Positions 1 to 64,000 of a stretch of DNA of 64,000 nucleotides are shown here, piece after piece. Position numbers and translations under genes: made by a program. How positions within the stretch are numbered: position 1 is the stretch's first letter; each line of letters begins with the position of its first letter. The notes beneath the pieces were generated by a model, which was given only the letters and a program-made list of their open reading frames with translations, was not told the origin of the DNA and did no database searches. Source of the stretch: Rathayibacter iranicus NCPPB 2253 = VKM Ac-1602 (lineage in GTDB: Bacteria > Actinomycetota > Actinomycetes > Actinomycetales > Microbacteriaceae); contig NZ_QGDV01000002.1 in the NCBI RefSeq assembly GCF_003149025.1, positions 1-64,000 of the forward strand, in the 5' to 3' direction.

Positions 1-70
1 AGCGCAGACGCCGGCGCTCCTGCTGCGGAAGAACATCCTCTCGCGCGTGCAGGACTGGACGGCCGCATGA
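1..70 (+). CDS. C-terminal end of an unidentified protein (partial)
   Basis: The window opens inside a gene. Reading from base 2, 22 codons remain, ending LSRVQDWTAA and a TGA stop. The stop overlaps the next start as ATGA (67-70), so the two were translated as a coupled pair. Too little is left to name a family. The next gene resembles a nucleotidyltransferase of the sort often found behind a small helper gene, but that is only a contextual hint. Confidence 0.4.
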   Translation, partial: AQTPALLLRKNILSRVQDWTAA

Positions 71-210
71 GCGCTGACGCTGGGCGTCTGCTCACCCGGG
101 ACGAGATCCTGTCGCTGCTCGAGGAGGTCGCGGACCGGCTCGACGCCAGAGGCGTCGGTGTCGACGTGCCGGCGGACGTCGTCCGGGCGGCAGCGTTCCT
201 GCCCGGTTGA
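67..210 (+). pseudogene. Truncated DUF6036-like nucleotidyltransferase remnant
   Basis: A 47-codon frame starting at the ATGA overlap. Its first 30 residues, with the motif LTRDEILSLLEE followed by VADRLDARGV, resemble the N-terminal helix of DUF6036-type nucleotidyltransferases. In that family a glycine-rich metal-binding block should follow at once. Here the text instead jumps to VPADVVRAAAFLPG, which looks like the distal part of such a protein, and then stops. I read it as an internally deleted remnant. The family assignment is from memory of the pattern and is weak; it could also be an unrelated small protein. Confidence 0.3.
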
Positions 211-236
211 CGCGCACCGCCGCCTACATCCGCGGT

Positions 237-740
237 ATGAGTTCCTTCTCCGAATCCGACCACCCCCGAGGCCACGCCACCAACCCCGGCCGCTTCGCCA
301 CCAAGCCGCAGTCAGACCCGGAATCGGACCTGCTCGCCACCCTGCAGGCAGCACAGGCCGCTACCGGCAACGCCTACGAGCACGAGACGCGCATCGCCGC
401 CCGCGCGATCGCCGCGTCGATTCTGGCCGAGTACCCGACCGCCGACCACCTCCGGATCACCCCGTTCCTGACTGCGATCCCGCAGCGCGCTTCCACGCTC
501 GACTACGACCCGGCGACGAAGTCTTACCCGGCGGATCCCGCGTACGGATGGCTCACCGCGGCCGACAGAGAGTTCGACAGCGGACGCATTTCGCTCCGGC
601 ACGAGGCGATCGCACCGCCCATCACACCGGAGGAGCGCATCGCGGCTGCCAAGGAGCGCGTGAAGGCAGCGCAGCAGGCTGCGTTCGCGGCGACGGTTCA
701 GGCAGGCCTCGCGATGCGAGAGATGGTGACGCTGATGTAG
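237..740 (+). CDS. Hypothetical protein of the HPRG...GRFATK type, ends at an in-frame TAG
   Basis: The frame starts best at ATG 237, giving 167 residues. The opening, MSSFSESDHPRGHATNPGRF, has the HPR...GRF pattern seen in many short actinobacterial accessory proteins of unknown role. The middle is alanine- and glutamate-rich and helical (PEERIAAAKERVKAAQQAA). There is no signal peptide or membrane segment. The TAG at 738-740 is probably not the ancestral end, because protein-like coding continues in the same frame to 1001 without a start codon of its own. It sits in the terminal part of an integrated element. No function can be given. Confidence 0.55.
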   Translation: MSSFSESDHPRGHATNPGRFATKPQSDPESDLLATLQAAQAATGNAYEHETRIAARAIAASILAEYPTADHLRITPFLTAIPQRASTLDYDPATKSYPADPAYGWLTAADREFDSGRISLRHEAIAPPITPEERIAAAKERVKAAQQAAFAATVQAGLAMREMVTLM

Positions 741-1001
741 CAGGCGGCATACCCAGACGGCACGCAGGTCCTTCTCGCGCAAGCATGGGACGACGACGAC
801 GGGCCGCAGGTCCTCGCTGTCATCGGTGAGGATGGGGTCCTCGCCGACTTTACCCAGGACAACGACCTGCCCGGCGCCGACGTCCGCTACGACATGTCCG
901 AGTACTCGGACCGGCTCGACGACGGCGACGCCTTCCGCCAGCACTTCACCGAGTTCGGCTACGGCGAGGAGCACAACGTGTTCGTGATCCCGCTGCGGTA
1001 G
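741..1001 (+). pseudogene. Same-frame continuation of the preceding gene beyond an amber codon
   Basis: After the TAG at 738-740 the same frame runs on for 86 codons to a TAG at 999-1001. The text is clearly protein-like and acidic, with PDGTQVLLAQAWDD, DGPQVLAVIGEDG and a closing EHNVFVIPLR. The first possible start, an ATG near 894, comes far too late to explain the upstream part. Short proteins with the HPRG...GRF opening commonly end in a YPxA...W-D-rich block, so this looks like the missing C-terminal part of one protein of about 254 residues. Either the gene is broken by one nonsense change or the stop is read through. Confidence 0.5.
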
Positions 1002-1134
1002 GCCGGACTGGCGGCTCGCCCTCGATCGTCGTGACCAGTGCTCGCCCATCGGTGAGGCAGCTCGGCCGATCGGTTCGGCCCTCCTGCCGGCGAGGTGCAG
1101 CAGATGCTGGGCGGCCAGCCGGTGGCGACTGCGC

Positions 1135-1172
1135 GAAGAAGGCCCGAGGAGTGGAGTCCCCGGGCCTTCTTC
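1135..1172. terminator. Inverted repeat with 12-bp perfect stem
   Basis: The arms GAAGAAGGCCCG (1135-1146) and CGGGCCTTCTTC (1161-1172) are exact reverse complements around a 14-base loop. The left arm has an A-rich foot and the right arm a TTCTTC foot, as in a bidirectional terminator. It lies behind the decayed genes of the element and before its tRNA-derived end. Confidence 0.55.
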
Positions 1173-1380
1173 AACGACCGTAGCGTGTCCCACCGGAGGT
1201 TTCAAACCCGGTCGAGAAGCGTGTCAATGTTCATGGCCACATTGGGTCTGATTGGCCAGTTTGGGGCAGTACCTGCCCGTAAGGGCCCGTAGACTGGCGC
1301 CACTAGATCGGTGCGAAATAGCGGATTCTCGGTGATTCTGAGTCAACCTCGGTAGCGGCGGCACAAGGACCTACAAAACA

Positions 1381-1413
1381 ATAGGTTCTTGGTTCGAGTT
1401 CAAGTCGGGGAGC
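1381..1413 (+). repeat. tRNA-Asn 3'-end fragment, probable attachment-site copy
   Basis: ATAGGTTCTT followed by a full T arm (CTTGG, loop TTCGAGT, TCAAG) and the acceptor strand TCGGGGA plus discriminator G matches the 3' third of actinobacterial tRNA-Asn. No 5' half of a tRNA precedes it: the upstream bases cannot pair with this acceptor strand. Integrases that use a tRNA gene normally regenerate the tRNA at one end and leave such a fragment at the other. The intact tRNA-Asn and any integrase would then lie left of the window. Confidence 0.7.
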
Positions 1414-1414
1414 G

Positions 1415-1447
1415 AAGGGCCTGAGACTCCACTCTTGGGCCCTTTTT
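1415..1447 (+). terminator. Rho-independent terminator behind the tRNA-Asn fragment
   Basis: AAGGGCC (1415-1421) pairs exactly with GGCCCTT (1438-1444) and the stem runs into TTTTT (1443-1447). Its place two bases behind the tRNA 3' end suggests it is the original terminator of the chromosomal tRNA-Asn gene, now stranded by the insertion. Confidence 0.75.
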
Positions 1448-1489
1448 CATGCCCGCTTGCTCGGCGGACGCAGGTGACGAGGAGGCGCG

Positions 1490-2596
1490 ATGCGCGAGGA
1501 TGTGCTCGCCCTCATTCGCCGCCGCCCGGACGTCGAGTCGTCTGCGCTCGTCGCCGTCGACGCGAGCGATCGCCTGCTGCTCGACCTCGCCCCCGCCAGC
1601 GGACGGATTGCTGTTGTCGGCGACGCCTACGGAGCGCTCAGCCTCGCCCTTGCTGCCGAGGGCTATCCCGTGCGCGTGGTGCAGGATTCGATCACCGCCG
1701 AGCGGGCGCTCGCCCTCAACACGGAGGCGGTGCGCGCGTCGGGAGTCGAACTCGTACCCATCGACATCGTCGAGTCGGTCGCCCAGGCGGTGCGCGACGC
1801 CGACGCCGTGCTGCTGCGCCTCCCGCGCTCGCTCGACGCGCTGGCCGCCATCGCTGCCGAGGTCGTGTTCGCGAATCCGGCGGCGACCCTCATTGGGGCG
1901 GGTCGGATCAAGCACATGACCCGCGCGATGAACGACATCCTCGGCGTGCGGTACGAGCGGATCGACGTCTCCCTCGCCCGGCAGAAGTCGCGCGCACTGC
2001 TGGCACGTCACGCCCGCGTCCAGCAGCCGCTCGCTCCCGCACTCGAGCGTCGCCACCTGGACGAACTGGCCCTCACTGTTGTCGCTGTACCCGGCGTCTT
2101 CGCCGGCGCCCGACTCGATCTCGGCACGCGTGCCCTGCTCGACGCTCTCGACCTCGGCTCGCTGCCGGCCGGCACGGCCCTTGACCTCGGCTGCGGCACC
2201 GGGATCCTCGCCACGGTCCTCGCCCGCGCCCGTCCCGATATCGCGGTGACCGCCACCGACAGCTCGCGAATTGCGGTCGAATCGGCTCGCGCGACCGCTG
2301 CGGCGAACGGAGTTGCCCTGCACGTTCTCCGCGACGACAACGCCTCGACGCTCGCGCCCGGCTCCATGGACACGGTGCTGTGCAACCCGCCGTTCCACTC
2401 TGACGGCGCCGTCACCGACCTTGTCGCGCGTCGGATGCTCCGGGCGGCTGGCCGCGTGCTGTGCCCCGGTGGCGCGCTCTGGACCGTGTTCAACTCGCAC
2501 CTGGCGCACCCAGCCGAACTGCGTCGCGCGATCGGGCCGACCACGGTCATGGCGCGCGACCGTCGCTTCACAGTGACGCGCTCCCTCCGCGAGTAA
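1490..2596 (+). CDS. Class I SAM methyltransferase, RsmC/RlmG-like
   Basis: A 368-residue protein with the two-part build of RsmC/RlmG ribosomal RNA guanine-N2 methyltransferases. Residues 1-190 form a degenerate Rossmann domain. Residues about 225-340 are the active one: motif I is LDLGCGTG (near 227) and motif IV is NPPFH (near 302), the signature of exocyclic-amine methylation. It stands alone directly behind the tRNA-Asn scar, so it is the first chromosomal gene after the integrated element. The fold and catalytic motif are visible; the exact target base is inferred from the family and could differ. Confidence 0.75.
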   Translation: MREDVLALIRRRPDVESSALVAVDASDRLLLDLAPASGRIAVVGDAYGALSLALAAEGYPVRVVQDSITAERALALNTEAVRASGVELVPIDIVESVAQAVRDADAVLLRLPRSLDALAAIAAEVVFANPAATLIGAGRIKHMTRAMNDILGVRYERIDVSLARQKSRALLARHARVQQPLAPALERRHLDELALTVVAVPGVFAGARLDLGTRALLDALDLGSLPAGTALDLGCGTGILATVLARARPDIAVTATDSSRIAVESARATAAANGVALHVLRDDNASTLAPGSMDTVLCNPPFHSDGAVTDLVARRMLRAAGRVLCPGGALWTVFNSHLAHPAELRRAIGPTTVMARDRRFTVTRSLRE

Positions 2597-2719
2597 CGCC
2601 CTCTCGGTTGCGAGGCTTCGCAACCCCACCCGACCGCTCAGGCGTGTCGACCTGGTCGCGGGTACGCTCTCTCTCCGGTGTTCCCCCGCCGATCCGTTCG
2701 AACCGCTCCGGAGGCCGTC

Positions 2720-3547
2720 GTGCTCGAAGTCGTCCTCGTGCTCACCCTGCTCGCGCTGATTGCGACTCTCGTCCTCTGGCGCCGCGCGGTCGCCGCCGAG
2801 CACAGCACCGCAGAGGGCCGAGCAGAGGAGGCAGCGCGCGTCGTCCGCCTAGAGCTGGCCGTCGGCGAGCAAGAGGCGCGGCTGCGCATCGTGGGGGAGT
2901 TGGAGCAGCTCGCCGTGCGCAGTGCCGCGCACGTTATCGAGGAGGCCGAGAGCGTGCGACTCACCGTAGACCGCGACCCGGCTGCTGCCGCGCGCTCTGC
3001 CACGCGCGCGGTGCGCGCGGCCGAGGCCTCCCTCGCGCAGCTGCGCCGCATCGCGACCGTCGCGAAGGTCGATCCCGGCGAGCTGCCGCAGACCGGTGGC
3101 TCCGTGCCGCTGATCGAGAGTGCGCGCGAGCGCGGTCTCAGCGTGCGCGAGGAGTCGTTCGGCAAGCCGTTCCCGCTCCAGGACGGGGCAGAAGTGGCGG
3201 TGCTGCGCGTGCTCGAGTATGCCTTCGAGTCCGCTCTCACGTCGGGCGGTGCCGGGACCGAGGTGCGCATCAGCTCGCGCTGGACCACGACGGGCCTGCG
3301 GATCGAGGTCGACGACGATCGCGAACGGCACGGTGGCGCCGAAGAGGACGTGAGCGCCCTCGATGCCGACCTGCGCTCCCTCACCGAGCGGATCGACAGC
3401 CCCGCCCTGGCCGAGCTGCGTGAGCGCGCCGCCCTCTTCGGCGGTGACGTGACCGAGAAGCGCACCCCCGGCGTCGGCCGCAGCGTTACCGCCTCCTTCC
3501 CCACGATCCGTCACCACAACGGCGTGCACGGGGTCGACCTGGCCTGA
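2720..3547 (+). CDS. Single-pass membrane protein with histidine-kinase-like cytoplasmic part
   Basis: Start chosen at GTG 2720, which has GGAGG six bases upstream and puts a hydrophobic segment (EVVLVLTLLALIATLVLW) at the very N-terminus. This gives 275 residues. After the membrane anchor comes a long helical region (about 25-110) rich in R, E and A, like a dimerisation coiled coil, then a compact domain ending with LRERAALFGGDVTEK...GVGRSVTASFP. That ending resembles the last strand of a histidine kinase ATP-binding domain. A clear phospho-acceptor His and the N and G boxes are not evident, so it may be a degenerate sensor kinase. It converges on def with one base between the stops. Confidence 0.5.
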   Translation: MLEVVLVLTLLALIATLVLWRRAVAAEHSTAEGRAEEAARVVRLELAVGEQEARLRIVGELEQLAVRSAAHVIEEAESVRLTVDRDPAAAARSATRAVRAAEASLAQLRRIATVAKVDPGELPQTGGSVPLIESARERGLSVREESFGKPFPLQDGAEVAVLRVLEYAFESALTSGGAGTEVRISSRWTTTGLRIEVDDDRERHGGAEEDVSALDADLRSLTERIDSPALAELRERAALFGGDVTEKRTPGVGRSVTASFPTIRHHNGVHGVDLA

Positions 3548-3548
3548 C

Positions 3549-4115
3549 TCAGTCCTCGAGGTGCTCCACGCCCGGCAACCACGAGACGCCGGGCTCGCCC
3601 CAGCCCCGCTTGCGGATGATCTTGGCGACGGGCTTGCGGTACTCGTCCTCTAGGCGGTCAATGTAGAGCACGCCGTCGAGGTGGTCGAACTCGTGCTGGA
3701 ACACGCGAGCGAACCAGCCCTCCGCGACGATCTCAAACGATTCCTGCGCGAGGTCGACCGCGCGAAGGATCGCACGCTCGGAGCGGCGCAGAGGAAAGCG
3801 CTCGCCCGGGAACGAGAGGCAGCCCTCCGCCTCGGTGTCCTCATCGGCCTCGCCCACTGCGGTTGGCGTGACGAAGAGCTCGGGATTGATGGCCACGCCG
3901 CGTCGGGCAGTACCGTCCTCGTCGGGGTAGTCGTACACGAACAGCCGCAGCGGCACGCCGACCTGCGGGGCCGCAAGACCGACCCCGGGGGCGATGTCCA
4001 TCGTCTCGAACATATCGGCGACGAGGCGGTGCAGCGCGTCGTTGAACTCGGTGACGTGGGCGGCGGGGGAGTGCAGGACAGGGTCGCCGGCGATGCGGAT
4101 GGGGAGGACGGCCAT
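3549..4115 (-). CDS. def: Peptide deformylase
   Basis: A 188-residue protein that removes the formyl group from the N-terminal methionine of new proteins. All three family motifs are intact: GVGLAAPQVG (motif 1), EGCLSFPGE with the metal-binding Cys (motif 2) and QHEFDHLDG with the two metal-binding His and catalytic Glu (motif 3). Start chosen at ATG 4115 because MAVLPIRIAGDPVLH is the normal beginning of the family; longer upstream reading is not supported. It diverges from the DMT transporter gene, with about 100 bases between the two starts. Confidence 0.95.
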   Translation of the reverse strand: MAVLPIRIAGDPVLHSPAAHVTEFNDALHRLVADMFETMDIAPGVGLAAPQVGVPLRLFVYDYPDEDGTARRGVAINPELFVTPTAVGEADEDTEAEGCLSFPGERFPLRRSERAILRAVDLAQESFEIVAEGWFARVFQHEFDHLDGVLYIDRLEDEYRKPVAKIIRKRGWGEPGVSWLPGVEHLED

Positions 4116-4205
4116 GCCGACCAGGGTAGCGGGGCCCTGGCGGCGATCGTCCGTGCGGCTTGCGCCGTCCCCCGTGCGTCGGAGGCTCCTCGCCCCCGAT
4201 CTGGG

Positions 4206-4211
4206 TAGGGT
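4206..4211 (+). promoter_or_regulatory. -10 box of a leaderless transcript
   Basis: TAGGGT fits the actinobacterial TANNNT -10 pattern and ends seven bases before the ATG at 4219. There is no Shine-Dalgarno sequence, so the messenger probably begins at the start codon itself. No good -35 box is visible. Confidence 0.5.
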
Positions 4212-4218
4212 CGACCCC

Positions 4219-5121
4219 ATGCCCGCCGATCTCGCCGAACTTCTCAACGACCCGGCAAAATTCATCGGCATCCCCATCGCCCTCGTCGGCGCCGTGTTCC
4301 TCTCTCTCGGCGCGCAGTTCCAGCATCGCGGCGTCGTCAAGGTCGAGCGGTTCTCGAAGCGCTCCGGCTCGTCGGGCCTCAGCGGCGGGCAGATGATCGC
4401 TCTGCTCTCCCGTCCGTCCTGGGTGATCGGGACGCTCCTGCTGGGCCTTGCGATCGTGTTTCAGCTGACGAGCCTCGGCTTCTCGCCACTCATTGTGGTA
4501 CAGCCGCTCGGGGCCGTCGCGCTCGTGATCACGTCGGTCGTGAATGCCCGCGTCAGCCATGTGCGCTTGAACGCGGCGTCGGTCCGCGCGATCGTCTTGT
4601 GCGTGGGCGGAGTGGGAACGTTCGTGCTCGTCGCCGCCTTCAACGCCGTGGACAAGGCGATTAGAACGCCCGAACTGATCACCATCCTCGTGATTCTGGC
4701 TGTGGTACTCGTGGTCTTCGTGATCGCCTTCCGCGTCTTCCGGCGCGGAGCGAAGGCGCTCTTTTACATTGTCGGAGCAGGAGTGGTCTACGGCTTCGTA
4801 GCGACCCTGGCGAAGGTCGTCCTCAACCGCATCAAGTACGCCGAATTCGACGCGCTGACCGTCGTCTGCATCGTGGCGCTCCTGGCCGCTGCCGCGCTCG
4901 GCGGCTACTTCGTGCAGAACGCCTACTCGACCGGCCCGCCTGACCTCGTGGTCGCGGGGCTCACGGTGATCGATCCGCTCGTTGCCGTCGCCATCGGAAT
5001 TGTCGTCCTCGGCGAGGCGCAGTATGCCGCTCCGTGGGCGATCCCCCTCTTCATCGCGGCGGGAGCCGTCGCCATTTCGGGCGTGTTCCTTCTCGCCAAG
5101 CACCACCCCCAGGCGCGATAG
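4219..5121 (+). CDS. DMT-superfamily / NIPA-like membrane transporter
   Basis: A 300-residue protein made almost wholly of hydrophobic helices: I count about nine, beginning IGIPIALVGAVFLSLGAQF at residue 15. This pattern, with GAQFQHRGV in the first helix and PLGAVALVITSVVNA in the third, is typical of actinobacterial DMT proteins related to NIPA magnesium transporters. The second half repeats the first, and a conserved-looking VIDPLVAVAIGIVVLGE lies near the end. Substrate unknown. The start is set by the -10 box seven bases upstream and by the first helix. It ends 131 bases before a glycosyltransferase. Confidence 0.75.
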   Translation: MPADLAELLNDPAKFIGIPIALVGAVFLSLGAQFQHRGVVKVERFSKRSGSSGLSGGQMIALLSRPSWVIGTLLLGLAIVFQLTSLGFSPLIVVQPLGAVALVITSVVNARVSHVRLNAASVRAIVLCVGGVGTFVLVAAFNAVDKAIRTPELITILVILAVVLVVFVIAFRVFRRGAKALFYIVGAGVVYGFVATLAKVVLNRIKYAEFDALTVVCIVALLAAAALGGYFVQNAYSTGPPDLVVAGLTVIDPLVAVAIGIVVLGEAQYAAPWAIPLFIAAGAVAISGVFLLAKHHPQAR

Positions 5122-5252
5122 TCGGCGCGTGCTCCCGGGTGCTGAGAAGTCCTCTGCCTACAATGGACCGCCCCGAGAACCCCGACACCGACCGACCTCC
5201 GCCGATCGCTCCCTTCTTTTCACGAGCGGCACGACACCGTTAGGACCACCCC

Positions 5253-6497
5253 GTGTCAGATTCCCGCGACGAATTCCCTTCTGAGTCGCCCGATTCCCGA
5301 CCGTTGACGGTCGTCATCGGCTGCGACACCTTCGCTCCGAACGTGAATGGAGCCGCGAAGTTCGCTGAGCGCCTCGCGGCCGGCCTTGCCCAGCGCGGCC
5401 ACGAGGTCCACGTCGTCGCGCCCTCGGCTGACGGCTGGAGCGGCACCAGGGTAGAAACTCATGAGGGCCAGCGGATTATCCTCCACCGCCTCTACAGCTG
5501 GCGCTGGTTCCCGCACGACTGGCTGCGCTTCGCGATGCCGTGGCGGATCCGTCAGAACAGCGCGCGCATTCTCGACGAGGTCAAGCCGGACGCCGTGCAC
5601 TTCCAGTCGCACATCATCGTCGGCCGCGGTCTCGGTATCGAGGCCGCCAAGCGCGGAATCCGCATCGTCGGTACCAATCATTTCATGCCCGAGAACATGC
5701 TCGAATTCACCCTCCTGCCCAAGGCCGTCCAGGCCAAGGCCGTGCAGATGGCGTGGCGGGCCGCGCGTCGCACGTTTGGGCGGGCGGAGGCGGTCACCAC
5801 GCCGACCCGCAAGGCAGCGCAGTTCCTCGAGAAGTACACGGGCCTCCAGGGCGTTCGCGCCATCTCCTGCGGGATCAATGCCGATAACTACACGCCCGAC
5901 TTCACGCCGCGCTCCCGCAATTCGATCCTCTTCGTCGGCCGAGTGACGGGGGAGAAGCACATCCATGTCTTGCTGCGCGCCGTCGCTCTGCTCGATCCGT
6001 CGCTGGACGTCACGCTCGAGATCGTCGGCGGCGGAGACCAGATGCGTAACCTTCAGCAGCTCGCCTCGACGCTGGGCATCGCTGAGCGTGTGCGGTTCAC
6101 CGGTTACGTCTCCGACTCCGAGCTGAAAGAGGCATACACCCGCGCGTCCGTTTTTGCCATGCCGTCGATCGCCGAGTTGCAGAGCATCGCGACGATGGAG
6201 GCGATGGCATCGGCCCTTCCCGTGGTCGCCGCCGACGCGATGGCCCTCCCGCACCTGGTGCACGATGGCGAGAACGGCTACCTCTTCGAGCCCGGCAGCG
6301 CCGAGGCCCTCGCCGAGCGCCTGACGACGGCACTCACGCTCGCGCCAGAGGCGTTCGAGGCGATGAAACGCGCCTCCCTTCGCATCGTTGCGGCGCACGA
6401 CATCAACCGCACAATCAGCACCTTCGAGAGCCTGTATCGTGGGGAGCCGGTGGCCGATCCGGTCGCCGTCGTAGCGTCCGCGCGCGCCGCCTCCTGA
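5253..6497 (+). CDS. GT4-family glycosyltransferase
   Basis: A 414-residue GT-B glycosyltransferase starting at GTG 5253. The N-terminal acceptor domain opens with VVIGCDTFAPNVNGAAKFAE, the typical glycine-rich loop of family GT4, and contains HFQSHIIVGRG. The C-terminal nucleotide-sugar domain has SILFVGRVTGEKHI (near 225) and the E-x7-E region ELQSIATMEAMASALPVVA (near 307). The closest actinobacterial relatives are mannosyltransferases of the PimB/MgtA type that act on phosphatidylinositol or diacylglycerol lipids at the inner face of the membrane. That substrate is inferred. A TACAAT at 5159-5164 could be its -10 box. Confidence 0.8.
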   Translation: MSDSRDEFPSESPDSRPLTVVIGCDTFAPNVNGAAKFAERLAAGLAQRGHEVHVVAPSADGWSGTRVETHEGQRIILHRLYSWRWFPHDWLRFAMPWRIRQNSARILDEVKPDAVHFQSHIIVGRGLGIEAAKRGIRIVGTNHFMPENMLEFTLLPKAVQAKAVQMAWRAARRTFGRAEAVTTPTRKAAQFLEKYTGLQGVRAISCGINADNYTPDFTPRSRNSILFVGRVTGEKHIHVLLRAVALLDPSLDVTLEIVGGGDQMRNLQQLASTLGIAERVRFTGYVSDSELKEAYTRASVFAMPSIAELQSIATMEAMASALPVVAADAMALPHLVHDGENGYLFEPGSAEALAERLTTALTLAPEAFEAMKRASLRIVAAHDINRTISTFESLYRGEPVADPVAVVASARAAS

Positions 6498-6512
6498 CGG
6501 CCCGGGCGCCGC

Positions 6513-6586
6513 GGGGCGTTAGCTCAGCTGGTTAGAGCAGCGGACTCATAATCCGTCGGTCACGGGTTCAAGTCCCGTACGCCCTA
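6513..6586 (+). tRNA. tRNA with CAU anticodon (elongator Met or Ile2)
   Basis: The cloverleaf folds fully: acceptor GGGGCGT with ACGCCCT (terminal G-U pair), D arm GCTC...GAGC, anticodon stem CGGAC/GTCCG closing the loop with CAT, T arm CGGG TTCAAGT CCCG, discriminator A; no encoded CCA. The paired first base excludes initiator tRNA. CAU can be elongator Met or lysidine-modified Ile; the acceptor and anticodon stem do not settle it here. Confidence 0.9.
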
Positions 6587-6809
6587 CTTCCCGGTGGCGC
6601 TGCGTTCGCCGCCCAGGCGAACCCCTCACCATCGGGGGCCCTGGGGAGGCGGCTCCCTCACCGGTTGGGGATTCCCCCCCCCGGTGCAGCCGCACAGGTG
6701 AGCTGTTGATCTTTGTCAAGCCTTTATCTGCCACGGATGTGGCCGGGACGATTGCGCATCCGGTGAGGAGCAGTGTCGAGACGAGGGCGGCGACTGACGC
6801 TCGGGTCAG
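6546..6809 (-). pseudogene. Possible lipoprotein remnant running into the tRNA
   Basis: On the minus strand a frame reads ASVAALVSTLLLTGCAIVP, a near-perfect lipoprotein signal with lipobox LTGC (Cys codon at 6756-6758), followed by VADKGLTKINSS. There is no ordinary start codon before the signal: CTG stands where ATG is expected, just behind a GGAG. The frame then runs into the antisense of the tRNA and stops inside it. I read it as a lipoprotein 5' end whose remainder was lost. The stretch 6587-6954 holds nothing else except a small hairpin (6604-6622). Confidence 0.25.
6604..6622. terminator. Hairpin behind tRNA-CAU
   Basis: GTTCGCC (6604-6610) pairs exactly with GGCGAAC (6616-6622) around GCCCA. 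It starts 18 bases after the tRNA end. There is no T run, so it may be a processing or termination element of the tRNA transcript. Confidence 0.4.
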
Positions 6810-6954
6810 TCTCCTGCGCCCCTGACTCGACGGCCGTCTGTCTCCAATAAATCGCCAGCCGCCACACCCCGCCGCGGAGGCGTCGACCGCTAGCACGTCC
6901 GCCGCCTCCGCGCCCGTACTGGCCCCCCAGTGCGCAACGTGATTGCCTAAATCC

Positions 6955-7566
6955 GTGCCTGACCTCCCCATGTTCCCGCTCGGCTCGGTGCTCCTGCCGC
7001 ACATGCCGCTCCCGCTTCGGCTGTTCGAGCCGCGGTACCTGCGGATGCTGGGCGACGTGCTCGAGGACGAAACTCTCGCCTTCGGCGTCGTGCTGATCGA
7101 GCGCGGCCAGGAGGTGGGCGGCGGTGACCAGCGTTTTGCGGTCGGCGCGCGCGCTCGCATCCTGAACATCGACGGCGCCGAGGCGTTCGTCACTCTCGAC
7201 TCCGTCGGCGCGGAGCGGTTCGAGGTCGTGCGCTGGTACGAGGACGACCCCTATCCGCGCGCCGAGGTGCGTGTGCTGCCGGACCTCGAGTGGGACGAGC
7301 GGTACTTGCCTGCACTCAGTGCCGCGGAGTCGGCGGTCCGCACTGCGCTGGCCGTCGCAAGCGAGTTCGTGGAGCAGCGCTACGGAGCCGTTGTTGAGCT
7401 GGCCGATGATCCCGCCGCGCACGCGTGGCAGCTGGCCGGCGTCGCTCCGGTCAACGAACTCGATCGGCTGGCGTTCCTCCGCAGCACTTCAATGGAGGAG
7501 TTGCTGGAGTCGGTGCGTGCACGCTCCGCTGAGGCGACGGAGTCGTTTCGCGCAGGCTGGGCCTGA
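6955..7566 (+). CDS. LON substrate-binding-domain protein
   Basis: A 203-residue protein consisting only of the N-terminal substrate-recognition domain of Lon protease, without ATPase or peptidase. The opening LPMFPLGSVLLPHMPLPLRL then FEPRYLRML is diagnostic. Start chosen at GTG 6955 because homologous proteins begin four to six residues before LPMFPLG; a TTG at 6943 is less likely. No Shine-Dalgarno sequence is visible. The role of such free-standing domains is not known; cofactor or adaptor functions have been proposed. It converges on the next gene with three bases between the stops. Confidence 0.85.
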   Translation: MPDLPMFPLGSVLLPHMPLPLRLFEPRYLRMLGDVLEDETLAFGVVLIERGQEVGGGDQRFAVGARARILNIDGAEAFVTLDSVGAERFEVVRWYEDDPYPRAEVRVLPDLEWDERYLPALSAAESAVRTALAVASEFVEQRYGAVVELADDPAAHAWQLAGVAPVNELDRLAFLRSTSMEELLESVRARSAEATESFRAGWA

Positions 7567-7569
7567 TCC

Positions 7570-8196
7570 TCAGTCTTCGAGGCTGACGCCGCGTTCCTGG
7601 GCCAACTTCATCAGGTCGTCGACGACCACGAGCGCCATCCGCACTGAGCGGTCACGGCGGTACTCCTCGTCATTCGGGTCGAGCCGGGAGGTGTTGTCGA
7701 GCTTTTTCTCGATCGACTCGGCCAGTTCGCGCCACGCGTCCTGCCGTGCGTCATCGACGAGGCAGGCGAGGTACTCCTCATCGCGGGCGCGCCTGCGCAA
7801 GGAGTCGGCGACCAGGAGCGACAGCTGCTTGCGGTGATCGAGGTTGTCCACGTCGGCCGAGCGGTAGTCGTGGACGTGGTCGGAGCGGCCGCCGAACGAC
7901 GTCACGTCCTCCGCGATCCCCTGCAGGCGTGCGGCCGCTGCCTCCGATTCTCGCGCGAGCTTGTCGAGTTCCGCCGCCGCGACGGCGGAGTACCTAGCCA
8001 CGTCGAAGGGCACGTCGGCGGCGAGGCCGTCCATCAGCACCCGGTTCTTCACGGCCATTCGGCTCGCATACTGCGCGAGCATCAGGCCCTCTTCGGCGGC
8101 TTCCTCGACCGAGGCCGGCTCGGGCGACGGATTCTCGTCCGGGTCGTACGGCCGCATTTTGAACCTGCGCCGACGCCGGAACCACACGTGCGTCAC
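7570..8196 (-). CDS. Conserved hypothetical helical protein
   Basis: A 208-residue soluble protein without a recognised domain. It is strongly helical and charged, with stretches such as AAAELDKLARESEAAAARL and DSLRRRARDEEYLACLVDD that could form a helical bundle. There is no signal peptide or membrane segment. Starts at GTG 8196 or at Met 14 (near 8157) are both possible; the longer one begins with an unusually basic stretch, FRRRRRFK, which favours caution. Codon use is ordinary for the region. I cannot assign a role. Confidence 0.6.
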   Translation of the reverse strand: MTHVWFRRRRRFKMRPYDPDENPSPEPASVEEAAEEGLMLAQYASRMAVKNRVLMDGLAADVPFDVARYSAVAAAELDKLARESEAAAARLQGIAEDVTSFGGRSDHVHDYRSADVDNLDHRKQLSLLVADSLRRRARDEEYLACLVDDARQDAWRELAESIEKKLDNTSRLDPNDEEYRRDRSVRMALVVVDDLMKLAQERGVSLED

Positions 8197-8272
8197 CTAC
8201 ATTCCGGAACCGGCGCCCCGCCCGCCGGAGCACTCCTTCGAGAGTACCGGGCGAGCGGACGCCGTGGCCGGG

Positions 8273-9085
8273 TCAGGCGTCGCGCCAGTCGTCGTGGGTG
8301 AGGTGCGAGCCCGCCTGTGGGCCCATCTGCAACATCCCTCCGTCGACCACATACGAGGATCCACTGACGTAGCTGGCGCCGGCTGAGGCGAGGAACGCGA
8401 TCACCGCGGCGACCTCGCGCGCATCGCCGGGGCGGCCGAGCGGGATGCCAGGGCGGTCGACGGTGAACGGATCAACGTCATCGGCGTCGTTGATCGGAGT
8501 CGCGATCTCGCCGGGCGCGACAGCGTTGACGGTGATGCCGTGGCCGCCGAGTTCGAGGGCTGCGACCTTGAGTAGGCCGCCGAGCCCGTGCTTGGACGCG
8601 ACATACGCGCTTGAGCCGACCCGCGGCTGGTGCTCGTGCACGCTGGTCACCGCGATGATCCTCCCGCCGCCGCCCTGCTGCACCATTCGTCGGCCGGCGC
8701 GCTGGAGGCAGACGAAGGCGCCGTCGAGGTTCATCGCGATCGTCGTGCGCCAGCTCTCGATGCTCTGCTCGAGGAAGGTCTCGCCCCCGCCTCCGCCCGC
8801 ATTGTTGACGAAGACGTCGAGGCCACCAAGCCTGTCGGCGAGGTCGTCGATCACCTCGCCCGCGCGGTCGAGTTCAGTGGTGTCCAGGCGCGCGATCTCC
8901 GCGCGGCGTCCGTGCGAGCGCACCTCCTCTGCTGTGCCCTGCGCACCCTCCTCGTCGCTGTGCCAGGTGATGCCGACGTCCATCCCTGCTTCGGCAAGAG
9001 CCACTGCGGCGGCACGGCCAATACCGGAGTCTGATGCGGTCACGATGGCGCGGGTGGGCTGGAAGTCGCGCGGTCCGTGGGTCAT
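8273..9085 (-). CDS. SDR-family oxidoreductase
   Basis: A 270-residue short-chain dehydrogenase/reductase. The NAD(P)-binding loop is TASDSGIGRA (residue 16 on; Ala replaces the usual first Gly), followed by the structural NNAG (near 91), the catalytic Ser in VTSVHEH and the Tyr-Lys pair YVASK (near 155). The motif after strand 2, TWHSDEEGAQ, suggests an NADP or NAD choice that I cannot decide. The C-terminal GSSYVVDGG is typical of 3-oxoacyl-ACP reductase-like SDRs. ATG 9085 has GGAG seven bases upstream. Substrate unknown; a polyol or 3-keto compound is a guess from family only. Confidence 0.85.
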   Translation of the reverse strand: MTHGPRDFQPTRAIVTASDSGIGRAAAVALAEAGMDVGITWHSDEEGAQGTAEEVRSHGRRAEIARLDTTELDRAGEVIDDLADRLGGLDVFVNNAGGGGGETFLEQSIESWRTTIAMNLDGAFVCLQRAGRRMVQQGGGGRIIAVTSVHEHQPRVGSSAYVASKHGLGGLLKVAALELGGHGITVNAVAPGEIATPINDADDVDPFTVDRPGIPLGRPGDAREVAAVIAFLASAGASYVSGSSYVVDGGMLQMGPQAGSHLTHDDWRDA

Positions 9086-9267
9086 GTCGTCTCCTTGTCC
9101 TTTCGAGTCGTCCGTTCGGCGCCGTCGACCGTCCCGGTTCCGGGTGGATCCCGACGACCCGTTCTGATCCCAGCACCCGAGTCGGCGCCGCGGGACCCGC
9201 TTGACAGTGATGGGCCTTGATCGAAAGCGTGGCGGAGTCGCCGTCAGTGGCGCCGATCGCGTTGACT

Positions 9268-10050
9268 ATGCAGATGGATCACCGGCGCATCTCGGTCGTC
9301 GTCCCTGTGAAGGACGACGCCCGCCACCTCGAGCAGCTGCTCGCCCTCCTCCGTGAGCAGACGCTCGCTCCGTTCGAGGTCGTCGTCGTCGACGACGGCA
9401 GTACGGATGACAGTGCGGTCGTCGCGGGTGCGGCGGGAGCGCGGGTAGTGCGGCACGGCGGCGCGGGGATCCCCGCGAGCACCGCGCACGGCTTTGACGA
9501 GGCCCGAGGCGAAGTGTTGGCGCGGCTGGATGCAGACTCCCGGCCGGGACCAGACTGGGTGGCGCGTCTCGCCGCGCACTTTGCCGATCCGGAAGTGGGC
9601 GCCGTCACCGGACCCGGTCGCTTTGACGAACTCGGACCGCTCGCGCGAGTCCTGGCCAGGGTCGTCTACATGGACGCCTACTTCGTGCTGATGGGGTCGG
9701 CGTTGGCGAATTGGCCGCTCTTCGGCTCCAACTGCGCCGTCCGGCGCTCGGCGTGGGAGGAGATCACCGACGAGGTGCACCGCCACGACGCGTACGTGCA
9801 CGACGACGTCGAGATCAGCGTCCACCTCGGCCTGCGGCACCGGATCGTGCTGGACCGCCACCTTGAGGTCGGCATCTCGGCGCGCCCCTTCGGTGCGCTT
9901 GCCGACATGGTCCGGCGCTTCGACCGCGCCGTGCACACGCTGGGTCGCCATCCCGGGCTCGGCTCGCCCACGCAGCGCTGGACCCACCGGGTACGTCGTC
10001 GCCACCAGGAGCGTCTGCGCCGCATCATCACTGCACGCCGTAGCGGTTAG
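9268..10050 (+). CDS. GT2-family glycosyltransferase
   Basis: A GT-A fold glycosyltransferase of about 260 residues. Visible motifs are ISVVVPVKDD (N-terminal strand), VVVVDDGSTDDS (nucleotide-sugar binding), LARLDADSRPGPDW (the metal-binding DAD) and GSNCAVRRSAWEE with HDDVEIS (acceptor side and catalytic base). There is no C-terminal membrane segment, so it acts in the cytoplasm on a soluble or lipid-linked acceptor. The start is uncertain: ATG 9268 is preferred for fit to the fold, but TTG 9217 and GTG 9229 are in frame and none has a good ribosome-binding site. Confidence 0.75.
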   Translation: MQMDHRRISVVVPVKDDARHLEQLLALLREQTLAPFEVVVVDDGSTDDSAVVAGAAGARVVRHGGAGIPASTAHGFDEARGEVLARLDADSRPGPDWVARLAAHFADPEVGAVTGPGRFDELGPLARVLARVVYMDAYFVLMGSALANWPLFGSNCAVRRSAWEEITDEVHRHDAYVHDDVEISVHLGLRHRIVLDRHLEVGISARPFGALADMVRRFDRAVHTLGRHPGLGSPTQRWTHRVRRRHQERLRRIITARRSG

Positions 10051-10089
10051 TCCGCACGGGTCCAGCCCTCTCCGTGTCGCGGGGCTCGA

Positions 10090-10095
10090 TAGACT
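10090..10095 (+). promoter_or_regulatory. -10 box of a leaderless transcript
   Basis: TAGACT, six bases before the ATG at 10102, matches TANNNT and there is no Shine-Dalgarno sequence. Together with the same arrangement at 4206 and 36697 it supports a short leaderless transcript for the 36-residue gene. Confidence 0.4.
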
Positions 10096-10101
10096 GCCTC
10101 C

Positions 10102-10212
10102 ATGGAACTCGTGCTCTGGCTCGTCGTAGCCGCCATCGCCGGTGTCGGCATCGTCTCCGGGACAGCGGCACTGATCGCCATGACCAAGGCTCCCTGGTCG
10201 GGCGACAGCTAG
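10102..10212 (+). CDS. Small single-pass membrane protein
   Basis: A 36-codon frame encoding MELVLWLVVAAIAGVGIVSG then a short polar tail ending TKAPWSGDS. Residues 3-27 make one transmembrane helix; the tail would be cytoplasmic or periplasmic. It is supported by its own -10 box six bases upstream and by the clean membrane-protein composition, not by homology. No function can be given. It lies between the glycosyltransferase and the SOS-controlled operon. Confidence 0.45.
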   Translation: MELVLWLVVAAIAGVGIVSGTAALIAMTKAPWSGDS

Positions 10213-10387
10213 CCCCGCCTCACTCATAGATCCCCACGACGCTCCAGCGGGGATCGTCGGATGCGACCACGTCGAGCACGAACGGCCGGCTGTAGACCTC
10301 GAAGTGGTGTCCACCACTCGCTCGTGCAGGTCCATACCGTTGGGCGGTCGGTGACCCGGTAGCTCTGGTGTTATCCCGGTTAGTTAT

Positions 10388-10403
10388 TCGAACGTATGTT
10401 CGA
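10388..10403. promoter_or_regulatory. SOS box (LexA operator)
   Basis: TCGAACGTATGTTCGA is a perfect 6-4-6 palindrome and equals the actinobacterial/Gram-positive LexA consensus (CGAAC N4 GTTCG). It lies 67 bases before the ATG of the gene at 10471 and would repress the two-gene operon with the DNA polymerase until DNA damage. It could also serve a divergent minus-strand transcript. Confidence 0.85.
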
Positions 10404-10470
10404 TAGTCTGCGAGTGTACGCCGTAGCGACCGTCCTCGCCACGGTGGCGGAGCGAACGGCGGGAGACGCG

Positions 10471-10761
10471 ATGATCGAGTGGAGTCCGCTCCAGATGCTG
10501 CGCAGCAGCGGCTCGGACGAATGGGTCATGGTGGATGCGATGCGCACCGGCCGGATTGGCGTGGTGCGCAGGATCGAGGCGGGTCCCTACCGGGAGACGT
10601 GGTTCCGGGCCGTCACCTGGGCCGCTGAGCCGAGCGGGCGCGCGCTGGTCGGCTACTCCCGCTCGATGGACACGATCGCGGCAGCTCTGTGGGCGCACCA
10701 GCCTCCCACCGCCCAGGAAAAGCCATTCCCGGGCTATCCATCGTCGCAGACCGCATCGTGA
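10471..10761 (+). CDS. Hypothetical protein in SOS-controlled polymerase operon
   Basis: A 96-residue soluble protein starting at ATG 10471 with GGGAG five bases upstream. It begins MIEWSPLQMLRSSGSDEW and contains a basic, aromatic core (RIEAGPYRETWFRAVTW) and AHQPPTAQEKP near the end. I recognise no domain. Its stop overlaps the GTG of the DNA polymerase by four bases (GTGA), so both are translated together. The SOS box upstream implies a role in the damage response, perhaps as an accessory factor for the polymerase; this is inference from position only. Confidence 0.65.
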   Translation: MIEWSPLQMLRSSGSDEWVMVDAMRTGRIGVVRRIEAGPYRETWFRAVTWAAEPSGRALVGYSRSMDTIAAALWAHQPPTAQEKPFPGYPSSQTAS

Positions 10762-12401
10762 GCATCGACGAGCGCGTGTCGGCGGAGGAGAATGGCCGGA
10801 TGCTCCTCGCACTCGTCGGCGGTCCCACCGGCGCATGGCGGGCGGTCGACGCCGGCACCAGTGCCGAGATAGGCAGCGGCCGAGGGCCGGTCGAGCTGGT
10901 CGCGTTCGTGCGTGAACGGGAGGCGGACCGGCCGCGCTGGGTCTGGGACGATACTGCCCGCTGGTATCCCACGTTGCTAGCCGCCGGAGTCGTGGTGGCG
11001 CGCTGTCTCGACCTGCGGTTGGCCCGCGCGATCCTTCGCCGCTCGGTTGCCACGGTCGGCTCGCCGCTCGCCCGGGCGTCCCTCGACGCCTGGGATGCGG
11101 AAGCCGCAGCGCCCGCCGCCCTCGACACGCTGGTGGGCTTCGAAGAGGCTGGCGACGGCGCGGACGAACTCGACCCACTGGCCGAACTCGCGCGTCAGGA
11201 GGAGGCTCTCTCGACCGCGTCCGAGGCTGGCCGCCTCCGCCTCTTACTCGCTGCCGAATCCGTCGGCGCCCTCATCGCCCGCGAGATCGCCGCGGCCGGG
11301 CTACCCTGGCGCGCCGACGTGCATGACCGCGTCCTGACCGAGATGCTCGGGCCGCGGCCGCTGTTCGGTGGGCGTCCGTCCCGCCTCGAGGAGCTGGCCG
11401 TCCTCCTGCGCAAGGAACTCGATGCGCCCGAACTGAATCCCGATTCGCCGTCGGAACTCCTGAGGGCCCTGCGACGCGCGGGCCTGACCGTTGAGTCGAC
11501 GCGTTCGTGGGAGTTGCAGTCGATCGAGCACCCGGCGGTGCCGCCGCTCCTGGAATACAAGAAGCTCTCGCGCTTGCTGACCGCCAACGGCTGGGCGTGG
11601 CTGGACGCCTGGGTGCACAACGGCCGATTCCGCCCCGAATATGTAGTGGGCGGCGTCGTCACGGGCCGCTGGGCGACGTCAGGCGGAGGCGCGCTGCAGC
11701 TGCCTCGGCAGATCCGCGCGGCGGTCACCGCCGACCCGGGTTGGAGCCTCGTGGTCGCCGATGCTGCACAGCTCGAGCCGCGTATCCTGGCCGCCCTCTC
11801 CGGAGATTCGGCGATGGCCGCCGCCGGACGCGGACGTGATCTCTACCAGGGCATCGTGGACGCGGGCGTCGTCCCCGATCGGCCGAGGGCCAAAGTCGCG
11901 ATGCTCGGGGCAATGTATGGCGCAACGAGCGGAGAAGCTGGTCGGCTTCTGCCCAGGCTCGCCCGGGCGTTCCCTCGCTCCGTCGCGCACGTCGAGGCGG
12001 CGGCGCGCGCGGGGGAGCGCGGCGAGTCGGTGTCGACCCGGCTCGGACGCAGCTCACCGCCCGGCGCAGAGGGGCTTGCAGCAGACGCGGCGCGAGCACG
12101 CGAGTGGGGCCGCTTCACCCGCAACTTCATCGTGCAGGGCACAGCGGCGGAGTGGGCGCTGTGTTGGATGGGCGAGTTGCGCGCGCGCCTCCGTGCAGAG
12201 GGCGGCGATGTGGGTCTCGCCCACCTGGTGTACTTTCTTCACGACGAGGTCATCGTGCACGCGCCCACGGAGGCGGCCGAGCGTGTGTCCGCGATCCTCC
12301 GGGAGTCGGCAGTGCGAGCCGGACGTTCTCTGTTCGGAGCTAGCGAGGTCGACTTTCCGGTCACCGTCGCCGTCGTCGAGTCTTACGACCGGGCAAAGTA
12401 A
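10758..12401 (+). CDS. PolA-like DNA polymerase without 5' nuclease (bifunctional 3'-5' exonuclease/polymerase type)
   Basis: A 547-residue family A DNA polymerase, much shorter than PolA (about 900) because the 5'-nuclease domain is absent. The first 190 residues correspond to a degraded exonuclease-like domain. The polymerase part keeps the catalytic aspartates: motif A VVADAAQLEPR (near 336), motif B RAKVAMLGAMYG (near 378) and motif C YFLHDEVIVH (near 494). Motif A reads DAAQLEPR instead of the usual DYSQIELR, so fidelity or sugar selection may differ. Start at GTG 10758 by the GTGA overlap. The SOS box of the operon predicts damage induction and a role in lesion bypass or gap repair. Confidence 0.85.
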   Translation: MSIDERVSAEENGRMLLALVGGPTGAWRAVDAGTSAEIGSGRGPVELVAFVREREADRPRWVWDDTARWYPTLLAAGVVVARCLDLRLARAILRRSVATVGSPLARASLDAWDAEAAAPAALDTLVGFEEAGDGADELDPLAELARQEEALSTASEAGRLRLLLAAESVGALIAREIAAAGLPWRADVHDRVLTEMLGPRPLFGGRPSRLEELAVLLRKELDAPELNPDSPSELLRALRRAGLTVESTRSWELQSIEHPAVPPLLEYKKLSRLLTANGWAWLDAWVHNGRFRPEYVVGGVVTGRWATSGGGALQLPRQIRAAVTADPGWSLVVADAAQLEPRILAALSGDSAMAAAGRGRDLYQGIVDAGVVPDRPRAKVAMLGAMYGATSGEAGRLLPRLARAFPRSVAHVEAAARAGERGESVSTRLGRSSPPGAEGLAADAARAREWGRFTRNFIVQGTAAEWALCWMGELRARLRAEGGDVGLAHLVYFLHDEVIVHAPTEAAERVSAILRESAVRAGRSLFGASEVDFPVTVAVVESYDRAK

Positions 12402-12426
12402 GCGAAACGATGAGTACCAGTGCGAA

Positions 12427-13731
12427 TTAGTACCAGTGCGGCGAGCGGCTGTTCCAACTTGACCACGCGGCACACGGGGAGCCGTAGGAACCCTTGATGT
12501 AGGAGAGGCCCCAGTCGACCTGCGTCGCCGCGTTGGTCTGGTAGTCGGCGCCGGAGTTCGCCATCTTGCTTGCGGGCAGCGCCTGCGGGATGCCGTACGC
12601 GCCGGAGGAGCTGTTGAGAGCGTTCCAGCGCCAGCCCGACTCACCGTTCCACAGCGGGATGAGGCAGCGATCGACCTGGTCCTGGCCCCAGCCGTAATTG
12701 CCGACGACTGACCGGGCGTAGGCCTGAGCCTGCCCCGGCGACATGCCGTTGGGGTTGCCCGTGTATGTGCCGAGCGCACCGATCGTCTTCGTTGAGCTGT
12801 TGCGGGCACCGGTGGGGTCGTCCTTGCCGAGTTCAACTCCTCCGCCTGAGGATGAGTCCGGAGCGGGGGCGCTGGCCGCGCTCTGCCGGGCGGCCTCGGC
12901 CTCGGCTGCGAGGCGAGACAGCCGCTGCTGATCGTCAAAGGCGGCCTTCGCATCCTGGCCGTTGGAGTACTGCTTTTCGACTTCGGCCGTGGTGCTCTTG
13001 AGCGAGGCGAGCTGGGTGTAGAGCTGCTCGCTGTATTTCTCCTGCTCGGCGACCTTCGCGTCGGCGTCGGTCTGCGCTGAACGAGCGGAGGAGAGCGCGT
13101 CAGCAGCGGCGGTGGCGAGCGAGACGCGCTCGCTCCGAGCCTGTTCAGCCTGCGCCGCAAGAGAGACAGCCTGGTTTTCGGTGGATTGCGCTGCCGTCTG
13201 TAGGCGGCTGGTCTGCTGGGTGAGCTGAGACATCGTGCCGAGGCGGTATAGCAATTCGCTCGATTTCTCGCCGCCCATGAGCAGATTGAGTGTCGCGTCG
13301 GTCCCTCCCGTGCGGTAAAGCTGAGCGGCGAGACGGCCGGCCTGCCCCTTCGCGGCGTCGGCATCGGAGCGGGCGGAGGTGGCTCGCTCGTCGAGTGCGC
13401 TCACCCGCTGGGTCGCTTCGTCGAGCGCCCTCTGCGCGGTGTCGGCTTCTGCGGCACGGTTGATCGCGGCGTCGGTCAGTGCTGCGGCCTGATCGCGCAG
13501 GTCGGCGAGGAGGCCGGTGATGCGCTCGACCTCGGCGGCGGTGGCGCTCTCACTCGACTTCGCAGCCTCGACATCGGACCACGAGGGATAGTCGGACGGA
13601 TCGTAGGCGGCAGACGCGGACAGCGGTGCGGCGAGGGCTGTGCAGAGGACGAGGACCGTGCCCGCTCCAGCCGCGAGAAGGCGGCGGCGCGCCCGAGTGG
13701 GCACGCTGAGACCGAGGGGGGTGCGGGACAT
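12427..13731 (-). CDS. Secreted coiled-coil protein with lysozyme-like C-terminal domain
   Basis: A 434-residue exported protein. Start chosen at ATG 13731; the arginine-rich n-region and hydrophobic stretch ending PLSASAAYDP make a signal peptide cleaved after ASA. Residues about 40-290 form a long coiled coil rich in A, E, Q and T, like NlpC/RipA-type cell-wall proteins. A short SSSGGG linker leads to the C-terminal domain (about 340-434) with CLIPLWNGESGWRWNALN and YGIPQALP, where the Glu in NGESGW is the likely catalytic residue of a transglycosylase-like fold. It probably acts on peptidoglycan at division or growth sites. It ends 11 bases before the PadR gene region on the same strand. 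Confidence 0.75.
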   Translation of the reverse strand: MSRTPLGLSVPTRARRRLLAAGAGTVLVLCTALAAPLSASAAYDPSDYPSWSDVEAAKSSESATAAEVERITGLLADLRDQAAALTDAAINRAAEADTAQRALDEATQRVSALDERATSARSDADAAKGQAGRLAAQLYRTGGTDATLNLLMGGEKSSELLYRLGTMSQLTQQTSRLQTAAQSTENQAVSLAAQAEQARSERVSLATAAADALSSARSAQTDADAKVAEQEKYSEQLYTQLASLKSTTAEVEKQYSNGQDAKAAFDDQQRLSRLAAEAEAARQSAASAPAPDSSSGGGVELGKDDPTGARNSSTKTIGALGTYTGNPNGMSPGQAQAYARSVVGNYGWGQDQVDRCLIPLWNGESGWRWNALNSSSGAYGIPQALPASKMANSGADYQTNAATQVDWGLSYIKGSYGSPCAAWSSWNSRSPHWY

Positions 13732-13741
13732 GCGAACCACC

Positions 13742-14332
13742 CTAGGCGACGGCACCCGTACCTGTCTCGTTCCGGCTCGTTACGCGGCGACCGCGGCGCG
13801 GACGCTCACGAGCAAAGCCTCGCACCCCGCGCCCTGGATTCTCGCCCGAGAGTTCGTCGCGGGCCGCGTCGAGGAGGCGTCGAAGCGCCTGAGCGCGCAC
13901 CTGCGCGGCAATAGCGGCAACGCGGCGCTGCGGGTGCTCGTCGCGATCGTCCTCCTTGGCTGGCTCGACGGGCATCGAGCGCTCGTACGCGTCGAGCACC
14001 GCGACGAGCCCATCCGCTGACACGCTTGAGGAGAGCAGGATGCGGTCGAGGACGTCGTCCCAGTCCTCCTCGGGGGAGGCGCCGTCGCCGCGCAGCCAGG
14101 CGAATGCCTCGGCGCGGCCCTCCTCGGTGAGGGCATGCAGCGGTAAGCCGTCGTCGGTCGTTCCGGCAGCCGCTACGAGGCCGCGCTCGCGCAGGCGCTC
14201 GAGAGTGGAGTAGATCTGGCCGACGTTGACCCGGCGACGGTGGGCGGCACGATCAAGCAGCTCGGCGTGCAGTTGAAGACCATAGGCGGGCCCGAGAGTG
14301 AGCAGGCCGAGCAGGCCGTCGCGGACGGACAC
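13742..14332 (-). CDS. PadR-family transcriptional regulator
   Basis: A 196-residue regulator. Start set at GTG 14332, which has GGAGGAG six bases upstream; a longer reading lacks support. The winged helix-turn-helix opens with SVRDGLLGLLTLGPAYGLQLH and contains VNVGQIYSTLERLRERGLV, the recognition helix and wing, both standard for PadR. The C-terminal half is helical and should carry the dimer interface. It diverges from the DUF3145 gene. PadR proteins often sense small molecules or antibiotics and control a neighbouring exporter; no exporter is next to it here, so the target is unknown. Confidence 0.85.
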   Translation of the reverse strand: MSVRDGLLGLLTLGPAYGLQLHAELLDRAAHRRRVNVGQIYSTLERLRERGLVAAAGTTDDGLPLHALTEEGRAEAFAWLRGDGASPEEDWDDVLDRILLSSSVSADGLVAVLDAYERSMPVEPAKEDDRDEHPQRRVAAIAAQVRAQALRRLLDAARDELSGENPGRGVRGFARERPRRGRRVTSRNETGTGAVA

Positions 14333-14541
14333 GGAACTCCTCCCGAGAGATGTCCGGCGGGCGGCGCGGACGACCCGAGTATAGGCAGGGGCATTCACGG
14401 CGAGCCGTGTTGTCGGACGTCCGTGCCTCCTGCATAATTCGATGTGGTGCTGTAAGCATCGCCTAATCAAATAGACGCGCCGCAAGGTGTTCCGTGGTCC
14501 GGGTCGTTGGGGAAGACGCACCGGGACGATCGGAGGACACC

Positions 14542-15045
14542 ATGGTGGCGCAGCAGACTCGGGGTGTGCTCTTTGTGCACTCCGCCCCTCGCGCGCTCTG
14601 CCCCCACCTCGAGTGGGGGACAGGTCGCGCTCTTGGTCGTGCCGTGAACTTCGACTGGATCGAGCAGCCCGTGCTTCGGGGCGCCCGCCGGGCCGAGTTC
14701 GTGTGGGACGGGCCGGCCGGCACTGGCGCGGTCATCGCCTCCGCCCTGCGCGGGTGGGCAGACGTCCGTTACGAGGTCACCGAGGAACCGTCGCTAGGTG
14801 TCGACGGTGGACGCTGGATGCACACGCCAGCTCTCGGCATCTTTCACGCACAGATCGACAGCGCAGGCAACATGGTCGTCCCCGAGGACCGCATCCGCTC
14901 CGCCATGGAACTCGCCGGTGCTGACCCGATCGAGCTGCACCGCGAACTCCGCCTCGCTCTCGGACAGGCGTGGGAGGACGAGCTCGAACCGTTCCGCTAC
15001 GCGAGCGACTTCGCGCCGGTGGTGTGGATGCACGGAGTGGGCTGA
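14542..15045 (+). CDS. DUF3145 family protein
   Basis: A 167-residue protein of a family confined to Actinobacteria. The start is ATG 14542 with GGAGG five bases upstream. The text RGVLFVHSAPRALCPHLEW at the N-terminus and PVVWMHGVG at the C-terminus are the family landmarks. The function is unknown. The family is nearly universal in the order and is usually a single chromosomal gene, so this marks core chromosome. It is soluble and has no signal peptide. Confidence 0.85.
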   Translation: MVAQQTRGVLFVHSAPRALCPHLEWGTGRALGRAVNFDWIEQPVLRGARRAEFVWDGPAGTGAVIASALRGWADVRYEVTEEPSLGVDGGRWMHTPALGIFHAQIDSAGNMVVPEDRIRSAMELAGADPIELHRELRLALGQAWEDELEPFRYASDFAPVVWMHGVG

Positions 15046-15172
15046 GGGAACTCTCCCGCAGAGTCGTCTCCTCGGGGGGATGCAGATAGTACTCAAGGAT
15101 GACGCGTTGGCGGTGGTCCCTGTGCTCTGCTGAAGCGCGACCTCCCCTCTTGCTCCTGCGCGGATCACTCCA

Positions 15173-15414
15173 ATGGACCGGCTCCGTCGGTTCGGGCGCG
15201 CGCCCCACCTGTTGGGAGTGGACGTCGCGCGCGGGCTCGCCGTGATCGACTCCCGCGTCTCCGGCTCTACGGCGTCCTGTTCATCGCGGTGATCCCCTTT
15301 CTCGCTCTGCGCCGCCGGACCCTGTGGATCGCTGCTGCCGCGCTCGCCGGTGCTGGGCCTCCTCTCGTCGAGATCGCACGCGGAGGTCTTCGTGGCCGAT
15401 GGAAAGGCCGATAG
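15173..15414 (+). pseudogene. Decayed DUF418/acyltransferase-like membrane protein
   Basis: From ATG 15173 one frame reads HLLGVDVARGLAVI, the N-terminal signature of DUF418-like and related multi-pass membrane acyltransferase proteins. It is lost after about 26 codons. A second frame then reads LYGVLFIAVIPFLALRRR and LWIAAAALAGAGPP, as in the membrane helices of the same family, and stops at 15412-15414. An intact member has about 350-400 residues, so most of the gene is gone and at least one frameshift is present. The rest of the 15046-15459 interval shows nothing. Confidence 0.5.
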
Positions 15415-15459
15415 CAAGGCTGATGCAGAAGTTACCGACTCCAGCGGAGTGCGCCCCCG

Positions 15460-16695
15460 CTACACCGAGCGGAACGCGGCGACAGCGTTATGCCCCCCGA
15501 ACCCGAACGAGTTCGAGAGGGCGACGAGCGGCCCGTCGTTGAGCCGGCGGGGGCTCGTGACCACATCGAGCGGGATCTGCGGGTCCTGCTCAGTGAGGTT
15601 GATGGTGGGCGGAGCGGTGCGCTCGTGCAGGGCGAGGACGGTGAAGATCGCTTCGAGCGCTCCGGTGCCGCCGAGGAGGTGGCCGGTGGCTGCCTTCGTC
15701 GCTGACACGGCGATGTGGGGGAGGTGGTCGCCGAAGACTCGCAGAAGGGCGCGGTATTCGGCGATATCACCGACGGGCGTGCTGGTCGCGTGGGCGTTGA
15801 CGTGAGTGACGTCGGTCAGCGCGGCGCCGGCCTGTTCGAGGGCACCGCTCATCGCTCGGGCGGCGGCCGATCCCTCGGGGTCGGGAGCTGTGATGTGGTA
15901 CGAGTCGCTGGTGACCGCGCCGCCGGCGAGTTCGGCGTAGATACGGGCGCCGCGGGCGAGTGCGTGCTCCTCGGTCTCGAGGATCAGGGTGCCGGCTCCT
16001 TCGCCGAGCACGAATCCGTCCCGCGACACGTCGTAGGGGCGGGATGCCGTCGCCGGGTCGTCGTTGCGACGGGAGAGAGCCTGCATCGAGGCAAAGGCAG
16101 CGATCGGGAGGGGATGCACGACTGCCTCCGTGCCGCCGGCGATGACGACGTCGGCGAGGCCGAGTTGCATGTGTTCGTACGCGTTCGCGAGGGCTTCGGT
16201 GCTCGACGCGCACGCTGAGACATCTGTGCGGGCGTACGCGCGGGAGGGAATGGCCATGCTGATCGCGGCGGTGGCGGCGTTGGGCATGAGCATGGGAATG
16301 GTCATGGGCAGGACGCGGCGGGGTCCGCGCTCACGCAGCGTGTCCCAGGCGTCCAGGAGAGTCCAGAGACCGCCGATGCCGGTCGAGTAGTCGACTCCTA
16401 CACGTAGCGGATCAACATCGGTGATTCCGGAGTCGGCCCAGGCTTCGCGCGCAGAGATCAGGGCGAACTGGCTGGAGGGGTCGAGGCGCTTTGCCTCGGG
16501 ACGGGAGAGGACTTCCTCCGGACGCACCTTGGCTTCGGCGGCGAACGTCACGGGGATCTCGTACTGGGCGACCCAGTCGTGCTCGAGGGACCGGACGCCG
16601 GACTCGCCGGCGAGGAGAGCGTCCCAGGACTCCCGGGCGGTTCCGCCGAGGGGAGTGCTGGCTCCGATTCCGGTGACGACGATCTTCTTGGTCAT
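15460..16695 (-). CDS. fabF: Beta-ketoacyl-ACP synthase II
   Basis: A 411-residue condensing enzyme that elongates acyl-ACP with malonyl-ACP. Start at ATG 16695 (MTKKIVVTGIGASTPLG). The Cys-His-His triad is present: TDVSACASSTEA (nucleophile, near 168), HVNAHATSTPVGD (near 305) and KAATGHLLGGTGALEA (near 340). The C-terminal NSFGFGGHN is standard. It is the last gene of the fabD-fabH-acpP-fabF operon, 81 bases behind acpP. A second fabF or fabB is not seen here; in this order one FabF usually serves all cycles. Confidence 0.95.
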   Translation of the reverse strand: MTKKIVVTGIGASTPLGGTARESWDALLAGESGVRSLEHDWVAQYEIPVTFAAEAKVRPEEVLSRPEAKRLDPSSQFALISAREAWADSGITDVDPLRVGVDYSTGIGGLWTLLDAWDTLRERGPRRVLPMTIPMLMPNAATAAISMAIPSRAYARTDVSACASSTEALANAYEHMQLGLADVVIAGGTEAVVHPLPIAAFASMQALSRRNDDPATASRPYDVSRDGFVLGEGAGTLILETEEHALARGARIYAELAGGAVTSDSYHITAPDPEGSAAARAMSGALEQAGAALTDVTHVNAHATSTPVGDIAEYRALLRVFGDHLPHIAVSATKAATGHLLGGTGALEAIFTVLALHERTAPPTINLTEQDPQIPLDVVTSPRRLNDGPLVALSNSFGFGGHNAVAAFRSV

Positions 16696-16776
16696 GACGA
16701 GTTTCTCTGTTCCGTGACGGGTGGGTGCCGGGCGCACCCCGGCCATCGAGCGTCGGCCGGGGTGCGCTGACGCGGA

Positions 16777-17025
16777 CTATGCGGACGCGTTGACGATGAA
16801 GGTGACGGCGTCGCCGACCGACTTGAGGTTCTTGACCTCGTCGTCGGGAATCTTCACGTCGAACTTCTCCTCGGCATTGACGACGATGGTCATCATCGAG
16901 ATGGAGTCGATATCGAGGTCATCGGTAAACGACTTGTCCATTTCGACGGAATCGGTCGCGATGCCCGTCTCGTCGTTGACAAGCTCGGCCAGGCCGGCGA
17001 GGACTTCTTCGGTGGACAGTGCCAT
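16777..17025 (-). CDS. acpP: Acyl carrier protein
   Basis: An 82-residue acidic four-helix protein that carries growing acyl chains. The phosphopantetheine attachment Ser is in DLDIDSISMM (near residue 41). In place of the usual DSLDTVEL sequence it has DSISMMTIVVNAEEKF, a variant frequent in Microbacteriaceae. GGAG-like bases (AAGGAGA) stand just upstream of ATG 17025. It lies 75 bases behind fabH and is co-directional with the whole fab operon. Confidence 0.95.
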   Translation of the reverse strand: MALSTEEVLAGLAELVNDETGIATDSVEMDKSFTDDLDIDSISMMTIVVNAEEKFDVKIPDDEVKNLKSVGDAVTFIVNASA

Positions 17026-17100
17026 GGTTCTCTCCTTGAGGGATTGTTATCGGGTCTTCGTCAGGTGACCACAGGCCAGTTTAGGGTGGGGTCGCGCAGG

Positions 17101-18105
17101 TCAGGGGAGCACCACGACTTGGGCGCCGAAGACAAGTCCGGCGCCGAAGCCGATCTGCAGAGCCAGGCCGCCGTGCAGCTCCGGGTGTTCCTCGAGCAAA
17201 CGGTGGGTGGCGAGCGGAATCGAGGCCGCCGACGTGTTACCGGTCGTCTCGATGTCGCGGCCGATAGCCACAGACTCGGGAAGCTTCAGCTGCTTCGCCA
17301 GTTCGTCGATGATGCGCATGTTGGCCTGGTGCGGGATGAACGCGGCGAGGTCCTCGGGCTGAATGCCCGCCTCCGCCAATGCCTGCTTCGCAACCTTTGC
17401 CATCTCCCAGACCGCCCAGCGGAAGACCGAGGGACCGTCCTGGCGGAGGGTCGGCCACTCCGCGGTGCCGTCGCGGTATGCCGCGAGCGGGTTGTCCATG
17501 CCGACCGTGTCCCACTTGGAGCCGTCGGAGCCCCAGACGGTCTTCGAGATGCCGGCGGTCTCGCTCGGGCCCACGATCGCGGCGCCTGCTCCGTCGCCGA
17601 GAAGGAACGAGATGCTGCGGTCGGTCGGCTTGACCAGCTCGGAGAGTTTCTCGGCGCCCACGACGAGCACATACTCGGCGAGGCCGGAGCGGATGAAGGA
17701 GTCGGCCTGGGCGATGCCGTACGTGTAACCGGCGCAGGCGGCCGAGATGTCGTAGGCCGGAGCGGGGTTCGCGCCGATTCGGTCGGCGAGCAGCGCTGCA
17801 AGCGACGGGGTCTGCACCGTGTTGCTGATGGTCGAGACGAGGACGACGCCGATCTGCTCCGGGCGGATGCCGGCCTTTTCGATTGCCTCGAGCGAGGCCG
17901 TTGTCGCGAGGTCAATCGCGTGGATATCGGCCGAGGCGCGGCGACGCTCGATGATGCCGGTGCGCTGGCGGATCCACTCGTCGGAGGAGTTGATCGGCTC
18001 GATGAGGTCGTCGTTGGGGACGACGAGATCGCCGCGAGCCGCGCCGATGCCAAGAATGCGGGTGTAGGCGCTGCCGCTGGACTGAGTGAGGGAAGGGGTC
18101 GTCAT
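17101..18105 (-). CDS. fabH: Beta-ketoacyl-ACP synthase III
   Basis: A 334-residue initiation condensing enzyme that joins an acyl-CoA primer to malonyl-ACP. The catalytic Cys is in ISAACAGYTYG (near 121), the His in FIPHQANMRI (near 260) and the Asn in GNTSAASIP (near 290). In actinobacteria FabH prefers branched primers and so fixes the iso/anteiso fatty acid profile; that is family knowledge. The stop of fabD lies 13 bases upstream of its start, so the two are one transcription unit. Confidence 0.95.
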   Translation of the reverse strand: MTTPSLTQSSGSAYTRILGIGAARGDLVVPNDDLIEPINSSDEWIRQRTGIIERRRASADIHAIDLATTASLEAIEKAGIRPEQIGVVLVSTISNTVQTPSLAALLADRIGANPAPAYDISAACAGYTYGIAQADSFIRSGLAEYVLVVGAEKLSELVKPTDRSISFLLGDGAGAAIVGPSETAGISKTVWGSDGSKWDTVGMDNPLAAYRDGTAEWPTLRQDGPSVFRWAVWEMAKVAKQALAEAGIQPEDLAAFIPHQANMRIIDELAKQLKLPESVAIGRDIETTGNTSAASIPLATHRLLEEHPELHGGLALQIGFGAGLVFGAQVVVLP

Positions 18106-18118
18106 GGGATCTCTCCTG

Positions 18119-19042
18119 CTAGGCGGCGTGCTCGTCGAGGAAGGCGCGGGCGGCGCCCAGGTCGTCGGGGGTTTTGATGGCCAGACTCGGCACGCCCTTG
18201 AGGCCGCGCTTGGCGAGGCCGACCAGCGCGCCGGCGGGGGCCAGCTCGATGATCCCGGTGACGCCCGCCTCGGCGAACGCCGCCATGCACCGATCCCAGC
18301 GGACGGGGGACGCGACCTGACCGACGAGCAGCTCGAGGAATCGCGCGCCGGAGTCCACGAGGGAGCCGTCCCGGTTCGTCCAGAGCTGCAGCGTCGGATC
18401 GGCGGGAGCGAGTTTGGCGGCGACGGTGGCGAGGGAGTCGCGGGCAGACGCCATGTAGCGGGTGTGGAAGGCGCCGGCGACCTGCAGGGGGATCACTCGC
18501 GTGCCGGGGAGGGGTTCTTCCTTGAGGGCCGCGAGCGCGTCGGTGGCGCCGGCCACCACGATTTGACCGCCCCCGTTGTAGTTGGCGGGCTCGAGGCCGA
18601 GTTCGTCGAGGCGCGAGAGGAGTACCTCCTCATCGCCGCCAAGCACCGCGCTCATGGCGGTCGGAGTGTCGCTGGCAGCAGCGGCCATGGCGCGCGCCCG
18701 CTCGCGGACGAAGATCAGCGCGTCCGCCTCTGAGAGGACACCCGCTCCGGCGGCGGCGGTGATCTCGCCCACCGAGTGTCCGGCGATACCGGCGATTCGC
18801 TCCCGGCGGCCACCCTCGAGGAGCGCGGACAGGCTGACCAGCCCGGCCGAGACGATGAGCGGCTGCGCGACCGCGGTATCGCGGAGGGTGTCCGCATCCG
18901 ACTCGGTGCCGTGCGCGGCGAGGTCGATGCCGACCGCCTCCGAGTGCGCGGCGACCTGCTCCGCGACGGAGGGTACGTCGAGCCAGGGCGCAAGAAATCC
19001 TGGGGTCTGGGAGCCCTGCCCCGGGGCGACGACGACGATCAC
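18119..19042 (-). CDS. fabD: Malonyl-CoA:ACP transacylase
   Basis: A 307-residue enzyme that loads malonyl from CoA to ACP. It opens with VVVAPGQGSQTPGF, and the nucleophile elbow is GHSVGEITAA (near 88-97), where GHSxGE is diagnostic. The catalytic His is in AGAFHTRYMASA (near 196). It is the first gene of the fab operon; 87 bases containing a 7-bp inverted repeat separate it from the fasR-like regulator upstream. Confidence 0.95.
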   Translation of the reverse strand: MIVVVAPGQGSQTPGFLAPWLDVPSVAEQVAAHSEAVGIDLAAHGTESDADTLRDTAVAQPLIVSAGLVSLSALLEGGRRERIAGIAGHSVGEITAAAGAGVLSEADALIFVRERARAMAAAASDTPTAMSAVLGGDEEVLLSRLDELGLEPANYNGGGQIVVAGATDALAALKEEPLPGTRVIPLQVAGAFHTRYMASARDSLATVAAKLAPADPTLQLWTNRDGSLVDSGARFLELLVGQVASPVRWDRCMAAFAEAGVTGIIELAPAGALVGLAKRGLKGVPSLAIKTPDDLGAARAFLDEHAA

Positions 19043-19098
19043 GATATCCAGTCTTCCGATCTGCGCACCTGAGTGCGGCGCGTGGAGTGACAGACGAA

Positions 19099-19115
19099 CG
19101 ACAAGGAGCTTGTCG
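19099..19115. promoter_or_regulatory. Inverted repeat between fasR-like gene and fabD
   Basis: CGACAAG (19099-19105) and CTTGTCG (19109-19115) are exact reverse complements with a three-base spacer. It lies 57 bases upstream of fabD and 15 bases behind the regulator's stop. It is either an operator for the fab operon or a short hairpin that attenuates the regulator transcript. Confidence 0.45.
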
Positions 19116-19129
19116 CGGGTCTACAAGGG

Positions 19130-20347
19130 TCAGCTGCGTGCGGGCCGACGGCGGACGGCACCGTCCGGGTCGCTCATCGAACCGAGGATCAGCGCGGACT
19201 GCAGGATGAGCGCCTCCCGCGCGCCCGTCGCATCCCAGCCGATCACCTCGGCCACACGCTTGAGGCGGTAGCGCACTGTGTTCGGGTGAACGAAGAGTTC
19301 CCGCGCCGTCGCCTCCAGTGAGCGGCCGTTGTCGAGGTAGGCCCAAAGCGTGGTCAGCAACTCGGTCGAGTGCTTCTGCAACGGGCGGTAGATCCGGGTG
19401 ATCAGACTTTGCCGGGCGAGCGGATCGCCAGCGAGAGCGCGCTCGGGGAGGAGATCGTCGGCGCTGACGGGACGAGGAGCGTTTCTCCATGAGCGGGCGA
19501 CAGCGAAGCCGGCGAGGGCGGCACGAGCGCTCCGGGAAGCGTCCACGAGGGTCGGCACCTCATGGCCGAGCACGAGGTAACCCGCGCCGAACCCTGGCTC
19601 GAGCGCCTCGGCGATGGCGAGGAAGCCGACCGGCGGACCGGTCTCCTCCGTCGCATTCTCGCTCGGCTCAGCGCGACCGATGACCAGGACGAGGCGGCTG
19701 CCCTGAACTCCGATCAGCACGTCGGCGTCCATGTGCCGCGCGGTACGGCGCAGCTGGTCAACGTCGAGCATCTTGGGAGCGGTCCCGACGAGCACCGCGA
19801 CCTCGCCGTGGCCGTGCCAGCCGAGCGCGGCGATGCGGCTCGGAAGTTCGTCATCGGCCTCGCCCGTGAGGATCGAGTCGACGACGAGGGCCTCGAGGCG
19901 AGCGTCCCAGAGCCCGCGGGCTTCCGCGGCACGGGCGTAGACGTCGGCCGCGGCGAATGCTATCTCACGTGAATAAAGCAGGATCGCCTCGCGGAGATCT
20001 TCGCCGCCGTTCCTAATGCGATCCTCGACCACCTCGACGGTGACCTTGATCAGCTGGAGCGTCTGCGTCAACGACACCGAGCGGAGCAGTTCGCGCGGAG
20101 CTGCGCCAAACACATCGGCGGCGATCCACGGCGTCGCGGACGGGTCGTCGAACCACGAGATGAACGACGTGATACCCGCCTGCGCGACGAGTCCCACTGC
20201 GGAGCGCCGGCCGGGCGGCATACTGCCGTACCAGGGCAGCGTGTCCTCGAGACGCTTGATCGTCTGCGTCGAGAGCTCACCCGCGAGCGTGCGCAGCCAG
20301 GCGAGGGTCTGCTCCTTCGTTCGCCGAGCGGGTTCCTGCGAGAGCAC
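19130..20347 (-). CDS. fasR: PucR-family regulator of fatty acid synthesis, FasR-like
   Basis: A 405-residue regulator with the PucR architecture: a helical N-terminal domain, a GGDEF-like middle domain (about 170-290) and a C-terminal helix-turn-helix (about 335-385) reading LWAYLDNGRSLEATARELFV then HPNTVRYRLKRV. In Streptomyces coelicolor a homologous gene directly upstream of fabD, fasR, activates the fabDHPF operon. The position here is identical, which is the main reason for the name. Start at GTG 20347, only 11 bases behind aceE, so it is probably co-transcribed with pyruvate dehydrogenase. Confidence 0.85.
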   Translation of the reverse strand: MLSQEPARRTKEQTLAWLRTLAGELSTQTIKRLEDTLPWYGSMPPGRRSAVGLVAQAGITSFISWFDDPSATPWIAADVFGAAPRELLRSVSLTQTLQLIKVTVEVVEDRIRNGGEDLREAILLYSREIAFAAADVYARAAEARGLWDARLEALVVDSILTGEADDELPSRIAALGWHGHGEVAVLVGTAPKMLDVDQLRRTARHMDADVLIGVQGSRLVLVIGRAEPSENATEETGPPVGFLAIAEALEPGFGAGYLVLGHEVPTLVDASRSARAALAGFAVARSWRNAPRPVSADDLLPERALAGDPLARQSLITRIYRPLQKHSTELLTTLWAYLDNGRSLEATARELFVHPNTVRYRLKRVAEVIGWDATGAREALILQSALILGSMSDPDGAVRRRPARS

Positions 20348-20358
20348 CGCCTCGTCCG

Positions 20359-23085
20359 TCAGCTCTCGCCGCCCGCGTTGCCGGTGGTGCCGGCGTTGAC
20401 GTCAAGCAACTGGTACTTCTCGATGGCCTGGACGGCGAGCGAGGGATCGACTTCGCCGCGCTTGGCGAGCAGCTGCAACGTGCGCACCACGACCGATGGG
20501 CCGTCAATCTGGAAGTAGCGCCGTGCGGCCGCTCGGGTGTCCGAGAAGCCGAAGTCGTCCGCTCCGAGCGTCGCGAAGTCGCCCGGGATGAACTGGCGCA
20601 GCTGGTCGGGGACCTGGTGCGAGAAGTCGGAGACGGCGACAAAGGGCCCCTTCGCATCGGCAAGCTTCTGCGTCACGTAGGGCACGTGTTCAGCGTCCTC
20701 GGGGTGCAGGAAGTTGTGCTGCTCGGCCTTGATGCCGTCGCGCCGCAGCTCGTTCCACGAGGTCACCGACCAGACATCTGCCGAGACGCCCCAGTCCTCC
20801 GCGAGGAGCTTCTGCGCTTCAATGGCCCACGATACGGCCACGCCCGACGCGAGCAGCTGCGCCTTCGGCCCGTTCCACTGCCCCCAGGAGATGCGGTGGA
20901 GGCCGCGGACGATGCCCTCGACGTCGACGTCCTCCGGCTCCTTCGGCTGCACGATCGGCTCGTTGTAGACGGTGATGTAGTACATGACGTTCGGATCGGG
21001 ATGCTGTCCGCCGTACATCCGGTCGAGGCCGGACTGCATGATGTGCGCGATCTCGTACCCGTAGGCCGGGTCGTAACTGACGACCGCCGGGTTTGTCGCC
21101 GCGAGGATCGGGGAGTGCCCGTCCGCGTGCTGGAGGCCCTCGCCGGTGAGCGTGGTGCGGCCCGCGGTGGCGCCGATCATAAAGCCGCGCGACATCATGT
21201 CGCCCGCCGCCCAGATCGCGTCTCCTGTGCGCTGGAAACCGAACATCGAGTAGAAGACATAGACCGGGATGAGCGGCTCGCCCTGTGTCGCGTACGACGT
21301 GCCGATCGCGGTGAATGCGGCAAGGGCGCCCGCCTCGTTGATCCCGACGTGCAGGATCTGGCCCTGTGGGCTCTCTTTGTAGGCCAGAAGGAGCTCGCGG
21401 TCGACCGAGGTGTAGTGCTGGCCGCGCGGGTTGTAGATCTTCGCGTTCGGGAAGAACGCGTCCATGCCGAACGTGCGGGCCTCGTCCGGGATGATCGGGA
21501 CGACGCGGTTGCCGAAGTCTTTCGAGCGCAGGATGTCCTTAAGGATGCGGACGAACGCCATCGTGGTGGCGATCTCCTGCGTCCCGGAGCCCTTCTTGCC
21601 GATGGCATACGCCGAGTCGTCCGGCAGGTTCAGTTGCGTGTACTTCGAGCGGCGCTCGGGGAGGTAGCCGCCGAGGGTGCGACGACGCTCGTGCAGGTAC
21701 TCGATCGCCTCGTCGTTCTGGCCGGGGTGGTAGTACGGCGGGAGGTACGGGTTCTCCTCGAGCTGCGCGTCCGTGATCGGGATGCGCATGGTGTCGCGGA
21801 ACGACTTGAGGTTGTCCAGCGTCATCTTCTTCATCTGGTGGGTCGCGTTGCGGCCCTCGAAGCTGCGGCCGAGACCGTAGCCCTTGATGGTGTGGGCGAG
21901 GATGACGGTCGGCTGGCCCTGATGCTCCGTCGCGGCCTTCATGGCGGCGTAGATCTTGCGGTAGTCGTGCCCGCCTCGGCGAAGGCCCCAGATCTGCTCG
22001 TCGGAGTAGCCCTCGACGAGCTTCTTCGCGCGCGGGTCGCGGCCGAAGAAGTTCTCGCGGACGTAGGCGCCGTCCTCCGTCTTGTAGGTCTGGAAGTCGC
22101 CGTCGGGCGTCTTATTCATCAAATCCAGGAGCGCGCCCTCGGTGTCGCGGGCGAGCAGGTCGTCCCACTCGCGGCCCCAGATGAGCTTGATGACGTTCCA
22201 GCCGGCGCCGCGGAAGTACGACTCAAGCTCCTGCACGATCTTGCCGTTGCCGCGGACGGGTCCGTCGAGACGCTGGAGGTTGCAGTTGACGATGAAGTTG
22301 AGGTTGTCGAGGCCGTCGTTCGCCGCGACCTGGAGTTGACCGCGCGACTCGACCTCGTCCATTTCGCCGTCGCCGAGGAACGCCCAGACCTGCTGGTCGG
22401 AGGCGTCTTTGATGCCACGGTTGGTGAGGTATTTGTTCGCCTGTGCCTGGTAGATCGCGTTGATCGGACCCAGGCCCATCGACACGGTCGGGAACTGCCA
22501 GAACTCGGGCATGAGACGCGGGTGCGGGTAGCTCGAGAGTCCGCCGCCGGCGTGCGACTTTTCCTGACGGAATCCGTCGAGCTGGTGCTCGCTGAGGCGT
22601 CCCTCGAGGAAGGCGCGCGCGTACGGACCGGGGGAGGCGTGTCCCTGGATGAAAATCTGATCGCCGCCGCCCGGGTGATCCTGGCCGCGGAAGAAGTGGT
22701 TGAAGCCGACCTCGTAGAGCGAGGCGCTCGAGGCGTACGTCGAGATGTGGCCGCCGACTCCGATGCCCGGACGCTGCGCTCGGTGCACCAGGATGGCCGC
22801 GTTCCAGCGGATCCAGGCGCGGTAGCGGCGCTCGACGTCCTCGTCGCCTGGGAAGTCCGGCTCGTTCTCGGCCGCAATCGTGTTGATGTAGTCCGTCGTC
22901 GGCACCATCGGCACGCCGAGGTGCAGCTCCTTCGAGCGCTTGAGGAGGCTGAGCATGACGTCGCGCCCGCGACCCGCACCCCGCTCTTCGACGAGCGCGT
23001 CGAGCGACTCGTTCCACTCCGACGTTTCCTCGGGGTCCGAGTCCACGTGACCGACGGAATACGGGTCCTGATCGTTAACAGTCAC
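20359..23085 (-). CDS. aceE: Pyruvate dehydrogenase E1, homodimeric type
   Basis: A 908-residue thiamine-diphosphate enzyme that decarboxylates pyruvate and feeds acetyl to E2. The diphosphate-binding motif is GDGEMDE...N (near 234-265) and the transketolase-like parts follow ([27 protein letters not shown]). The length is normal for the homodimeric type. GTG 23085 ([15 protein letters not shown]) is chosen because relatives begin with a short acidic leader; upstream ATGs exist. It is head gene of a unit with the fasR-like regulator, tying acetyl-CoA supply to fatty acid synthesis. Confidence 0.95.
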
Positions 23086-23142
23086 CCTCGACCTCTCTCT
23101 GGGGGCAGATCGTGCCCGAGACATCACTCTCATGAAGTGGTG

Positions 23143-23158
23143 CGGATCCGCGGATCCG
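23143..23158. promoter_or_regulatory. 16-bp perfect palindrome upstream of aceE
   Basis: CGGATCCGCGGATCCG is self-complementary over all 16 bases and lies 58 bases upstream of the aceE start. A second short inverted repeat, GCTCG GATGA CGAGC, follows at once (23161-23175). Both could be operators of the aceE promoter. The interval 23086-23401 has no gene. Confidence 0.4.
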
Positions 23159-23322
23159 GGGCTCGGATGACGAGCCGCGCGCGGGCACCTCCGTCAGCCT
23201 ACCGATTTTGGGGGCAGGGAACCGCATCAGGACTGTGGCGATCCACGACGGAACCGCCCCGAGGACTGTAGGTGAGGACCAGCGGAGGCGCGCTCACTGT
23301 CCCCTCTTCGAGAGGTGTTTTC

Positions 23323-23350
23323 TTGGTGTATCCGCCCAGCGGGTCTAGCA
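23323..23350 (+). promoter_or_regulatory. Promoter of the peroxiredoxin gene
   Basis: TTGGTG (23323-23328) and TAGCAT (23345-23350) are spaced by 16 bases and fit a housekeeping actinobacterial promoter. Transcription would start near 23357, giving a leader of about 45 bases with AAGGAC before the ATG at 23402. Confidence 0.45.
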
Positions 23351-23401
23351 TTGCCCCTCGTGCTCGCGCGATTCTCGTGCGCACGGAAGGACATCGACAA
23401 G

Positions 23402-23875
23402 ATGGCTCTCGAAAAGCTGACCTTGGCTCCCGACTTTGAACTCGCGAATCAGTACGGCGAGCGCATCCAGCTGGGCGACTTCTCCGGGCGGCGCAATGTC
23501 GCGCTGGTGTTTTTTCCCCTCGCCTTCTCGGGCACCTGCACGGGTGAGTTCTGCAGTTTGCGCGAGAATCTGTCGCTCTTCCAGCACGCGGACGTCGAGC
23601 TGATCGGCATCTCTGTCGATTCGAAGCACACGCTGCGCGCCTGGGGCGACAAGCAGGGCTACGACTTCACGCTGCTCTCGGACTTCTGGCCGCACGGCGA
23701 CGTGGCGAAGGAGTACGGGGTGTTCCTCGAGGGCAAGGGCTACGCAACCCGCGCGACGTTCCTGATCGATAAGGCGGGCGTCATCCGTGAGACTTTCGTG
23801 ACCGCGCCTGGCGAGGCCCGCACGATCGACGCCTACCGCGCCGCGATCGACGCGCTCACTTCCGCGCACGTCTGA
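23402..23875 (+). CDS. AhpE-like peroxiredoxin
   Basis: A 157-residue thiol peroxidase. The peroxidatic Cys is in FFPLAFSGTCTGEFCSL, where the T-x-x-C surroundings are those of the AhpE subfamily (as in Mycobacterium tuberculosis); the second Cys four residues on is also typical. The Arg that completes the active site is in ATRATFLIDKAG (near 120). It reduces peroxides and probably peroxynitrite with help of mycothiol or a mycoredoxin, an inference from the family. ATG 23402 has AAGGAC upstream. A tRNA-Val gene follows 66 bases later. Confidence 0.9.
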   Translation: MALEKLTLAPDFELANQYGERIQLGDFSGRRNVALVFFPLAFSGTCTGEFCSLRENLSLFQHADVELIGISVDSKHTLRAWGDKQGYDFTLLSDFWPHGDVAKEYGVFLEGKGYATRATFLIDKAGVIRETFVTAPGEARTIDAYRAAIDALTSAHV

Positions 23876-23940
23876 CGCTTCGGGCGAGAATCGCCGTCGG
23901 CTGGTGTCGTAGGATGGGGCCGTCGTGCGACGTGCGGCAG

Positions 23941-24013
23941 GGGCCTTTAGCTCAGTTGGTAGAGCGCCACGTTTACACCGTGGATGTCATCGGTTCGAGC
24001 CCGGTAGGGCCCA
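23941..24013 (+). tRNA. tRNA-Val (UAC anticodon)
   Basis: All arms pair: acceptor GGGCCTT with AGGGCCC (one G-U), D arm GCTC...GAGC, anticodon stem CCACG/CGTGG around a loop containing TAC, T arm ATCGG TTCGAGC CCGGT, discriminator A. CCA is not encoded. A short GC hairpin (24014-24027) follows directly. Confidence 0.93.
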
Positions 24014-24035
24014 CCCCGGCCTCGGGGGAGTGAGG

Positions 24036-27000
24036 CTAATTGAGCAGCGCCCGGATGTCATCGGCCGACAGCGAAGAGACCTCCCCGTCCGTGCTATCCA
24101 TGACCTCGCCGAACAACGTCGCCTTCTTCGCTTTCAGAGCCATCACCTTCGACTCGATCGTGTTCTTCGAGACCAGACGGTAGACCATGACGGGCCGGGT
24201 CTGACCAATACGGTGGGTCCGGTCAATGGCCTGCGCCTCCGTCGCGGGGTTCCACCACGGATCGAGCAAGATGCAGTAGTCGGCCTCGGTGAGGTTCAAC
24301 CCGAAGCCACCCGCTTTCAGTGACACGAAGAAGACGGGTGCTCCACCGCTGGTGAACGTGTCGATAACTGCCGCTCGTCGACTCGTTGAACCGTCGAGGT
24401 AGGCAGACGGAATGCCTGCAGCCGTTGCTCGGTCGCGGGCGCGTCCGAGAAATCGGGTGAACTGACTGAAAACCAGGACTTTATGTCCCTCAGCGACCGC
24501 TTCACTCACGATCTCGAGAAGGGCGTCGAGCTTGGCCGAGGGGATATCCGCCGCTGTGTTCGCATCATCGCCGAGCGTGGCGTCGAGGGCAAGCTGGCGC
24601 AGCATCGTGAGTGAACTGAAAATCTGAAACCGATTCGCGTCGAAGTTCTCGACGAGCCCGAGCACTTTCTGCCGCTCTCGCTGTAGTCGGGTGTCGTAGA
24701 TCTTCCGGTGCGCGGGGTGCAGTTCGAGTTCGAGGATCTGCTCCTGCTTGGGTGGGAGATCGGTCGCGACGAGCTCTTTCGTGCGGCGCAGGAGAAAAGG
24801 GCGCAGCCGTCGTTGCAGCTGCTGGAGCCGGGGTGCGTCGTGCTCGCGCTCGATGGGGTTGCGGTAGTACTCCGTGAAGTGTTTCAGGCCTCCCAGGAGC
24901 CCGGGACACGTGAGAGAGACCAGCGCCCACAGCTCGAGGAGGTTGTTCTCCATCGGTGTCCCCGAAATTGCCAGCTTGAACGGGACGTCGAGCAGCCGGG
25001 CGCATCGATAGCCTCGCGAAGCGTGATTCTTGATCATCTGAGCCTCATCGAGGAGAAGACCTGACCACTCAAGTGCCTGATAGTCCTCGAACTCGAGTCG
25101 AAACAGGGCGTAACTCGTGACGACGATGTGCATACCCTCGACCGCCTCATGCAGAGGGAGCCCGCGGCGTCGCTCCGTCTCGGTGACTGTGAGAACGCGC
25201 AAGTGGGGAGCGAAAGCACGGCTCTCGTGAGCCCAGTTTCCGACGACGCTCGTGGGGGCGACGACGAGGAACGGTGCGGCATCGGGCTGAGCCTGGTGGG
25301 CGATCGCCATCATCGCAATCGCTTGAATCGTCTTGCCGAGGCCCATGTCGTCCGCGAGCACGCCTCCGAGCCCATTGGCGCGGAGGAAATGGAGCCAGGA
25401 GAGTCCTGCCTCCTGGTAACCCCGAAGCGTCGCGGTGAACTCCTCGGGCGGTTCGACCGCCTCGAGCAGCGCTGTGTCAGAGAGGCCATCGACGATCCCT
25501 CGCCAGCGGCGAGACTGCGACGCCTCGACACCGAGAGCTACGAGTTCGTGCCAGAGATCCACTTGATAGCGGCCAATACGCAGATGGTTGACGTCGCGAT
25601 CATTGAGGGTCTTCGCCTCCTCGATCACGGAACGCAGAGTCGCGAACTCAGGACCATCCAGCGGAAAGAAAACCCCGCTCGGCAGGAGGAAGAACTGCTC
25701 TTCTCGCGAAAGCGCTGCGAAAAGTTCGACGAACGGGACGATCTCGCCCTCGATCGAGACGGAGACATCGAGATCGAACCAGTCGTGCTGATCGGTGTCG
25801 TCCACCGTAATCGAAATCCGGGGAGCTTCGTCGGCGGCTCGATACTGCGGAGATGACCCGCGTTCCTCCACGACGACGTGCTCGATGCTACGAAGCATCG
25901 GGAGGACATCGGCCACGAGGACCGCGGTCTGCGCGCCGGTGAGGGTCTGTTCGGGAATGACGTCTCCGGCATCTGCCCAGAGAAAGTCAGCGCCGTCGAG
26001 CGCCCGCCGGATCTCTTGCAAGAGGACGGCTTCGGCTGCGGGATCCCGCCCGACCGATGTCGCTGACGAGTGGAGGGGGAACGATCGCGCCAGATCGTCC
26101 TCGCCGTAGCGCCAGTTCCATTCGATCTCTGCACCGGGCACGTCTGCGTGCTGGAGGGAGAGCACGAGCGAGGGAGGAAGGGGGCCCTCGTCCTCAAAGC
26201 TGCCATCGCCCGACGTGATCGGAGCAAGGGAGCGAAGGCGGGGCAGATAGGCGGCGATAAACTCTTTCTCTTCGCTCTCGGGGATGCTCAGGGGCGAACC
26301 GAACAGCTCGCGCAGCTCCGGTGTGATCGGAGCTGTCGTTGGAGCGAGGACGAGCGTCTCACGCTTCGTTCCTTGATCGACCGTCCACGCGACGCCCACA
26401 GCGGGGTCCCCGAAAAGAAAGATGTCGCCGGAATCGACGAGCGCGCCGTTGATTTCGAGCGTCGGAACGAGTCGGAGACGTTTGCGGGCGCGGCGCCCGT
26501 CGAAGAGGACGCGGACGGGCTCGTCGAGTAGGCGGACGGCGGGCTGCTCGGTGTTTGCGGCGTGGACCAGCTGCACTCCGGCGGACACTGCGGATTCGAG
26601 CAGGGACCACAGGCCTCGCGAGGGCAGTGCATCGGCGGGAAGCCACAGGGGCAACTCGTAGCTCTGGGCGATGAAGGAGGAGCCACGGTTCTGCGCGAGA
26701 CGAGCGAGATCCACGAACTCAGCAACGATCGCCGCATGGTCGGTCTGGACCTTTGTGCTCGTCCTGTTCCACTCGACGCGGGAACGGATCCAGGTGCCGC
26801 GCGTTCCCCGAACCGCCGGTCGCAGGGCGAGGTACGGACTCTTCCGTCCGGGCTCCGATAGCCATGAGCTGGGCGAGGGCGTGTCGCGGTGTATCTCGAG
26901 AAGAAGAGCTACAGGCTCACCCTCTCCCTGCTGCTCGGGCAGGATCCGGTCGAGAGAACGCCGCCACTTGGGCATCTGCGTGGTCTTCTCCGCGCGCGCG

Positions 27001-27326
27001 GGGAGCGAATTCTGCCCGTCGCCCGGTGCGTCCCGGAAGTACAGCATCACCGCCGCGAGGTGAGCGCAGCCGTCAGGGCCGTCCGCGGTGCAGTCGACGT
27101 GGATCATTCCCTCGGCGGCGTCGACGTCAAAGGTGACGATGGCGATAGGCGCGGCACGCGGGTCGCGTTTCTCGGAGCGGACGAGGCATCGCAGTCGTCG
27201 CCACGGGCCCTCGTCGCTCCGCATCAGCTCGGTCACCAGGCCGGTGTGAAGGAGTCGACGGCCCTGATCGAGCGCTGATTCGCTCGTCGTCTCGGCGATG
27301 AGGTCGTCGTCGAAATGGATAGCCAT
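24036..27326 (-). CDS. SNF2-family DEAD/DEAH-box helicase with SWIM-like domain
   Basis: A 1096-residue protein. Residues about 85-110 contain a SWIM-like zinc motif, HVDCTADGPDGCAHLAA. A middle region of about 450 residues precedes the ATPase. The SNF2 core has LADDMGLGKTIQAI (Walker A, near 660), LLLDEAQMIKN (DEAQ box, near 760), SGTPMENN (motif III) and the C-terminal RecA lobe with KVLVFSQFT, SLKAGGFGLNLT and RTHRIGQTRPV. Start at ATG 27326 has GAGGAG four bases upstream. Such SWIM-SNF2 proteins move on nucleic acid and are found both as housekeeping RapA-like factors and in phage defence clusters. Here it sits behind two small accessory genes in the same direction. Confidence 0.85.
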   Translation of the reverse strand: MAIHFDDDLIAETTSESALDQGRRLLHTGLVTELMRSDEGPWRRLRCLVRSEKRDPRAAPIAIVTFDVDAAEGMIHVDCTADGPDGCAHLAAVMLYFRDAPGDGQNSLPARAEKTTQMPKWRRSLDRILPEQQGEGEPVALLLEIHRDTPSPSSWLSEPGRKSPYLALRPAVRGTRGTWIRSRVEWNRTSTKVQTDHAAIVAEFVDLARLAQNRGSSFIAQSYELPLWLPADALPSRGLWSLLESAVSAGVQLVHAANTEQPAVRLLDEPVRVLFDGRRARKRLRLVPTLEINGALVDSGDIFLFGDPAVGVAWTVDQGTKRETLVLAPTTAPITPELRELFGSPLSIPESEEKEFIAAYLPRLRSLAPITSGDGSFEDEGPLPPSLVLSLQHADVPGAEIEWNWRYGEDDLARSFPLHSSATSVGRDPAAEAVLLQEIRRALDGADFLWADAGDVIPEQTLTGAQTAVLVADVLPMLRSIEHVVVEERGSSPQYRAADEAPRISITVDDTDQHDWFDLDVSVSIEGEIVPFVELFAALSREEQFFLLPSGVFFPLDGPEFATLRSVIEEAKTLNDRDVNHLRIGRYQVDLWHELVALGVEASQSRRWRGIVDGLSDTALLEAVEPPEEFTATLRGYQEAGLSWLHFLRANGLGGVLADDMGLGKTIQAIAMMAIAHQAQPDAAPFLVVAPTSVVGNWAHESRAFAPHLRVLTVTETERRRGLPLHEAVEGMHIVVTSYALFRLEFEDYQALEWSGLLLDEAQMIKNHASRGYRCARLLDVPFKLAISGTPMENNLLELWALVSLTCPGLLGGLKHFTEYYRNPIEREHDAPRLQQLQRRLRPFLLRRTKELVATDLPPKQEQILELELHPAHRKIYDTRLQRERQKVLGLVENFDANRFQIFSSLTMLRQLALDATLGDDANTAADIPSAKLDALLEIVSEAVAEGHKVLVFSQFTRFLGRARDRATAAGIPSAYLDGSTSRRAAVIDTFTSGGAPVFFVSLKAGGFGLNLTEADYCILLDPWWNPATEAQAIDRTHRIGQTRPVMVYRLVSKNTIESKVMALKAKKATLFGEVMDSTDGEVSSLSADDIRALLN

Positions 27327-27367
27327 GTAGCTCCTCGGTATCTGTCGCGGGTGAGGCCCGCTCGTGG

Positions 27368-27712
27368 TCAGCGCGACTGGCGGCGCTTGTACGGCTTCGG
27401 CTGGCCCTTGACGATCGGGGCGCGGCCGGTGCCCTTCGAGGCCTTGGCCTTGCCGCCTGACGTCGGGGCCGCTTCCGGTTCGTCGCCGAGCGCGGCGAGT
27501 TCCTCGCGTGCCGAGGCGAGGCGCTGCCGACCGGCGGCTGTGAGCGTCGTGGTGGCCGCGCCGGGCTCGAAGAGTGGCTTGCCGAGATCGAGTTCGACGG
27601 CGGCGACGGAGGAGTCGAGCTTCTGCCGCGAGATCCCGAGCCGCTCGGCGGCGCGCACGAAGTGCAACTCTTCGGCGACCGCCACGAAATGGCGTAGCTG
27701 GCTGATCTTCAT
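27368..27712 (-). CDS. HTH-only LysR-like DNA-binding protein
   Basis: A 114-residue protein starting at ATG 27712, with GGAGGG five bases upstream. Residues 1-60 are a LysR-type winged helix (MKISQLRHFVAVAEELHFVR then AAERLGISRQKLDSSVA). The effector-binding domain of LysR proteins, about 220 residues, is absent. In its place is a short basic tail (KAKASKGTGRAPIVKGQPKP then YKRRQSR) that should bind nucleic acid without specificity. It lies 41 bases before the SNF2 helicase on the same strand and is probably co-transcribed. The clean start and stop argue for a real small protein, not a fragment. Confidence 0.7.
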   Translation of the reverse strand: MKISQLRHFVAVAEELHFVRAAERLGISRQKLDSSVAAVELDLGKPLFEPGAATTTLTAAGRQRLASAREELAALGDEPEAAPTSGGKAKASKGTGRAPIVKGQPKPYKRRQSR

Positions 27713-27772
27713 CCGGAACCCTCCGCTGCCGCGCTCTGCGGCGTGACCACGGTACGCGGTCCGGCGCACTGG

Positions 27773-28081
27773 TTAGAACCAGAGGTCGATCGTCAAGTCG
27801 AACTCGTCGCCCGCCTGCTCCTGAAGCTCCTTGAGGAGCCTGAGGCCCTCGACCTGGAACCATCGCCTCTTTTTCTCGGAGCCGAAAAGGCTCGTATCTA
27901 GGTCGGCGTTCTCTTGGAAGAACATCGCCCATTCGCGCAGGCGCTTCTTCAGCTCCGGAGTAATCTTCGAGTCTCAGTCAACGATCGGCCCCGGTCCGAT
28001 GTAGTCGTTGAGTGGCCACTTCTGCCCCCAGTCGACGGACAGCCGCAGCGGCCGCTTGGCGGGCTTTCCCTGGTCACTCAT
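27773..28081 (-). pseudogene. Small hypothetical gene interrupted by in-frame TGA
   Basis: From ATG 28081 the frame reads MSDQGKPAKRPLRLSVDWG and stops at a TGA (27974-27976) after 35 codons. It then continues in the same frame for 67 codons of good protein text, TPELKKRLREWAMFFQEN ... GDEFDLTIDLWF, to a TAA at 27773. No frameshift is needed. An intact product of 102 residues would be a small helical protein in the direction of the HTH protein and helicase. The single TGA could be a nonsense change or a sequencing error. No family recognised. Confidence 0.55.
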
Positions 28082-28412
28082 GGAAGCCCGCGCAATCCGG
28101 AACGGTGGTCGGAGAGGACGTGATCACTTTGTGATTGAGCGAACTGATCGCGATGACGACAGTCGTCAGAGCTCTGGTAATGGTCGGCTGGGGGCTGGCC
28201 ACGGTGTGCTCCTTTCTCGGATCGAGAGGTGGTTGCCGTATCGAGTCTCACGCGCCAGGACCCGTCGGACGAGGCCAGCGCGCTCCACGTTTCGTGAAAA
28301 CTGAATCAGTTGATTCGCGCCACTCGGGACGACGGTCGTTGCCCGGTTCGACGCTGGGGCCTACCGTCACGCCGGTGACCGGACCCGAAGCCGGCCACGG
28401 AAAGAGGCCGGT
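28082..28412. other. Gene-free interval
   Basis: This 331-base gap between the interrupted small gene and the reductase holds no supported gene. A short palindrome, AACTGAATCAGTT, lies near 28299-28311, and could be a regulator site. Confidence 0.35.
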
Positions 28413-28973
28413 GTGTGTGCGCTCATCTATAGCGGGATCGCATCCCTCGACGGTTACGTCAGTGACGAGGACGGTGAATTCGCCTGGGCCGAGCCGCGCC
28501 CCGAAGTCCACCGGTTCATCACGGAGCGAGACGCGCCGGTGGGCACCTATCTCTACGGCCGGCGGATGTACGAGACCATGCGTGTCTGGGAGGAGCCGTT
28601 CGTCCTCGCTGAGGAATATGGGTTCATCCGCGACTTTCAAGAAATGTGGTGGAAAGCGAGCAAGATCGTCTACTCGAGGACACTGCAGGACGTCACGACG
28701 CGCCACACTCGGCTCGAACCAGAGTTCGACACCGTGGTTGTCGCGGCGGCGGTGCAGGCCCTCGGGCACGACGTGTCGATTGGCGGTCCGACCCTCGCCG
28801 CGACGGCTCTGTTCGCCGGCATTGTCGACGAGGTGCAGCTCTATACGGTTCCGGTTGCCGTGGGCGGGGGGACGCGTTTTCTCCCGAGCGGTTTTCACGC
28901 CCGGCTCGAACTGCGCGAAGAGCGGACCTTCTCGGACGGCACGCTCTTCACGCGTTACGCCGTGCGGCGCTAA
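28413..28973 (+). CDS. Dihydrofolate reductase-like / RibD C-terminal domain protein
   Basis: A 186-residue protein starting at GTG 28413. It opens with LIYSGIASLDGYVSDEDG, the usual start of the stand-alone RibD C-terminal (DHFR-like) family, and has the NADPH-binding GTYLYGRRMYETMRVWE and SIGGPTLAATALFAGIVDEV. These proteins reduce unknown substrates with NADPH; the family is common in actinobacteria, usually single genes. Its stop overlaps the stop of the convergent patatin gene by four bases. Confidence 0.85.
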   Translation: MCALIYSGIASLDGYVSDEDGEFAWAEPRPEVHRFITERDAPVGTYLYGRRMYETMRVWEEPFVLAEEYGFIRDFQEMWWKASKIVYSRTLQDVTTRHTRLEPEFDTVVVAAAVQALGHDVSIGGPTLAATALFAGIVDEVQLYTVPVAVGGGTRFLPSGFHARLELREERTFSDGTLFTRYAVRR

Positions 28974-29839
28974 ACCCGGCCCTCCTCGGCGCCGACGAGC
29001 GCGGCGATCCGTGAGGCGACGCGGGCTCCCTGCGCGCGGCCCGCTCGCGCTGACGCGGCACGGACGGCCGGATCGAGCGAGTTCGGGCCGAAGGCAGCGA
29101 CGGAGGCTTCGTCGGCGTAAAGCACCTCGACCCGAGAACCGGCGAGGGCGTCGAGTTCGATGGCGGGAATCAGGCCCGCACCCGGGGCGCCGACGCCTGG
29201 GAGTGGAGTAATGACGAGCACCCACTCGGCGCCTGCCGCGAGGTCGGCGTTGCTGCCGGAGCGCACGCCGCCGTCCATATAGCGCACGCCGTCGATGCTG
29301 ACGGGCGGCCAGACGCCAGGCACGGCGCAGCTGGCCGAGATCGCGTCGACCAACGGGACTCCGTCGGCGCGCTCGAAGACCCGGAGCGCGCCCGTCGCGG
29401 TATCGACGGCCGTGATGAGGAGCCGTTGCTCCGGCCAGTCGGCGTCACCGACTCGCGCGGCGATCACGGCACGACGCGTGTCCTCGGGCAAGGTGGCCGT
29501 CTCGAGAGCGAGGGTGCCCATGCGGCGCCGGGCGTCTTCGGGCGAGGTCGCTCCCTCGACCGCGGCGGCGAAGAGAGCCTGGAGGCGCTCGCCATCCACG
29601 TCGGCGCCGATCTCGGCCGACTCCTCCTGCAGCTGCGAATCGTATGCCTCGTCGAGCCCGGTACCGGTGCTCAGCTGAGCTGCGACGGCAGACCCGGCCG
29701 ATGTGCCGATGAAGGTCGTCGAGGGGTCGAGCAGCAGGCGGGTGGTCTCGGGGGAAGCCTCGGCGAGACCACGGAGGATCCCGAGTTCCCAGGCGATTCC
29801 GGCGAGGCCGCCACCGGCGAGGACGAGTGCACCAGGCAT
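28970..29839 (-). CDS. Patatin-like phospholipase
   Basis: A 289-residue lipid acyl hydrolase. The oxyanion loop LVLAGGGLAGIAWELG begins at residue 5, the nucleophile elbow is GTSAGS (near 53) and the catalytic Asp is in MDGGVRSG (near 203), giving the patatin Ser-Asp dyad. No signal peptide or membrane segment is seen, so it is probably cytoplasmic. Start at ATG 29839. It is followed, in its own direction, by nothing; upstream is the broken phosphatase. Confidence 0.88.
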   Translation of the reverse strand: MPGALVLAGGGLAGIAWELGILRGLAEASPETTRLLLDPSTTFIGTSAGSAVAAQLSTGTGLDEAYDSQLQEESAEIGADVDGERLQALFAAAVEGATSPEDARRRMGTLALETATLPEDTRRAVIAARVGDADWPEQRLLITAVDTATGALRVFERADGVPLVDAISASCAVPGVWPPVSIDGVRYMDGGVRSGSNADLAAGAEWVLVITPLPGVGAPGAGLIPAIELDALAGSRVEVLYADEASVAAFGPNSLDPAVRAASARAGRAQGARVASRIAALVGAEEGRV

Positions 29840-29856
29840 GAAAAGAACTCTTTCGA

Positions 29857-30452
29857 TCAGGAGGGGGAGGCGGCGGGACTGCGTCGCAGGACCAACGCTG
29901 TCACATCGTCGTGCGCGTCCACTGCGAGCTCGTCCAGATACCCGAACAGAGCGTCGTCGTCGCCGGCGCGCACGAGCGGGGCGAGTGCGTCGAAGGCATC
30001 GAGTCCGCCGCCGAGGGCGTCGAGCAGGCCGTCGCTGCAGCAGAGCACAGCCGGTTGACGCGAGTCGCTCAGTTGATCCATCGGAGCGGAGCAGCAGGGT
30101 CAGCCCGTGCCCCACATCCACGAAGGCGAAAGCGCCACTGACGGGATCGAGTCGCGCCACCAGCGCGGTAGCGAACGTGGTTGACCGCGGTGACGGCGTC
30201 GGCGGGAGGAAGTGAGGGTCTGGCTTGGAAGGCTGAGTGGATCGCCGCGGCCACGAGCGCCGCGGACACGCCCTTGCCCATGACGTCGACCAGTTCGAAC
30301 GTCAACACGCCGTCGGCGAACCGCCACGCGGTGTAGTCGCCGGCGACGTCGTGCAACGGAGTGGTCATCGCGTCGATGCTCCAGCCACCTTCGGCGACCC
30401 GCTCGGCCCACCGACCCAGTTCGTCGAGGATGGCGCGCTCCTCGTCCGTCAT
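29857..30452 (-). pseudogene. SpoIIE-type PP2C phosphatase, broken by frameshifts
   Basis: Three frames together spell one PP2C-like phosphatase domain. The first (from ATG 30452) has DVAGDYTAWRFADGVLTFEL and DVMGKGVSAALVAAAIHSAF, with the metal-binding Asp residues. The second has LVARLDPVSGAFAFVDVGHG and stops making sense after TERLAST. The third has VLCCSDGLLDALGGG and ends DAHDDVTALVLRR, with the C-terminal metal-binding DD. A deletion of about 20-25 codons seems to lie between the second and third parts. The ATG overlaps the cofD stop (ATGA), so the gene once followed cofD in an operon. Confidence 0.7.
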
Positions 30453-31441
30453 GTGGCGCGCCTCGCTGCAGCAAGAGCGTCGGCAGCGAGACGGACGGAC
30501 GTCTCGTGGTCGCGGAGCCAGAGCGGCACCGAGACTGCGTGCACGCCTGCCGAGACGAGGGAGGTGATCGCAGCCGCATCCTCCACACCGACCAGCCAGG
30601 TGTCGAGCAGCCCACCCGCACGGCGCGCGCCGTAGTGCCGTCCGACGGCCTCGGCCGAGGTCTCCACTCCGATTGCCGCCAGGCAGGCGTCGGCCATGCC
30701 GCGCACCACGGCCCCGCCGATGACGGGGGACACTCCGACGACGGGAGCGGCAGTGCTGCGGAGGGCATCCGCGATACCGGGGACGCCGAGAATCGTCCCG
30801 ATCGACACGACGGGATTCGAGGGGGCGATCAGGACCGCGTCGGTGTCGGCGATGGCCTCCAGTACCCCGGGAGCCGGACGAGCGCTCTCGATGCCGCGCT
30901 GCACGAAGCGGCGGGCGGGGATGGAGGCGCGCAGACGCACCCACCACTCCTCGAAGTGCATCAGTCGTACTCCCTCCCCGGGGAGGTCGACCTCGACGTG
31001 CGTTTCGACTTCCTGATCGGACATCGGGAGAAGGCGCACCCCGAGCGGCCAGCGTGCGGTGATACGGGCGGTCGCCTCCGAAAGGGTGAGCCCGTCGCGC
31101 AGCATCGAAGTGCGCGCGAGGTGAGTGCCCAGATCGAGGTCGCCGAGGGTGAACCACGGCCAACCGACGCCGAAGGCGGCGAGCTCGGCCGAGACTCGCT
31201 CGCTCTCGCCTGCGCGGCCCCAGCCTCGCTCGGTGTCGTTGATGCCGGCGAGCGCATAGGTGAGCGAGTCGAGGTCGGGGCAGACCTTGAGGCCGGCGAG
31301 CCACAGATCGTCGCCCGTGTTGGCGACGACGGTGATCTCGCTCGCCTCGCCTCCCGCTGCCTCAGCCTCGCGGAGGTGCTCGCGGATGGCCGAGGTGAAG
31401 CGGGCTCCGCCGACGCCGCCGGCCAGGATCGTGATGCGCAT
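30449..31441 (-). CDS. cofD: 2-phospho-L-lactate transferase (F420 synthesis)
   Basis: A 330-residue enzyme (FbiA in mycobacteria) that joins the lactyl or phosphoenolpyruvyl phosphate group to the flavin F0, a step in making coenzyme F420. MRITILAGGVGGARF at the N-terminus and VVANTGDD (near 39), IAPSNPVVSIGTIL (near 203) and VSPVIGGAVVRGMAD are family landmarks. The start is the ATG at 31441. Its stop overlaps the start of the broken phosphatase. About 150 bases away, in divergent direction, lies the operon with an F420-type oxidoreductase, so maker and user of the cofactor are neighbours. Confidence 0.92.
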   Translation of the reverse strand: MRITILAGGVGGARFTSAIREHLREAEAAGGEASEITVVANTGDDLWLAGLKVCPDLDSLTYALAGINDTERGWGRAGESERVSAELAAFGVGWPWFTLGDLDLGTHLARTSMLRDGLTLSEATARITARWPLGVRLLPMSDQEVETHVEVDLPGEGVRLMHFEEWWVRLRASIPARRFVQRGIESARPAPGVLEAIADTDAVLIAPSNPVVSIGTILGVPGIADALRSTAAPVVGVSPVIGGAVVRGMADACLAAIGVETSAEAVGRHYGARRAGGLLDTWLVGVEDAAAITSLVSAGVHAVSVPLWLRDHETSVRLAADALAAARRAT

Positions 31442-31597
31442 CCGTTCACGCTAGCGCGGGCCGTGTCCCCCAAGTCGGGCGGGTCGCCATTGCCTTCGGG
31501 TTCGACGGGGACCACAGTGGGTCCACGCCCTCGACTCCGCACCGCCCGGCAGAGCCCGACCGGAGTCGGACAGGGACGCCCGAGTATGGAGGTACCG

Positions 31598-32446
31598 ATG
31601 ACCATCGTCCGCGCAGCGATCACCCAGACCACCTGGACCGGGGACAAGGAGTCGATGCTCGACAAGCACGAGCAATTCGCCCGCGATGCGGCCGCCCAGG
31701 GTGCGCAGATCATCTGCTTCCAGGAGCTCTTCTACGGGCCATATTTCGGGATCACCGAGGACAAGAAGTACTACCGCTACGCCGAACCCGCTGACGGGCC
31801 GATCGTGCAGCGTTTCGCTGCGCTGGCCGCGGAGCTGCACCTGGTGATGGTGCTCCCGATTTACGAGGAGGAGATCACCGGCGTGTACTACAACACGGCG
31901 GTCGTGGTGGACGCGGATGGGACGGTTCTCGGTAAGTACCGCAAGCACCACATTCCGCACCTCGATCGGTTCTGGGAGAAGTTCTACTTCCGCCCCGGGA
32001 ATCTCGGCTACCCGGTGTTCGACACGGCCGTCGGCAAGGTGGGCGTCTACATCTGCTACGACCGCCACTTCCCCGAGGGCTGGCGCGAGCTCGGACTGAA
32101 CGGCGCGCACCTGGTCTTCAACCCCAACGCGACCAAGCCCGGCCTGTCGAACCGCCTGTGGGAGGTCGAGGGTCCGGCGGCCGCGGTGGCGAACGGCTAC
32201 TTCGTGCTTCAACCCAATCGGGTCGGCCTCGAGGACAACGAGTACGGCGAACTCGCCGTCGACTTTTATGGCACGAGTCAGGTCATTGATCCGCGCGGGA
32301 ATTTTGTCGGCGAGCGGGGCTCGGGTGAAAGCGAAGAAATCCTGATTCGCGACCTAGAGATGGATATGGTGCAGCAGATGCGTGACGACTGGCAGTTTTA
32401 CCGCGACCGCCGGCCGGAGTCGTACACCAGCATCCCGAAGCCGTGA
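31598..32446 (+). CDS. Nitrilase-superfamily amidohydrolase, beta-ureidopropionase-like
   Basis: A 282-residue carbon-nitrogen hydrolase. The start is the second ATG (31598), which has GGAGG five bases upstream. The Glu-Lys-Cys triad is visible: ICFQELFYGPYF (Glu, near 43), GKYRKHHIPH (Lys, near 116) and GVYICYDRHFPEGWREL (Cys, near 152). In this setting it should hydrolyse N-carbamoyl-beta-alanine or N-carbamoyl amino acids, the last step of reductive pyrimidine breakdown. It stands first in an operon with dihydropyrimidinase 23 bases behind it. Confidence 0.88.
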   Translation: MTIVRAAITQTTWTGDKESMLDKHEQFARDAAAQGAQIICFQELFYGPYFGITEDKKYYRYAEPADGPIVQRFAALAAELHLVMVLPIYEEEITGVYYNTAVVVDADGTVLGKYRKHHIPHLDRFWEKFYFRPGNLGYPVFDTAVGKVGVYICYDRHFPEGWRELGLNGAHLVFNPNATKPGLSNRLWEVEGPAAAVANGYFVLQPNRVGLEDNEYGELAVDFYGTSQVIDPRGNFVGERGSGESEEILIRDLEMDMVQQMRDDWQFYRDRRPESYTSIPKP

Positions 32447-32469
32447 GCCTGGCACGAGAAGGAGCAGCG

Positions 32470-33894
32470 ATGAAGACGCTCATCACCGGCGGAACGGTCG
32501 TCAACGCGACCGGGACCGGAGCCGCCGACGTCCTGATCGACGGCGAGAGCATCGCCGCGGTCCTCGCCCCCGGATCGACCCTCCTGGGTTTCGATGTGGC
32601 GGCGAGCGTCGACCGCGTGATCGACGCCGCAGGCAAGTACGTCATCCCCGGCGGGATCGACGCGCACACCCACATGGAGATGCCGTTCGGCGGCACCTTC
32701 GCCTCGGACACCTTCGAGAGCGGCACGCGAGCGGCCGCCTGGGGAGGCACCACGTCCATCGTGGACTTTGTTGTGCAGTACCCCGGCGAGAGCGTGATCG
32801 ACCGCTATCAGGCCTGGCAGGAAAAGGCGGCCGGGAATTGCGCGATCGACTACGGCTTCCACCAGATCCTGTCCGATGTGCAGGACTCTTCGCTCGTCGC
32901 GATGGATGAGCTGATGAAGGAGGGCGTGACGAGCTTCAAGTTGTTCATGGCCTACAAGGGCGTGTTTCTCTCGGACGACGGGCAGATTCTGCGGGCGTTC
33001 CAGAAGGGAGCCGAGAACGGCGCGCTGATGATGATGCACGCTGAGAACGGCGCCCTCATCGACGAGCTGGTGAAGCAAACGCTCGCGGCGGGGAACACGT
33101 CTCCCTACTTCCACGGCACCTCGCGGCCGTGGCAAGCGGAGGAGGAAGCGACACACCGCGCGATCATGATCGCCGACCTCACCGGCGCCCCGCTCTATGT
33201 GGTGCACGTGTCGGCGAAGCAGGCGGTGGAGCAGATCGCGCAGGCTCGGGACCGCGGGATGAACGTGTTTGGTGAGACCTGCCCGCAGTATCTCTACCTC
33301 TCGCTGGAGGAGCAGCTGGGCGCTCCCGGGTTCGAGGGCGCGAAGTGGGTGTGCTCCACTCCGCTGCGCTCGCGGGCCGAGGGGCATCAGCACCACATGT
33401 GGCAGTCGCTGCGAACCAACGACATCCAGATGGTCTCGACCGACCACTGCCCTTTTTGCATGAAGGGTCAGAAGGACATGGGCATCGGTGACTTCTCGAA
33501 GATCCCGAACGGGATCGGCTCTGTCGAGCACCGGATGGACCTGATGTACCAGGGCGTCGTCTCCGGTCAGATTACCCTCCCGCGCTGGGTCGAGCTGACC
33601 TCGACCACGCCGGCCCGGATGTTCGGGATGTACGGGAAGAAGGGCGTCATCCAGCCGGGCGCGGACGGCGATGTCGTCGTCTACGACCCGAACGGCCACA
33701 CGTCGATCGGCCTGGGGGAGGGCCGCAGCCACCACATGACCATGGATTACTCGGCCTGGGAGGGGTTCGAGATCGACGGGCACGTCGACACGGTGATCTC
33801 GCGGGGAAAGGTCGTTGTCGATGGCGGCGCCTATGTCGGCGCGAAGGGCGACGGACAGTACATCCCGCGCGGCCTCTCGCAGTACCTGATCTAA
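32470..33894 (+). CDS. hydA: Dihydropyrimidinase / D-hydantoinase
   Basis: A 474-residue amidohydrolase that opens the ring of dihydrouracil and related hydantoins. Start at ATG 32470 after AAGGAG. Metal ligands are in place: IDAHTHMEMPFGG (near 57), carboxylated Lys in TSFKLFMAYKG (near 153), MMHAENG (near 186), VVHVSAK (near 242) and STDHCPF (Asp, near 320). Length and motifs are those of the hydantoinase/dihydropyrimidinase family. It lies between the ureidopropionase and the F420-type oxidoreductase in one operon (13 bases to the next start). Confidence 0.93.
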   Translation: MKTLITGGTVVNATGTGAADVLIDGESIAAVLAPGSTLLGFDVAASVDRVIDAAGKYVIPGGIDAHTHMEMPFGGTFASDTFESGTRAAAWGGTTSIVDFVVQYPGESVIDRYQAWQEKAAGNCAIDYGFHQILSDVQDSSLVAMDELMKEGVTSFKLFMAYKGVFLSDDGQILRAFQKGAENGALMMMHAENGALIDELVKQTLAAGNTSPYFHGTSRPWQAEEEATHRAIMIADLTGAPLYVVHVSAKQAVEQIAQARDRGMNVFGETCPQYLYLSLEEQLGAPGFEGAKWVCSTPLRSRAEGHQHHMWQSLRTNDIQMVSTDHCPFCMKGQKDMGIGDFSKIPNGIGSVEHRMDLMYQGVVSGQITLPRWVELTSTTPARMFGMYGKKGVIQPGADGDVVVYDPNGHTSIGLGEGRSHHMTMDYSAWEGFEIDGHVDTVISRGKVVVDGGAYVGAKGDGQYIPRGLSQYLI

Positions 33895-33907
33895 GAGAAG
33901 GAATCCC

Positions 33908-34963
33908 ATGGACTTCGGAGTCGTCCTCCAGACCAACCCGCCCGCCTCGCGCACCGTCGCGCTCGCCGTCCTCGCCGAAACCTACGGATTCGACTATGCG
34001 TGGACTTTCGACTCGCACCTGCTCTGGCAGGAGCCCTATGTCATCTACTCGCAGATTCTCGAGAAGACTCACCGAATCACGGTTGGCCCGATGGTCACCA
34101 ACCCGGCAACGCGGGACTGGACGGTCATCGCCTCGTTGCACGCGACGCTGAACGAGATGTACGGCAACCGCACGGTCTGCGGGATCGGTCGCGGCGACTC
34201 CGCCGTGCGCGTGACCGGCGGCGCGCCGACGACGCTGAAGACGCTGCGCGAATCGATCCATGTCATCCGCGAGCTGGCGAACAGCCGTCCGGTCGAGTAC
34301 AACGGCCAGACGCTGCAATTCCCGTGGAGCCGCGGTTCCTCGCTCGAGGTCTGGGTCGCCGCCTACGGCCCGCTCGCTCTTAAGGTGACCGGCGAGGTCG
34401 GTGACGGTTTCATCCTCCAGCTGGCGGACGTCGATATTGCGCGCTGGATGATCGGGGCCGTGAAGGAGGCGGCGGCGAACGCGGGGCGTGATCCGGAGTC
34501 ACTGCAGTTCTGCGTGGCAGCGCCCATGTATATCGGCACCGACCGCGAGCACATGCGCGGCCAGTGCCGCTGGTTCGGCGGCATGGTCGGCAATCACGTC
34601 GCCGACATCGTGGGCCGCTACGGAGGTTCTGGAGCGGTACCGCAGGCGCTGACCGACTACATCGCCGGGCGCGAGGGCTACGACTACAACGAGCACGGGC
34701 GCGCCGGGAACAGCCACGCATCATTCGTGCCGGACGAGATCGTCGAGCGCTTCTGCGTGCTCGGGACCGCGGAAGAGCACCTCGAGAAACTGACGGCGCT
34801 CGCCGAGATCGGCGTGACGCAGTTCGCCGGCTACCTTCAGCACGACAACAAGGAGGAGACGCTCCGGGTGTACGGCGAGAGCGTCATCCCGGCACTGCGC
34901 GAGCACATCGTGGCGCAGGCGCCGGTTTCTATCCGAGCACCTGATAGGCGAGGCGGTAGGTAG
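33908..34963 (+). CDS. LLM-class F420-dependent oxidoreductase (CPS_4043/TIGR03842 type)
   Basis: A 351-residue luciferase-like protein related to methylenetetrahydromethanopterin reductase. It opens MDFGVVLQTNPPASRTVAL; the F420-binding landmarks include YAWTFDSHLLWQEPY and GPMVTNPATRDWTVIASLHA. Function in the family is unproven, but members recur beside dihydropyrimidinase and ureidopropionase. In this position it could reduce uracil or thymine to the dihydro form, taking the place of dihydropyrimidine dehydrogenase. The last residues (RAPDRRGGR) overlap the 3' end of the opposite tail-spike gene by 35 bases, so the natural C-terminus may have been altered when that gene arrived. Confidence 0.85.
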   Translation: MDFGVVLQTNPPASRTVALAVLAETYGFDYAWTFDSHLLWQEPYVIYSQILEKTHRITVGPMVTNPATRDWTVIASLHATLNEMYGNRTVCGIGRGDSAVRVTGGAPTTLKTLRESIHVIRELANSRPVEYNGQTLQFPWSRGSSLEVWVAAYGPLALKVTGEVGDGFILQLADVDIARWMIGAVKEAAANAGRDPESLQFCVAAPMYIGTDREHMRGQCRWFGGMVGNHVADIVGRYGGSGAVPQALTDYIAGREGYDYNEHGRAGNSHASFVPDEIVERFCVLGTAEEHLEKLTALAEIGVTQFAGYLQHDNKEETLRVYGESVIPALREHIVAQAPVSIRAPDRRGGR

Positions 34964-36593
34964 TCGCCGCGGCGGGTGTGCCATCGAAGCCGAACGCCCA
35001 ACCGGTGCCATCGGACTTCGCGACGCCATACGGCCGAAGAGCGGCGGTCGTCCGGTCGACCGGCGTGATCTGCGCGACGGGCATGCGGTCGTACGGCACG
35101 GCGAAGGCGATCTCGCCGATTCCGCCGGGGGCCGGCGCCGATCCGGTTGTGATCGTGATCTGACCGGCAAGGTCGGTACCCACGACACTGATGGTGCCGC
35201 CGCTGCCAGCGTTCGGGCCGACGGTGACGGCGCCGACGCCGAGGGTCAGGCTGCCCTTGACATGGCGCCCGACCAGGACGTCCCGGGTCGTGCGCAGCGT
35301 GCCCTGATGCGTCCAGGTGCGGTAGACGTTCGCCGGTCGGTTGTCGATGACCAGTGGGACGTCCGAGCTTGCGATCGTGGTTGACGGGTCGAGAGTGACG
35401 TTCGCGCCGAATTCCGGGCGGATGACAATCGCGGAGGAGGTGCACCGGCCGAACTGGGTGCCGATGAAGGCGACATCATTGCCCGCGCGGAGGTCGACGA
35501 GCGTCGGTGTGGGCTTGAAGGGTTCTTCGTCAATCTTCGTGCCGAGAAGCTGACCACCGATGAAACGCACGCCCATGTCCAGAGGAGCCCCTCCCCGGAC
35601 CATCTGACGGTGCACGAGGACGAGCGGCACCGGGCCACCGCCGAAGATGAAGGGCGAGACGAACTCGAGACCCATCACGTTGCCGATTCGAACGAGGGCG
35701 GACTCCGCGTTCACGCTTTCTGCCGGCCATTTCGACGCCTCGGCTTCGACGTGAAGGTGCAGGATCCGGACGAACTCGGCCCAGTAGTTGCCGCTCTTGC
35801 CGTACGCGATATCAAATTGGGGACCGCCGATATATCTTTCGATGGTCAGCCCAGCGAAGTCGACCGTGTTATTCTCGCCACTGGCGAAGCCTTTTTCCGT
35901 CGGCCCGCGGAGCACGACTGCGGCGGAACCGTCGACGGACTTGCCATCGGTGATCTTCACATCCAGCCAGTGATTGTTGTTCATGTGGTCGATGAGGAGG
36001 ACGGTCCCAAACTTGGAAAAGAAGTTGACATGGGCCATGGTGAACTCGAAACCGTCGAGAACATGCATGAGTGGGAAGCCGGTCGCAGGATAGTTGTTGC
36101 CGCGCAGCGCGATGTTCGTGATGGAGATTCCTCCGCCTGCGATCCGCAGCATGGCACCCGTGTTGTCGCTCACGTGCACGAAATTCACCGTGTTCTCGAG
36201 CCCATGGTTGGGGTTCACGTTGAATGCCGCACCGCGCGAGCCAAGACCGGCGAGATGCACGCCCGACTTCACGGTCACCGAGTTCATCCGGTAGGACCCG
36301 GGCGGGAAGGCGATGATGCCGCCTCCCTTCTCGGTCACCGAGTCGATCAGCGCCTGCAGCGCAGCAGTATTGTCGATCGGCGCCGAGCCCGACTGGATTC
36401 CGTTAGCGACGGCGTTGATGAGCAGTTCGCCCTTGCCGACCGGACGTGCGCCCGTCGTCGTGAGCACCCGATCCGGGAGGTTCTCGACGGGCACCTTCTT
36501 GCCGTCCCCCAGTGGCGCGACACCCCCCGCGGCGCCCACCTCGTCGCGGTGGACGTAGGGGTCTTGTCCGGGGTCTGCAGAAGTGCCGGCCAT
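34929..36593 (-). CDS. Phage tail-spike-like pectate-lyase-fold protein
   Basis: A 554-residue protein with no signal peptide. The N-terminus, HRDEVGAAGGVAPLGDGKKV then PVENLPDR, is the phrase found at the front of phage minor tail and fibre proteins. Residues about 50-400 form a parallel beta-helix of the pectate-lyase superfamily, beginning DNTAALQALIDSVTEKGGGI and IAFPPGSYRMNSVTVKSGVH. The C-terminal 130 residues look like a beta-sandwich tip. There are no other phage genes next to it. It lies convergent to, and overlaps, the pyrimidine operon. Its composition is somewhat less GC-rich than its neighbours. It may be a stranded prophage gene or a sugar-binding cell-surface factor exported by an unknown route. 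Confidence 0.7.
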   Translation of the reverse strand: MAGTSADPGQDPYVHRDEVGAAGGVAPLGDGKKVPVENLPDRVLTTTGARPVGKGELLINAVANGIQSGSAPIDNTAALQALIDSVTEKGGGIIAFPPGSYRMNSVTVKSGVHLAGLGSRGAAFNVNPNHGLENTVNFVHVSDNTGAMLRIAGGGISITNIALRGNNYPATGFPLMHVLDGFEFTMAHVNFFSKFGTVLLIDHMNNNHWLDVKITDGKSVDGSAAVVLRGPTEKGFASGENNTVDFAGLTIERYIGGPQFDIAYGKSGNYWAEFVRILHLHVEAEASKWPAESVNAESALVRIGNVMGLEFVSPFIFGGGPVPLVLVHRQMVRGGAPLDMGVRFIGGQLLGTKIDEEPFKPTPTLVDLRAGNDVAFIGTQFGRCTSSAIVIRPEFGANVTLDPSTTIASSDVPLVIDNRPANVYRTWTHQGTLRTTRDVLVGRHVKGSLTLGVGAVTVGPNAGSGGTISVVGTDLAGQITITTGSAPAPGGIGEIAFAVPYDRMPVAQITPVDRTTAALRPYGVAKSDGTGWAFGFDGTPAAATTYRLAYQVLG

Positions 36594-36696
36594 GTGAGAG
36601 TCCTTTCGATGACGGTCGCCCGAACGCGGAGCGCCCTCTGTACGCTACCTGAGCGCCGCTCAAGCTAGCAGAGGAATGAGCAGGGCGGTGGGGGAG

Positions 36697-36702
36697 TAGG
36701 CT
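36697..36702 (+). promoter_or_regulatory. -10 box of a leaderless transcript
   Basis: TAGGCT ends eight bases before the GTG at 36711, which has no Shine-Dalgarno sequence. This decides the start of the DUF177 gene and makes the rpmF-rnc-mutM messenger leaderless. Confidence 0.5.
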
Positions 36703-36710
36703 TGATCCTT

Positions 36711-37298
36711 GTGACTCACTTCAAGAAGACGGCGTTCAGCGTGAATGTGCGCGACCTCGTCAGGCGCCCAGGGGAGATGCGGGAGCATCGCCTCGAGCTT
36801 GAGGCGCCGGAGCAACTGGGCGAGGGGATCGTCGCGGTGCGGCCGGGTTCCGCTCTCGATCTCGATGTACGGCTGGAGTCGGTGCACGAGGGAATTTTGG
36901 CCAGTGTCGAGGTGTCAGCCGAGGCCGTCGGAGAGTGCAGCCGCTGCCTGAGGGACATCTCGCTGCCTGTCGATGTCGAGTTCCAGGAACTTTTCGCGTA
37001 CTCTTCTGACGAAGCTTTCGACTATGAGGTTCACGACGACCATGTGGATCTTGAACCTCTGGTCAGGGATGCGGTGGTTCTGTCGCTGCCGTTCCAGCCG
37101 GTTTGCCGGCCGGACTGTCCGGGCCTCGACCCTGTCACAGGGGAGCGGCTGGCCGATTCTGCCACGTCTGAACCCGAGGCGCCGCGCGACTCCCGGTGGG
37201 CTGTGCTCGCCGACAGGGCTACCGCAGGCAGCGTTTCCGCAAGCAGTGTTTCCGCAGACAGCGGTGAGGGCGCGACCGCCCGCACCGAATCCGACTAA
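36711..37298 (+). CDS. DUF177 (YceD-like) protein
   Basis: A 195-residue protein of the family that precedes rpmF in most bacteria and is linked to 23S rRNA processing or accumulation. GTG 36711 is the start, set by the -10 box eight bases upstream. Two cysteine pairs are visible, GECSRCLRD (near 75) and VCRPDCPG (near 125), as in the zinc-binding form of the family. The C-terminal tail is a low-complexity Ser/Ala/Thr stretch. It is the first gene of the rpmF-rnc-mutM operon. Confidence 0.88.
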
Positions 37299-37317
37299 AG
37301 GTAGAGAAGAGAGAATC

Positions 37318-37521
37318 ATGGCTGTTCCCAAGAGGAAGAAGTCCCGCGCGAACACCCACGCCCGCCGTTCGCAGTGGAAGGCGGAGGTTCCGCCCCTGGT
37401 CAAGACCATCGAGAACGGCAAGGTCGTCTACAGCCTTCCCCACCGCGCCAAGGTCGTCGAGGACTCCGCGGGCACCGCGCTGTTCCTCGAGTACAAGGGC
37501 CGCAAGGTCGCCGACGTCTGA
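37318..37521 (+). CDS. rpmF: 50S ribosomal protein L32
   Basis: A 67-residue basic protein of the large ribosomal subunit. It starts [20 protein letters not shown], the family signature, at ATG 37318 with an AGAAGAGAG purine tract upstream. The zinc-binding cysteines of some L32 proteins are absent; this is the zinc-free form usual in actinobacteria. It lies 19 bases behind the DUF177 gene and 26 before rnc. Confidence 0.95.
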
Positions 37522-37547
37522 TCCGCTCCCGTGCCGTCCCGCGGTCC

Positions 37548-38270
37548 ATGGTGAACCAGACCTCTGCACGACCCTCCAGTGACGACCGGTCGCGTCTGGA
37601 GGCCACGCTCGGCGTGAGCCTCGATGGTGAACTCTTCGAGCTTGCCCTGACGCACCGGTCGTTCGCGTTCGAGCACGGCGGCGTCCCGCACAACGAGCGT
37701 CTCGAGTTCCTCGGCGACTCGATCCTGGGGCAGGCGGTCACCGTGATGCTCTACACCGAGTACCCCGCTCTCAACGAGGGTGATTTGGCGAAGCGACGCG
37801 CGAGTCTGGTCTCGACCGTCGCGCTGGCCGAGATCGCCCGTGGTATCGGGCTCGGCGAGTTCCTTCGACTCGGCCGCGGCGAGGAGCTGACCGGCGGTCG
37901 CAACAAGGCGTCGATCCTCGCCGATACCGTTGAGGCGATCATCGGCGCCGTGTACCTCGGCACCGGCCCGGATGCTGCGCGCGATCTGGTGCTCCGGCTC
38001 ATCGCGCCGCTGCGGGCGGATCCGCTGCGCTTCGGCGTCTCGATGGACCCGAAGACGAGCCTGCAGGAGGCAGCGGCCGAGCGCGGGGCGCCCGCTCCCC
38101 GCTACGACATCGCGGCCACGGGGCCCGACCACGACAAGGTGTTCGTGGCGACGGTGGTCGTCGGCGAGCTGGTCACCGCTCGCGGTGAGGGCACGAGCAA
38201 GAAGGCGGCCGAGATGGCCGCTGCGCTGGACGCGTGGACGCGGCTGGCGACTCCTGCGGCGCCGGAGTAG
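37548..38270 (+). CDS. rnc: Ribonuclease III
   Basis: A 240-residue double-strand RNA endonuclease. The catalytic signature NERLEFLGDSILG is at residue 48 on, and the second acidic pair is in LADTVEAIIGAVYL (near 126). The C-terminal dsRNA-binding domain (about 165-235) ends with GEGTSKKAAEMAAALDAW. ATG 37548 or the next codon GTG may serve as start. Its stop lies two bases before the mutM start, so the genes are coupled. Confidence 0.95.
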   Translation: MVNQTSARPSSDDRSRLEATLGVSLDGELFELALTHRSFAFEHGGVPHNERLEFLGDSILGQAVTVMLYTEYPALNEGDLAKRRASLVSTVALAEIARGIGLGEFLRLGRGEELTGGRNKASILADTVEAIIGAVYLGTGPDAARDLVLRLIAPLRADPLRFGVSMDPKTSLQEAAAERGAPAPRYDIAATGPDHDKVFVATVVVGELVTARGEGTSKKAAEMAAALDAWTRLATPAAPE

Positions 38271-38272
38271 CC

Positions 38273-39187
38273 GTGCCCGAGCTTCCCGAGGTTGAGGTGG
38301 TGCGGGCGGGGCTCGCGCCCGCGGTCACCGGATCGCTGGTGACCGCAGTGGAGATCGCCGACGGGCGCTCGCTGAGACGCCATGTGCATCCGCACGGAAC
38401 CTTCGAGCGCCTGTTAGTTGGGCGTCGACTCGAGGGCGCCGTCCGGCGCGGCAAGTTCCTTTGGCTGCCCGCGGGACGCGACGAGGCCCTGCTAGTGCAC
38501 CTGGGCATGAGCGGCCAGGTGTTGCTGCGCACGGCCGACGTCCCGTTGCCTCGCCTCGCGCGCATTCGGATCGGCATCGAGCATCCCGAGCACGGCGAGC
38601 TGGCGCTGCACTTCGTGGACCAGCGCATCTTCGGCTCGATGGCGGTCGATGCACTCGTGCCGACGCCCGACGGAGCGCCCGGCGGTTACGCGGGGGAGGA
38701 GGCGCGTGGCGGCGACTGGCTCCGCGCGGTGCCCTCTCAGGTGGCGCACATCGCCCGCGATCCGCTCGACCCCGCCTTCGAGCTGGGCGGCGTTATCGCT
38801 GCGCTCGCGCGGCGAAAGAGCGGGATCAAGCGCGCGTTGCTCGATCAGACGCTGGTGAGCGGTATCGGCAACATCTATGCGGACGAGTCGCTGTGGGCGG
38901 CGGAACTGCATCCGGAGCGGCCAAGTTCGGCGCTGGGTGAGGCGCGCATCCGCCGGCTCTTCGCGGAGGTGCGCTCGGTGCTGGAGCGGGCGCTGGCCGA
39001 GGGTGGCACGAGCTTCGATGCGCAGTACGTGAATGTGAACGGGGCCTCGGGCTACTTCTCGCACAGCCTGCACGCTTATGGGCAGACGGGAAAGCCGTGC
39101 TCCCGCTGCGGTGAGCTGATCGTGCGGGTGCCGTTCATGAACCGCTCCTCGCACCTCTGCCCGCACTGCCAGCGGGTGCCGCACTGA
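38273..39187 (+). CDS. mutM: Formamidopyrimidine-DNA glycosylase
   Basis: A 304-residue DNA repair enzyme that removes 8-oxoguanine and opened purines. It starts at GTG 38273 with the catalytic PELPEVEVVRAGL. The Lys for the beta-elimination is in GAVRRGKFLWL (near 56), the helix-two-turn-helix is in the middle and the zinc finger CSRCGELIVRVPFMNRSSH plus CPHC closes the protein. It is intact, but its 3' end is copied three more times within the next 6 kb (40480, 40794, 45166). Its final codons (VPH) differ from those of the last copy (VPG), so the 3' end may have come in with the island. Confidence 0.96.
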   Translation: MPELPEVEVVRAGLAPAVTGSLVTAVEIADGRSLRRHVHPHGTFERLLVGRRLEGAVRRGKFLWLPAGRDEALLVHLGMSGQVLLRTADVPLPRLARIRIGIEHPEHGELALHFVDQRIFGSMAVDALVPTPDGAPGGYAGEEARGGDWLRAVPSQVAHIARDPLDPAFELGGVIAALARRKSGIKRALLDQTLVSGIGNIYADESLWAAELHPERPSSALGEARIRRLFAEVRSVLERALAEGGTSFDAQYVNVNGASGYFSHSLHAYGQTGKPCSRCGELIVRVPFMNRSSHLCPHCQRVPH

Positions 39188-39308
39188 CGCTCAAGCTTGA
39201 AGAAAACTCAGGCCGCTGTGGGTCTTTCATCGCGATCGATCGGTATGGTCCCGCCCCAGTGACCGCTCCGGACTTGTCGGAGCCCGATGGCAGGACAGGA
39301 AGTAGCGC

Positions 39309-40436
39309 GTGGTCTACGAAGATTTCAGGAAAAAATTCCGGGATGCGCGTAATCAATACAACATCATGGCACTTATTGGAAACGGGTTCGATATCCAGGC
39401 CCTGTCGGGCATCGGTTCCAAGGTCGACACTCGATACGAATCCTTTTACCACTTCCTGAAGTACCGCCATTTCGACCCGACCAGTCGTATCGTCGGGCGC
39501 ATGGAGTCATTGCGTGGCAAGGCTGGGAACTGGAGCGACGTCGAGAATGCGATCGAACAGCTCTGCCTGGTCGACCAAGTGAGCAGTTCGGCTGTGGCTC
39601 GGGAGGTGAAGAGCATCCAGCGGGAATTTGCTCTCTTCCTCAATCAGGTGGCCACGCCGGAAGTGCTCTCACTGCTCGGCGAGAAGGCTGTGGCGCATAA
39701 TCTGACGATGACTAGCTTCACGGAGTTCCTGGGTGACATCGACGATGCCGATGAGTATCGCAAGATGCGGCTGCCTTCTCGCCTGGACATCGGTGATGTC
39801 TTCAACTTCAAGTTCATCAATTTCAACTACACGACACTGCTCGACGATTTCGTCTTCCTGGATCAGGAACAGTTTGACCCGCATCCGTACCAGGTCTCCG
39901 ATCGGAACATTGATTTTCACCCAAATCCCCGCGGCCACGCACGCGCCCGGGAGCGGAAAGATTTCCGCATGGTCTCCTACCTCGTCTCTGACGTTGTCCA
40001 TCCGCATGGGCTCCAGTACACCCCGCGGTCACTCCTGTTCGGCATTGACGAGGCGGACGGCAGTGCACGGCGCCTTTCGAAGCCGTACTGGGCGCAGAAT
40101 AGGGTGAAATATGCTGATCTCTTCACTGACACCGACCTGTTCATCGTGTTCGGCAGTTCACTCGGTCTCACCGACCGCTGGTGGTGGCGAGCCATTGTGG
40201 AGGGACTTCGGGGCAATGATGAATCCGAGATGATTCTGTATTGGCGCCGAGAGTCCAAGGGAGCGGAAATGGCGGCGCAGGAACTCCGAGAGTACTTCGC
40301 CCACTCCGCAGGGTTTAACGCTGATCCGGACGTGCTGAACATTCTCGTTGAGAAGGTGCGGGTTGTACTCTACGACGACTCGACAGAGCGTGCCTGGCTG
40401 AATACGAATGCCACCGCGCCGCTGAGCTGGGTGTAA
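39309..40436 (+). CDS. AbiH-family abortive infection protein
   Basis: A 375-residue protein of the AbiH family, first known from lactococcal phage resistance. The N-terminal ALIGNGFDIQAL and YESFYHFLK match the NGFD...Y..F signature; FKFINFNYTTLLDDF (near 175) and VVHPHGLQY (near 235) are further landmarks, as is FIVFGSSLGLTDRWW. GTG 39309 is the start. The gene is richer in A and T than its neighbours, with more AT-ending codons, a sign of transfer. It lies 121 bases behind mutM and is followed by the first mutM fragment. The mechanism of AbiH is not known. Confidence 0.88.
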   Translation: MVYEDFRKKFRDARNQYNIMALIGNGFDIQALSGIGSKVDTRYESFYHFLKYRHFDPTSRIVGRMESLRGKAGNWSDVENAIEQLCLVDQVSSSAVAREVKSIQREFALFLNQVATPEVLSLLGEKAVAHNLTMTSFTEFLGDIDDADEYRKMRLPSRLDIGDVFNFKFINFNYTTLLDDFVFLDQEQFDPHPYQVSDRNIDFHPNPRGHARARERKDFRMVSYLVSDVVHPHGLQYTPRSLLFGIDEADGSARRLSKPYWAQNRVKYADLFTDTDLFIVFGSSLGLTDRWWWRAIVEGLRGNDESEMILYWRRESKGAEMAAQELREYFAHSAGFNADPDVLNILVEKVRVVLYDDSTERAWLNTNATAPLSWV

Positions 40437-40461
40437 GTAATCGACTCAGCTCTGATCGTCG

Positions 40462-40479
40462 GCGTAGCGAGAGTGCACG
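40462..40479. repeat. 18-base copy of the DUF1275 gene 3' end
   Basis: GCGTAGCGAGAGTGCACG occurs here and at 46198-46215, where it encodes the VHSRYA near the C-terminus of the DUF1275 protein. Here it abuts the first base of the mutM fragment at 40480. It is the junction expected from tandem duplication of a mutM-to-DUF1275 segment. Confidence 0.6.
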
Positions 40480-40724
40480 GAGGAGGCGCGTGGCGGCGAC
40501 TGGCTCCGGGCGGTGCCCGCTTAGGTGGCGCATATCGCCCGCGACTCTTCGCGGAGGCGCGGTCGGTGCTCGAGCGCGCGCTGGCCGAGGGCGGCACGAG
40601 TTTCGATGCGCGGTACGTGAACATGAACGGGGCGTCGGGTTACTTCTCTCGGAGCCTCAATGCCTATGGGCTTGCCGGGTATCCGTGCAAGCGCTGCGGA
40701 ATTCCCATCGTACGAGAGAAGTTC
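40480..40724 (+). pseudogene. mutM fragment 1 (internally deleted)
   Basis: 40480-40544 aligns without gaps to mutM 38696-38760, and 40545-40724 aligns to 38957-39136. The 196 bases between are missing, which shifts the frame. A CAG codon of mutM has become TAG. The second part encodes TSFDARYVNMNGASGYFSRS and CKRCGIPIVREKF, then leaves the mutM text just inside the zinc finger. Identity to the native gene is visibly lower in the second part, so it probably derives from another strain's mutM. Confidence 0.8.
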
Positions 40725-40793
40725 CACTCGCTGTACGTCAACGTGTAGAAACATTCAGGTGATGTCCGAGCTGCGCGTCTACTGCCGTGAAAC

Positions 40794-41147
40794 GTGGGTG
40801 CTCCGACGTCGAGGATCTCGGCGGTGGTCGATGCTGCACGAGACGTCCTTGCCGCTGCGCTCGCTCAAGGCAGGACATCGTTCGATTATCTCTATGTCGA
40901 CGTGGCGGGCAGCAGCGGGTACTTTTCCCGAAGCTTGCGCGTCTACGGGCTTGCTGGGTATCCCTGCCTGCGGTGCGGCACGACCATCATCCGGGAGAAG
41001 TTCATGAACCGCTCGAGCCGCTTCTGCCCGGACTGCCAACGAAAGCGGCAATTGAGCGCCTTGGGGCGTCGCCGCATTGAGAGCATTCCCGCGATAGGAC
41101 GGCTGGCGGACGTCATCCTCGCCGTCAATGTCCGTGGCCCATCGTAG
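40794..41147 (+). pseudogene. mutM fragment 2 (divergent C-terminal domain, zinc finger intact)
   Basis: The 117-codon frame from GTG 40794 reads [40 protein letters not shown] and [27 protein letters not shown] in two pieces. This is the end of the helix-two-turn-helix and the full zinc finger of a formamidopyrimidine glycosylase that is quite unlike the native one. All four zinc-binding cysteines are kept, and the frame runs about 30 codons past the family's usual end. It lacks the catalytic N-terminus. It is either a second scar or a small zinc-finger protein still being made. Confidence 0.65.
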
Positions 41148-41185
41148 GCTGGTCGAGCAGAGCGAAGTCTTCAGAAGGGTGCGCG

Positions 41186-43102
41186 ATGAAGATGACATCG
41201 TTTCGAGTTTGCCTGTACAAGAACGTATTGGACTCGACGGAAGTGTCGGTGGAGTCGGACGTAACGACGCTGGTCGGCATGAACGAGTCGGGCAAGTCGA
41301 CGATGCTCGACGCCCTCTACCGTTTGAACCCTGTCTACGACGACGCGTTCGTCGAGCGGGACGACTACCCGCGCTGGCGGTGGAAGCGCGACGGCCGGAA
41401 GGAGGACCTCTCGGTCGTCACGCCGATCGAGGCGACCTTCGTCCTGGACGAGGACGACGCCCAGGCCTTATGTGACGTGCTGGGCGAAGCTGTGGTCGCA
41501 CAGGAGGCCGTGACGATCGGCCGGCGCTATAACGGCAACTACTGCGTGGGGGTGTCGGTCGATGAGCCCCGATTCCTGAAGAACGTTCTCGCGGGCCACC
41601 CCGATGCCGACACGCTGCTGGAAACGCACACCACCGTCGCATCGCTCAAGGAGGCGCTCGCGCCCAAGGCTACCCCGGCCGCCGTCGACCCGACGAACTC
41701 CGCCGGAGAGGTCCCTGATGAGAACGCCGCCGCCGACGCCGAGGCGCTGCAGCGGATCGCGTCCCGGATCGGAGATGCCGAGGACCTGTCCGCAATCGCC
41801 CGTAGGACCGTTCGATCGAGGATGCCGCAGTTCTTCCGCTTCGCGTCCTATCAGAACCTCGAGGGGCGCGTGGACGTCTCCACTCTGCGCACCACGGAGG
41901 AAGAGCAACCCGGTGCATCGTCGAAGCAGACGGCCCGCGCGCTGCTCCGGCTGGCCGACACCGACATCGATTCGGTAACTGACGCGGAGTTCGAGTCGCG
42001 CACCGCGGAGCTCGAGGCGGTGTCCAGCGACCTCTCCCGTGAGATGTCCGAGTACTGGAGCACGAACCCGGAGCTTCGGATCAAGGTGGAGATCGAGCCG
42101 GAGACGGTCACCCTCCCGAACGGACAGTCCAGCGTCGTGCGCTACCTCAACTTCCAGGTCGAGGATCGCAAGCACGACTTCACGAACAACTTCTCGCTCC
42201 GGTCCTCCGGCTACCAGTGGTTCTTCTCCTTCCTCGCGGCGTTCAGCGAGTTCGAGGATCTCGACGACGTGGTGATCCTGCTCGACGAGCCAGCGCTGAC
42301 GCTCCACGCGAAGGCGCAGCGCGACTTCCTGCGCTTCATTAACAAGCGCCTCGCTCCCGTCGGTCAGGTGATCTACACGACCCACTCGCCGTTCATGGTC
42401 GAGCGGATCGAGCGCGTCCGCGTCGTGGAGGACCGGGGCGACGACATCGGCTCGGTCACTTCGTCGGATGCCTTGGAGGTCGGGGAGGACAGCGCGTTCC
42501 CGCTCCAGGCCGCCCTCGGCTACGACCTGTCGCAGAACCTGTTTATCGGCGAGCGGAACCTGCTCGTCGAGGGCCCCTCGGACCTGGCGTACTTGGACGT
42601 AGTCGGCCGTCACCTCCGCGATCTGGGGCGCGAAGGGCTCGACGAACGCTGGCGGATCCTCCCGGCCGGAGGTGCGTCGAACGTGCCCGCCTTCGTCTCC
42701 CTGCTGGGACAGAAGGTGTCGGTGACGGTGCTGCTGGACTCCGGCACCGAGGGCGGCGGGAAGGTCGAGGCCGCGATCAAGGCGAACAAGATCGTCGGCA
42801 AGCGAGTCGTCTTCGTCGGGTCGGTCCTCGAGCAGAAGCACAGCGACATCGAGGACCTGTTCAAGGCCGGCGACTATCTCGGGCTCTACAACGAGGCGTT
42901 CGGGAAGAAGCACAAGGTCGGCGACCTGCCGGACCATCCTGATCGGCTGCTGCTCCGGTTGGAGGCGCTGGACGGGAGGTTCGACCACTGGCGACCTGCG
43001 GAGATTCTGCTCCGCGACCCGTCCAGAGTCGAGAAGCTGTCGCAGACGACACTGGGGAACTTCGAGGCACTGGCTCAGCGAATCAACGCGACGCATGTCT
43101 GA
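41186..43102 (+). CDS. OLD-family ATPase with TOPRIM nuclease domain
   Basis: A 638-residue protein. The ATPase has Walker A VGMNESGKSTML (near 31), the ABC-type signature region FSLRSSGYQWFFSFLAAF (near 335) and Walker B DVVILLDEPALTLH (near 363), with the switch His in YTTHSPFMVERI. A C-terminal TOPRIM domain follows: LLVEGPSDLAYLDVV (Glu, near 457) and VLLDSGTEGGGK (near 515), where DSG replaces the usual DxD. This is the plan of OLD and Gabija GajA nucleases. Start at ATG 41186. It overlaps the next gene by eight bases. Phage defence is the likely role, cutting or nicking DNA when triggered. Confidence 0.85.
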   Translation: MKMTSFRVCLYKNVLDSTEVSVESDVTTLVGMNESGKSTMLDALYRLNPVYDDAFVERDDYPRWRWKRDGRKEDLSVVTPIEATFVLDEDDAQALCDVLGEAVVAQEAVTIGRRYNGNYCVGVSVDEPRFLKNVLAGHPDADTLLETHTTVASLKEALAPKATPAAVDPTNSAGEVPDENAAADAEALQRIASRIGDAEDLSAIARRTVRSRMPQFFRFASYQNLEGRVDVSTLRTTEEEQPGASSKQTARALLRLADTDIDSVTDAEFESRTAELEAVSSDLSREMSEYWSTNPELRIKVEIEPETVTLPNGQSSVVRYLNFQVEDRKHDFTNNFSLRSSGYQWFFSFLAAFSEFEDLDDVVILLDEPALTLHAKAQRDFLRFINKRLAPVGQVIYTTHSPFMVERIERVRVVEDRGDDIGSVTSSDALEVGEDSAFPLQAALGYDLSQNLFIGERNLLVEGPSDLAYLDVVGRHLRDLGREGLDERWRILPAGGASNVPAFVSLLGQKVSVTVLLDSGTEGGGKVEAAIKANKIVGKRVVFVGSVLEQKHSDIEDLFKAGDYLGLYNEAFGKKHKVGDLPDHPDRLLLRLEALDGRFDHWRPAEILLRDPSRVEKLSQTTLGNFEALAQRINATHV

Positions 43103-44132
43103 GCCCGCGGCTCCGGCGTCGAGTGCAAACCGAAGTGGTCCCGATCAAGAAGAAGCCGTGGAACGACGGATCGACTTCTGGCGCGATCGGCGCATGCTGT
43201 GCGGCGGATGCGGCCACGAATTCGTCGTCGATCTAGACTGGATCGACCGGTGGGAGCAGAGCGGAGAGAAGTGCGCCAGCTGCGGCCTGACCTGCGAGCA
43301 CGAGGACGCGCCCCCGGTCACGGTCGATCCCAATGACCCCGCGCTCGACGACGCCGAGGTCGCGCGGTTCGCTTGGTACCACACGAGCACCCAGCCGGAC
43401 TGGCCAACGAAGAGCTTCGACCCGGCGGCCGTCCTCACACTCGAGACCCGCATGCGGATGGGCGGCGACCGCCACGTCGCCGCATGGGCCGAACGACAAC
43501 GTTCCAAGGCCCTGCACGTCGGCACTTACGAGGCCGCAATCCACAACATGCTGAGGCGGATGCATGACCAAGCCGATCACAGCAGCCAGTTCTACCTCTA
43601 CCGTGTTCATCTGAAGGCGACGGTCGTCGTGCGGGAGGGATGGCTCATCGATCCGAGCAACTTCGTTGGCGACGTCGCCCTTGATGATGTCTGCCCTCCG
43701 TGCGTCGACGTCGCTCGCTACCTGAACTATCACGAGGACCCCGGAGGGCTTTCCCTGGCGCTGGGACGAGACGCGCTCGCCAGCGTCCAGCAGGTTGCCG
43801 TTCCGATCGCCGATGCGTGGGACGCCGATTGGGTGCGCGACGCTGTCGCGGCCTTCGAAAACGCATCGGACGTGCCGACCCAGGCGAACGGCGGGCTGGG
43901 GCGGCTCATGCGTCCGTCGTCGCCGAGGGACGCGCTGGCTCGCGCACTCGGCAAGGCGCTGACCGACCGGCTGCCGGTCAACCTGCGGGATCAGTTCATC
44001 TCGGCCGAGAGGTACACCGAAAGCGACCATCCAGAGCGGTGGGCCCGTCGGGAGAGCGCTCTGTTCCAGCTGATTGTGGAGCCGGGTCGCCTGCTGTCAG
44101 CCCTCGACCGACAAGAGCGTCGGCGGGTGTGA
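43095..44132 (+). CDS. Zinc-ribbon protein partnered with OLD nuclease, possible ART-like fold
   Basis: A 345-residue protein whose ATG lies inside the end of the OLD gene (ATGTCTGA overlap). Residues 36-70 form a zinc ribbon, CGGCGHEFVV ... CASCG. Then come RFAWYHTSTQPDWP (near 92) and KALHVGTYEAAIHNMLRRM (near 138), with FYLYRVHL and LNYHEDPGGLSLAL later. The pair Y-H-T and L-H-x-G-T with a later Glu is reminiscent of ADP-ribosyltransferase-like folds, a weak inference. It is not a UvrD helicase, so the pair is not Gabija; no reverse transcriptase or PARIS-type partner is seen either. I do not recognise the family. Confidence 0.6.
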   Translation: MSEPAAPASSANRSGPDQEEAVERRIDFWRDRRMLCGGCGHEFVVDLDWIDRWEQSGEKCASCGLTCEHEDAPPVTVDPNDPALDDAEVARFAWYHTSTQPDWPTKSFDPAAVLTLETRMRMGGDRHVAAWAERQRSKALHVGTYEAAIHNMLRRMHDQADHSSQFYLYRVHLKATVVVREGWLIDPSNFVGDVALDDVCPPCVDVARYLNYHEDPGGLSLALGRDALASVQQVAVPIADAWDADWVRDAVAAFENASDVPTQANGGLGRLMRPSSPRDALARALGKALTDRLPVNLRDQFISAERYTESDHPERWARRESALFQLIVEPGRLLSALDRQERRRV

Positions 44133-44714
44133 AGGCATCTTCAGTCCCCGAAGTTGACGAGCATCTGACCCCAATTCTCATGACAACGACGCGGTCAAGG
44201 CATCAATGCCGATGGGGACTGGGGCAATCCTCCGATACGACACCTACAAGTTTGGGACCGGCAAGGGATTCGTCTGGATGACCATCAAGTTGCAGCACAG
44301 CATCCTGGCAACCGCCAGTAGCCGTTACCGGCGGTGGAGGCAAAAATCAACTCAGGCTCCTGGGGCACGACACCACTGATGCAGACTGCTCTCCCGGGCT
44401 CGCGCTTCCGATCCCAGAAGAAGCTGGGCTCGACTTGGCCACAGACGCTGACTAGAGCAGCCCGATGGCGACTGCCATCGCCAGGAACATGACGAGCTGG
44501 TAGCCCGTGTTGATGAGCATCGGAGGCTTCAGTTCGAAGGCGTTGTGCTGAAGCAGCCTGCTGGCCGCGACGCAGAGCCGATTGCCGAAGCTGTAATCAA
44601 GCAGCCTTCGGCGGTGCATTTGGTGGACCGTGGCGCCGGATGCGATCTCACAGTTCTGGATGCCCGCTTGTGCCGTCCTAAGTAGTCCTAACCTCGCGGG
44701 AGGAGAATCGAGAC
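44133..44714. other. Degenerate interval in the island
   Basis: This 582-base gap has only broken text. From ATG 44206 about 60 codons open as MPMGTGAILRYDTYKFGTGK and then lose sense. Another short stretch reads HDTTDADCSPGLALPIPEEA before a TAG at 44455-44457. A minus-strand frame of 102 codons (44452-44760) ends in a hydrophobic stretch but has no recognisable content. I see remnants of former genes rather than a gene. Confidence 0.35.
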
Positions 44715-45005
44715 ATGTCCGCCACTGATCCCAAGCAACCGGAGTATCCACCCTGGCCATCTCTCCACGTCAGTTTGCAGCATCCGAAAAACCTGGCTCT
44801 CTACGCCCGACGGCAGGCCAAGGTCCCGGACGGCATCCGAGTCATGGTCCTGTAGACAGACGACTATCGCGAGGCTGTCGTGACGGTCGCCGTGGAATGG
44901 ATGGACGGTGGCCGCGTCGAGCTGGATCTCAACGTTGGCGACAACCCCGATCGGCTCGCCGCGCGCATCGAGGCCGCAGCGCGGACCCTCATGGCGCAGC
45001 AGTGA
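44715..45005 (+). pseudogene. Small hypothetical gene with in-frame TAG
   Basis: GGGAGGAG lies nine bases before ATG 44715. The frame reads MSATDPKQPEYPPWPSLHVS, meets TAG at 44853-44855 after 46 codons and goes on without a frameshift as VTVAVEWMDGGRVELDLNVG and IEAAARTLMAQQ to TGA at 45003. The second part has no start of its own that would explain it. An intact product of 96 residues would be a small acidic protein. It overlaps the following small gene by GTGA, so the pair were coupled. No family recognised. Confidence 0.55.
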
Positions 45006-45121
45006 TTGGGAAACCGATCTGCTGCGAGGACTCGGCTGAGCTCCGTCTCCGTCTCGCCGACGTTCGGCAACTCGATCACGGCCTCGTTCCCGACAAGAAC
45101 CTGACGCAGGCGAGCGATTAA
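45002..45121 (+). CDS. Small hypothetical protein (39 residues)
   Basis: GTG 45002 overlaps the stop of the preceding small gene as GTGA. The product, VIGKPICCEDSAELRLRLAD then VRQLDHGLVPDKNLTQASD, is soluble and charged and has an adjacent Cys pair. It is supported by the overlap and clean codon text only. It ends 44 bases before the last mutM fragment. It might be an accessory part of the OLD cassette or unrelated cargo. Confidence 0.4.
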   Translation: MIGKPICCEDSAELRLRLADVRQLDHGLVPDKNLTQASD

Positions 45122-45165
45122 TGCGCGAGCGTCGAAGTCAGTCTGTCGGTTAACGTGTGAGGTGG

Positions 45166-45303
45166 GGCTACTTTTCGCACAGCCTGCACGCCTATGGGCA
45201 GACGGGGAAGCCGTGCTCCCGCTGCGGTGAGCTGATCGTGCGGGTGCCGTTCATGAACCGCTCCTCGCACCTCTGCCCGCACTGCCAGCGGGTGCCCGGC
45301 TGA
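45166..45303 (+). pseudogene. mutM fragment 3 (138 bases, about 96% identical to native 3' end)
   Basis: GGCTACTTTTCGCAC onwards matches 39050-39187 base for base except six positions, three of them in the last codons (VPG here, VPH in mutM). It encodes the last helix and complete zinc finger and ends with TGA at 45301. Left of 45166 the match ends abruptly. It is best read as the original end of the chromosomal mutM, cut off when the island entered. Confidence 0.85.
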
Positions 45304-45326
45304 GGCCCGGGTGATCGCGACCGGCG

Positions 45327-45668
45327 CTACTTCGTCTCGCTCGGGTGGCTCGTGTGTACCTGCTCGAGGTAAACGGTCTGTCCGTCGACGTAGAACCAAA
45401 TCCGTGCCGTTCCCTTTGCCGTCGGCTTGTGTTGCCAGCGCTCGTAGGTCGTGTCGCCCCGCACGATGATGCCGAGCGTGTCTTTCAGCGGATAGTTCGT
45501 TTCAGTCTTCGCGAGTGGTGTCGCCGTCAGGAAATCCCAGGTGTCGGCCATCGGGTTCCGGATGGTCGCAATAAGGTCGCGCCAGCCCTTCTGCGCTCCG
45601 GTGGTCGCGAAGCGGATCTCGTACTCCGACTTCTTCCGCGGACGAGCGACCGAGGTCTCCTTTGCCAC
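45327..45668 (-). CDS. RelE/ParE-type toxin
   Basis: A 113-residue basic protein, start GTG 45668. Its core, YEIRFATTGAQKGWRDLIAT, then WDFLTATPLAKTETNYPLKD and ARIWFYVDGQTVYLEQVHT, follows the strand order of the RelE/YoeB fold, with the conserved C-terminal basic-aromatic strand. Relatives cut messenger RNA at the ribosome. It follows its antitoxin gene with two bases between stop and start, the usual order for Phd-type pairs. It lies just outside the island, behind mutM fragment 3. Confidence 0.75.
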   Translation of the reverse strand: MAKETSVARPRKKSEYEIRFATTGAQKGWRDLIATIRNPMADTWDFLTATPLAKTETNYPLKDTLGIIVRGDTTYERWQHKPTAKGTARIWFYVDGQTVYLEQVHTSHPSETK

Positions 45669-45670
45669 GG

Positions 45671-46141
45671 TCAGGGGCGCTCGACAGGATCTGACGCGCG
45701 CAGGTCGTCCAGCCACGTCACCTGATCTTCGCCGAGTCCAGCAGCGATCACGATGGCCGTTTCGCGCCAAGAGGTGAGTTCGGCGATGGCCAGGTGCGGC
45801 TGACCGGTGGAGAAGGACGCTCGTGCGGCGTTGACGAGAGCGCGAGCACAGCGTGCTCGACCTTCTGGGGACAGAGCGAGCATCCACGGGAAGGGGGCTG
45901 TGAGACGGTCCTCGAGCGGTCCTTCGTCGTCTAGCGCCGCCGCGAGAAGCTGCGCGGCGAGTTCGAGCAGGCGGGCGCGGGCGTCTGATTCGCGCTGCGA
46001 CATCAGCACGAGGGCGTCGCCGTCCCGACGAGTCACCGTGACGGGATGATTGTCGGCTTCGGCGAATACCTTGGCAGAGTGCTTGCTCAGATCGGAGGAT
46101 CGCCGGATGTGCAGCGCGGGACCGGTCGCAATGACGTTCAT
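45671..46141 (-). CDS. Phd/YefM-type antitoxin with C-terminal extension
   Basis: A 156-residue protein, start ATG 46141. Residues 12-60 resemble the Phd/YefM DNA-binding fold: SSDLSKHSAKVFAEADNHPV then TVTRRDGDALVLMS. Ordinary members end near residue 85; this one has 70 more residues, including PFPWMLALSPEGRARCARAL and ELTSWRETAIVIAAGL. It should neutralise the toxin directly downstream and repress the pair. The extension may give toxin specificity or act as a separate domain. Confidence 0.78.
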   Translation of the reverse strand: MNVIATGPALHIRRSSDLSKHSAKVFAEADNHPVTVTRRDGDALVLMSQRESDARARLLELAAQLLAAALDDEGPLEDRLTAPFPWMLALSPEGRARCARALVNAARASFSTGQPHLAIAELTSWRETAIVIAAGLGEDQVTWLDDLRASDPVERP

Positions 46142-46187
46142 GCGGAACAGGTTATTCGGAACGTGTTCGGAAGTACAGGTTCCAGCG

Positions 46188-46877
46188 TCAGGTGGGCGCG
46201 TAGCGAGAGTGCACGACGAGTTCGCCGAGGAGCGTCGCGACGAGCGTGATGACGGCGGCGATCGCGAGGCCGAGCCAGAGGCCGACGAGGAGGGCGAGCG
46301 CACCGACTCCGGCACCCGCGGCGATGAGGACGATGGCGCCTGCTCGACGGATCCAGGGCTGACCGGAGCCGCCCGCGAGACGCGAGTCGGCGGCGAGGCC
46401 GGTGATCGTCGAGGTAACGACGACGGTGGTGACGTCCTTCACGGCGAGATGGCGCGCGGTCGCGGCCTGGAGGCCCATCGCTCCGCCGAGGATCCCGGTC
46501 ACGACGAGTGCCAGGGGCTCGGGGTGCGCGGGCGCGAGGGCGAGGAGGATCGCCAGCGCGGCCAGGAGCAGCCCGACGACGGCGAAGAGCCAGGTGGAGC
46601 GGGAAGTCCAGCCCTTCTTCACCGGTCGCAGGACGCGTCCGCCGAGCACTGCTCCGACGATGAATGCTCCAAGCGCGATCAGGGGACCGACGACCGGCAA
46701 GTCCGCGACTCCCGAGAGCGCCATGCCCAGGATGACGACATTGCCGGTCATGTTGCCGGCGAAGACGCGGTCGAGGCCGAGGTAGCCGACAGCGTCGATG
46801 ATGCCGGTCGAGAACGTAAGGGCGAGCATCAGGCCGAGGGTCGCGTCCTCGGTGCGGGTGCGCAGGCGTCGAAGCAC
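46188..46877 (-). CDS. DUF1275 (YoaK-like) membrane protein
   Basis: A 229-residue protein with about six membrane helices. LALTFSTGIIDAVGYLGLDR then VFAGNMTGNVVILGMAL at the N-terminus is the family signature. GILGGAMGLQAATARHLAVK lies in the middle and STITGLAADS follows. The function of the family is unknown; transport has been suggested. Start at GTG 46877. An 18-base piece of its 3' end is repeated inside the mutM island (40462-40479). Confidence 0.85.
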   Translation of the reverse strand: MLRRLRTRTEDATLGLMLALTFSTGIIDAVGYLGLDRVFAGNMTGNVVILGMALSGVADLPVVGPLIALGAFIVGAVLGGRVLRPVKKGWTSRSTWLFAVVGLLLAALAILLALAPAHPEPLALVVTGILGGAMGLQAATARHLAVKDVTTVVVTSTITGLAADSRLAGGSGQPWIRRAGAIVLIAAGAGVGALALLVGLWLGLAIAAVITLVATLLGELVVHSRYAPT

Positions 46878-47014
46878 GGGAGGTCCTGTCCTGGGAGGGC
46901 GGCGAGATGCCTATTCGGTACGGCTCGCAATCGTGACATATGCGTGCACATGGCCGAAACACGAGCTGGCTAGGGTCGGACCGCGCGGACCGGTTGCGCG
47001 GGAAGCGGGCGCAC

Positions 47015-48103
47015 ATGCGGCAGGCGATGTGGGCGATCCAGCCCGGCGAACACGTTCCAGCGGGGGTCGAGTACCTGCCCGCCGAGCCCGGGGCTGTGCT
47101 GTGGGGACGGCTCCCGTGCGCGGCGGATGCGCCGGTGCTGACGGTCGATTCGGGGGCCGAGGTGGTCATTGACACGCTCAGCCACGAGGGTGTGTTGGAG
47201 GATCAGGGTCGCGATCCGCTCGCCTTCTTCGGCCGCCACGGCGTTACGCCCGAGGGCGTGCTGCGCGATGCCGTCGCCCTCGCGGCGGAGGGGCCGTTTC
47301 GTCATCAGGACGACGGTCCGCACGTGGTCACCGGGCCGATCGCTGTCCGCGGTGCCGAGCCCGGCGACCTCCTACGGATGACGCTGCTGGAGGCTGAGTC
47401 GCGGGTGCCCTACGGGGTGGTCTCGAATCGCCACAACCGCGGCGCGCTGCCCGGTGAGTATCCGCTGCAGGAGGGCTCGTTCAGCGTGTTCGCGCGCATG
47501 GACGAGGATGACGCAGGCGTGCAGCGGGGCGTGATCCCGCTCGTGCCCGGTGGTCGGCGGGCGGCGCGGTTCGCGCTGCGGCCGTTCCTCGGGATTATGG
47601 GGGTCGCCGTCGGGGGCAGGGAGCGCCCCCACTCTGTGCCGCCGGGGCCGCACGGCGGCAACATCGATATCGCGCTGCTCACGGAGGGCACGAGCCTCTA
47701 CCTGCCGGTCCAGGTCTCCGGCGCGCTCGCCTACGTCGGTGATCCGCACTTCGCGCAGGGCAACGGCGAGGTGGCGCTGACCGCGATGGAGGCGAGCCTG
47801 CGGGTGCGGGTGCGATTCGAGGTCGTTCCGCGGGCGCAGGCGCTGGCGGAGTTTGGCGAGATCGTCGGCCCGATGGGCGAGACGGATGAGTTCCTGGTGC
47901 CCACGGGTCTGGATGAGGACCTTGACGTCGCTGTGCAGAAGTGTGTGCGCGCGGCCATTGCGCTTCTGGTCGCGCGGTTCGGCATGGATCCGGCTCACGC
48001 CTACGCGTACCTCAGTGCGGCGACCGACTTCGACATCTCGCAGGTGGTCGACCTGGTGAAAGGCGTGCATGCGCGGGTGCGGATGGCGGACTTCGATGTC
48101 TGA
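47015..48103 (+). CDS. Acetamidase/formamidase family protein
   Basis: A 362-residue amidohydrolase of the acetamidase/formamidase family (FmdA-like), which releases ammonia from short amides. Start at ATG 47015; a longer reading from 46940 has no support. Landmarks are VLTVDSGAEVVIDTLSHEG (near 41), VTGPIAVRGAEPGDLLRM (near 109) and GPHGGNIDIALLTEGTSLYL (near 211), where GG-N-D is part of the metal or substrate site. A TAGGGT at 46971-46976 could be its -10 box. It overlaps the amidase start by eight bases, so both form one unit. Confidence 0.85.
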   Translation: MRQAMWAIQPGEHVPAGVEYLPAEPGAVLWGRLPCAADAPVLTVDSGAEVVIDTLSHEGVLEDQGRDPLAFFGRHGVTPEGVLRDAVALAAEGPFRHQDDGPHVVTGPIAVRGAEPGDLLRMTLLEAESRVPYGVVSNRHNRGALPGEYPLQEGSFSVFARMDEDDAGVQRGVIPLVPGGRRAARFALRPFLGIMGVAVGGRERPHSVPPGPHGGNIDIALLTEGTSLYLPVQVSGALAYVGDPHFAQGNGEVALTAMEASLRVRVRFEVVPRAQALAEFGEIVGPMGETDEFLVPTGLDEDLDVAVQKCVRAAIALLVARFGMDPAHAYAYLSAATDFDISQVVDLVKGVHARVRMADFDV

Positions 48104-49403
48104 CCCACGGGTGACGACGCTGGAGGGTGAGCTGCCCGAGGGGCTGGTCGACGCGGTGGAGGCGTACGAGGCGGCACTGGTGAAGGACGACGTCGCGGCC
48201 CTCGCGGACGCGTTCGTCGATGCGCCGACGACGCTGCGGGGTGATGCCGCTCAGGCCCCGGCGCCGGGCCTTGACGCGCGGGTGTGGCGGGCCGTCGGGG
48301 CTCCGCTCGTGTCTGCCATCGGCTCCGGACCCCTGAGCGGGCTCGATGTTGCGGTCAAGGATCTCTTCGCGATCGAGGGGCAGCGGATCGGCGCGGGAGT
48401 GCCGGACTACTTCGCCGGGGCGCAGGTGGAAGCGGCGACTGCTCCGGCCGTCGCGCAGCTGCTCGCGGCCGGGGCGTCGGTGCGCGGGATCGCGCAGACG
48501 GACGAGTTCGCGTACAGCATTGCGGGGCGTAACTCTGGTTACGGGACGCCACCGAATCCGGCGGTCCCGGGCGCACTACCCGGCGGGTCGTCCAGCGGAT
48601 CGGCCACCGCGGTCTCGCTCGGGCAGGCCGCGATCGGCCTCGCGACCGACACGGCCGGCTCGATCCGGGTACCGGCCTCGTACCAGGGGCTCTGGGGCCT
48701 GAGGACGACGCACGGGGCAGTGTCGGTCGAGGGGCTGCTGCCCCTCGCGCCGAGCTTCGACGCGGTCGGCTGGCTGACTCGGGACCTGTCGACGTTGCGG
48801 CGTGTGGCGCTGGTCGGTCTGCCGGGGGAGCCTTCGCCGATCGGCGGCTTCGTGGTCGCCGAGGCGCTGCTCGAACACGTGCACGCTCCGGTGCGGGCGG
48901 CCTTCACGGCGGCGATCCGCGGCTGCGGAGCGGAGCGCATCGAGCTGCCTCCGGTGCGGGAGATGCTGGAGGCGTTCCGGCTCGTCCAGGCGGCGGAAGC
49001 GTGGGTGTCGGATGGTGCGTGGGTCGCGGCGCATCCCGGGGTGCTCGCACCGGATGTGCAGGCCCGATTCGACGTGGCCTCGCAGGTGGACACCGCGACG
49101 GAAGCGAGGGCGCGGGCACACGTCGCGCAGTTCCGCGAGGCGCTGGATGCCGCGCTCAGTGGTCGCGTGCTGCTCCTGCCCTCGGCGTCATCGGTCGCTC
49201 CTGCACTCGACGCTTCGGCGGAGGTCGTCGATGCGGCGCGAATGGCGACCCTCCGGTTGACGTGTCTTGCCGGGATCGGCGGGTACCCGGCACTGTCGAT
49301 GCCGCGCTTGAGAGTCGCCGGTGGGCCCGTCGGACTGTGTCTGGTGGGCCCGCGGGGGTCGGATCTGGCGCTGCTCGACGTGGCGGCCGACTGGGAAGAG
49401 TAA
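48096..49403 (+). CDS. Amidase-signature enzyme with AtzH-like N-terminal part
   Basis: A 435-residue protein; ATG 48096 overlaps the acetamidase stop (ATGTCTGA). The Ser-cisSer-Lys triad is visible: LDVAVKDLFAI (Lys, near 86), GALPGGSSSGSATAVS (cisSer, near 163) and TDTAGSIRVPAS (Ser, near 187). Residues 14-45, LVDAVEAYEAALVKDDVAAL then ADAF, resemble the AtzH/DUF3225 domain that is sometimes fused to amidases of cyanuric acid or biuret pathways. The substrate is unknown; in this nitrogen-scavenging region a carbamoyl or oxamate-type amide is plausible. Confidence 0.85.
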   Translation: MSDPRVTTLEGELPEGLVDAVEAYEAALVKDDVAALADAFVDAPTTLRGDAAQAPAPGLDARVWRAVGAPLVSAIGSGPLSGLDVAVKDLFAIEGQRIGAGVPDYFAGAQVEAATAPAVAQLLAAGASVRGIAQTDEFAYSIAGRNSGYGTPPNPAVPGALPGGSSSGSATAVSLGQAAIGLATDTAGSIRVPASYQGLWGLRTTHGAVSVEGLLPLAPSFDAVGWLTRDLSTLRRVALVGLPGEPSPIGGFVVAEALLEHVHAPVRAAFTAAIRGCGAERIELPPVREMLEAFRLVQAAEAWVSDGAWVAAHPGVLAPDVQARFDVASQVDTATEARARAHVAQFREALDAALSGRVLLLPSASSVAPALDASAEVVDAARMATLRLTCLAGIGGYPALSMPRLRVAGGPVGLCLVGPRGSDLALLDVAADWEE

Positions 49404-49410
49404 CTCGGCA

Positions 49411-50715
49411 TCAGAACGGCGGTGGAGGGTCGGCGAAGTGCGGCGCTGTCGCGCATGCCGGCGGATTGGGCGGCCGGGTGGTGACGCGGCGTCCGGTGGG
49501 AGTGGTCCAGTCGGCCGCGCCGTCGGGGTGCAGGACGTAAGTCCAGCGGTCGCCGTGACGGACATGGTGGTGGGCGACGCAGAGCGAGGCGAGATTGTCG
49601 AGGGCGGTGGTGCCTCCGTTTCGCCACTCGATGGTGTGGTCAGCCTCGGCGGAGGCGGCGGGCCTCGTGCAGCCGGGGAAGCGGCACGTTTGATCGCGCA
49701 GATGCAGGGCGAGGCGCATTCGAGGGGGAGGGAGGCGGTGCGTCCGTCCGACGGAGATGACCGCGCCGGTGCTCGGGTGCGTCAGGACCGGGGTGAACGA
49801 GGCGCCGGCGTCGAGTAGCTGACGGGCGGCATCGGCGGGGACAAGGCCGTAGCCGTCGAGATCGGCGGGAGTGTCGTCGAGGCCCGCGGCCGTGCTCGCT
49901 GAGACGGTCAGCCTGACGTCGGCGCGCACCCCGGGAACGAACGTCGGCGCACCCGGCGGGTCGTCCTGGACCGGGGTAGTGCCGGTGACATCTCCGTCGC
50001 ACACGAGGTCGGCCAGGGCGTCGGCGCGGAGCTGCGCCAGGGTGCGCTCGTCACCGGAACCGGAACCGTCGCCCTCGCGAAGGATGCGCGCGATCCGGTC
50101 AAGCCGGGCGTGAGCACCAACAGCGACAGGTGCGGGGAGGTAGGCGCACAGCATCGCCATGCCATCGTGCTCGGGCGTGACCCAGACGGCCCGATCGTCA
50201 CACGCGCGCGCATGGCGCTCTGCGAGCGGTTGGTCGTGCAGCTCGTCCCGCAGTCGCGCCAGCCGACGACGCAGTTGCGTGGGCGTCAGCGCGGCGGCGA
50301 GTGCGGCGGCACGCCTATCGAACTCGGCGCGGGATGCAGCCGGCAGGGTGCCTGCGACACTGCAAATAAGCTGCCCGGCCTCCCAGCGCAGACGTGCCCG
50401 CGCCAGAGCCTCGCGCGTGCACGGAAGGTCGTCGACGAGTAGGCGCGCGTGCTCGAGCTCTCGCGTCAGCACTCGCTCGGAGACGCCCAGCGCGACCGCG
50501 AGTTCGGCCCGGATCGAGCGTTCGACCAGGTCGCTCGACTCCCGGCGGGACTGACCGGACGCGAACGACTCCGGAGACGTCAGCGCCGCCCGGTACCCCG
50601 CGTGCAGGGCCTCGGCGGAGGCGAGGTGCAGCGGGGAGGCGGAGCGCGCTAGCCGAGCTGCGCGGTCGCCGAGCGCGCGAACCTCCGCGTGTCCTGTCTC
50701 CGCTTCGTGTGCCAT
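49411..50715 (-). CDS. DUF222 / HNH endonuclease protein
   Basis: A 434-residue protein starting at ATG 50715. The N-terminal DUF222 region (about 40-260) is helical and Arg/Ala-rich. The C-terminal HNH domain reads CRFPGCTRPAASAEADHTIE then WRNGGTTALDNLASLCVAHH, with the two zinc-binding cysteines and the HNH residues D-H, N and H. Actinobacterial genomes carry many such paralogues, often called REP13E12-like, with unknown role; they behave as dispersed repeats. It lies between the amidase and the purine genes on the opposite strand. Confidence 0.88.
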   Translation of the reverse strand: MAHEAETGHAEVRALGDRAARLARSASPLHLASAEALHAGYRAALTSPESFASGQSRRESSDLVERSIRAELAVALGVSERVLTRELEHARLLVDDLPCTREALARARLRWEAGQLICSVAGTLPAASRAEFDRRAAALAAALTPTQLRRRLARLRDELHDQPLAERHARACDDRAVWVTPEHDGMAMLCAYLPAPVAVGAHARLDRIARILREGDGSGSGDERTLAQLRADALADLVCDGDVTGTTPVQDDPPGAPTFVPGVRADVRLTVSASTAAGLDDTPADLDGYGLVPADAARQLLDAGASFTPVLTHPSTGAVISVGRTHRLPPPRMRLALHLRDQTCRFPGCTRPAASAEADHTIEWRNGGTTALDNLASLCVAHHHVRHGDRWTYVLHPDGAADWTTPTGRRVTTRPPNPPACATAPHFADPPPPF

Positions 50716-50898
50716 ATGGGTATTGAACCAGCGACCACCGACACAGGAGGGGTCACTACCGTTGAGGCTGGACAAGTCGACCTCGATTGGCGCCTGTGGA
50801 GGGACGCTGCTTAGGCCGCGAAACACTCACGACACGTCGGTTGCGTACCCTGGACGACTGACACAGCTTTTTCTCCCGGCTCTCGTAGAGGTGGTCCC

Positions 50899-52137
50899 AT
50901 GTCTGCGCCCTCGACGTTCCTCCCGATCGACCCGCCGCCGCGCCTGCTGATGGGGCCCGGCCCGATCACCGCCGATCCCCGGGTGCTGCGCGCCATGTCG
51001 GCGCAGCTTGTCGGCCAGTACGACCCGTTCATGACGGCGACGATGACCGAGACGCAGGAGTTGTACCGGCAGGTCTTCCGGACCCGCAACGAGAAGACCA
51101 TGCTCATCGACGGCACGAGCCGCGCCGGCATCGAGGCCGCCCTCGTCTCGATGCTCGAGCCCGGCGACCGCGTCCTGGTGCCCATCTTCGGCCGCTTCGG
51201 CCACCTCCTTCGCGAGATCGCCGAGCGCTGCGGAGCCGAGGTGCACGTGATCGAAGCGGAGTGGGGCCAGGTGTTCCCGGTCTCGGCGATCGCGGAGGCG
51301 ATTGCCCGCGTGAAGCCAACGCTGCTGGCCGTGGTGCACGGTGACACCTCGACCACGATGGCGCAGCCGCTGGAGGAGATCGGTGCCCTCTGCGAGAAGC
51401 ACGGTGCGCTGTTCTACACCGACGTGACGGCCTCGCTCGCGGGCAATCCCTTCGGCGCCGACGCGCTCGGGCTCGACGCAGTCTCGGCCGGGTTGCAGAA
51501 GTGCCTCGGCGGGCCCTCTGGCTCGGCGCCGGTGACGTTCTCGGAGCGGGCGGTCGCCGTGATCGAGTCGCGAAAAAGCATCGAGGCCGGGATCCGCGAC
51601 GAGGGTGACGCGGTCAGCGCCCATCGCGTGCGCTCCAATTATTTCGACCTCGGCATGGTCTTCGACTACTGGGGACCGCGCCGGCTCAACCATCACACCG
51701 AGGCGACGACGATGCTCTACGGTGCCCGCGAGTGCGCGCGCCTCATTGTCGAGGAGGGGTTAGACGCGACGATCTCCCGACATGAACTGCACGGCGCGGC
51801 GATGCTCGCGGGCGTTCTGGGCTTGGGCTTGGACGTGTTCGGTGATGTCGCGCACAAGATGAGCAACGTGGTCGCGGTCCGCATTCCGGAGGGCGTGCAG
51901 GGCGACGCGGTGCGCGGCGAGCTGCTAGGGGACTTCGGCATCGAGATTGGCACCTCCTTTGGACCGTTGCACGGGAAGGTCTGGCGGATCGGCACCATGG
52001 GCTACAACGCGCGCACCGACGCGGTGTTGACGACGCTTGCGGCATTGGAGGCAGTGCTGCGCCGCGCGGGCGCCTCCGTGCCGGTCGGTGGCGGCGTTGA
52101 CGGAGCGTACGAGGTGTACGGGGCGGCTCGCGCATGA
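50899..52137 (+). CDS. pucG: Ureidoglycine-glyoxylate aminotransferase-like PLP enzyme
   Basis: A 412-residue class V aminotransferase of the alanine-glyoxylate group. LLMGPGPITADPRVLRAM (near 17) is the typical opening and the PLP-binding Lys is in DAVSAGLQKCLGGPSG (near 198). In Bacillus subtilis PucG moves the amino group of ureidoglycine to glyoxylate, giving glycine and oxalurate. The gene overlaps the allantoate amidohydrolase gene by ATGA, which produces ureidoglycine; this fixes the likely substrate. Start at ATG 50899. Confidence 0.88.
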   Translation: MSAPSTFLPIDPPPRLLMGPGPITADPRVLRAMSAQLVGQYDPFMTATMTETQELYRQVFRTRNEKTMLIDGTSRAGIEAALVSMLEPGDRVLVPIFGRFGHLLREIAERCGAEVHVIEAEWGQVFPVSAIAEAIARVKPTLLAVVHGDTSTTMAQPLEEIGALCEKHGALFYTDVTASLAGNPFGADALGLDAVSAGLQKCLGGPSGSAPVTFSERAVAVIESRKSIEAGIRDEGDAVSAHRVRSNYFDLGMVFDYWGPRRLNHHTEATTMLYGARECARLIVEEGLDATISRHELHGAAMLAGVLGLGLDVFGDVAHKMSNVVAVRIPEGVQGDAVRGELLGDFGIEIGTSFGPLHGKVWRIGTMGYNARTDAVLTTLAALEAVLRRAGASVPVGGGVDGAYEVYGAARA

Positions 52138-53375
52138 TCGATGCCGCGACGATCATGGACCGCTGCGACGAGTTCGCCGCGGTCTCGAGCATGCGTGGCG
52201 GGATCGAGCGGGTCTACCTCTCGCCGGAGCACGCGCGCGTGAACGCTCTGGCCGCTCGCTGGATGGCCGAGGCTGGGATGCGCACCTGGCAGGATGCCGC
52301 GGGCAACCAGTGCGGCCGCTACGAGGGTGCCAGTCCGGGGCAGCCCGCCTTGCTGCTCGGGTCCCACCTCGACACGGTTCCCGACGCAGGGCGTTACGAC
52401 GGGATCCTCGGGGTGCTCCTCGCGATCGGCGTGGTCTCGCGCCTGCACGCCGCGGGGACCAGACTTCCGTTCGCTGTCGAAGTCGTGGCGTTCGGGGACG
52501 AGGAGGGGACCCGCTTCGGCACGGCGCTTCTCGGCTCGCGCGCGCTCGCCGGCACCTGGGATCCGAACTGGTGGGATCTGGAGGACGCCGCGGGCACGAC
52601 GCTCGTCGAGGCATTCCGCGACTTCGGTCTCGATCCCTCCCGCATCGGCACGGCCGCCCGCGACGCGCACGACCTCCTCGCCTACCTCGAGGCGCACATC
52701 GAGCAGGGCCCGTATTTGGAGGAGGCGGACCGCGCGCTGGCCGTGGTCTCGTCGATCGCCGGCGCGCGCCGCTTCGCTCTGACGCTCACCGGTGTAGCGG
52801 GGCACGCGGGCGGAGTGCCGCTCGATCGCCGCCGGGACGCCCTGACAGGTGCGGCGGAGGCCGTGCTCACCGTCGAGCGGATCGCGCGCGAGCGGAGCGT
52901 CATCGCGACGGTAGGGCGACTCGAGGTGTTCCCAGGAGCCGTCAACGTTATTCCCGGGCGCGTGGAATTCAGCCTCGACCTGCGGGCCGAGACCGACGAG
53001 CAACGGGACGCGGCGTGGGATGCGATCGAGCACGAGATGTTCGAGTCTGCGTCGCGCCGTCGCCTCGCGCTGACGGTGCAGGAGACTCACTCCGCCCCCG
53101 CCGTCGTGGCGTCCACACCTCTGCAGGACATCATCCGCGCGGGCATCCAGGCGACGGGCGACGCTGAGCCGATGGTCCTCTTCTCGAAGGCGGGGCATGA
53201 CGCGATGGCGGTCGCCGACCTCACCGAGTACGCGATGCTGTTCCTCCGTTGCGAGGGCGGCGTCAGTCATCACCCGGACGAGAATGTTACCGAGGCCGAC
53301 GTCGCGACCGCGCTCGACGCGTTCGAGGCGGCCGTGCTGGCGCTCGCCGTCAAGGTGGAAGCGCACCCGTCGTGA
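52134..53375 (+). CDS. allC: Allantoate amidohydrolase
   Basis: A 413-residue M20-family metallohydrolase that converts allantoate to ureidoglycine, carbon dioxide and ammonia. Metal ligands are in LLLGSHLDTVPDAGRYDG (His and Asp, near 77), FGDEEGTRFG (Glu pair, near 125), YLEAHIEQGP (His, near 190) and GGVSHHPDENVT (His, near 380). The dimerisation domain in the middle contains GVAGHAGGVPLDRRRDAL. Its ATG lies in the pucG stop. It is followed 43 bases later by the SufU-like gene. Confidence 0.9.
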   Translation: MIDAATIMDRCDEFAAVSSMRGGIERVYLSPEHARVNALAARWMAEAGMRTWQDAAGNQCGRYEGASPGQPALLLGSHLDTVPDAGRYDGILGVLLAIGVVSRLHAAGTRLPFAVEVVAFGDEEGTRFGTALLGSRALAGTWDPNWWDLEDAAGTTLVEAFRDFGLDPSRIGTAARDAHDLLAYLEAHIEQGPYLEEADRALAVVSSIAGARRFALTLTGVAGHAGGVPLDRRRDALTGAAEAVLTVERIARERSVIATVGRLEVFPGAVNVIPGRVEFSLDLRAETDEQRDAAWDAIEHEMFESASRRRLALTVQETHSAPAVVASTPLQDIIRAGIQATGDAEPMVLFSKAGHDAMAVADLTEYAMLFLRCEGGVSHHPDENVTEADVATALDAFEAAVLALAVKVEAHPS

Positions 53376-53418
53376 CCGCGAGTAGCGGCACGGCTTACGC
53401 CGAGCTGGAGGACCGGGC

Positions 53419-53829
53419 GTGATCGAGGCGGCGGAGCTGATCCGCGCGCACGCGAAGTATCCGGTTGGTCGAGGCGACCCGGCCCCGGCGCTCGGGCGGG
53501 CTGAGCTTGTGACACCGACGTGCGGCGATCGGATCGAGGTCCGCGTAGATGGCGCCGCCGAGCAGGTGCGGCTCGCCTGGAGCGGGCGGGGGTGCGAAGT
53601 TTCGCAGGGGTCTGCGTCACTGCTGGCAGACGAGCTGAGCGGGCTCTCGGTTGTTCAGGTGCGCCGACGGATCGACGCGTTCCTCACGGGAATGGCGCGT
53701 CGCTCGGGTCCGCTCGCGGGTGACGAGGAGGCGCTGCTCGCGGTGGCAGGCAACCCGGTCCGCTCGGTCTGTGCCACGCTCGCCTGGCGGGCGCTTGCCG
53801 CTGCGCTCGAGGACGCGGGACTCGCGTGA
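53419..53829 (+). CDS. SufU/NifU-like Fe-S scaffold homologue
   Basis: A 136-residue protein starting at GTG 53419. The three cysteine sites of SufU are present in order: TPTCGDRIEV (near 34), GRGCEVSQGSASLL (near 57) and VRSVCATLAWRAL (near 118), with the extra Asp after the first Cys. SufU normally sits in the suf operon and takes sulfur from SufS. Here it is third in a purine operon, so it may supply iron-sulfur clusters, or sulfur, to the xanthine dehydrogenase encoded 7 kb away. The job is inferred from place. Confidence 0.75.
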   Translation: MIEAAELIRAHAKYPVGRGDPAPALGRAELVTPTCGDRIEVRVDGAAEQVRLAWSGRGCEVSQGSASLLADELSGLSVVQVRRRIDAFLTGMARRSGPLAGDEEALLAVAGNPVRSVCATLAWRALAAALEDAGLA

Positions 53830-53834
53830 CCGGC

Positions 53835-54413
53835 TCAGCGTGGCCCGTCCCGGTCGACTCCCGACCACAGGTCGCCGCACTCGACCTCGTGGGCGCCCGC
53901 CGCGCGCAGCAGATCGCGGGCACCGGAGTCACCGTGGACCGTCCTGATCAGCGCCAGCCAGTGCTCGCGGCCCAGCAAGACCGGATGGCCGGGGCGCCCG
54001 GCGAAGACGGCGCGGGCCAGCACGCCGGGTGTGGGCGGGGCACTACACAGGAGTCGCGCGCCGACTGTCACGGGCTCGTCCGGCAGGTCGACGAGGGTGA
54101 CCAGGGCGGCGTCGTACGGGGCAGCATCACCCGCGTCATTGTTCGCCGCGGCGAGACCCGCTCGGAGCGAGGCCGAGAGGCCGAGAGGCCAGTTCTCCGC
54201 CACGACGATCTCGGCGCTCGGGGGTACCAGGAGGCGCGCCCGTTCGGCCCCGGCGCCGAGCACGACCAGGACGCGCCGGCACCCAACAGCCTCCAGCCGC
54301 TGCACCGCACGCTCCACCCACGGAGTCTCTGCGTCGTCGCGGCGGAGCGCCTTCGGACCGCCAGCCCGACGTCCCGCACCCGCCGCGAGTACCACTCCGA
54401 CCACCGCATTCAC
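53835..54413 (-). CDS. MobA/MocA-like nucleotidyltransferase
   Basis: A 192-residue protein of the NTP-transferase fold. Start at GTG 54413, where GVVLAAGAGRRAGGPKAL is the nucleotide-binding loop with its Gly-rich motif and Lys. VTLVDLPDEPV (near 105) has the metal-binding Asp and GRPGHPVLLGREHW (near 145) is typical of MocA-like cytidylyltransferases. These add CMP to the molybdenum cofactor used by xanthine dehydrogenase-type enzymes. It lies between the SufU-like gene and uraD, on the other strand, consistent with cofactor supply for the dehydrogenase. Confidence 0.82.
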   Translation of the reverse strand: MNAVVGVVLAAGAGRRAGGPKALRRDDAETPWVERAVQRLEAVGCRRVLVVLGAGAERARLLVPPSAEIVVAENWPLGLSASLRAGLAAANNDAGDAAPYDAALVTLVDLPDEPVTVGARLLCSAPPTPGVLARAVFAGRPGHPVLLGREHWLALIRTVHGDSGARDLLRAAGAHEVECGDLWSGVDRDGPR

Positions 54414-54463
54414 TCGATCATCGTGCCTCAGACGATCCCGCTCCGCCCAACAAAGGAGACTGC

Positions 54464-54979
54464 GTGACTGCCCGCACTGCCCCAGACGAGACTCCGCGCG
54501 ACGCGCTGCTCGCCTGCCTGGCCGTCCCTCGCTGGGCCGACGAGCTGGCGGCCGGCGCACCCTACGCCTCCGTCGACGTCCTCGTCGAGGCGGCCGACCG
54601 TCTCGCGCGGACGCTCAGCGCCGACGAGGTGGAGACCGCCCTGGCCGACCACCCGCGGATCGGTCAGCGGCACGGGGGCGCGGGACGCTCCTCCGCCTTC
54701 TCGGCCTCGGAGCAGGCCGCGAGTCTGACCACCGACGAAGCGCTGACCGAGCGACTGCTGGCCGGCAACCGCACCTACGAGGAGCGTTTTGGGCGCGTGT
54801 TCCTGATCCGCGCGGCCGGTCGTGACCGCGCCGCGATCGTGGCGCAGCTGGAGCGGCGGCTCGCGCTCGATGACGCCACAGAGGAGCGGATCGTCGCCGA
54901 GCAGCTGCGCGAGATCGCTGTGCTGCGCGTGCGCGGGATCGCCGACGGGCTCGTCGGTGAGGCGGAGCCGGAGCGATGA
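54464..54979 (+). CDS. uraD: OHCU decarboxylase
   Basis: A 171-residue enzyme that turns 2-oxo-4-hydroxy-4-carboxy-5-ureidoimidazoline into S-allantoin. The catalytic His and partner residues are in LADHPRIGQRHG (near 61), and the second part of the active site in RVFLIRAAGRDRAAIV (near 110). It is all-helical and of normal length. GTG 54464 is the start, with an AAAGGAG sequence upstream. It overlaps uraH by ATGA, giving the last two steps from hydroxyisourate to allantoin in one unit. Confidence 0.92.
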   Translation: MTARTAPDETPRDALLACLAVPRWADELAAGAPYASVDVLVEAADRLARTLSADEVETALADHPRIGQRHGGAGRSSAFSASEQAASLTTDEALTERLLAGNRTYEERFGRVFLIRAAGRDRAAIVAQLERRLALDDATEERIVAEQLREIAVLRVRGIADGLVGEAEPER

Positions 54980-55323
54980 GCGGGTACGCCAGCCACGTGA
55001 GTACCCACGTGCTCGACGCTGTGCGCGGGCGGCCGGCGCAGGGCGTGCCGGTGTCGCTCGAGGCGCGGAGCGGATCCGATTGGGAACGCCTCGCCCAGGC
55101 GCGCACCGACGCGGACGGCCGGGTGAGCGCTTTCGGACCGGAGCGGCTGAGCGCCGGCGTCTACCGCGTCGTCTTCGACACGGCTGCCTGGTTCGCGGCG
55201 GCGGGAACGGAGTCGTTCTACCCCGAGGTCGTGGTGGTCTTCCGCGTCGACGGGGTGGCGGCGCACCTCCACGTCCCGCTCCTGCTCAGCCCGTTCGCCT
55301 ACTCCACCTACCGCGGGAGCTGA
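54976..55323 (+). CDS. uraH: 5-hydroxyisourate hydrolase
   Basis: A 115-residue transthyretin-like enzyme. It starts near STHVLDAVRGRPAQGVPVSL, whose His is catalytic, and ends with the family's YRGS tetrapeptide (YSTYRGS). The central Arg and His of the active site fall in YPEVVVVFRVDGVAAHLHVP. The start overlaps the uraD stop (ATGA). It hydrolyses the product of urate oxidase. Convergent with guanine deaminase, 19 bases apart. Confidence 0.94.
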   Translation: MSGYASHVSTHVLDAVRGRPAQGVPVSLEARSGSDWERLAQARTDADGRVSAFGPERLSAGVYRVVFDTAAWFAAAGTESFYPEVVVVFRVDGVAAHLHVPLLLSPFAYSTYRGS

Positions 55324-55342
55324 TCTGCAGATCGCACTCCAC

Positions 55343-56734
55343 CTACTCCGGAGCCGTGATCGCCTGCCCCCGCACGTGCACCGCCGCAATCGCCGGCTCG
55401 CGCAGAGTCATCAGCAGCGCGAAGAGCACCTGCGCCGTCGCCTCCGTCTCGTCGTCCGCCCGAATGCCGTGCGCCAGGACATCGGCAAGCGGCTCCCACC
55501 GGTCCGGTTCAATGCGGAGGAAATCGGCGTCCTTTCCGACGTCGAAGTTGCCGAAGCGCTCCTCCTGATCGAGCGCTCGCGCCCCCGCGAGGGTCGCGGT
55601 GAAGAGCAGCTCGGCCGGGTGCAGCGCCGCCGCCGCCTCGCCCGGCTCCGACAGATGCACCTTGAACGCGTCGTTCGCCACACGCGAGAGCAGCCACTCG
55701 TCGCCCGCGCCGATGTCGCTGCCGAGCGCGATCGTCACACCGGACGCGGCAGTCCGTCGCCAGGGCATCGTGCCCGAGCCGAGGAATTGCTGCGAAGTGG
55801 GGCAGTGCGCGATCGACGTGCCGGTCTCGGCCATCCGGTGCAGCTCCGCGTCCTGGCAGTGCACGGCGTGGGCGAGGATCGTGCGTGGCCCGAGCAGCGA
55901 TGACCCACCGGGCGCGGAGCCCGGGAGGAACAGGCCGTCGTAGGTGTCCAGGTAGCTGCGGGTGCCGTAGGAGCGGAGTACCGCCGCGATCTCGCCGTCG
56001 CCGGGGCGGTCGTTCTCGTTGAGGTGGCTGTGCACATAGACGCCGCTGGCGCGGACATCGTCGTAGAGGTCGCCGAGAGCGGCGAGGGTCGTCGGAGTCA
56101 CGGACAGCGAGAACCGCGGGATGATCGCGACCTGGAGAAGCGGATCCCTGCCGTGCCAGCGCGCGATCTCGTCGGCGGTGAGCGTGAGTGCCTCCTGCTC
56201 CGACGTGATCAGCGGGGCTGCGGAGCCGGGTCCGACGGTTTGGATGCCGCGGCCCGAGACGATCCGCAGGCCTGCCTCGCGGGTGCGCTCGAAGAGAGCG
56301 TCCTGAGCGGCCGGGAACGCCGATCCGAACACCAGCGCGGCCGTCGTACCGGCCCGGACGCGCCGCCGGGTGAAAGCGCGCGCGACCATCTCGGCGAATT
56401 CCGGGTCGGCGAGGCGCGCCTCCGCGGGGAACACCGTCCGGTCGAGCCACTCGAGCAGCTGACCGCCACCGAAGCCGTCGGTCGAGAACGTCTGCGGGAA
56501 GTGCATGTGCGTGTCGACGAAACCGGGCAGGAGGAACGTGGAGGCGTCACCGGTCACCGGCCAGGCCGCGTAGTTGCGCGGCAGCTCGCGGTACGGGCCG
56601 ACCCAGGCGACGGTGCCGGAGTCATCGACGACGAGCGCGCCGTCTGGGACCGAGACAAGCGAGGCTTCCGCCGTTGCCAGCACGGCCCGCCCCGCGATGT
56701 GCAGGACGTGACCGCGGTGGACGCCCCGCCTCAC
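55343..56734 (-). CDS. guaD: Guanine deaminase-like amidohydrolase
   Basis: A 463-residue amidohydrolase. The metal site is FVDTHMHFPQTFSTDGFGG (near 72), followed by VHSHLNENDRPGD (near 235), TILAHAVHCQD (near 284) and ALGSDIGAGDEWLL (Asp, near 333). THMHFPQ and SHLNEN are characteristic of guanine deaminases, which make xanthine. Start at GTG 56734 by GTGA overlap with the urate oxidase stop. It is third in the allB-urate oxidase-guaD operon. Confidence 0.88.
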   Translation of the reverse strand: MRRGVHRGHVLHIAGRAVLATAEASLVSVPDGALVVDDSGTVAWVGPYRELPRNYAAWPVTGDASTFLLPGFVDTHMHFPQTFSTDGFGGGQLLEWLDRTVFPAEARLADPEFAEMVARAFTRRRVRAGTTAALVFGSAFPAAQDALFERTREAGLRIVSGRGIQTVGPGSAAPLITSEQEALTLTADEIARWHGRDPLLQVAIIPRFSLSVTPTTLAALGDLYDDVRASGVYVHSHLNENDRPGDGEIAAVLRSYGTRSYLDTYDGLFLPGSAPGGSSLLGPRTILAHAVHCQDAELHRMAETGTSIAHCPTSQQFLGSGTMPWRRTAASGVTIALGSDIGAGDEWLLSRVANDAFKVHLSEPGEAAAALHPAELLFTATLAGARALDQEERFGNFDVGKDADFLRIEPDRWEPLADVLAHGIRADDETEATAQVLFALLMTLREPAIAAVHVRGQAITAPE

Positions 56735-57651
56735 ACCAGACCCGTGTAGGCGGACCAGGCCGAGCCGGCGGGCGGCGCGTCATCCCGGGTGATGCTCGCC
56801 TGGATCAGCCCGTAGGGACGGTCATCGGCGTGGAAGACCTCGTTGTCGTTCTCGACGCCGAACGGCGAGAGGTCGTAGAGGAAGTGGTGCTTGTTGGGAG
56901 CCGAGAGGCGGATCTCGACGATCTGCGGGAACTCCTCCAACACCGCCTTGCCCATCTCGAAGAGCGTCTGCTGCAACGCGAGCGAATGCACGGTCGCAAA
57001 GCGGCTCACCATCAGCGCCTTCACGCCCACGTAGACCACCTCCCAGTCCATTGCGTCGATCTCCTCCTCCGTCAGCGCGAAACGCCACTTCGCGACCAGG
57101 GAGGTGGCCATCACGCGATCATTCGTGGGCTGGAGGATCGTGTACGGGTCGGTGAGAAAACCGTGGAACTCGGAGCCGGTGGACTTGAGGATCGTGAGGT
57201 CCTTGAAGCCGCCGGTGATCCACACGTGCCGCTCGTCACCGCGCCCCTCGACGGTGACCGAAGCGATCCGCGTCTCCTGACCCGTGCGCACCCAGGTGTG
57301 GTCGTGCTCCTGCCCGCCGACCAGCACGCGCTCCCAGGCGAACTGCTCGATCTCGATCCGCGCGCCGTGGATAGGCTCGTAGCCGTCCACGAAGTGCCGA
57401 GCGAGATCCAGGCCGTACGGCTCGATCGAGCGCAGGTTTTTCTCCTTGGCGAAGGAGTACGCGGTCTGCTTCTGCGTGTCGGTCGGCAGCACCGCGGACT
57501 GATCGCCCTCGCGGTGCGCCGCCTCGAAGTCGCCGCGGAGCGCGGTCGACACGGTCACGTCGTGGATCTCGTGCCGCGGCGAGTCGCGGTAGATCCGCAC
57601 GATGCGGTTCTCCGCTTTCCCGTACTGGTGGTCTCCGAGGATGATCGCCAT
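56731..57651 (-). CDS. pucL: Urate oxidase
   Basis: A 306-residue cofactor-free oxidase that converts urate to 5-hydroxyisourate. The catalytic Lys-Thr pair is in DHQYGKAENRIVRI (near 12) and VLPTDTQKQTAYSF (near 57); TGGFKDLTILKSTGSEFHGF (near 145) is the family signature and the C-terminal half repeats the T-fold. Length is normal. It is 51 bases behind the allantoinase gene and overlaps guaD by GTGA. Confidence 0.94.
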   Translation of the reverse strand: MAIILGDHQYGKAENRIVRIYRDSPRHEIHDVTVSTALRGDFEAAHREGDQSAVLPTDTQKQTAYSFAKEKNLRSIEPYGLDLARHFVDGYEPIHGARIEIEQFAWERVLVGGQEHDHTWVRTGQETRIASVTVEGRGDERHVWITGGFKDLTILKSTGSEFHGFLTDPYTILQPTNDRVMATSLVAKWRFALTEEEIDAMDWEVVYVGVKALMVSRFATVHSLALQQTLFEMGKAVLEEFPQIVEIRLSAPNKHHFLYDLSPFGVENDNEVFHADDRPYGLIQASITRDDAPPAGSAWSAYTGLV

Positions 57652-57702
57652 GTCCGCTCCTATCGTGTGGTGGTCGCTGCCGATCTCCCGCCGTCTTTCC
57701 GG

Positions 57703-59040
57703 TTATGGGCGGGGGAGGAGGCGGGCTGGGGGTGAGGTCGGAGTGATGAGGGTGCCGCCGACCCAGGTGGCGGCGATGGCGCCGCGGAGGACGCGGCCCT
57801 CCCAGGCCGAGACGGGGGTTTTATGGGAGAGGGAGTCGGCGTCGACACGCCACTGCGCCTCCGGATCGAACGCCACGAGATCGGCGTCGGAGCCCGCGTG
57901 CAGCAAGCCCTTCTGCCCGAGCCCGGCGAACGCGGCGGTGGCCGTCGACATCCACGCCACCACCTGCTCAAGGGGGATGCCCCGCTCGCGCGCACCCGTC
58001 CACACCGCGCGCACGCTGACCTCGAGTCCCGAGATGCCGCCCCACGCCTCGCCGAAGTCGCCGGTCAGCTTGAGGTCGGCGGTCGCGGGGGAGTGGTCCG
58101 AGGCGATGATGTCGATCGTGCCGTCGAGCAAGCCCTTCCAGAGCAGCTCGCGGTTGCGCTCATCCCGGATCGGCGGGCAGCACTTGTACTGAGTCTCGCC
58201 ATCGGGGATCGAACCCGCATCGAACGTCAGATAGTGCGGGCACGTCTCCGCAGTGATCGGTAGTCCCTCCGCCTTCGCCTCGCGCAGCAACGGCAGGGCC
58301 TCGGCGGAGGAGAGGTGCAGGATGTGCGCGCGGCAGCCGGTCTCGCGGACCGACTCGATCACGTGCAGGATCGCGAGGTTTTCGGAGGCAGGCGGCCGCG
58401 ACTCCACGAAGGCACCGTAGGAGGCGCCCGGCTCGTTCGCACTGGCTTCCAGCTCGGCCGGGTCCTCCGCATGCACGATCAGCAGGCCGTCGAAGGCGGC
58501 GATCTCGCGCATCGCCTCGACCAGCTGCTCCCGGGTCAGGGGTGGGAACTCGTCCACTCCGCTCGGCGAGAGGAAGCACTTGAAGCCGAAGACGCCCGCG
58601 TCGTGCAGCTCGCGAAGGGTGCCGAGGTTGTCCGGGATCGCTCCGCCCCAAAAGCCCACGTTGACCCGTGCCTGCGGGGCTGCGGCCGCGCGCTTGGCAT
58701 CAAGGCCCGCCACCGTCGTGGTCGGGGGGATCGAATTCAGCGGCATGTCGATGATCGTGGTGACGCCTCCGGCAGCAGCGGCCCGCGTGGCGGAGGCGAA
58801 GCCCTCCCACTGGGTACGGCCCGGCTCGTTGACGTGCACGTGCGTGTCGACGATGCCCGGTATCAGCACCTGACCCTCGGGAAGCACGATCTCCTCGGAC
58901 GTGCGCCACGGAGCGTCGACCTCGCCGACCGCGACGATCAGGCCCTCGGCGATCGCCACGCTCGCCGGGCGCCGACCGTTCTCGGTGAGCACGTCGGAAG
59001 AGCGGATCACGAGGTCGAGGAAGGGAGCGTCGTCGGACAT
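57703..59040 (-). CDS. allB: Allantoinase
   Basis: A 445-residue cyclic amidohydrolase that opens allantoin to allantoate. The metal ligands are in GIVDTHVHVNEPGRTQWEG (near 62), the carboxylated Lys in GVFGFKCFLSPSG (near 149), LIVHAEDPAEL (His, near 186), HILHLSSAEAL (His, near 242) and IIASDHSPAT (Asp, near 314). H-V-H-x-N-E-P-G-R is specific for allantoinase against dihydropyrimidinase. Start at ATG 59040. It is the first gene of the minus-strand operon and diverges from xdhC with about 100 bases between. Confidence 0.94.
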   Translation of the reverse strand: MSDDAPFLDLVIRSSDVLTENGRRPASVAIAEGLIVAVGEVDAPWRTSEEIVLPEGQVLIPGIVDTHVHVNEPGRTQWEGFASATRAAAAGGVTTIIDMPLNSIPPTTTVAGLDAKRAAAAPQARVNVGFWGGAIPDNLGTLRELHDAGVFGFKCFLSPSGVDEFPPLTREQLVEAMREIAAFDGLLIVHAEDPAELEASANEPGASYGAFVESRPPASENLAILHVIESVRETGCRAHILHLSSAEALPLLREAKAEGLPITAETCPHYLTFDAGSIPDGETQYKCCPPIRDERNRELLWKGLLDGTIDIIASDHSPATADLKLTGDFGEAWGGISGLEVSVRAVWTGARERGIPLEQVVAWMSTATAAFAGLGQKGLLHAGSDADLVAFDPEAQWRVDADSLSHKTPVSAWEGRVLRGAIAATWVGGTLITPTSPPARLLPRP

Positions 59041-59143
59041 GGCTTGACCATATACTCGGGATGTTTCCTGCGTGTGTGCGCGTCGGCTGCGGGGCGCCGC
59101 CGGTTCTGAGGCCTGAAGCCTCCCCCGATTCGAGGAGGCCGTC

Positions 59144-60238
59144 GTGCTCGAACTCGCCGCCGCCCTGCTCGAGCGTGTCGAGGCGGGCGAGCGTGTTGCC
59201 GTGGTCACCGTGACCCACGTGCTCGGCTCGGCGCCGCGCGCACTCGGCTCCTCAATGGCGGTCGACTCGGAGGGTCGGGCGATCGGCTCGATCTCGGGCG
59301 GCTGCGTCGAGGCGGAGGCATACGCGCTGGCGCAGGCGGTCCTCGGCGGCTCGGGCAGCGCAGCCGAGCACTTCGGCTTCGACGACGAGGCCGCCTTCGC
59401 CGCCGGTCTCTCCTGCGGCGGACAGCTGCGCGTGTTCGGCCAGCTCGTCGACTCCGGGTCGACGGCCGTGCTGGCCGAGTTGCGTGCGGCGCGGGCCGGA
59501 CGCGGCGCCGCTCTCGCACTGATCGTCGGCGGCCCCGAGGCGCTGGTGGGCCTCGTGCTGACGGGCGCGACCCGGGCGCAGGACGTCGGAGGACCGCAGC
59601 TCGACGACGACACGGTGCGGCGGATCCAGGCCGAGCGGGAGGCGAGGCTCGTCTCGGGCCGCTCGGCGACCGTTGGCATCGCCTGCCAGGGAGTGGAACT
59701 GGAGGTCGCCTTCGTCGTGCACGCCGAGAAGCCGAGGCTCCTGATCTTCGGCGCGGTCGACTTCTCCGCAGCGCTCTGCTCGGCCGGAGCGCTGCTTGGT
59801 TACCGGGTTACGGTCTGCGATGCGCGTCCGGTCTTTGCGACGGCCGAGCGCTTCCCTGGGGCAGACGAGGTCGTGGTGGAGTGGCCTGCCGACTACCTCG
59901 CCCAGACTCCGGTTGACACTCGGACAGTTATCGCGGTGCTCACCCACGACGAGAAGTTCGACGTGCCCCTGCTCGTGGCGGCGCTGTCCCTCCCGGTCGC
60001 CTATGTCGGCGCGATGGGCTCGCGGCGCACGCACGACCGGCGGTTGGGGCTGCTGCGTGAGGCGGGGGTGCCGGCGGAGGCACGCGCTCGCCTGCACTCG
60101 CCGATCGGCCTGGACATCGGGGCGTCAACGCCGGAGGAGACGGCGGTGTCAATCCTCGCGGAGGTGCTGGCGGCGCGGACGGGGGCGTCGGGCGAGCCGC
60201 TCGCGGGGCGCTCGGGTCCGATCCACGCGGCGCGCTGA
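59144..60238 (+). CDS. xdhC: XdhC-family molybdoenzyme maturation protein
   Basis: A 364-residue protein. The N-terminal XdhC domain has TVTHVLGSAPRALGSSMAVD (near 24), GSISGGCVEAE (near 48) and FAAGLSCGGQLRVF (near 87), the two Cys sites being conserved. The C-terminal Rossmann domain has LLIFGAVDFSAALCSAGALL (near 200) and VAYVGAMGSRRTHDRRLGLL (near 285). XdhC binds and sulfurates the molybdenum cofactor before insertion into xanthine dehydrogenase. Start at GTG 59144 with GAGGAGG upstream. It is convergent with the dehydrogenase gene. Confidence 0.92.
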   Translation: MLELAAALLERVEAGERVAVVTVTHVLGSAPRALGSSMAVDSEGRAIGSISGGCVEAEAYALAQAVLGGSGSAAEHFGFDDEAAFAAGLSCGGQLRVFGQLVDSGSTAVLAELRAARAGRGAALALIVGGPEALVGLVLTGATRAQDVGGPQLDDDTVRRIQAEREARLVSGRSATVGIACQGVELEVAFVVHAEKPRLLIFGAVDFSAALCSAGALLGYRVTVCDARPVFATAERFPGADEVVVEWPADYLAQTPVDTRTVIAVLTHDEKFDVPLLVAALSLPVAYVGAMGSRRTHDRRLGLLREAGVPAEARARLHSPIGLDIGASTPEETAVSILAEVLAARTGASGEPLAGRSGPIHAAR

Positions 60239-60242
60239 CCGC

Positions 60243-60400
60243 GTGCGATCTGCAGGCCCGCGTGCGATGTGCAGGATGCCTCGGTGCGATGTGCAGGACA
60301 TCCCGCTCCTCCGCCGCAGGAATCAAGGGAAGACGGCCACCGCTGCATAAATCCCCTGCACATCGAACGCGGAGTCGATAGCACCTCCTGCACATCGAAC
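60243..60400. repeat. Five copies of a 14-base motif, three direct and two inverted
   Basis: GTGCGATSTGCAGG occurs at 60243-60256, 60262-60275 and 60284-60297. Its reverse complement form CCTGCACATCGAAC occurs at 60355-60368 and 60387-60400. It lies in the 358-base gap between the convergent xdhC and dehydrogenase genes, where no gene is seen. The arms could fold into a large hairpin and so end both transcripts, or be protein-binding sites. Confidence 0.7.
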
Positions 60401-60596
60401 GCCCCCCTGCTGGTAACAAGCGCGGACCTCGGGTCGCGGCTCTGAGGTGCACGGAACCGAGGTCGACAGCGGGTGTCGGGTCCGGGACGGGGCGATTCGG
60501 AGCATCTAACCTCGGTTGCGAACGCGGCGGCCTCGTCACAGAGCGACACCGCGGCCACGGCAGTGCATCCGCTTCTCACCTTGCAGGACTACGCGG

Positions 60597-63395
60597 TCAG
60601 CCCGGGGGAGCCTCGGCGGTGACCGTCGTGACCGGGGCGGCGCGGGGGTGCAGGAGCCGCCAGAGGCGATCGCGGGAGAGTGGCAGCTCGTACGGGCGTA
60701 CACCGAGTGCGTCGCGCACCGCGTTGGCCAATGCCGGTGCCACGGGGTTGTAGGGGGCCTCGCTCATCGACTTCGCACCGAACGGGCCGAGGTCGTCCGA
60801 GGTGTCCGCGAAGTACACCTCGGTCTCGGGCACGTCCGCCATCTGCGGAATGTGGTAGTTCCGCAGGATCGCCGTGGTGACTGTCCCCTCGCCGTCGAGG
60901 ATCACCTCCTCGTAGAGCGCCGTGCCGATCGCTTGTGCGACCCCGCCCTCGACCTGCCCGCGACACTGCGCCGGGTTGATCACGAACCCCGCATCGGCTG
61001 CCTGCACCGATTGCAGGATCCGCACCTCGCCAGTCGGTTCGTGGACCGCCACGCGGAACCCCTGCACGTTAAAGGCGAGCGAGCGCTGCGCACCGTCCTC
61101 GGTGCCGGTCGCCGTCACCGGTCCGCCCGCCGCCGTCACGAGATCGGCGAACGCGACCCGGGTGCCGTCCGCGGCGATCAGGCCGTCGTCATCCGGTTCG
61201 AAGTCGTCGTGTCCGGTGAGTCGCTTGGCGAGCGAGCGCAGATCGGCCAGCAGCCTGGTCGCCGCGGCGTAGACGGCCTTTCCCGCCACGACCGTGCCCG
61301 CACTGCCGAAGGCGCCGGTGTCGTAGCGAGCGGCGTCAGTGTCGGATTGGCGCAGGCGCACCCGGTCGGCGGAGGCTGCGAAGGCGCTTGCCACGAGCTG
61401 GGTGTGAACGGTCGTCGTACCGTTGCCGAACTCGGCCGTACCGACCCCGACGGTGAGGAGACCCTCTGCGTCGATGGTGACTGTCGCCTCCGAAAAGTGG
61501 CCTCGCGGCGGGATCGTCGCGATCATCGCCAGCGCCATGCCCTGCCCCGTCCGCCAACCCGGTCCGGTGGGGGAGGGAGAGCCGGAGCCGCTGTCGAGGG
61601 CCGCCTCGGTGAGGTCGAGGCACTGGTCGAGTCCGTAGGAGGCGAAGCCGATATCGTCGCCCTCGACGTGCGTCACGACGAGCGGCTCGCCGGGCCGCAC
61701 CGCATTGATCCGCCGCAGCTCGAACGGATCGATGTCCAGCGTGCGCGCGAGGTCATCCATCGCCGACTCGATGCCGAAGATCACCTGGCCCAGCCCGTAT
61801 CCGCGAAACGCACCCGAGGGCAGGTTGTTCGTGTACACCGCTTGCGCGTCGACGCGCTTGTTCGGCGCGGAGTAGACGGCCACCGACTCCGAAGTGCCGT
61901 GGAACAGGACGCCGGGCCCGTGATTGCCGTAGGCGCCCGTGTCCGAGAGCACGTCCACCGCCAGCGCGGTCAACCGTCCGTCGCTTCGAGCGCCAAGGGT
62001 GACGTCGACCTGCATCGGATGACGGCACGGCGCCATCGTGAACTCGTCGCTCCGGGTGAACTCGAACTGCACCGGCCGGCCGGTGGCGAGGACCGCGAGC
62101 GCGACCACGTCCTCGGTGAGGATCTCCTGCTTGCCGCCGAAGCCTCCGCCGACCCTCGCCGTGAAGACGCGGACGCTCGCGGGCTCGCGGTCGAAGATCC
62201 GCGCGATCTCGTCGCGCACCAGGAACGGCACCTGCGTCGAGGTCCGCAGTACCAGCTCGTCGCCCTCGAGCCAGCCAATCGTACCGTGCGTCTCGAGCGC
62301 GGCGTGGGCGACGCGGGATGTGCGGTAGCGGCCCTCGATGACCACATCGGCCTCGGCGAGCCCCGCGGCCACGTCGCCGTACTCGCCGTGCAACTCTGCC
62401 ACCACGTTTGCGTCGGGCCTGGCGATCCGTGAGGCGATCGGGTCTTTCTCGGCGTGGAGGAGCGGAGCGCCGGGCGAGCGCGCCTCCTCGGGATCGAAAA
62501 CCGCGGGCAGTACCTCGTAGTCCACCTCGATCAGGCGGCAGGCTGCCTCGGCCTGACCCACCGAGTCTGCGACCACGACGGCGACCCGCTGGCCGCGGAA
62601 CCGCACCACGGTATCGAGCATGCGGGTGTCGTCGGGGTCGTCGAGTCGCGATTCGTGCCGCGCGGAGGAGTAGAGGACGTCGGGCACATCGGCGGCGGTG
62701 AGCACCGCGGTCACGCCGGGAAGCGAGCGGGCCGCGTCGGTGTCGATCGAGCGGATGCGCGCGTGCGCATGAGGACTCTGCAGCACCTTCAGGTGCAGCA
62801 GTCCGGGCACCGCGACATCGAGAGTGAACGGCTCGCGGCCCTGCACGATTCGGCGTCCGGCCGGTGCGCCGAGCGAGCGGCCCACCTGTGACTCCTCGGC
62901 GGAAGGGCGCCCGGTGCGCCGGACGGCGGTGAGCCGCGCCGCCGGAACTGTGCCGGAATCGCCGGACGCGCACGCCCCGGTCACCGCCTCCTGAATCGTT
63001 CGGTACCCCGTGCACCGGCACAGGTTGCCCTTCATCAGTCGCGGCACGTCCTCGACCGAGACGCCCTCGAGCGCGGTGGCGGTGACGACCATCCCGGCGG
63101 TGCAGAAGCCGCACTGGAACGCACCGGCGTCGACGAACGCCTCCTGCACCGCGGTCGGCTCCCCTCCCGTGCCCAGACCGGTGGCGGTGGTGACGTCGCG
63201 ACCCTCGGCCCGGTACGCGGGGTAGAGGCACGAGTGGAACGGCGTGCCGTCGACCAGGACGGAGCAGGCACCGCAATCGCCGGCGTCGCAGCCCTTTTTG
63301 ACCTCGAAGTGTTCGTGGTCGCGCAGCAGCGTGCGCAGGACCTGACCCGGCCGGGGCGAGGCGTTGACCTGCTCGCCGTTCACCGTGAACCTCAT
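60597..63395 (-). CDS. Xanthine dehydrogenase, fused [2Fe-2S] and molybdopterin subunits
   Basis: A 932-residue fusion. Residues 1-150 are the iron-sulfur subunit, with KKGCDAGDCGACSVLVDG (first cluster) and FQCGFCTAGM plus GNLCRCTGYRTI (second cluster). Residues about 170-930 are the molybdopterin subunit, with GGGFGGKQEIL (near 415), GAFRGYGLGQVIFGIE (near 532) and the catalytic Glu in GQVEGGVAQAIGTALYE (near 855). These parts are usually separate genes in bacteria. It oxidises hypoxanthine and xanthine to urate. Its ATG overlaps the stop of the FAD subunit (ATGA). Confidence 0.9.
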   Translation of the reverse strand: MRFTVNGEQVNASPRPGQVLRTLLRDHEHFEVKKGCDAGDCGACSVLVDGTPFHSCLYPAYRAEGRDVTTATGLGTGGEPTAVQEAFVDAGAFQCGFCTAGMVVTATALEGVSVEDVPRLMKGNLCRCTGYRTIQEAVTGACASGDSGTVPAARLTAVRRTGRPSAEESQVGRSLGAPAGRRIVQGREPFTLDVAVPGLLHLKVLQSPHAHARIRSIDTDAARSLPGVTAVLTAADVPDVLYSSARHESRLDDPDDTRMLDTVVRFRGQRVAVVVADSVGQAEAACRLIEVDYEVLPAVFDPEEARSPGAPLLHAEKDPIASRIARPDANVVAELHGEYGDVAAGLAEADVVIEGRYRTSRVAHAALETHGTIGWLEGDELVLRTSTQVPFLVRDEIARIFDREPASVRVFTARVGGGFGGKQEILTEDVVALAVLATGRPVQFEFTRSDEFTMAPCRHPMQVDVTLGARSDGRLTALAVDVLSDTGAYGNHGPGVLFHGTSESVAVYSAPNKRVDAQAVYTNNLPSGAFRGYGLGQVIFGIESAMDDLARTLDIDPFELRRINAVRPGEPLVVTHVEGDDIGFASYGLDQCLDLTEAALDSGSGSPSPTGPGWRTGQGMALAMIATIPPRGHFSEATVTIDAEGLLTVGVGTAEFGNGTTTVHTQLVASAFAASADRVRLRQSDTDAARYDTGAFGSAGTVVAGKAVYAAATRLLADLRSLAKRLTGHDDFEPDDDGLIAADGTRVAFADLVTAAGGPVTATGTEDGAQRSLAFNVQGFRVAVHEPTGEVRILQSVQAADAGFVINPAQCRGQVEGGVAQAIGTALYEEVILDGEGTVTTAILRNYHIPQMADVPETEVYFADTSDDLGPFGAKSMSEAPYNPVAPALANAVRDALGVRPYELPLSRDRLWRLLHPRAAPVTTVTAEAPPG

Positions 63396-64000
63396 ACGAG
63401 AGTTCCCGCCAGTTCGGTGCGAATCTCCTCGGCGAGCACCCGCACGACCGCGTGGCGCCAGTCGGCTGCGCCGTGTGGATCGGTGAACCAGGTCTCGATG
63501 CCGTCGACCGCGTCGCCGAGGTCGGCGGCGGTGGGGGCTTCACCGAAGCGGAGCACCTCCGGCCGTACCGTCGCCGCGGTCACCGTCAGGACGAACCCGC
63601 CGTCCGGGTCGAGGCGCCCAATCACCACGGCACCCGAGCGGCCCAGCGGCGAGAGCGCCGTCTTGCGAAACGCGGTGCGGGCCGCGAGGCAGGCCCGCGG
63701 GAATTCGATCGAGCGAATCACGTCACCGTGGTGGAGCGTGGTGCGCATGTTCCCGGTGACCAGGTCGGCGACCGGCACCAGCACGTCCGAACCGTCGGCG
63801 CGCCAGAGGAGAGCGGAAGCCTCGAGCGCGGCGGCAAGGCTGATCATCGGACCCGCGGGCAGGGCGTTGGCGATGTTGCCGCCGACCGTCGCGACGTTCC
63901 AGATCTTGAACGACCCGAGGAGGGCCGTGCAGCACTGAAAGAAGAGCGGATGCGCGGCGTGGCCCGCATCGGGCATCGCCGCCAGCTCGCTGAGTGTGCA
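63392..64000 (-). CDS. Xanthine dehydrogenase FAD-binding subunit (5' end outside window)
   Basis: The last about 202 codons of the FAD subunit are present; the gene runs past the right edge. KIWNVATVGGNIANALPAGP is the flavin-binding motif of the CO dehydrogenase/xanthine dehydrogenase medium subunit (TVGGN-A), followed by MISLAAALEASALLW and the C-terminal domain. It is the upstream gene of the FeS-molybdopterin fusion in the same operon, with ATGA overlap. Electrons from xanthine pass through it to NAD. Confidence 0.9.
   Translation of the reverse strand, partial: CTLSELAAMPDAGHAAHPLFFQCCTALLGSFKIWNVATVGGNIANALPAGPMISLAAALEASALLWRADGSDVLVPVADLVTGNMRTTLHHGDVIRSIEFPRACLAARTAFRKTALSPLGRSGAVVIGRLDPDGGFVLTVTAATVRPEVLRFGEAPTAADLGDAVDGIETWFTDPHGAADWRHAVVRVLAEEIRTELAGTLV

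Follow-up and report, generated by a model that had tools for sequence, protein, structure and literature searches.

The mutM gene of Rathayibacter iranicus NCPPB 2253 = VKM Ac-1602 is intact, yet further copies of its 3′ end lie downstream, separated by putative defence genes. How could a repair gene gather cargo in this way when no integrase is visible beside it? The window, the whole stretch of DNA that we analysed, covers 64,000 nt (GCF_003149025.1, NZ_QGDV01000002.1, positions 1-64,000). Its relevant features are as follows.

37374..38270, + strand: left flank, ORF holding rnc (ribonuclease III), with Pfam ribonuclease III and dsrm domains
38273..39187, + strand: intact mutM, with Pfam Fapy glycosylase, H2TH and zinc-finger domains
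39047-39058, + strand: proposed attB core at the SGYF codons of intact mutM
39309..40436, + strand: AbiH cargo gene, 375 aa (PF14253, E 1.7e-17)
40479..40544, + strand: apparently older mutM body fragment (mutM nt 423-488), a repeat of 38695-38760 with 94% identity to the intact gene over 66 nt
40542..40724, + strand: apparently older mutM end, t405, with native body up to the core and then a foreign truncated zinc-finger end
40794..41057, + strand: foreign mutM end, t41, resembling mutM of another family
41186..43102, + strand: OLD/AriA-like AAA ATPase, 638 aa (AAA_15 E 1.7e-19; PADLOC AriA E 1.9e-21, Old E 1.7e-17)
43095..44132, + strand: partner of the ATPase, 345 aa, of no known family; its start overlaps the ATPase stop
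45148..45165, + strand: possible element half of the junction (attP-left-like), with a weak motif score
45166..45303, + strand: mutM tail t45, displaced and native-like; the window's clean junction, with its breakpoint -3 nt from the GYF codon
45327..45887, - strand: ORF beside the antitoxin, with no Pfam match
45671..46315, - strand: Phd/YefM-type antitoxin ORF outside the last tail (PF02604, E 2.5e-7)
46188..46877, - strand: right flank, DUF1275 gene (PF06912, E 1.2e-34)

As the preliminary description had stated, the last 138 bases of mutM recur at 45166-45303; read directly against 39050-39187, the repeat shows six differences, and the longer match of 39049-39190 to 45165-45306 is 95% identical over 142 nt. 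The two extra pieces placed earlier at 40480-40724 and 40794-41055 are also real, with limits refined to 40479-40724 and 40794-41057. The former is not a simple tail. It joins native mutM body to a foreign truncated end, with ~190 bases missing, and its second part repeats 38954-39136 at 78% over 183 nt. Compared with 13 genus relatives, the 90 nt of t405 upstream of the core match at a mean of 78.8/90 positions, and the 120 nt downstream at a mean of 52%. At 40794-41057 lies a foreign piece that exceeds a tail in length: 39049-39190 is repeated at 40916-41057 with 65% identity, and the 120 nt after the core have 97/120 positions in common with mutM of G602, a genome of another family, against a mean of 68% to the window's own genus. 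Only one of the three copies, at 45166, has a clean junction; the other two start at -100 and -109. In a whole-genome DNA search for mutM, at least five matches were obtained among the 40 of 108 candidates scored, all five at the mutM locus.

Repeats of this kind could be produced by draft assembly, and the window genome is in 49 contigs; indeed, one apparent tail-bearing genome, G200, was rejected as a contig overlap. However, the same anatomy is found in the one-contig genomes G031 and G102, and two of the three window copies differ strongly from the gene. We therefore regard an assembly artefact as extremely improbable.

The three mutM-derived pieces do frame the AbiH gene and the OLD-like ATPase pair. 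The AbiH gene has no PADLOC match, the ATPase matches an OLD-like TOPRIM model weakly (E 0.0035, short of that model's cut-off), and its partner had no match at E 0.01 in either Pfam or PADLOC. Searches of the window island with the tyrosine (PF00589) and serine (PF00239) recombinase profiles, and with the large serine recombinase of relatives described below, gave no match, in agreement with the earlier statement that no integrase is visible. There is no tRNA in the island, and no relaxase among the three window cargo genes scanned. The antitoxin ORF sits where empty relatives have at most ~200 bp.

Cargo between mutM and DUF1275 was compared across genomes. The site is empty and free of fragments in 10 of 14 Rathayibacter relatives, with the DUF1275 gene directly after mutM, and holds other cargo in the remaining four, among which tails were found only in G012. 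Displaced mutM ends occur in 14 of 398 family genomes, in seven more among 394 genomes sampled from the class and on one environmental contig. Such tails accompany different cargo in other genera and families, which upholds the proposal that one site is used repeatedly. Cargo at the site is not confined to defence genes: judged by eye, it also includes metal-resistance-like, toxin-antitoxin-like and metabolic genes. One HNH gene family lies downstream of mutM in three genera (69-78% identical), including G011, where a tail was not found. In G031, in G102 and at the OLD pair of the window, units of one or two genes lie between mutM ends, with no recombinase found.

The tail peptide matched 24 phage and 43 plasmid records, of which only the best phage record was followed. 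This is MT835574.1, a contig of faecal origin without annotation, on which mutM, an Abi_2 gene and a displaced end all lie. Among viral contigs, 18 stretches matched the pattern and none was a relative. No displaced end was recognised within 10 kb downstream of mutM in 80 named genome contigs, and the weak matches there (E values no lower than 1.6e-5, identities of 26-70%, many of them antisense or in upstream positions) were ascribed to chance. Further candidates were rejected: in G231 the second gene is full-length, and in G301 and the class genomes G521, G633 and G742 the second match lies within an open frame of 276-423 aa and looks like a paralogue.

The displaced ends are not scattered along mutM. 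Fifteen of the 25 that could be placed (those of G015 and G069 could not, and were left out) start in a 16-nt stretch at the SGYF codons, from -10 to +5 nt relative to the GYF codon; the binomial P of 1.5e-13 against a uniform spread over 301 nt is indicative only, because the stretch was picked after viewing the values and some sites are related. The other ten start outside it, and the longer ends of G580 (-43), G543 (-55) and G161 (-41) indicate that other routes exist. On the element side, the 32 nt at 13 of 20 junctions reached p<=0.003 when scored with a matrix made from the remaining junctions (mononucleotide-shuffle null). The window motif at 45148-45165 is weak, with an 18-mer shuffle p of 0.02, equally high scores for 66 of 13990 island 18-mers, and p 0.18 in the 32-mer test.

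At two sites, in genomes of two families, the junction adjoins a recombinase gene. In G095, a large serine recombinase has its start 45 nt from the displaced GYF codon; in G537 the distance is 44 nt. Both genes are open, their products are 66-68% identical, and the element-side junction DNA is conserved between the families. The G095 protein (P0002) has Resolvase and Recombinase Pfam domains, and the same element carries a relaxase (PF03432, E 2e-11). In G537, the integrase and the intact mutM are on separate contigs. This integrase is present at two of 22 sites with displaced ends, and the other 20 gave no match better than E 0.1. Around other homologous recombinases (42 loci, three of them with <50 bases visible before the gene), no mutM-end match better than E 0.004 lay within 1 kb before the gene. 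Tyrosine recombinases were not found by PF00589 inside the islands of eight tail-bearing genomes; the nearest such gene, ~22-85 kb from mutM, is presumably XerC, judging from its size and place, and was discarded as the island enzyme. The idea of a hotspot without its own recombinase is thus only partly supported: it describes the island of the window genome, but not the site, given the serine recombinase at the far junction in G095 and G537. An integrase-bearing element covering the island, named beforehand as evidence against the idea, is nearly what these two relatives carry and is not seen in the window genome.

The order of native and foreign ends was compared over 120 ungapped nt in six genomes. 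The outermost end is more native than the end of the intact gene, the order expected of integrase-driven insertion, in four: G012 (79.0 v 63.5%), G176 (76.2 v 65.4%), G614 (77.5 v 63.3%) and G537 (70.0 v 61.7%). The ends are indistinguishable in the window (mean identity to the 13 genus relatives 86.5% for the intact end, 87.7% for t45) and in G161 (79.2 and 78.3%). When G102 and G015 were each aligned, with gaps, to a single sister genome, the former showed the reverse order (intact 83/100, displaced 76/99) and the latter was level (70/100, 64/89).

Because the breakpoints cluster, the site is empty in some relatives and filled in others, a recombinase lies at the junction in two families, the element side is conserved and the tails are so ordered in four of six genomes, we consider it likely that the 3′ part of mutM is the attB of a large serine recombinase clade in Actinomycetes. 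Crossover would fall at the SGYF codons (DNA about GGSTACTTC), just upstream of the zinc-finger codons. The incoming element would bring along its own version of the final ~130 bp of mutM, so that the gene is re-completed with a foreign end and the native end is displaced to the far side. As the re-completed gene would be reusable, elements would accumulate in tandem, the newest adjoining mutM and the native tail outermost. On our best reading, the window holds recombinase-less remnants or passengers at such a site, with 45166 as the outer junction and the OLD-like pair and AbiH as remains of, or passengers on, elements whose integrase is probably gone. At 40542, where mutM body runs into a foreign end, we most likely see a gene that an earlier insertion had re-completed and that was shortened when a newer mutM arrived with AbiH, perhaps by homologous recombination. 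Recombination activity, integrase loss and the order of events in the window are inferred here from sequence.

Duplicated ends could also be left with no site-specific enzyme at all, if donor DNA carrying mutM and its neighbours recombined homologously, or illegitimately with the help of homology. Defence hotspots filled by homologous exchange hold varied defence cargo between conserved flanks, as at mutM; duplicated target-gene ends with clustered breakpoints are unexpected there and are found here. The copies at 40479-40724 and 40794-41057, which reach 100-109 nt upstream of the core, the long ends of G161, G543 and G580, and the HNH family, with no tail found in G011, would suit such a route. 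Nevertheless, the 16-nt breakpoint cluster, the conserved element-side half and the junction recombinase in two families make it improbable.

A variant that overlaps with the attB reading is that small recombinase-free defence cassettes with mutM att sites at their ends are regular passengers, moved in trans by the integrase of a resident or incoming element, as cis-mobilizable elements. The one- or two-gene units and the recurrence of the HNH family are consistent with this. However, simple decay accounts for the same anatomy. Of 11 candidates in the window genome, four were scored and gave no relative of the integrase at E<=1e-30 or 1e-60, and the two serine recombinases checked there are resolvase-like. 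We regard such traffic as a tentative possibility.

Tandem growth at a serine-recombinase attB has precedent. The Dehalococcoides ssrA islands lie in tandem between the target gene and displaced copies of its 3′ end, a serine recombinase lies at the edge of some, 15 islands have no module, and a motif without a match in the gene precedes the repeat (PMC3146451). The mutM islands appear to share the tandem arrangement, the displaced ends, the occasional edge recombinase, the islands that have none and a motif next to the displaced end. The ssrA system, as described there, has a tmRNA target, a 20-bp repeat, reductive-dehalogenase cargo and two serine recombinases per module (PMC3146451), whereas the mutM islands have a protein-gene target, an end of ~130 bp and other accessory cargo. 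Staphylococcal SCC and pseudo-SCC elements, treated in part in PMC3146451, are also alike in their serine recombinases, their use of the 3′ end of a conserved protein gene, their composite tandem islands and their recombinase-less members; they differ in their ccr recombinases, short repeat, rlmH target and phylum. At the window island the target is mutM, and no serine recombinase was found. Accretion of ICEs, IMEs and CIMEs is similar in that decayed elements retain att sites and new ones insert at the gene end (PMC5704250). With its relaxase and integrase the G095 element resembles an IME, and a large serine recombinase adjoins the junction in G095 and G537 but not in the window island. Serine-recombinase IMEs described there have very short repeats and disrupt dispensable genes (PMC5704250), unlike the re-completion proposed for mutM. 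Tyrosine-integrase islands at tRNA genes and integron cassettes with IntI-type recombinases fit poorly, with no tRNA in the window island and no tyrosine recombinase inside the islands of the eight genomes.

Tandem accretion at a serine-recombinase site is known; what is new here is the mutM site, the clade to which the recombinase belongs and how long a gene end is replaced. The site appears to be used repeatedly in several actinomycete groups, and many such mobile islands look as though they carry anti-phage genes, a route by which defence genes can pile up at a single protein gene across several families. Since the exchange would replace all of the zinc-finger end in a repair gene, horizontal transfer can be part of the history of mutM C-termini in such genomes. 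With a candidate integrase, a core site and both attachment halves in hand, an enzyme-less hotspot becomes testable, and a serine integrase whose attB is conserved in high-GC Gram-positives would, if active, be a useful genetic tool. More speculatively, and with rather low confidence, mutM may carry an actinomycete system equivalent to the staphylococcal cassettes: a site used class-wide, at which one serine integrase clade rebuilds the zinc finger at each insertion and recombinase-less defence cassettes of one or two genes travel in trans.

The ORF at 45327-45887 is perhaps the toxin of the neighbouring antitoxin. Compared by eye and unaligned, it resembles an ORF of the G537 island.

In the window, three further mutM-derived pieces lie downstream of the intact gene and on the same strand, framing an AbiH gene and an OLD-like ATPase gene with its partner; the insertion hotspot proposed in the preliminary description is real. 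The features of the island are:

38273-39187, intact mutM, matching all three expected Pfam domains
39047-39058, SGYF codons of mutM (the core), proposed attB crossover
39309-40436, AbiH cargo gene (PF14253), between mutM pieces
40542-40724, same strand as mutM, mutM piece
40794-41057, same strand as mutM, mutM piece
41186-43102, AAA_15 ATPase resembling OLD/AriA proteins (Pfam and PADLOC), between mutM pieces
43095-44132, 345-aa partner of the ATPase, without a Pfam or PADLOC family match; it may be an undescribed effector
45166-45303, same strand as mutM, tail repeating the last 138 bases of mutM with six mismatches
beyond this tail, Phd-type antitoxin ORF (Pfam)
46188-46877, DUF1275 gene

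A whole-genome DNA search, in which 40 of 108 candidates were scored, revealed no mutM copies outside the island. The expectation that related genomes would show empty sites and different cargo was borne out within the genus. DUF1275 lies at most about 200 bp from the mutM stop codon in 10 of 14 Rathayibacter relatives, and the other four carry cargo of 1.7 kb (G006), 2.9 kb (G011), 0.9 kb (G014) and 11.8 kb (G012). However, displaced ends, meaning extra mutM 3' ends set apart from intact mutM by cargo, were found only in G012, which has two of them together with AbiL-like genes, a PDC-S06-type ATPase and an RmrA-type gene; none was found in G006, G011 or G014.

To survey this state more broadly, a 60-aa MutM end was used as query (E<=1e-7), and genomes with at least two matches were counted: 16 of 398 in the family and 12 of 394 in the class, with 18 genomes belonging to both samples. 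Leaving out G200, G231 and G301 gave 13 family genomes, and the addition of G069 (sub-threshold, from another search) gave displaced ends in at least 14 of 398. In the class sample, G000 (the window's own genome) and G176 were already counted with the family and G521, G633 and G742 were left out, giving seven genomes outside the family (G403, G527, G537, G543, G580, G602 and G614). The total is 22 sites, including the unannotated faecal contig MT835574.1. The 80 best named genome contigs yielded no recognisable displaced end, and the state is therefore uncommon.

The start of homology was placed by likelihood change point for 25 displaced ends at 20 sites. Fifteen of the 25 begin within -10 to +5 nt of the GYF codon, and the remainder at -109 to -13, plus +30 and +40; in the window, the starts are -3 (tail at 45166-45303), -100 (40542-40724) and -109 (40794-41057). 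Against uniform breakpoints over 301 nt, this clustering has a P of 1.5e-13, a value to be read as indicative since the stretch was picked once the values had been seen and related sites are among those counted. Between families, the DNA on the element side of the displaced end is also alike, with 13 of 20 junctions at p<=0.003 when scored by a matrix from the other junctions against shuffles of the same letters. The window's outermost junction did not reach this threshold (p 0.18; last 18 nt, p 0.02), and neither did the junctions of G012, G031, G102, G170 and G263 (p 0.014).

The suggestion that the hotspot lacks its own recombinase held for the window island, but a large serine recombinase lies beside the displaced end in two relatives. 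In G095, of the same family, an 11-kb element carries genes for HsdR, HsdM and HsdS and for a relaxase. It also encodes a 491-aa large serine recombinase, the start codon of which is 45 nt away from the displaced GYF codon; among solved structures its nearest relatives are serine recombinases, TP901-1 integrase (E 1.1e-10) being one. G537 belongs to another family and has an open gene for a 66-68% identical recombinase, starting 44 nt away from a displaced GYF codon. The 1 kb preceding the gene was searched at 42 loci of other recombinase homologues and gave no mutM-end match below E 0.004; three of these loci show fewer than 50 bases on that side. Tyrosine and serine recombinase families were absent from the island in eight tail-bearing genomes searched; other sites were covered with the G095 recombinase as query and Pfam on some genes.

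The G537 element spans two contigs (L237 1519-3184 and L236), one holding intact mutM with a foreign-looking end, the other the integrase and a native-like end; by eye, the island has restriction-like genes and a small resolvase-like gene. Resolvase-like serine recombinases also occur on contigs C37 and C30 of G000 (L288, L289), adjoining paralogues that start MDARVLGDRFAPIT. Where G095 has its integrase, G176 (L230 2277-2714) and G602 (L229 5444-5785 oriented) have a small gene directly before the displaced end, a helix-turn-helix gene by Pfam in G176 and by eye in G602, which could encode a directionality factor.

An integrase crossover at the core would give intact mutM the element's tail and leave the native tail outermost. 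This order was found in four of six genomes compared, the exceptions being the window and G161.

Identity averaged over the sister genomes, for 120 ungapped nt following the core, in the order intact gene, outermost end, body preceding the core
G012 (13 sisters): 63.5, 79.0, 77.4
G176 (2): 65.4, 76.2, 70.8
G614 (1): 63.3, 77.5, 70.0
G537 (1): 61.7, 70.0, 60.8
Window (13 relatives): 86.5, 87.7, 84.1
G161 (4): 79.2, 78.3, 77.9

Aligned with gaps to a single sister each, G102 was reversed (intact 83/100, displaced 76/99) and G015 level (70/100, 64/89). Because not all genomes show the predicted order, the odds for a serine integrase are slightly lowered; we consider such an enzyme acting at mutM to be the best, and a probable, explanation of the hotspot.

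Both inner pieces of the window are foreign after the core (mean identity to genus relatives 52.2 for 40542-40724 and 68.3 for 40794-41057). The former has a native body before the core (78.8 of 90), and so looks less like a displaced tail than like a gene that an earlier insertion had re-completed. The latter is closest, among those compared, to mutM of other families (G602, 97/120; G403, 93/120). The window's own history is mixed: it retains a single clean junction, an old re-completed gene that was cut down later, a foreign fragment, and no enzyme. G602 itself has two full-length mutM-like genes in tandem (L229 279-2189 oriented), one with an altered core instead of GYF, followed by cargo and a displaced end.

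Tandem islands at a serine-recombinase site, some recombinase-less, are described at Dehalococcoides ssrA (PMC3146451), and accretion with cis-mobilizable elements has been reviewed (PMC5704250). Term searches found neither mutM nor formamidopyrimidine in the main text of a survey of serine-recombinase target genes (PMC10083194), and no mutM in that of an actinobacterial ICE survey (PMC3218068) or of the streptococcal PMC4701971, which has mutT in its target list. No open-licence main text was found to name mutM or formamidopyrimidine-DNA glycosylase as an integrase or attB site, though supplementary tables may hold it.

Cargo genes were scanned in part at 10 of the 22 sites, seven of which gave a defence-type Pfam or PADLOC match: the window, G012, G031 (AIPR/AbiU), G095 (type I restriction), G170 (Fic/SoFic), G176 (PDC-S06) and MT835574.1 (Abi_2/AbiD). 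G102 has an HNH nuclease domain and weak defence matches, and the cargo genes scanned in G033 and G069 had none. One HNH protein family, 69-78% identical, lies behind mutM in three genera (L076 1134-2132 oriented, from G011, where no displaced end was found; L089; L203). By eye, G403 and G527 carry metal-resistance-like genes, G015 a ParDE-like pair, and the small-genome actinomycetes G580 and G543 (L225, L226) an 11-kb sugar and transporter island running from mutM to a longer second mutM end.
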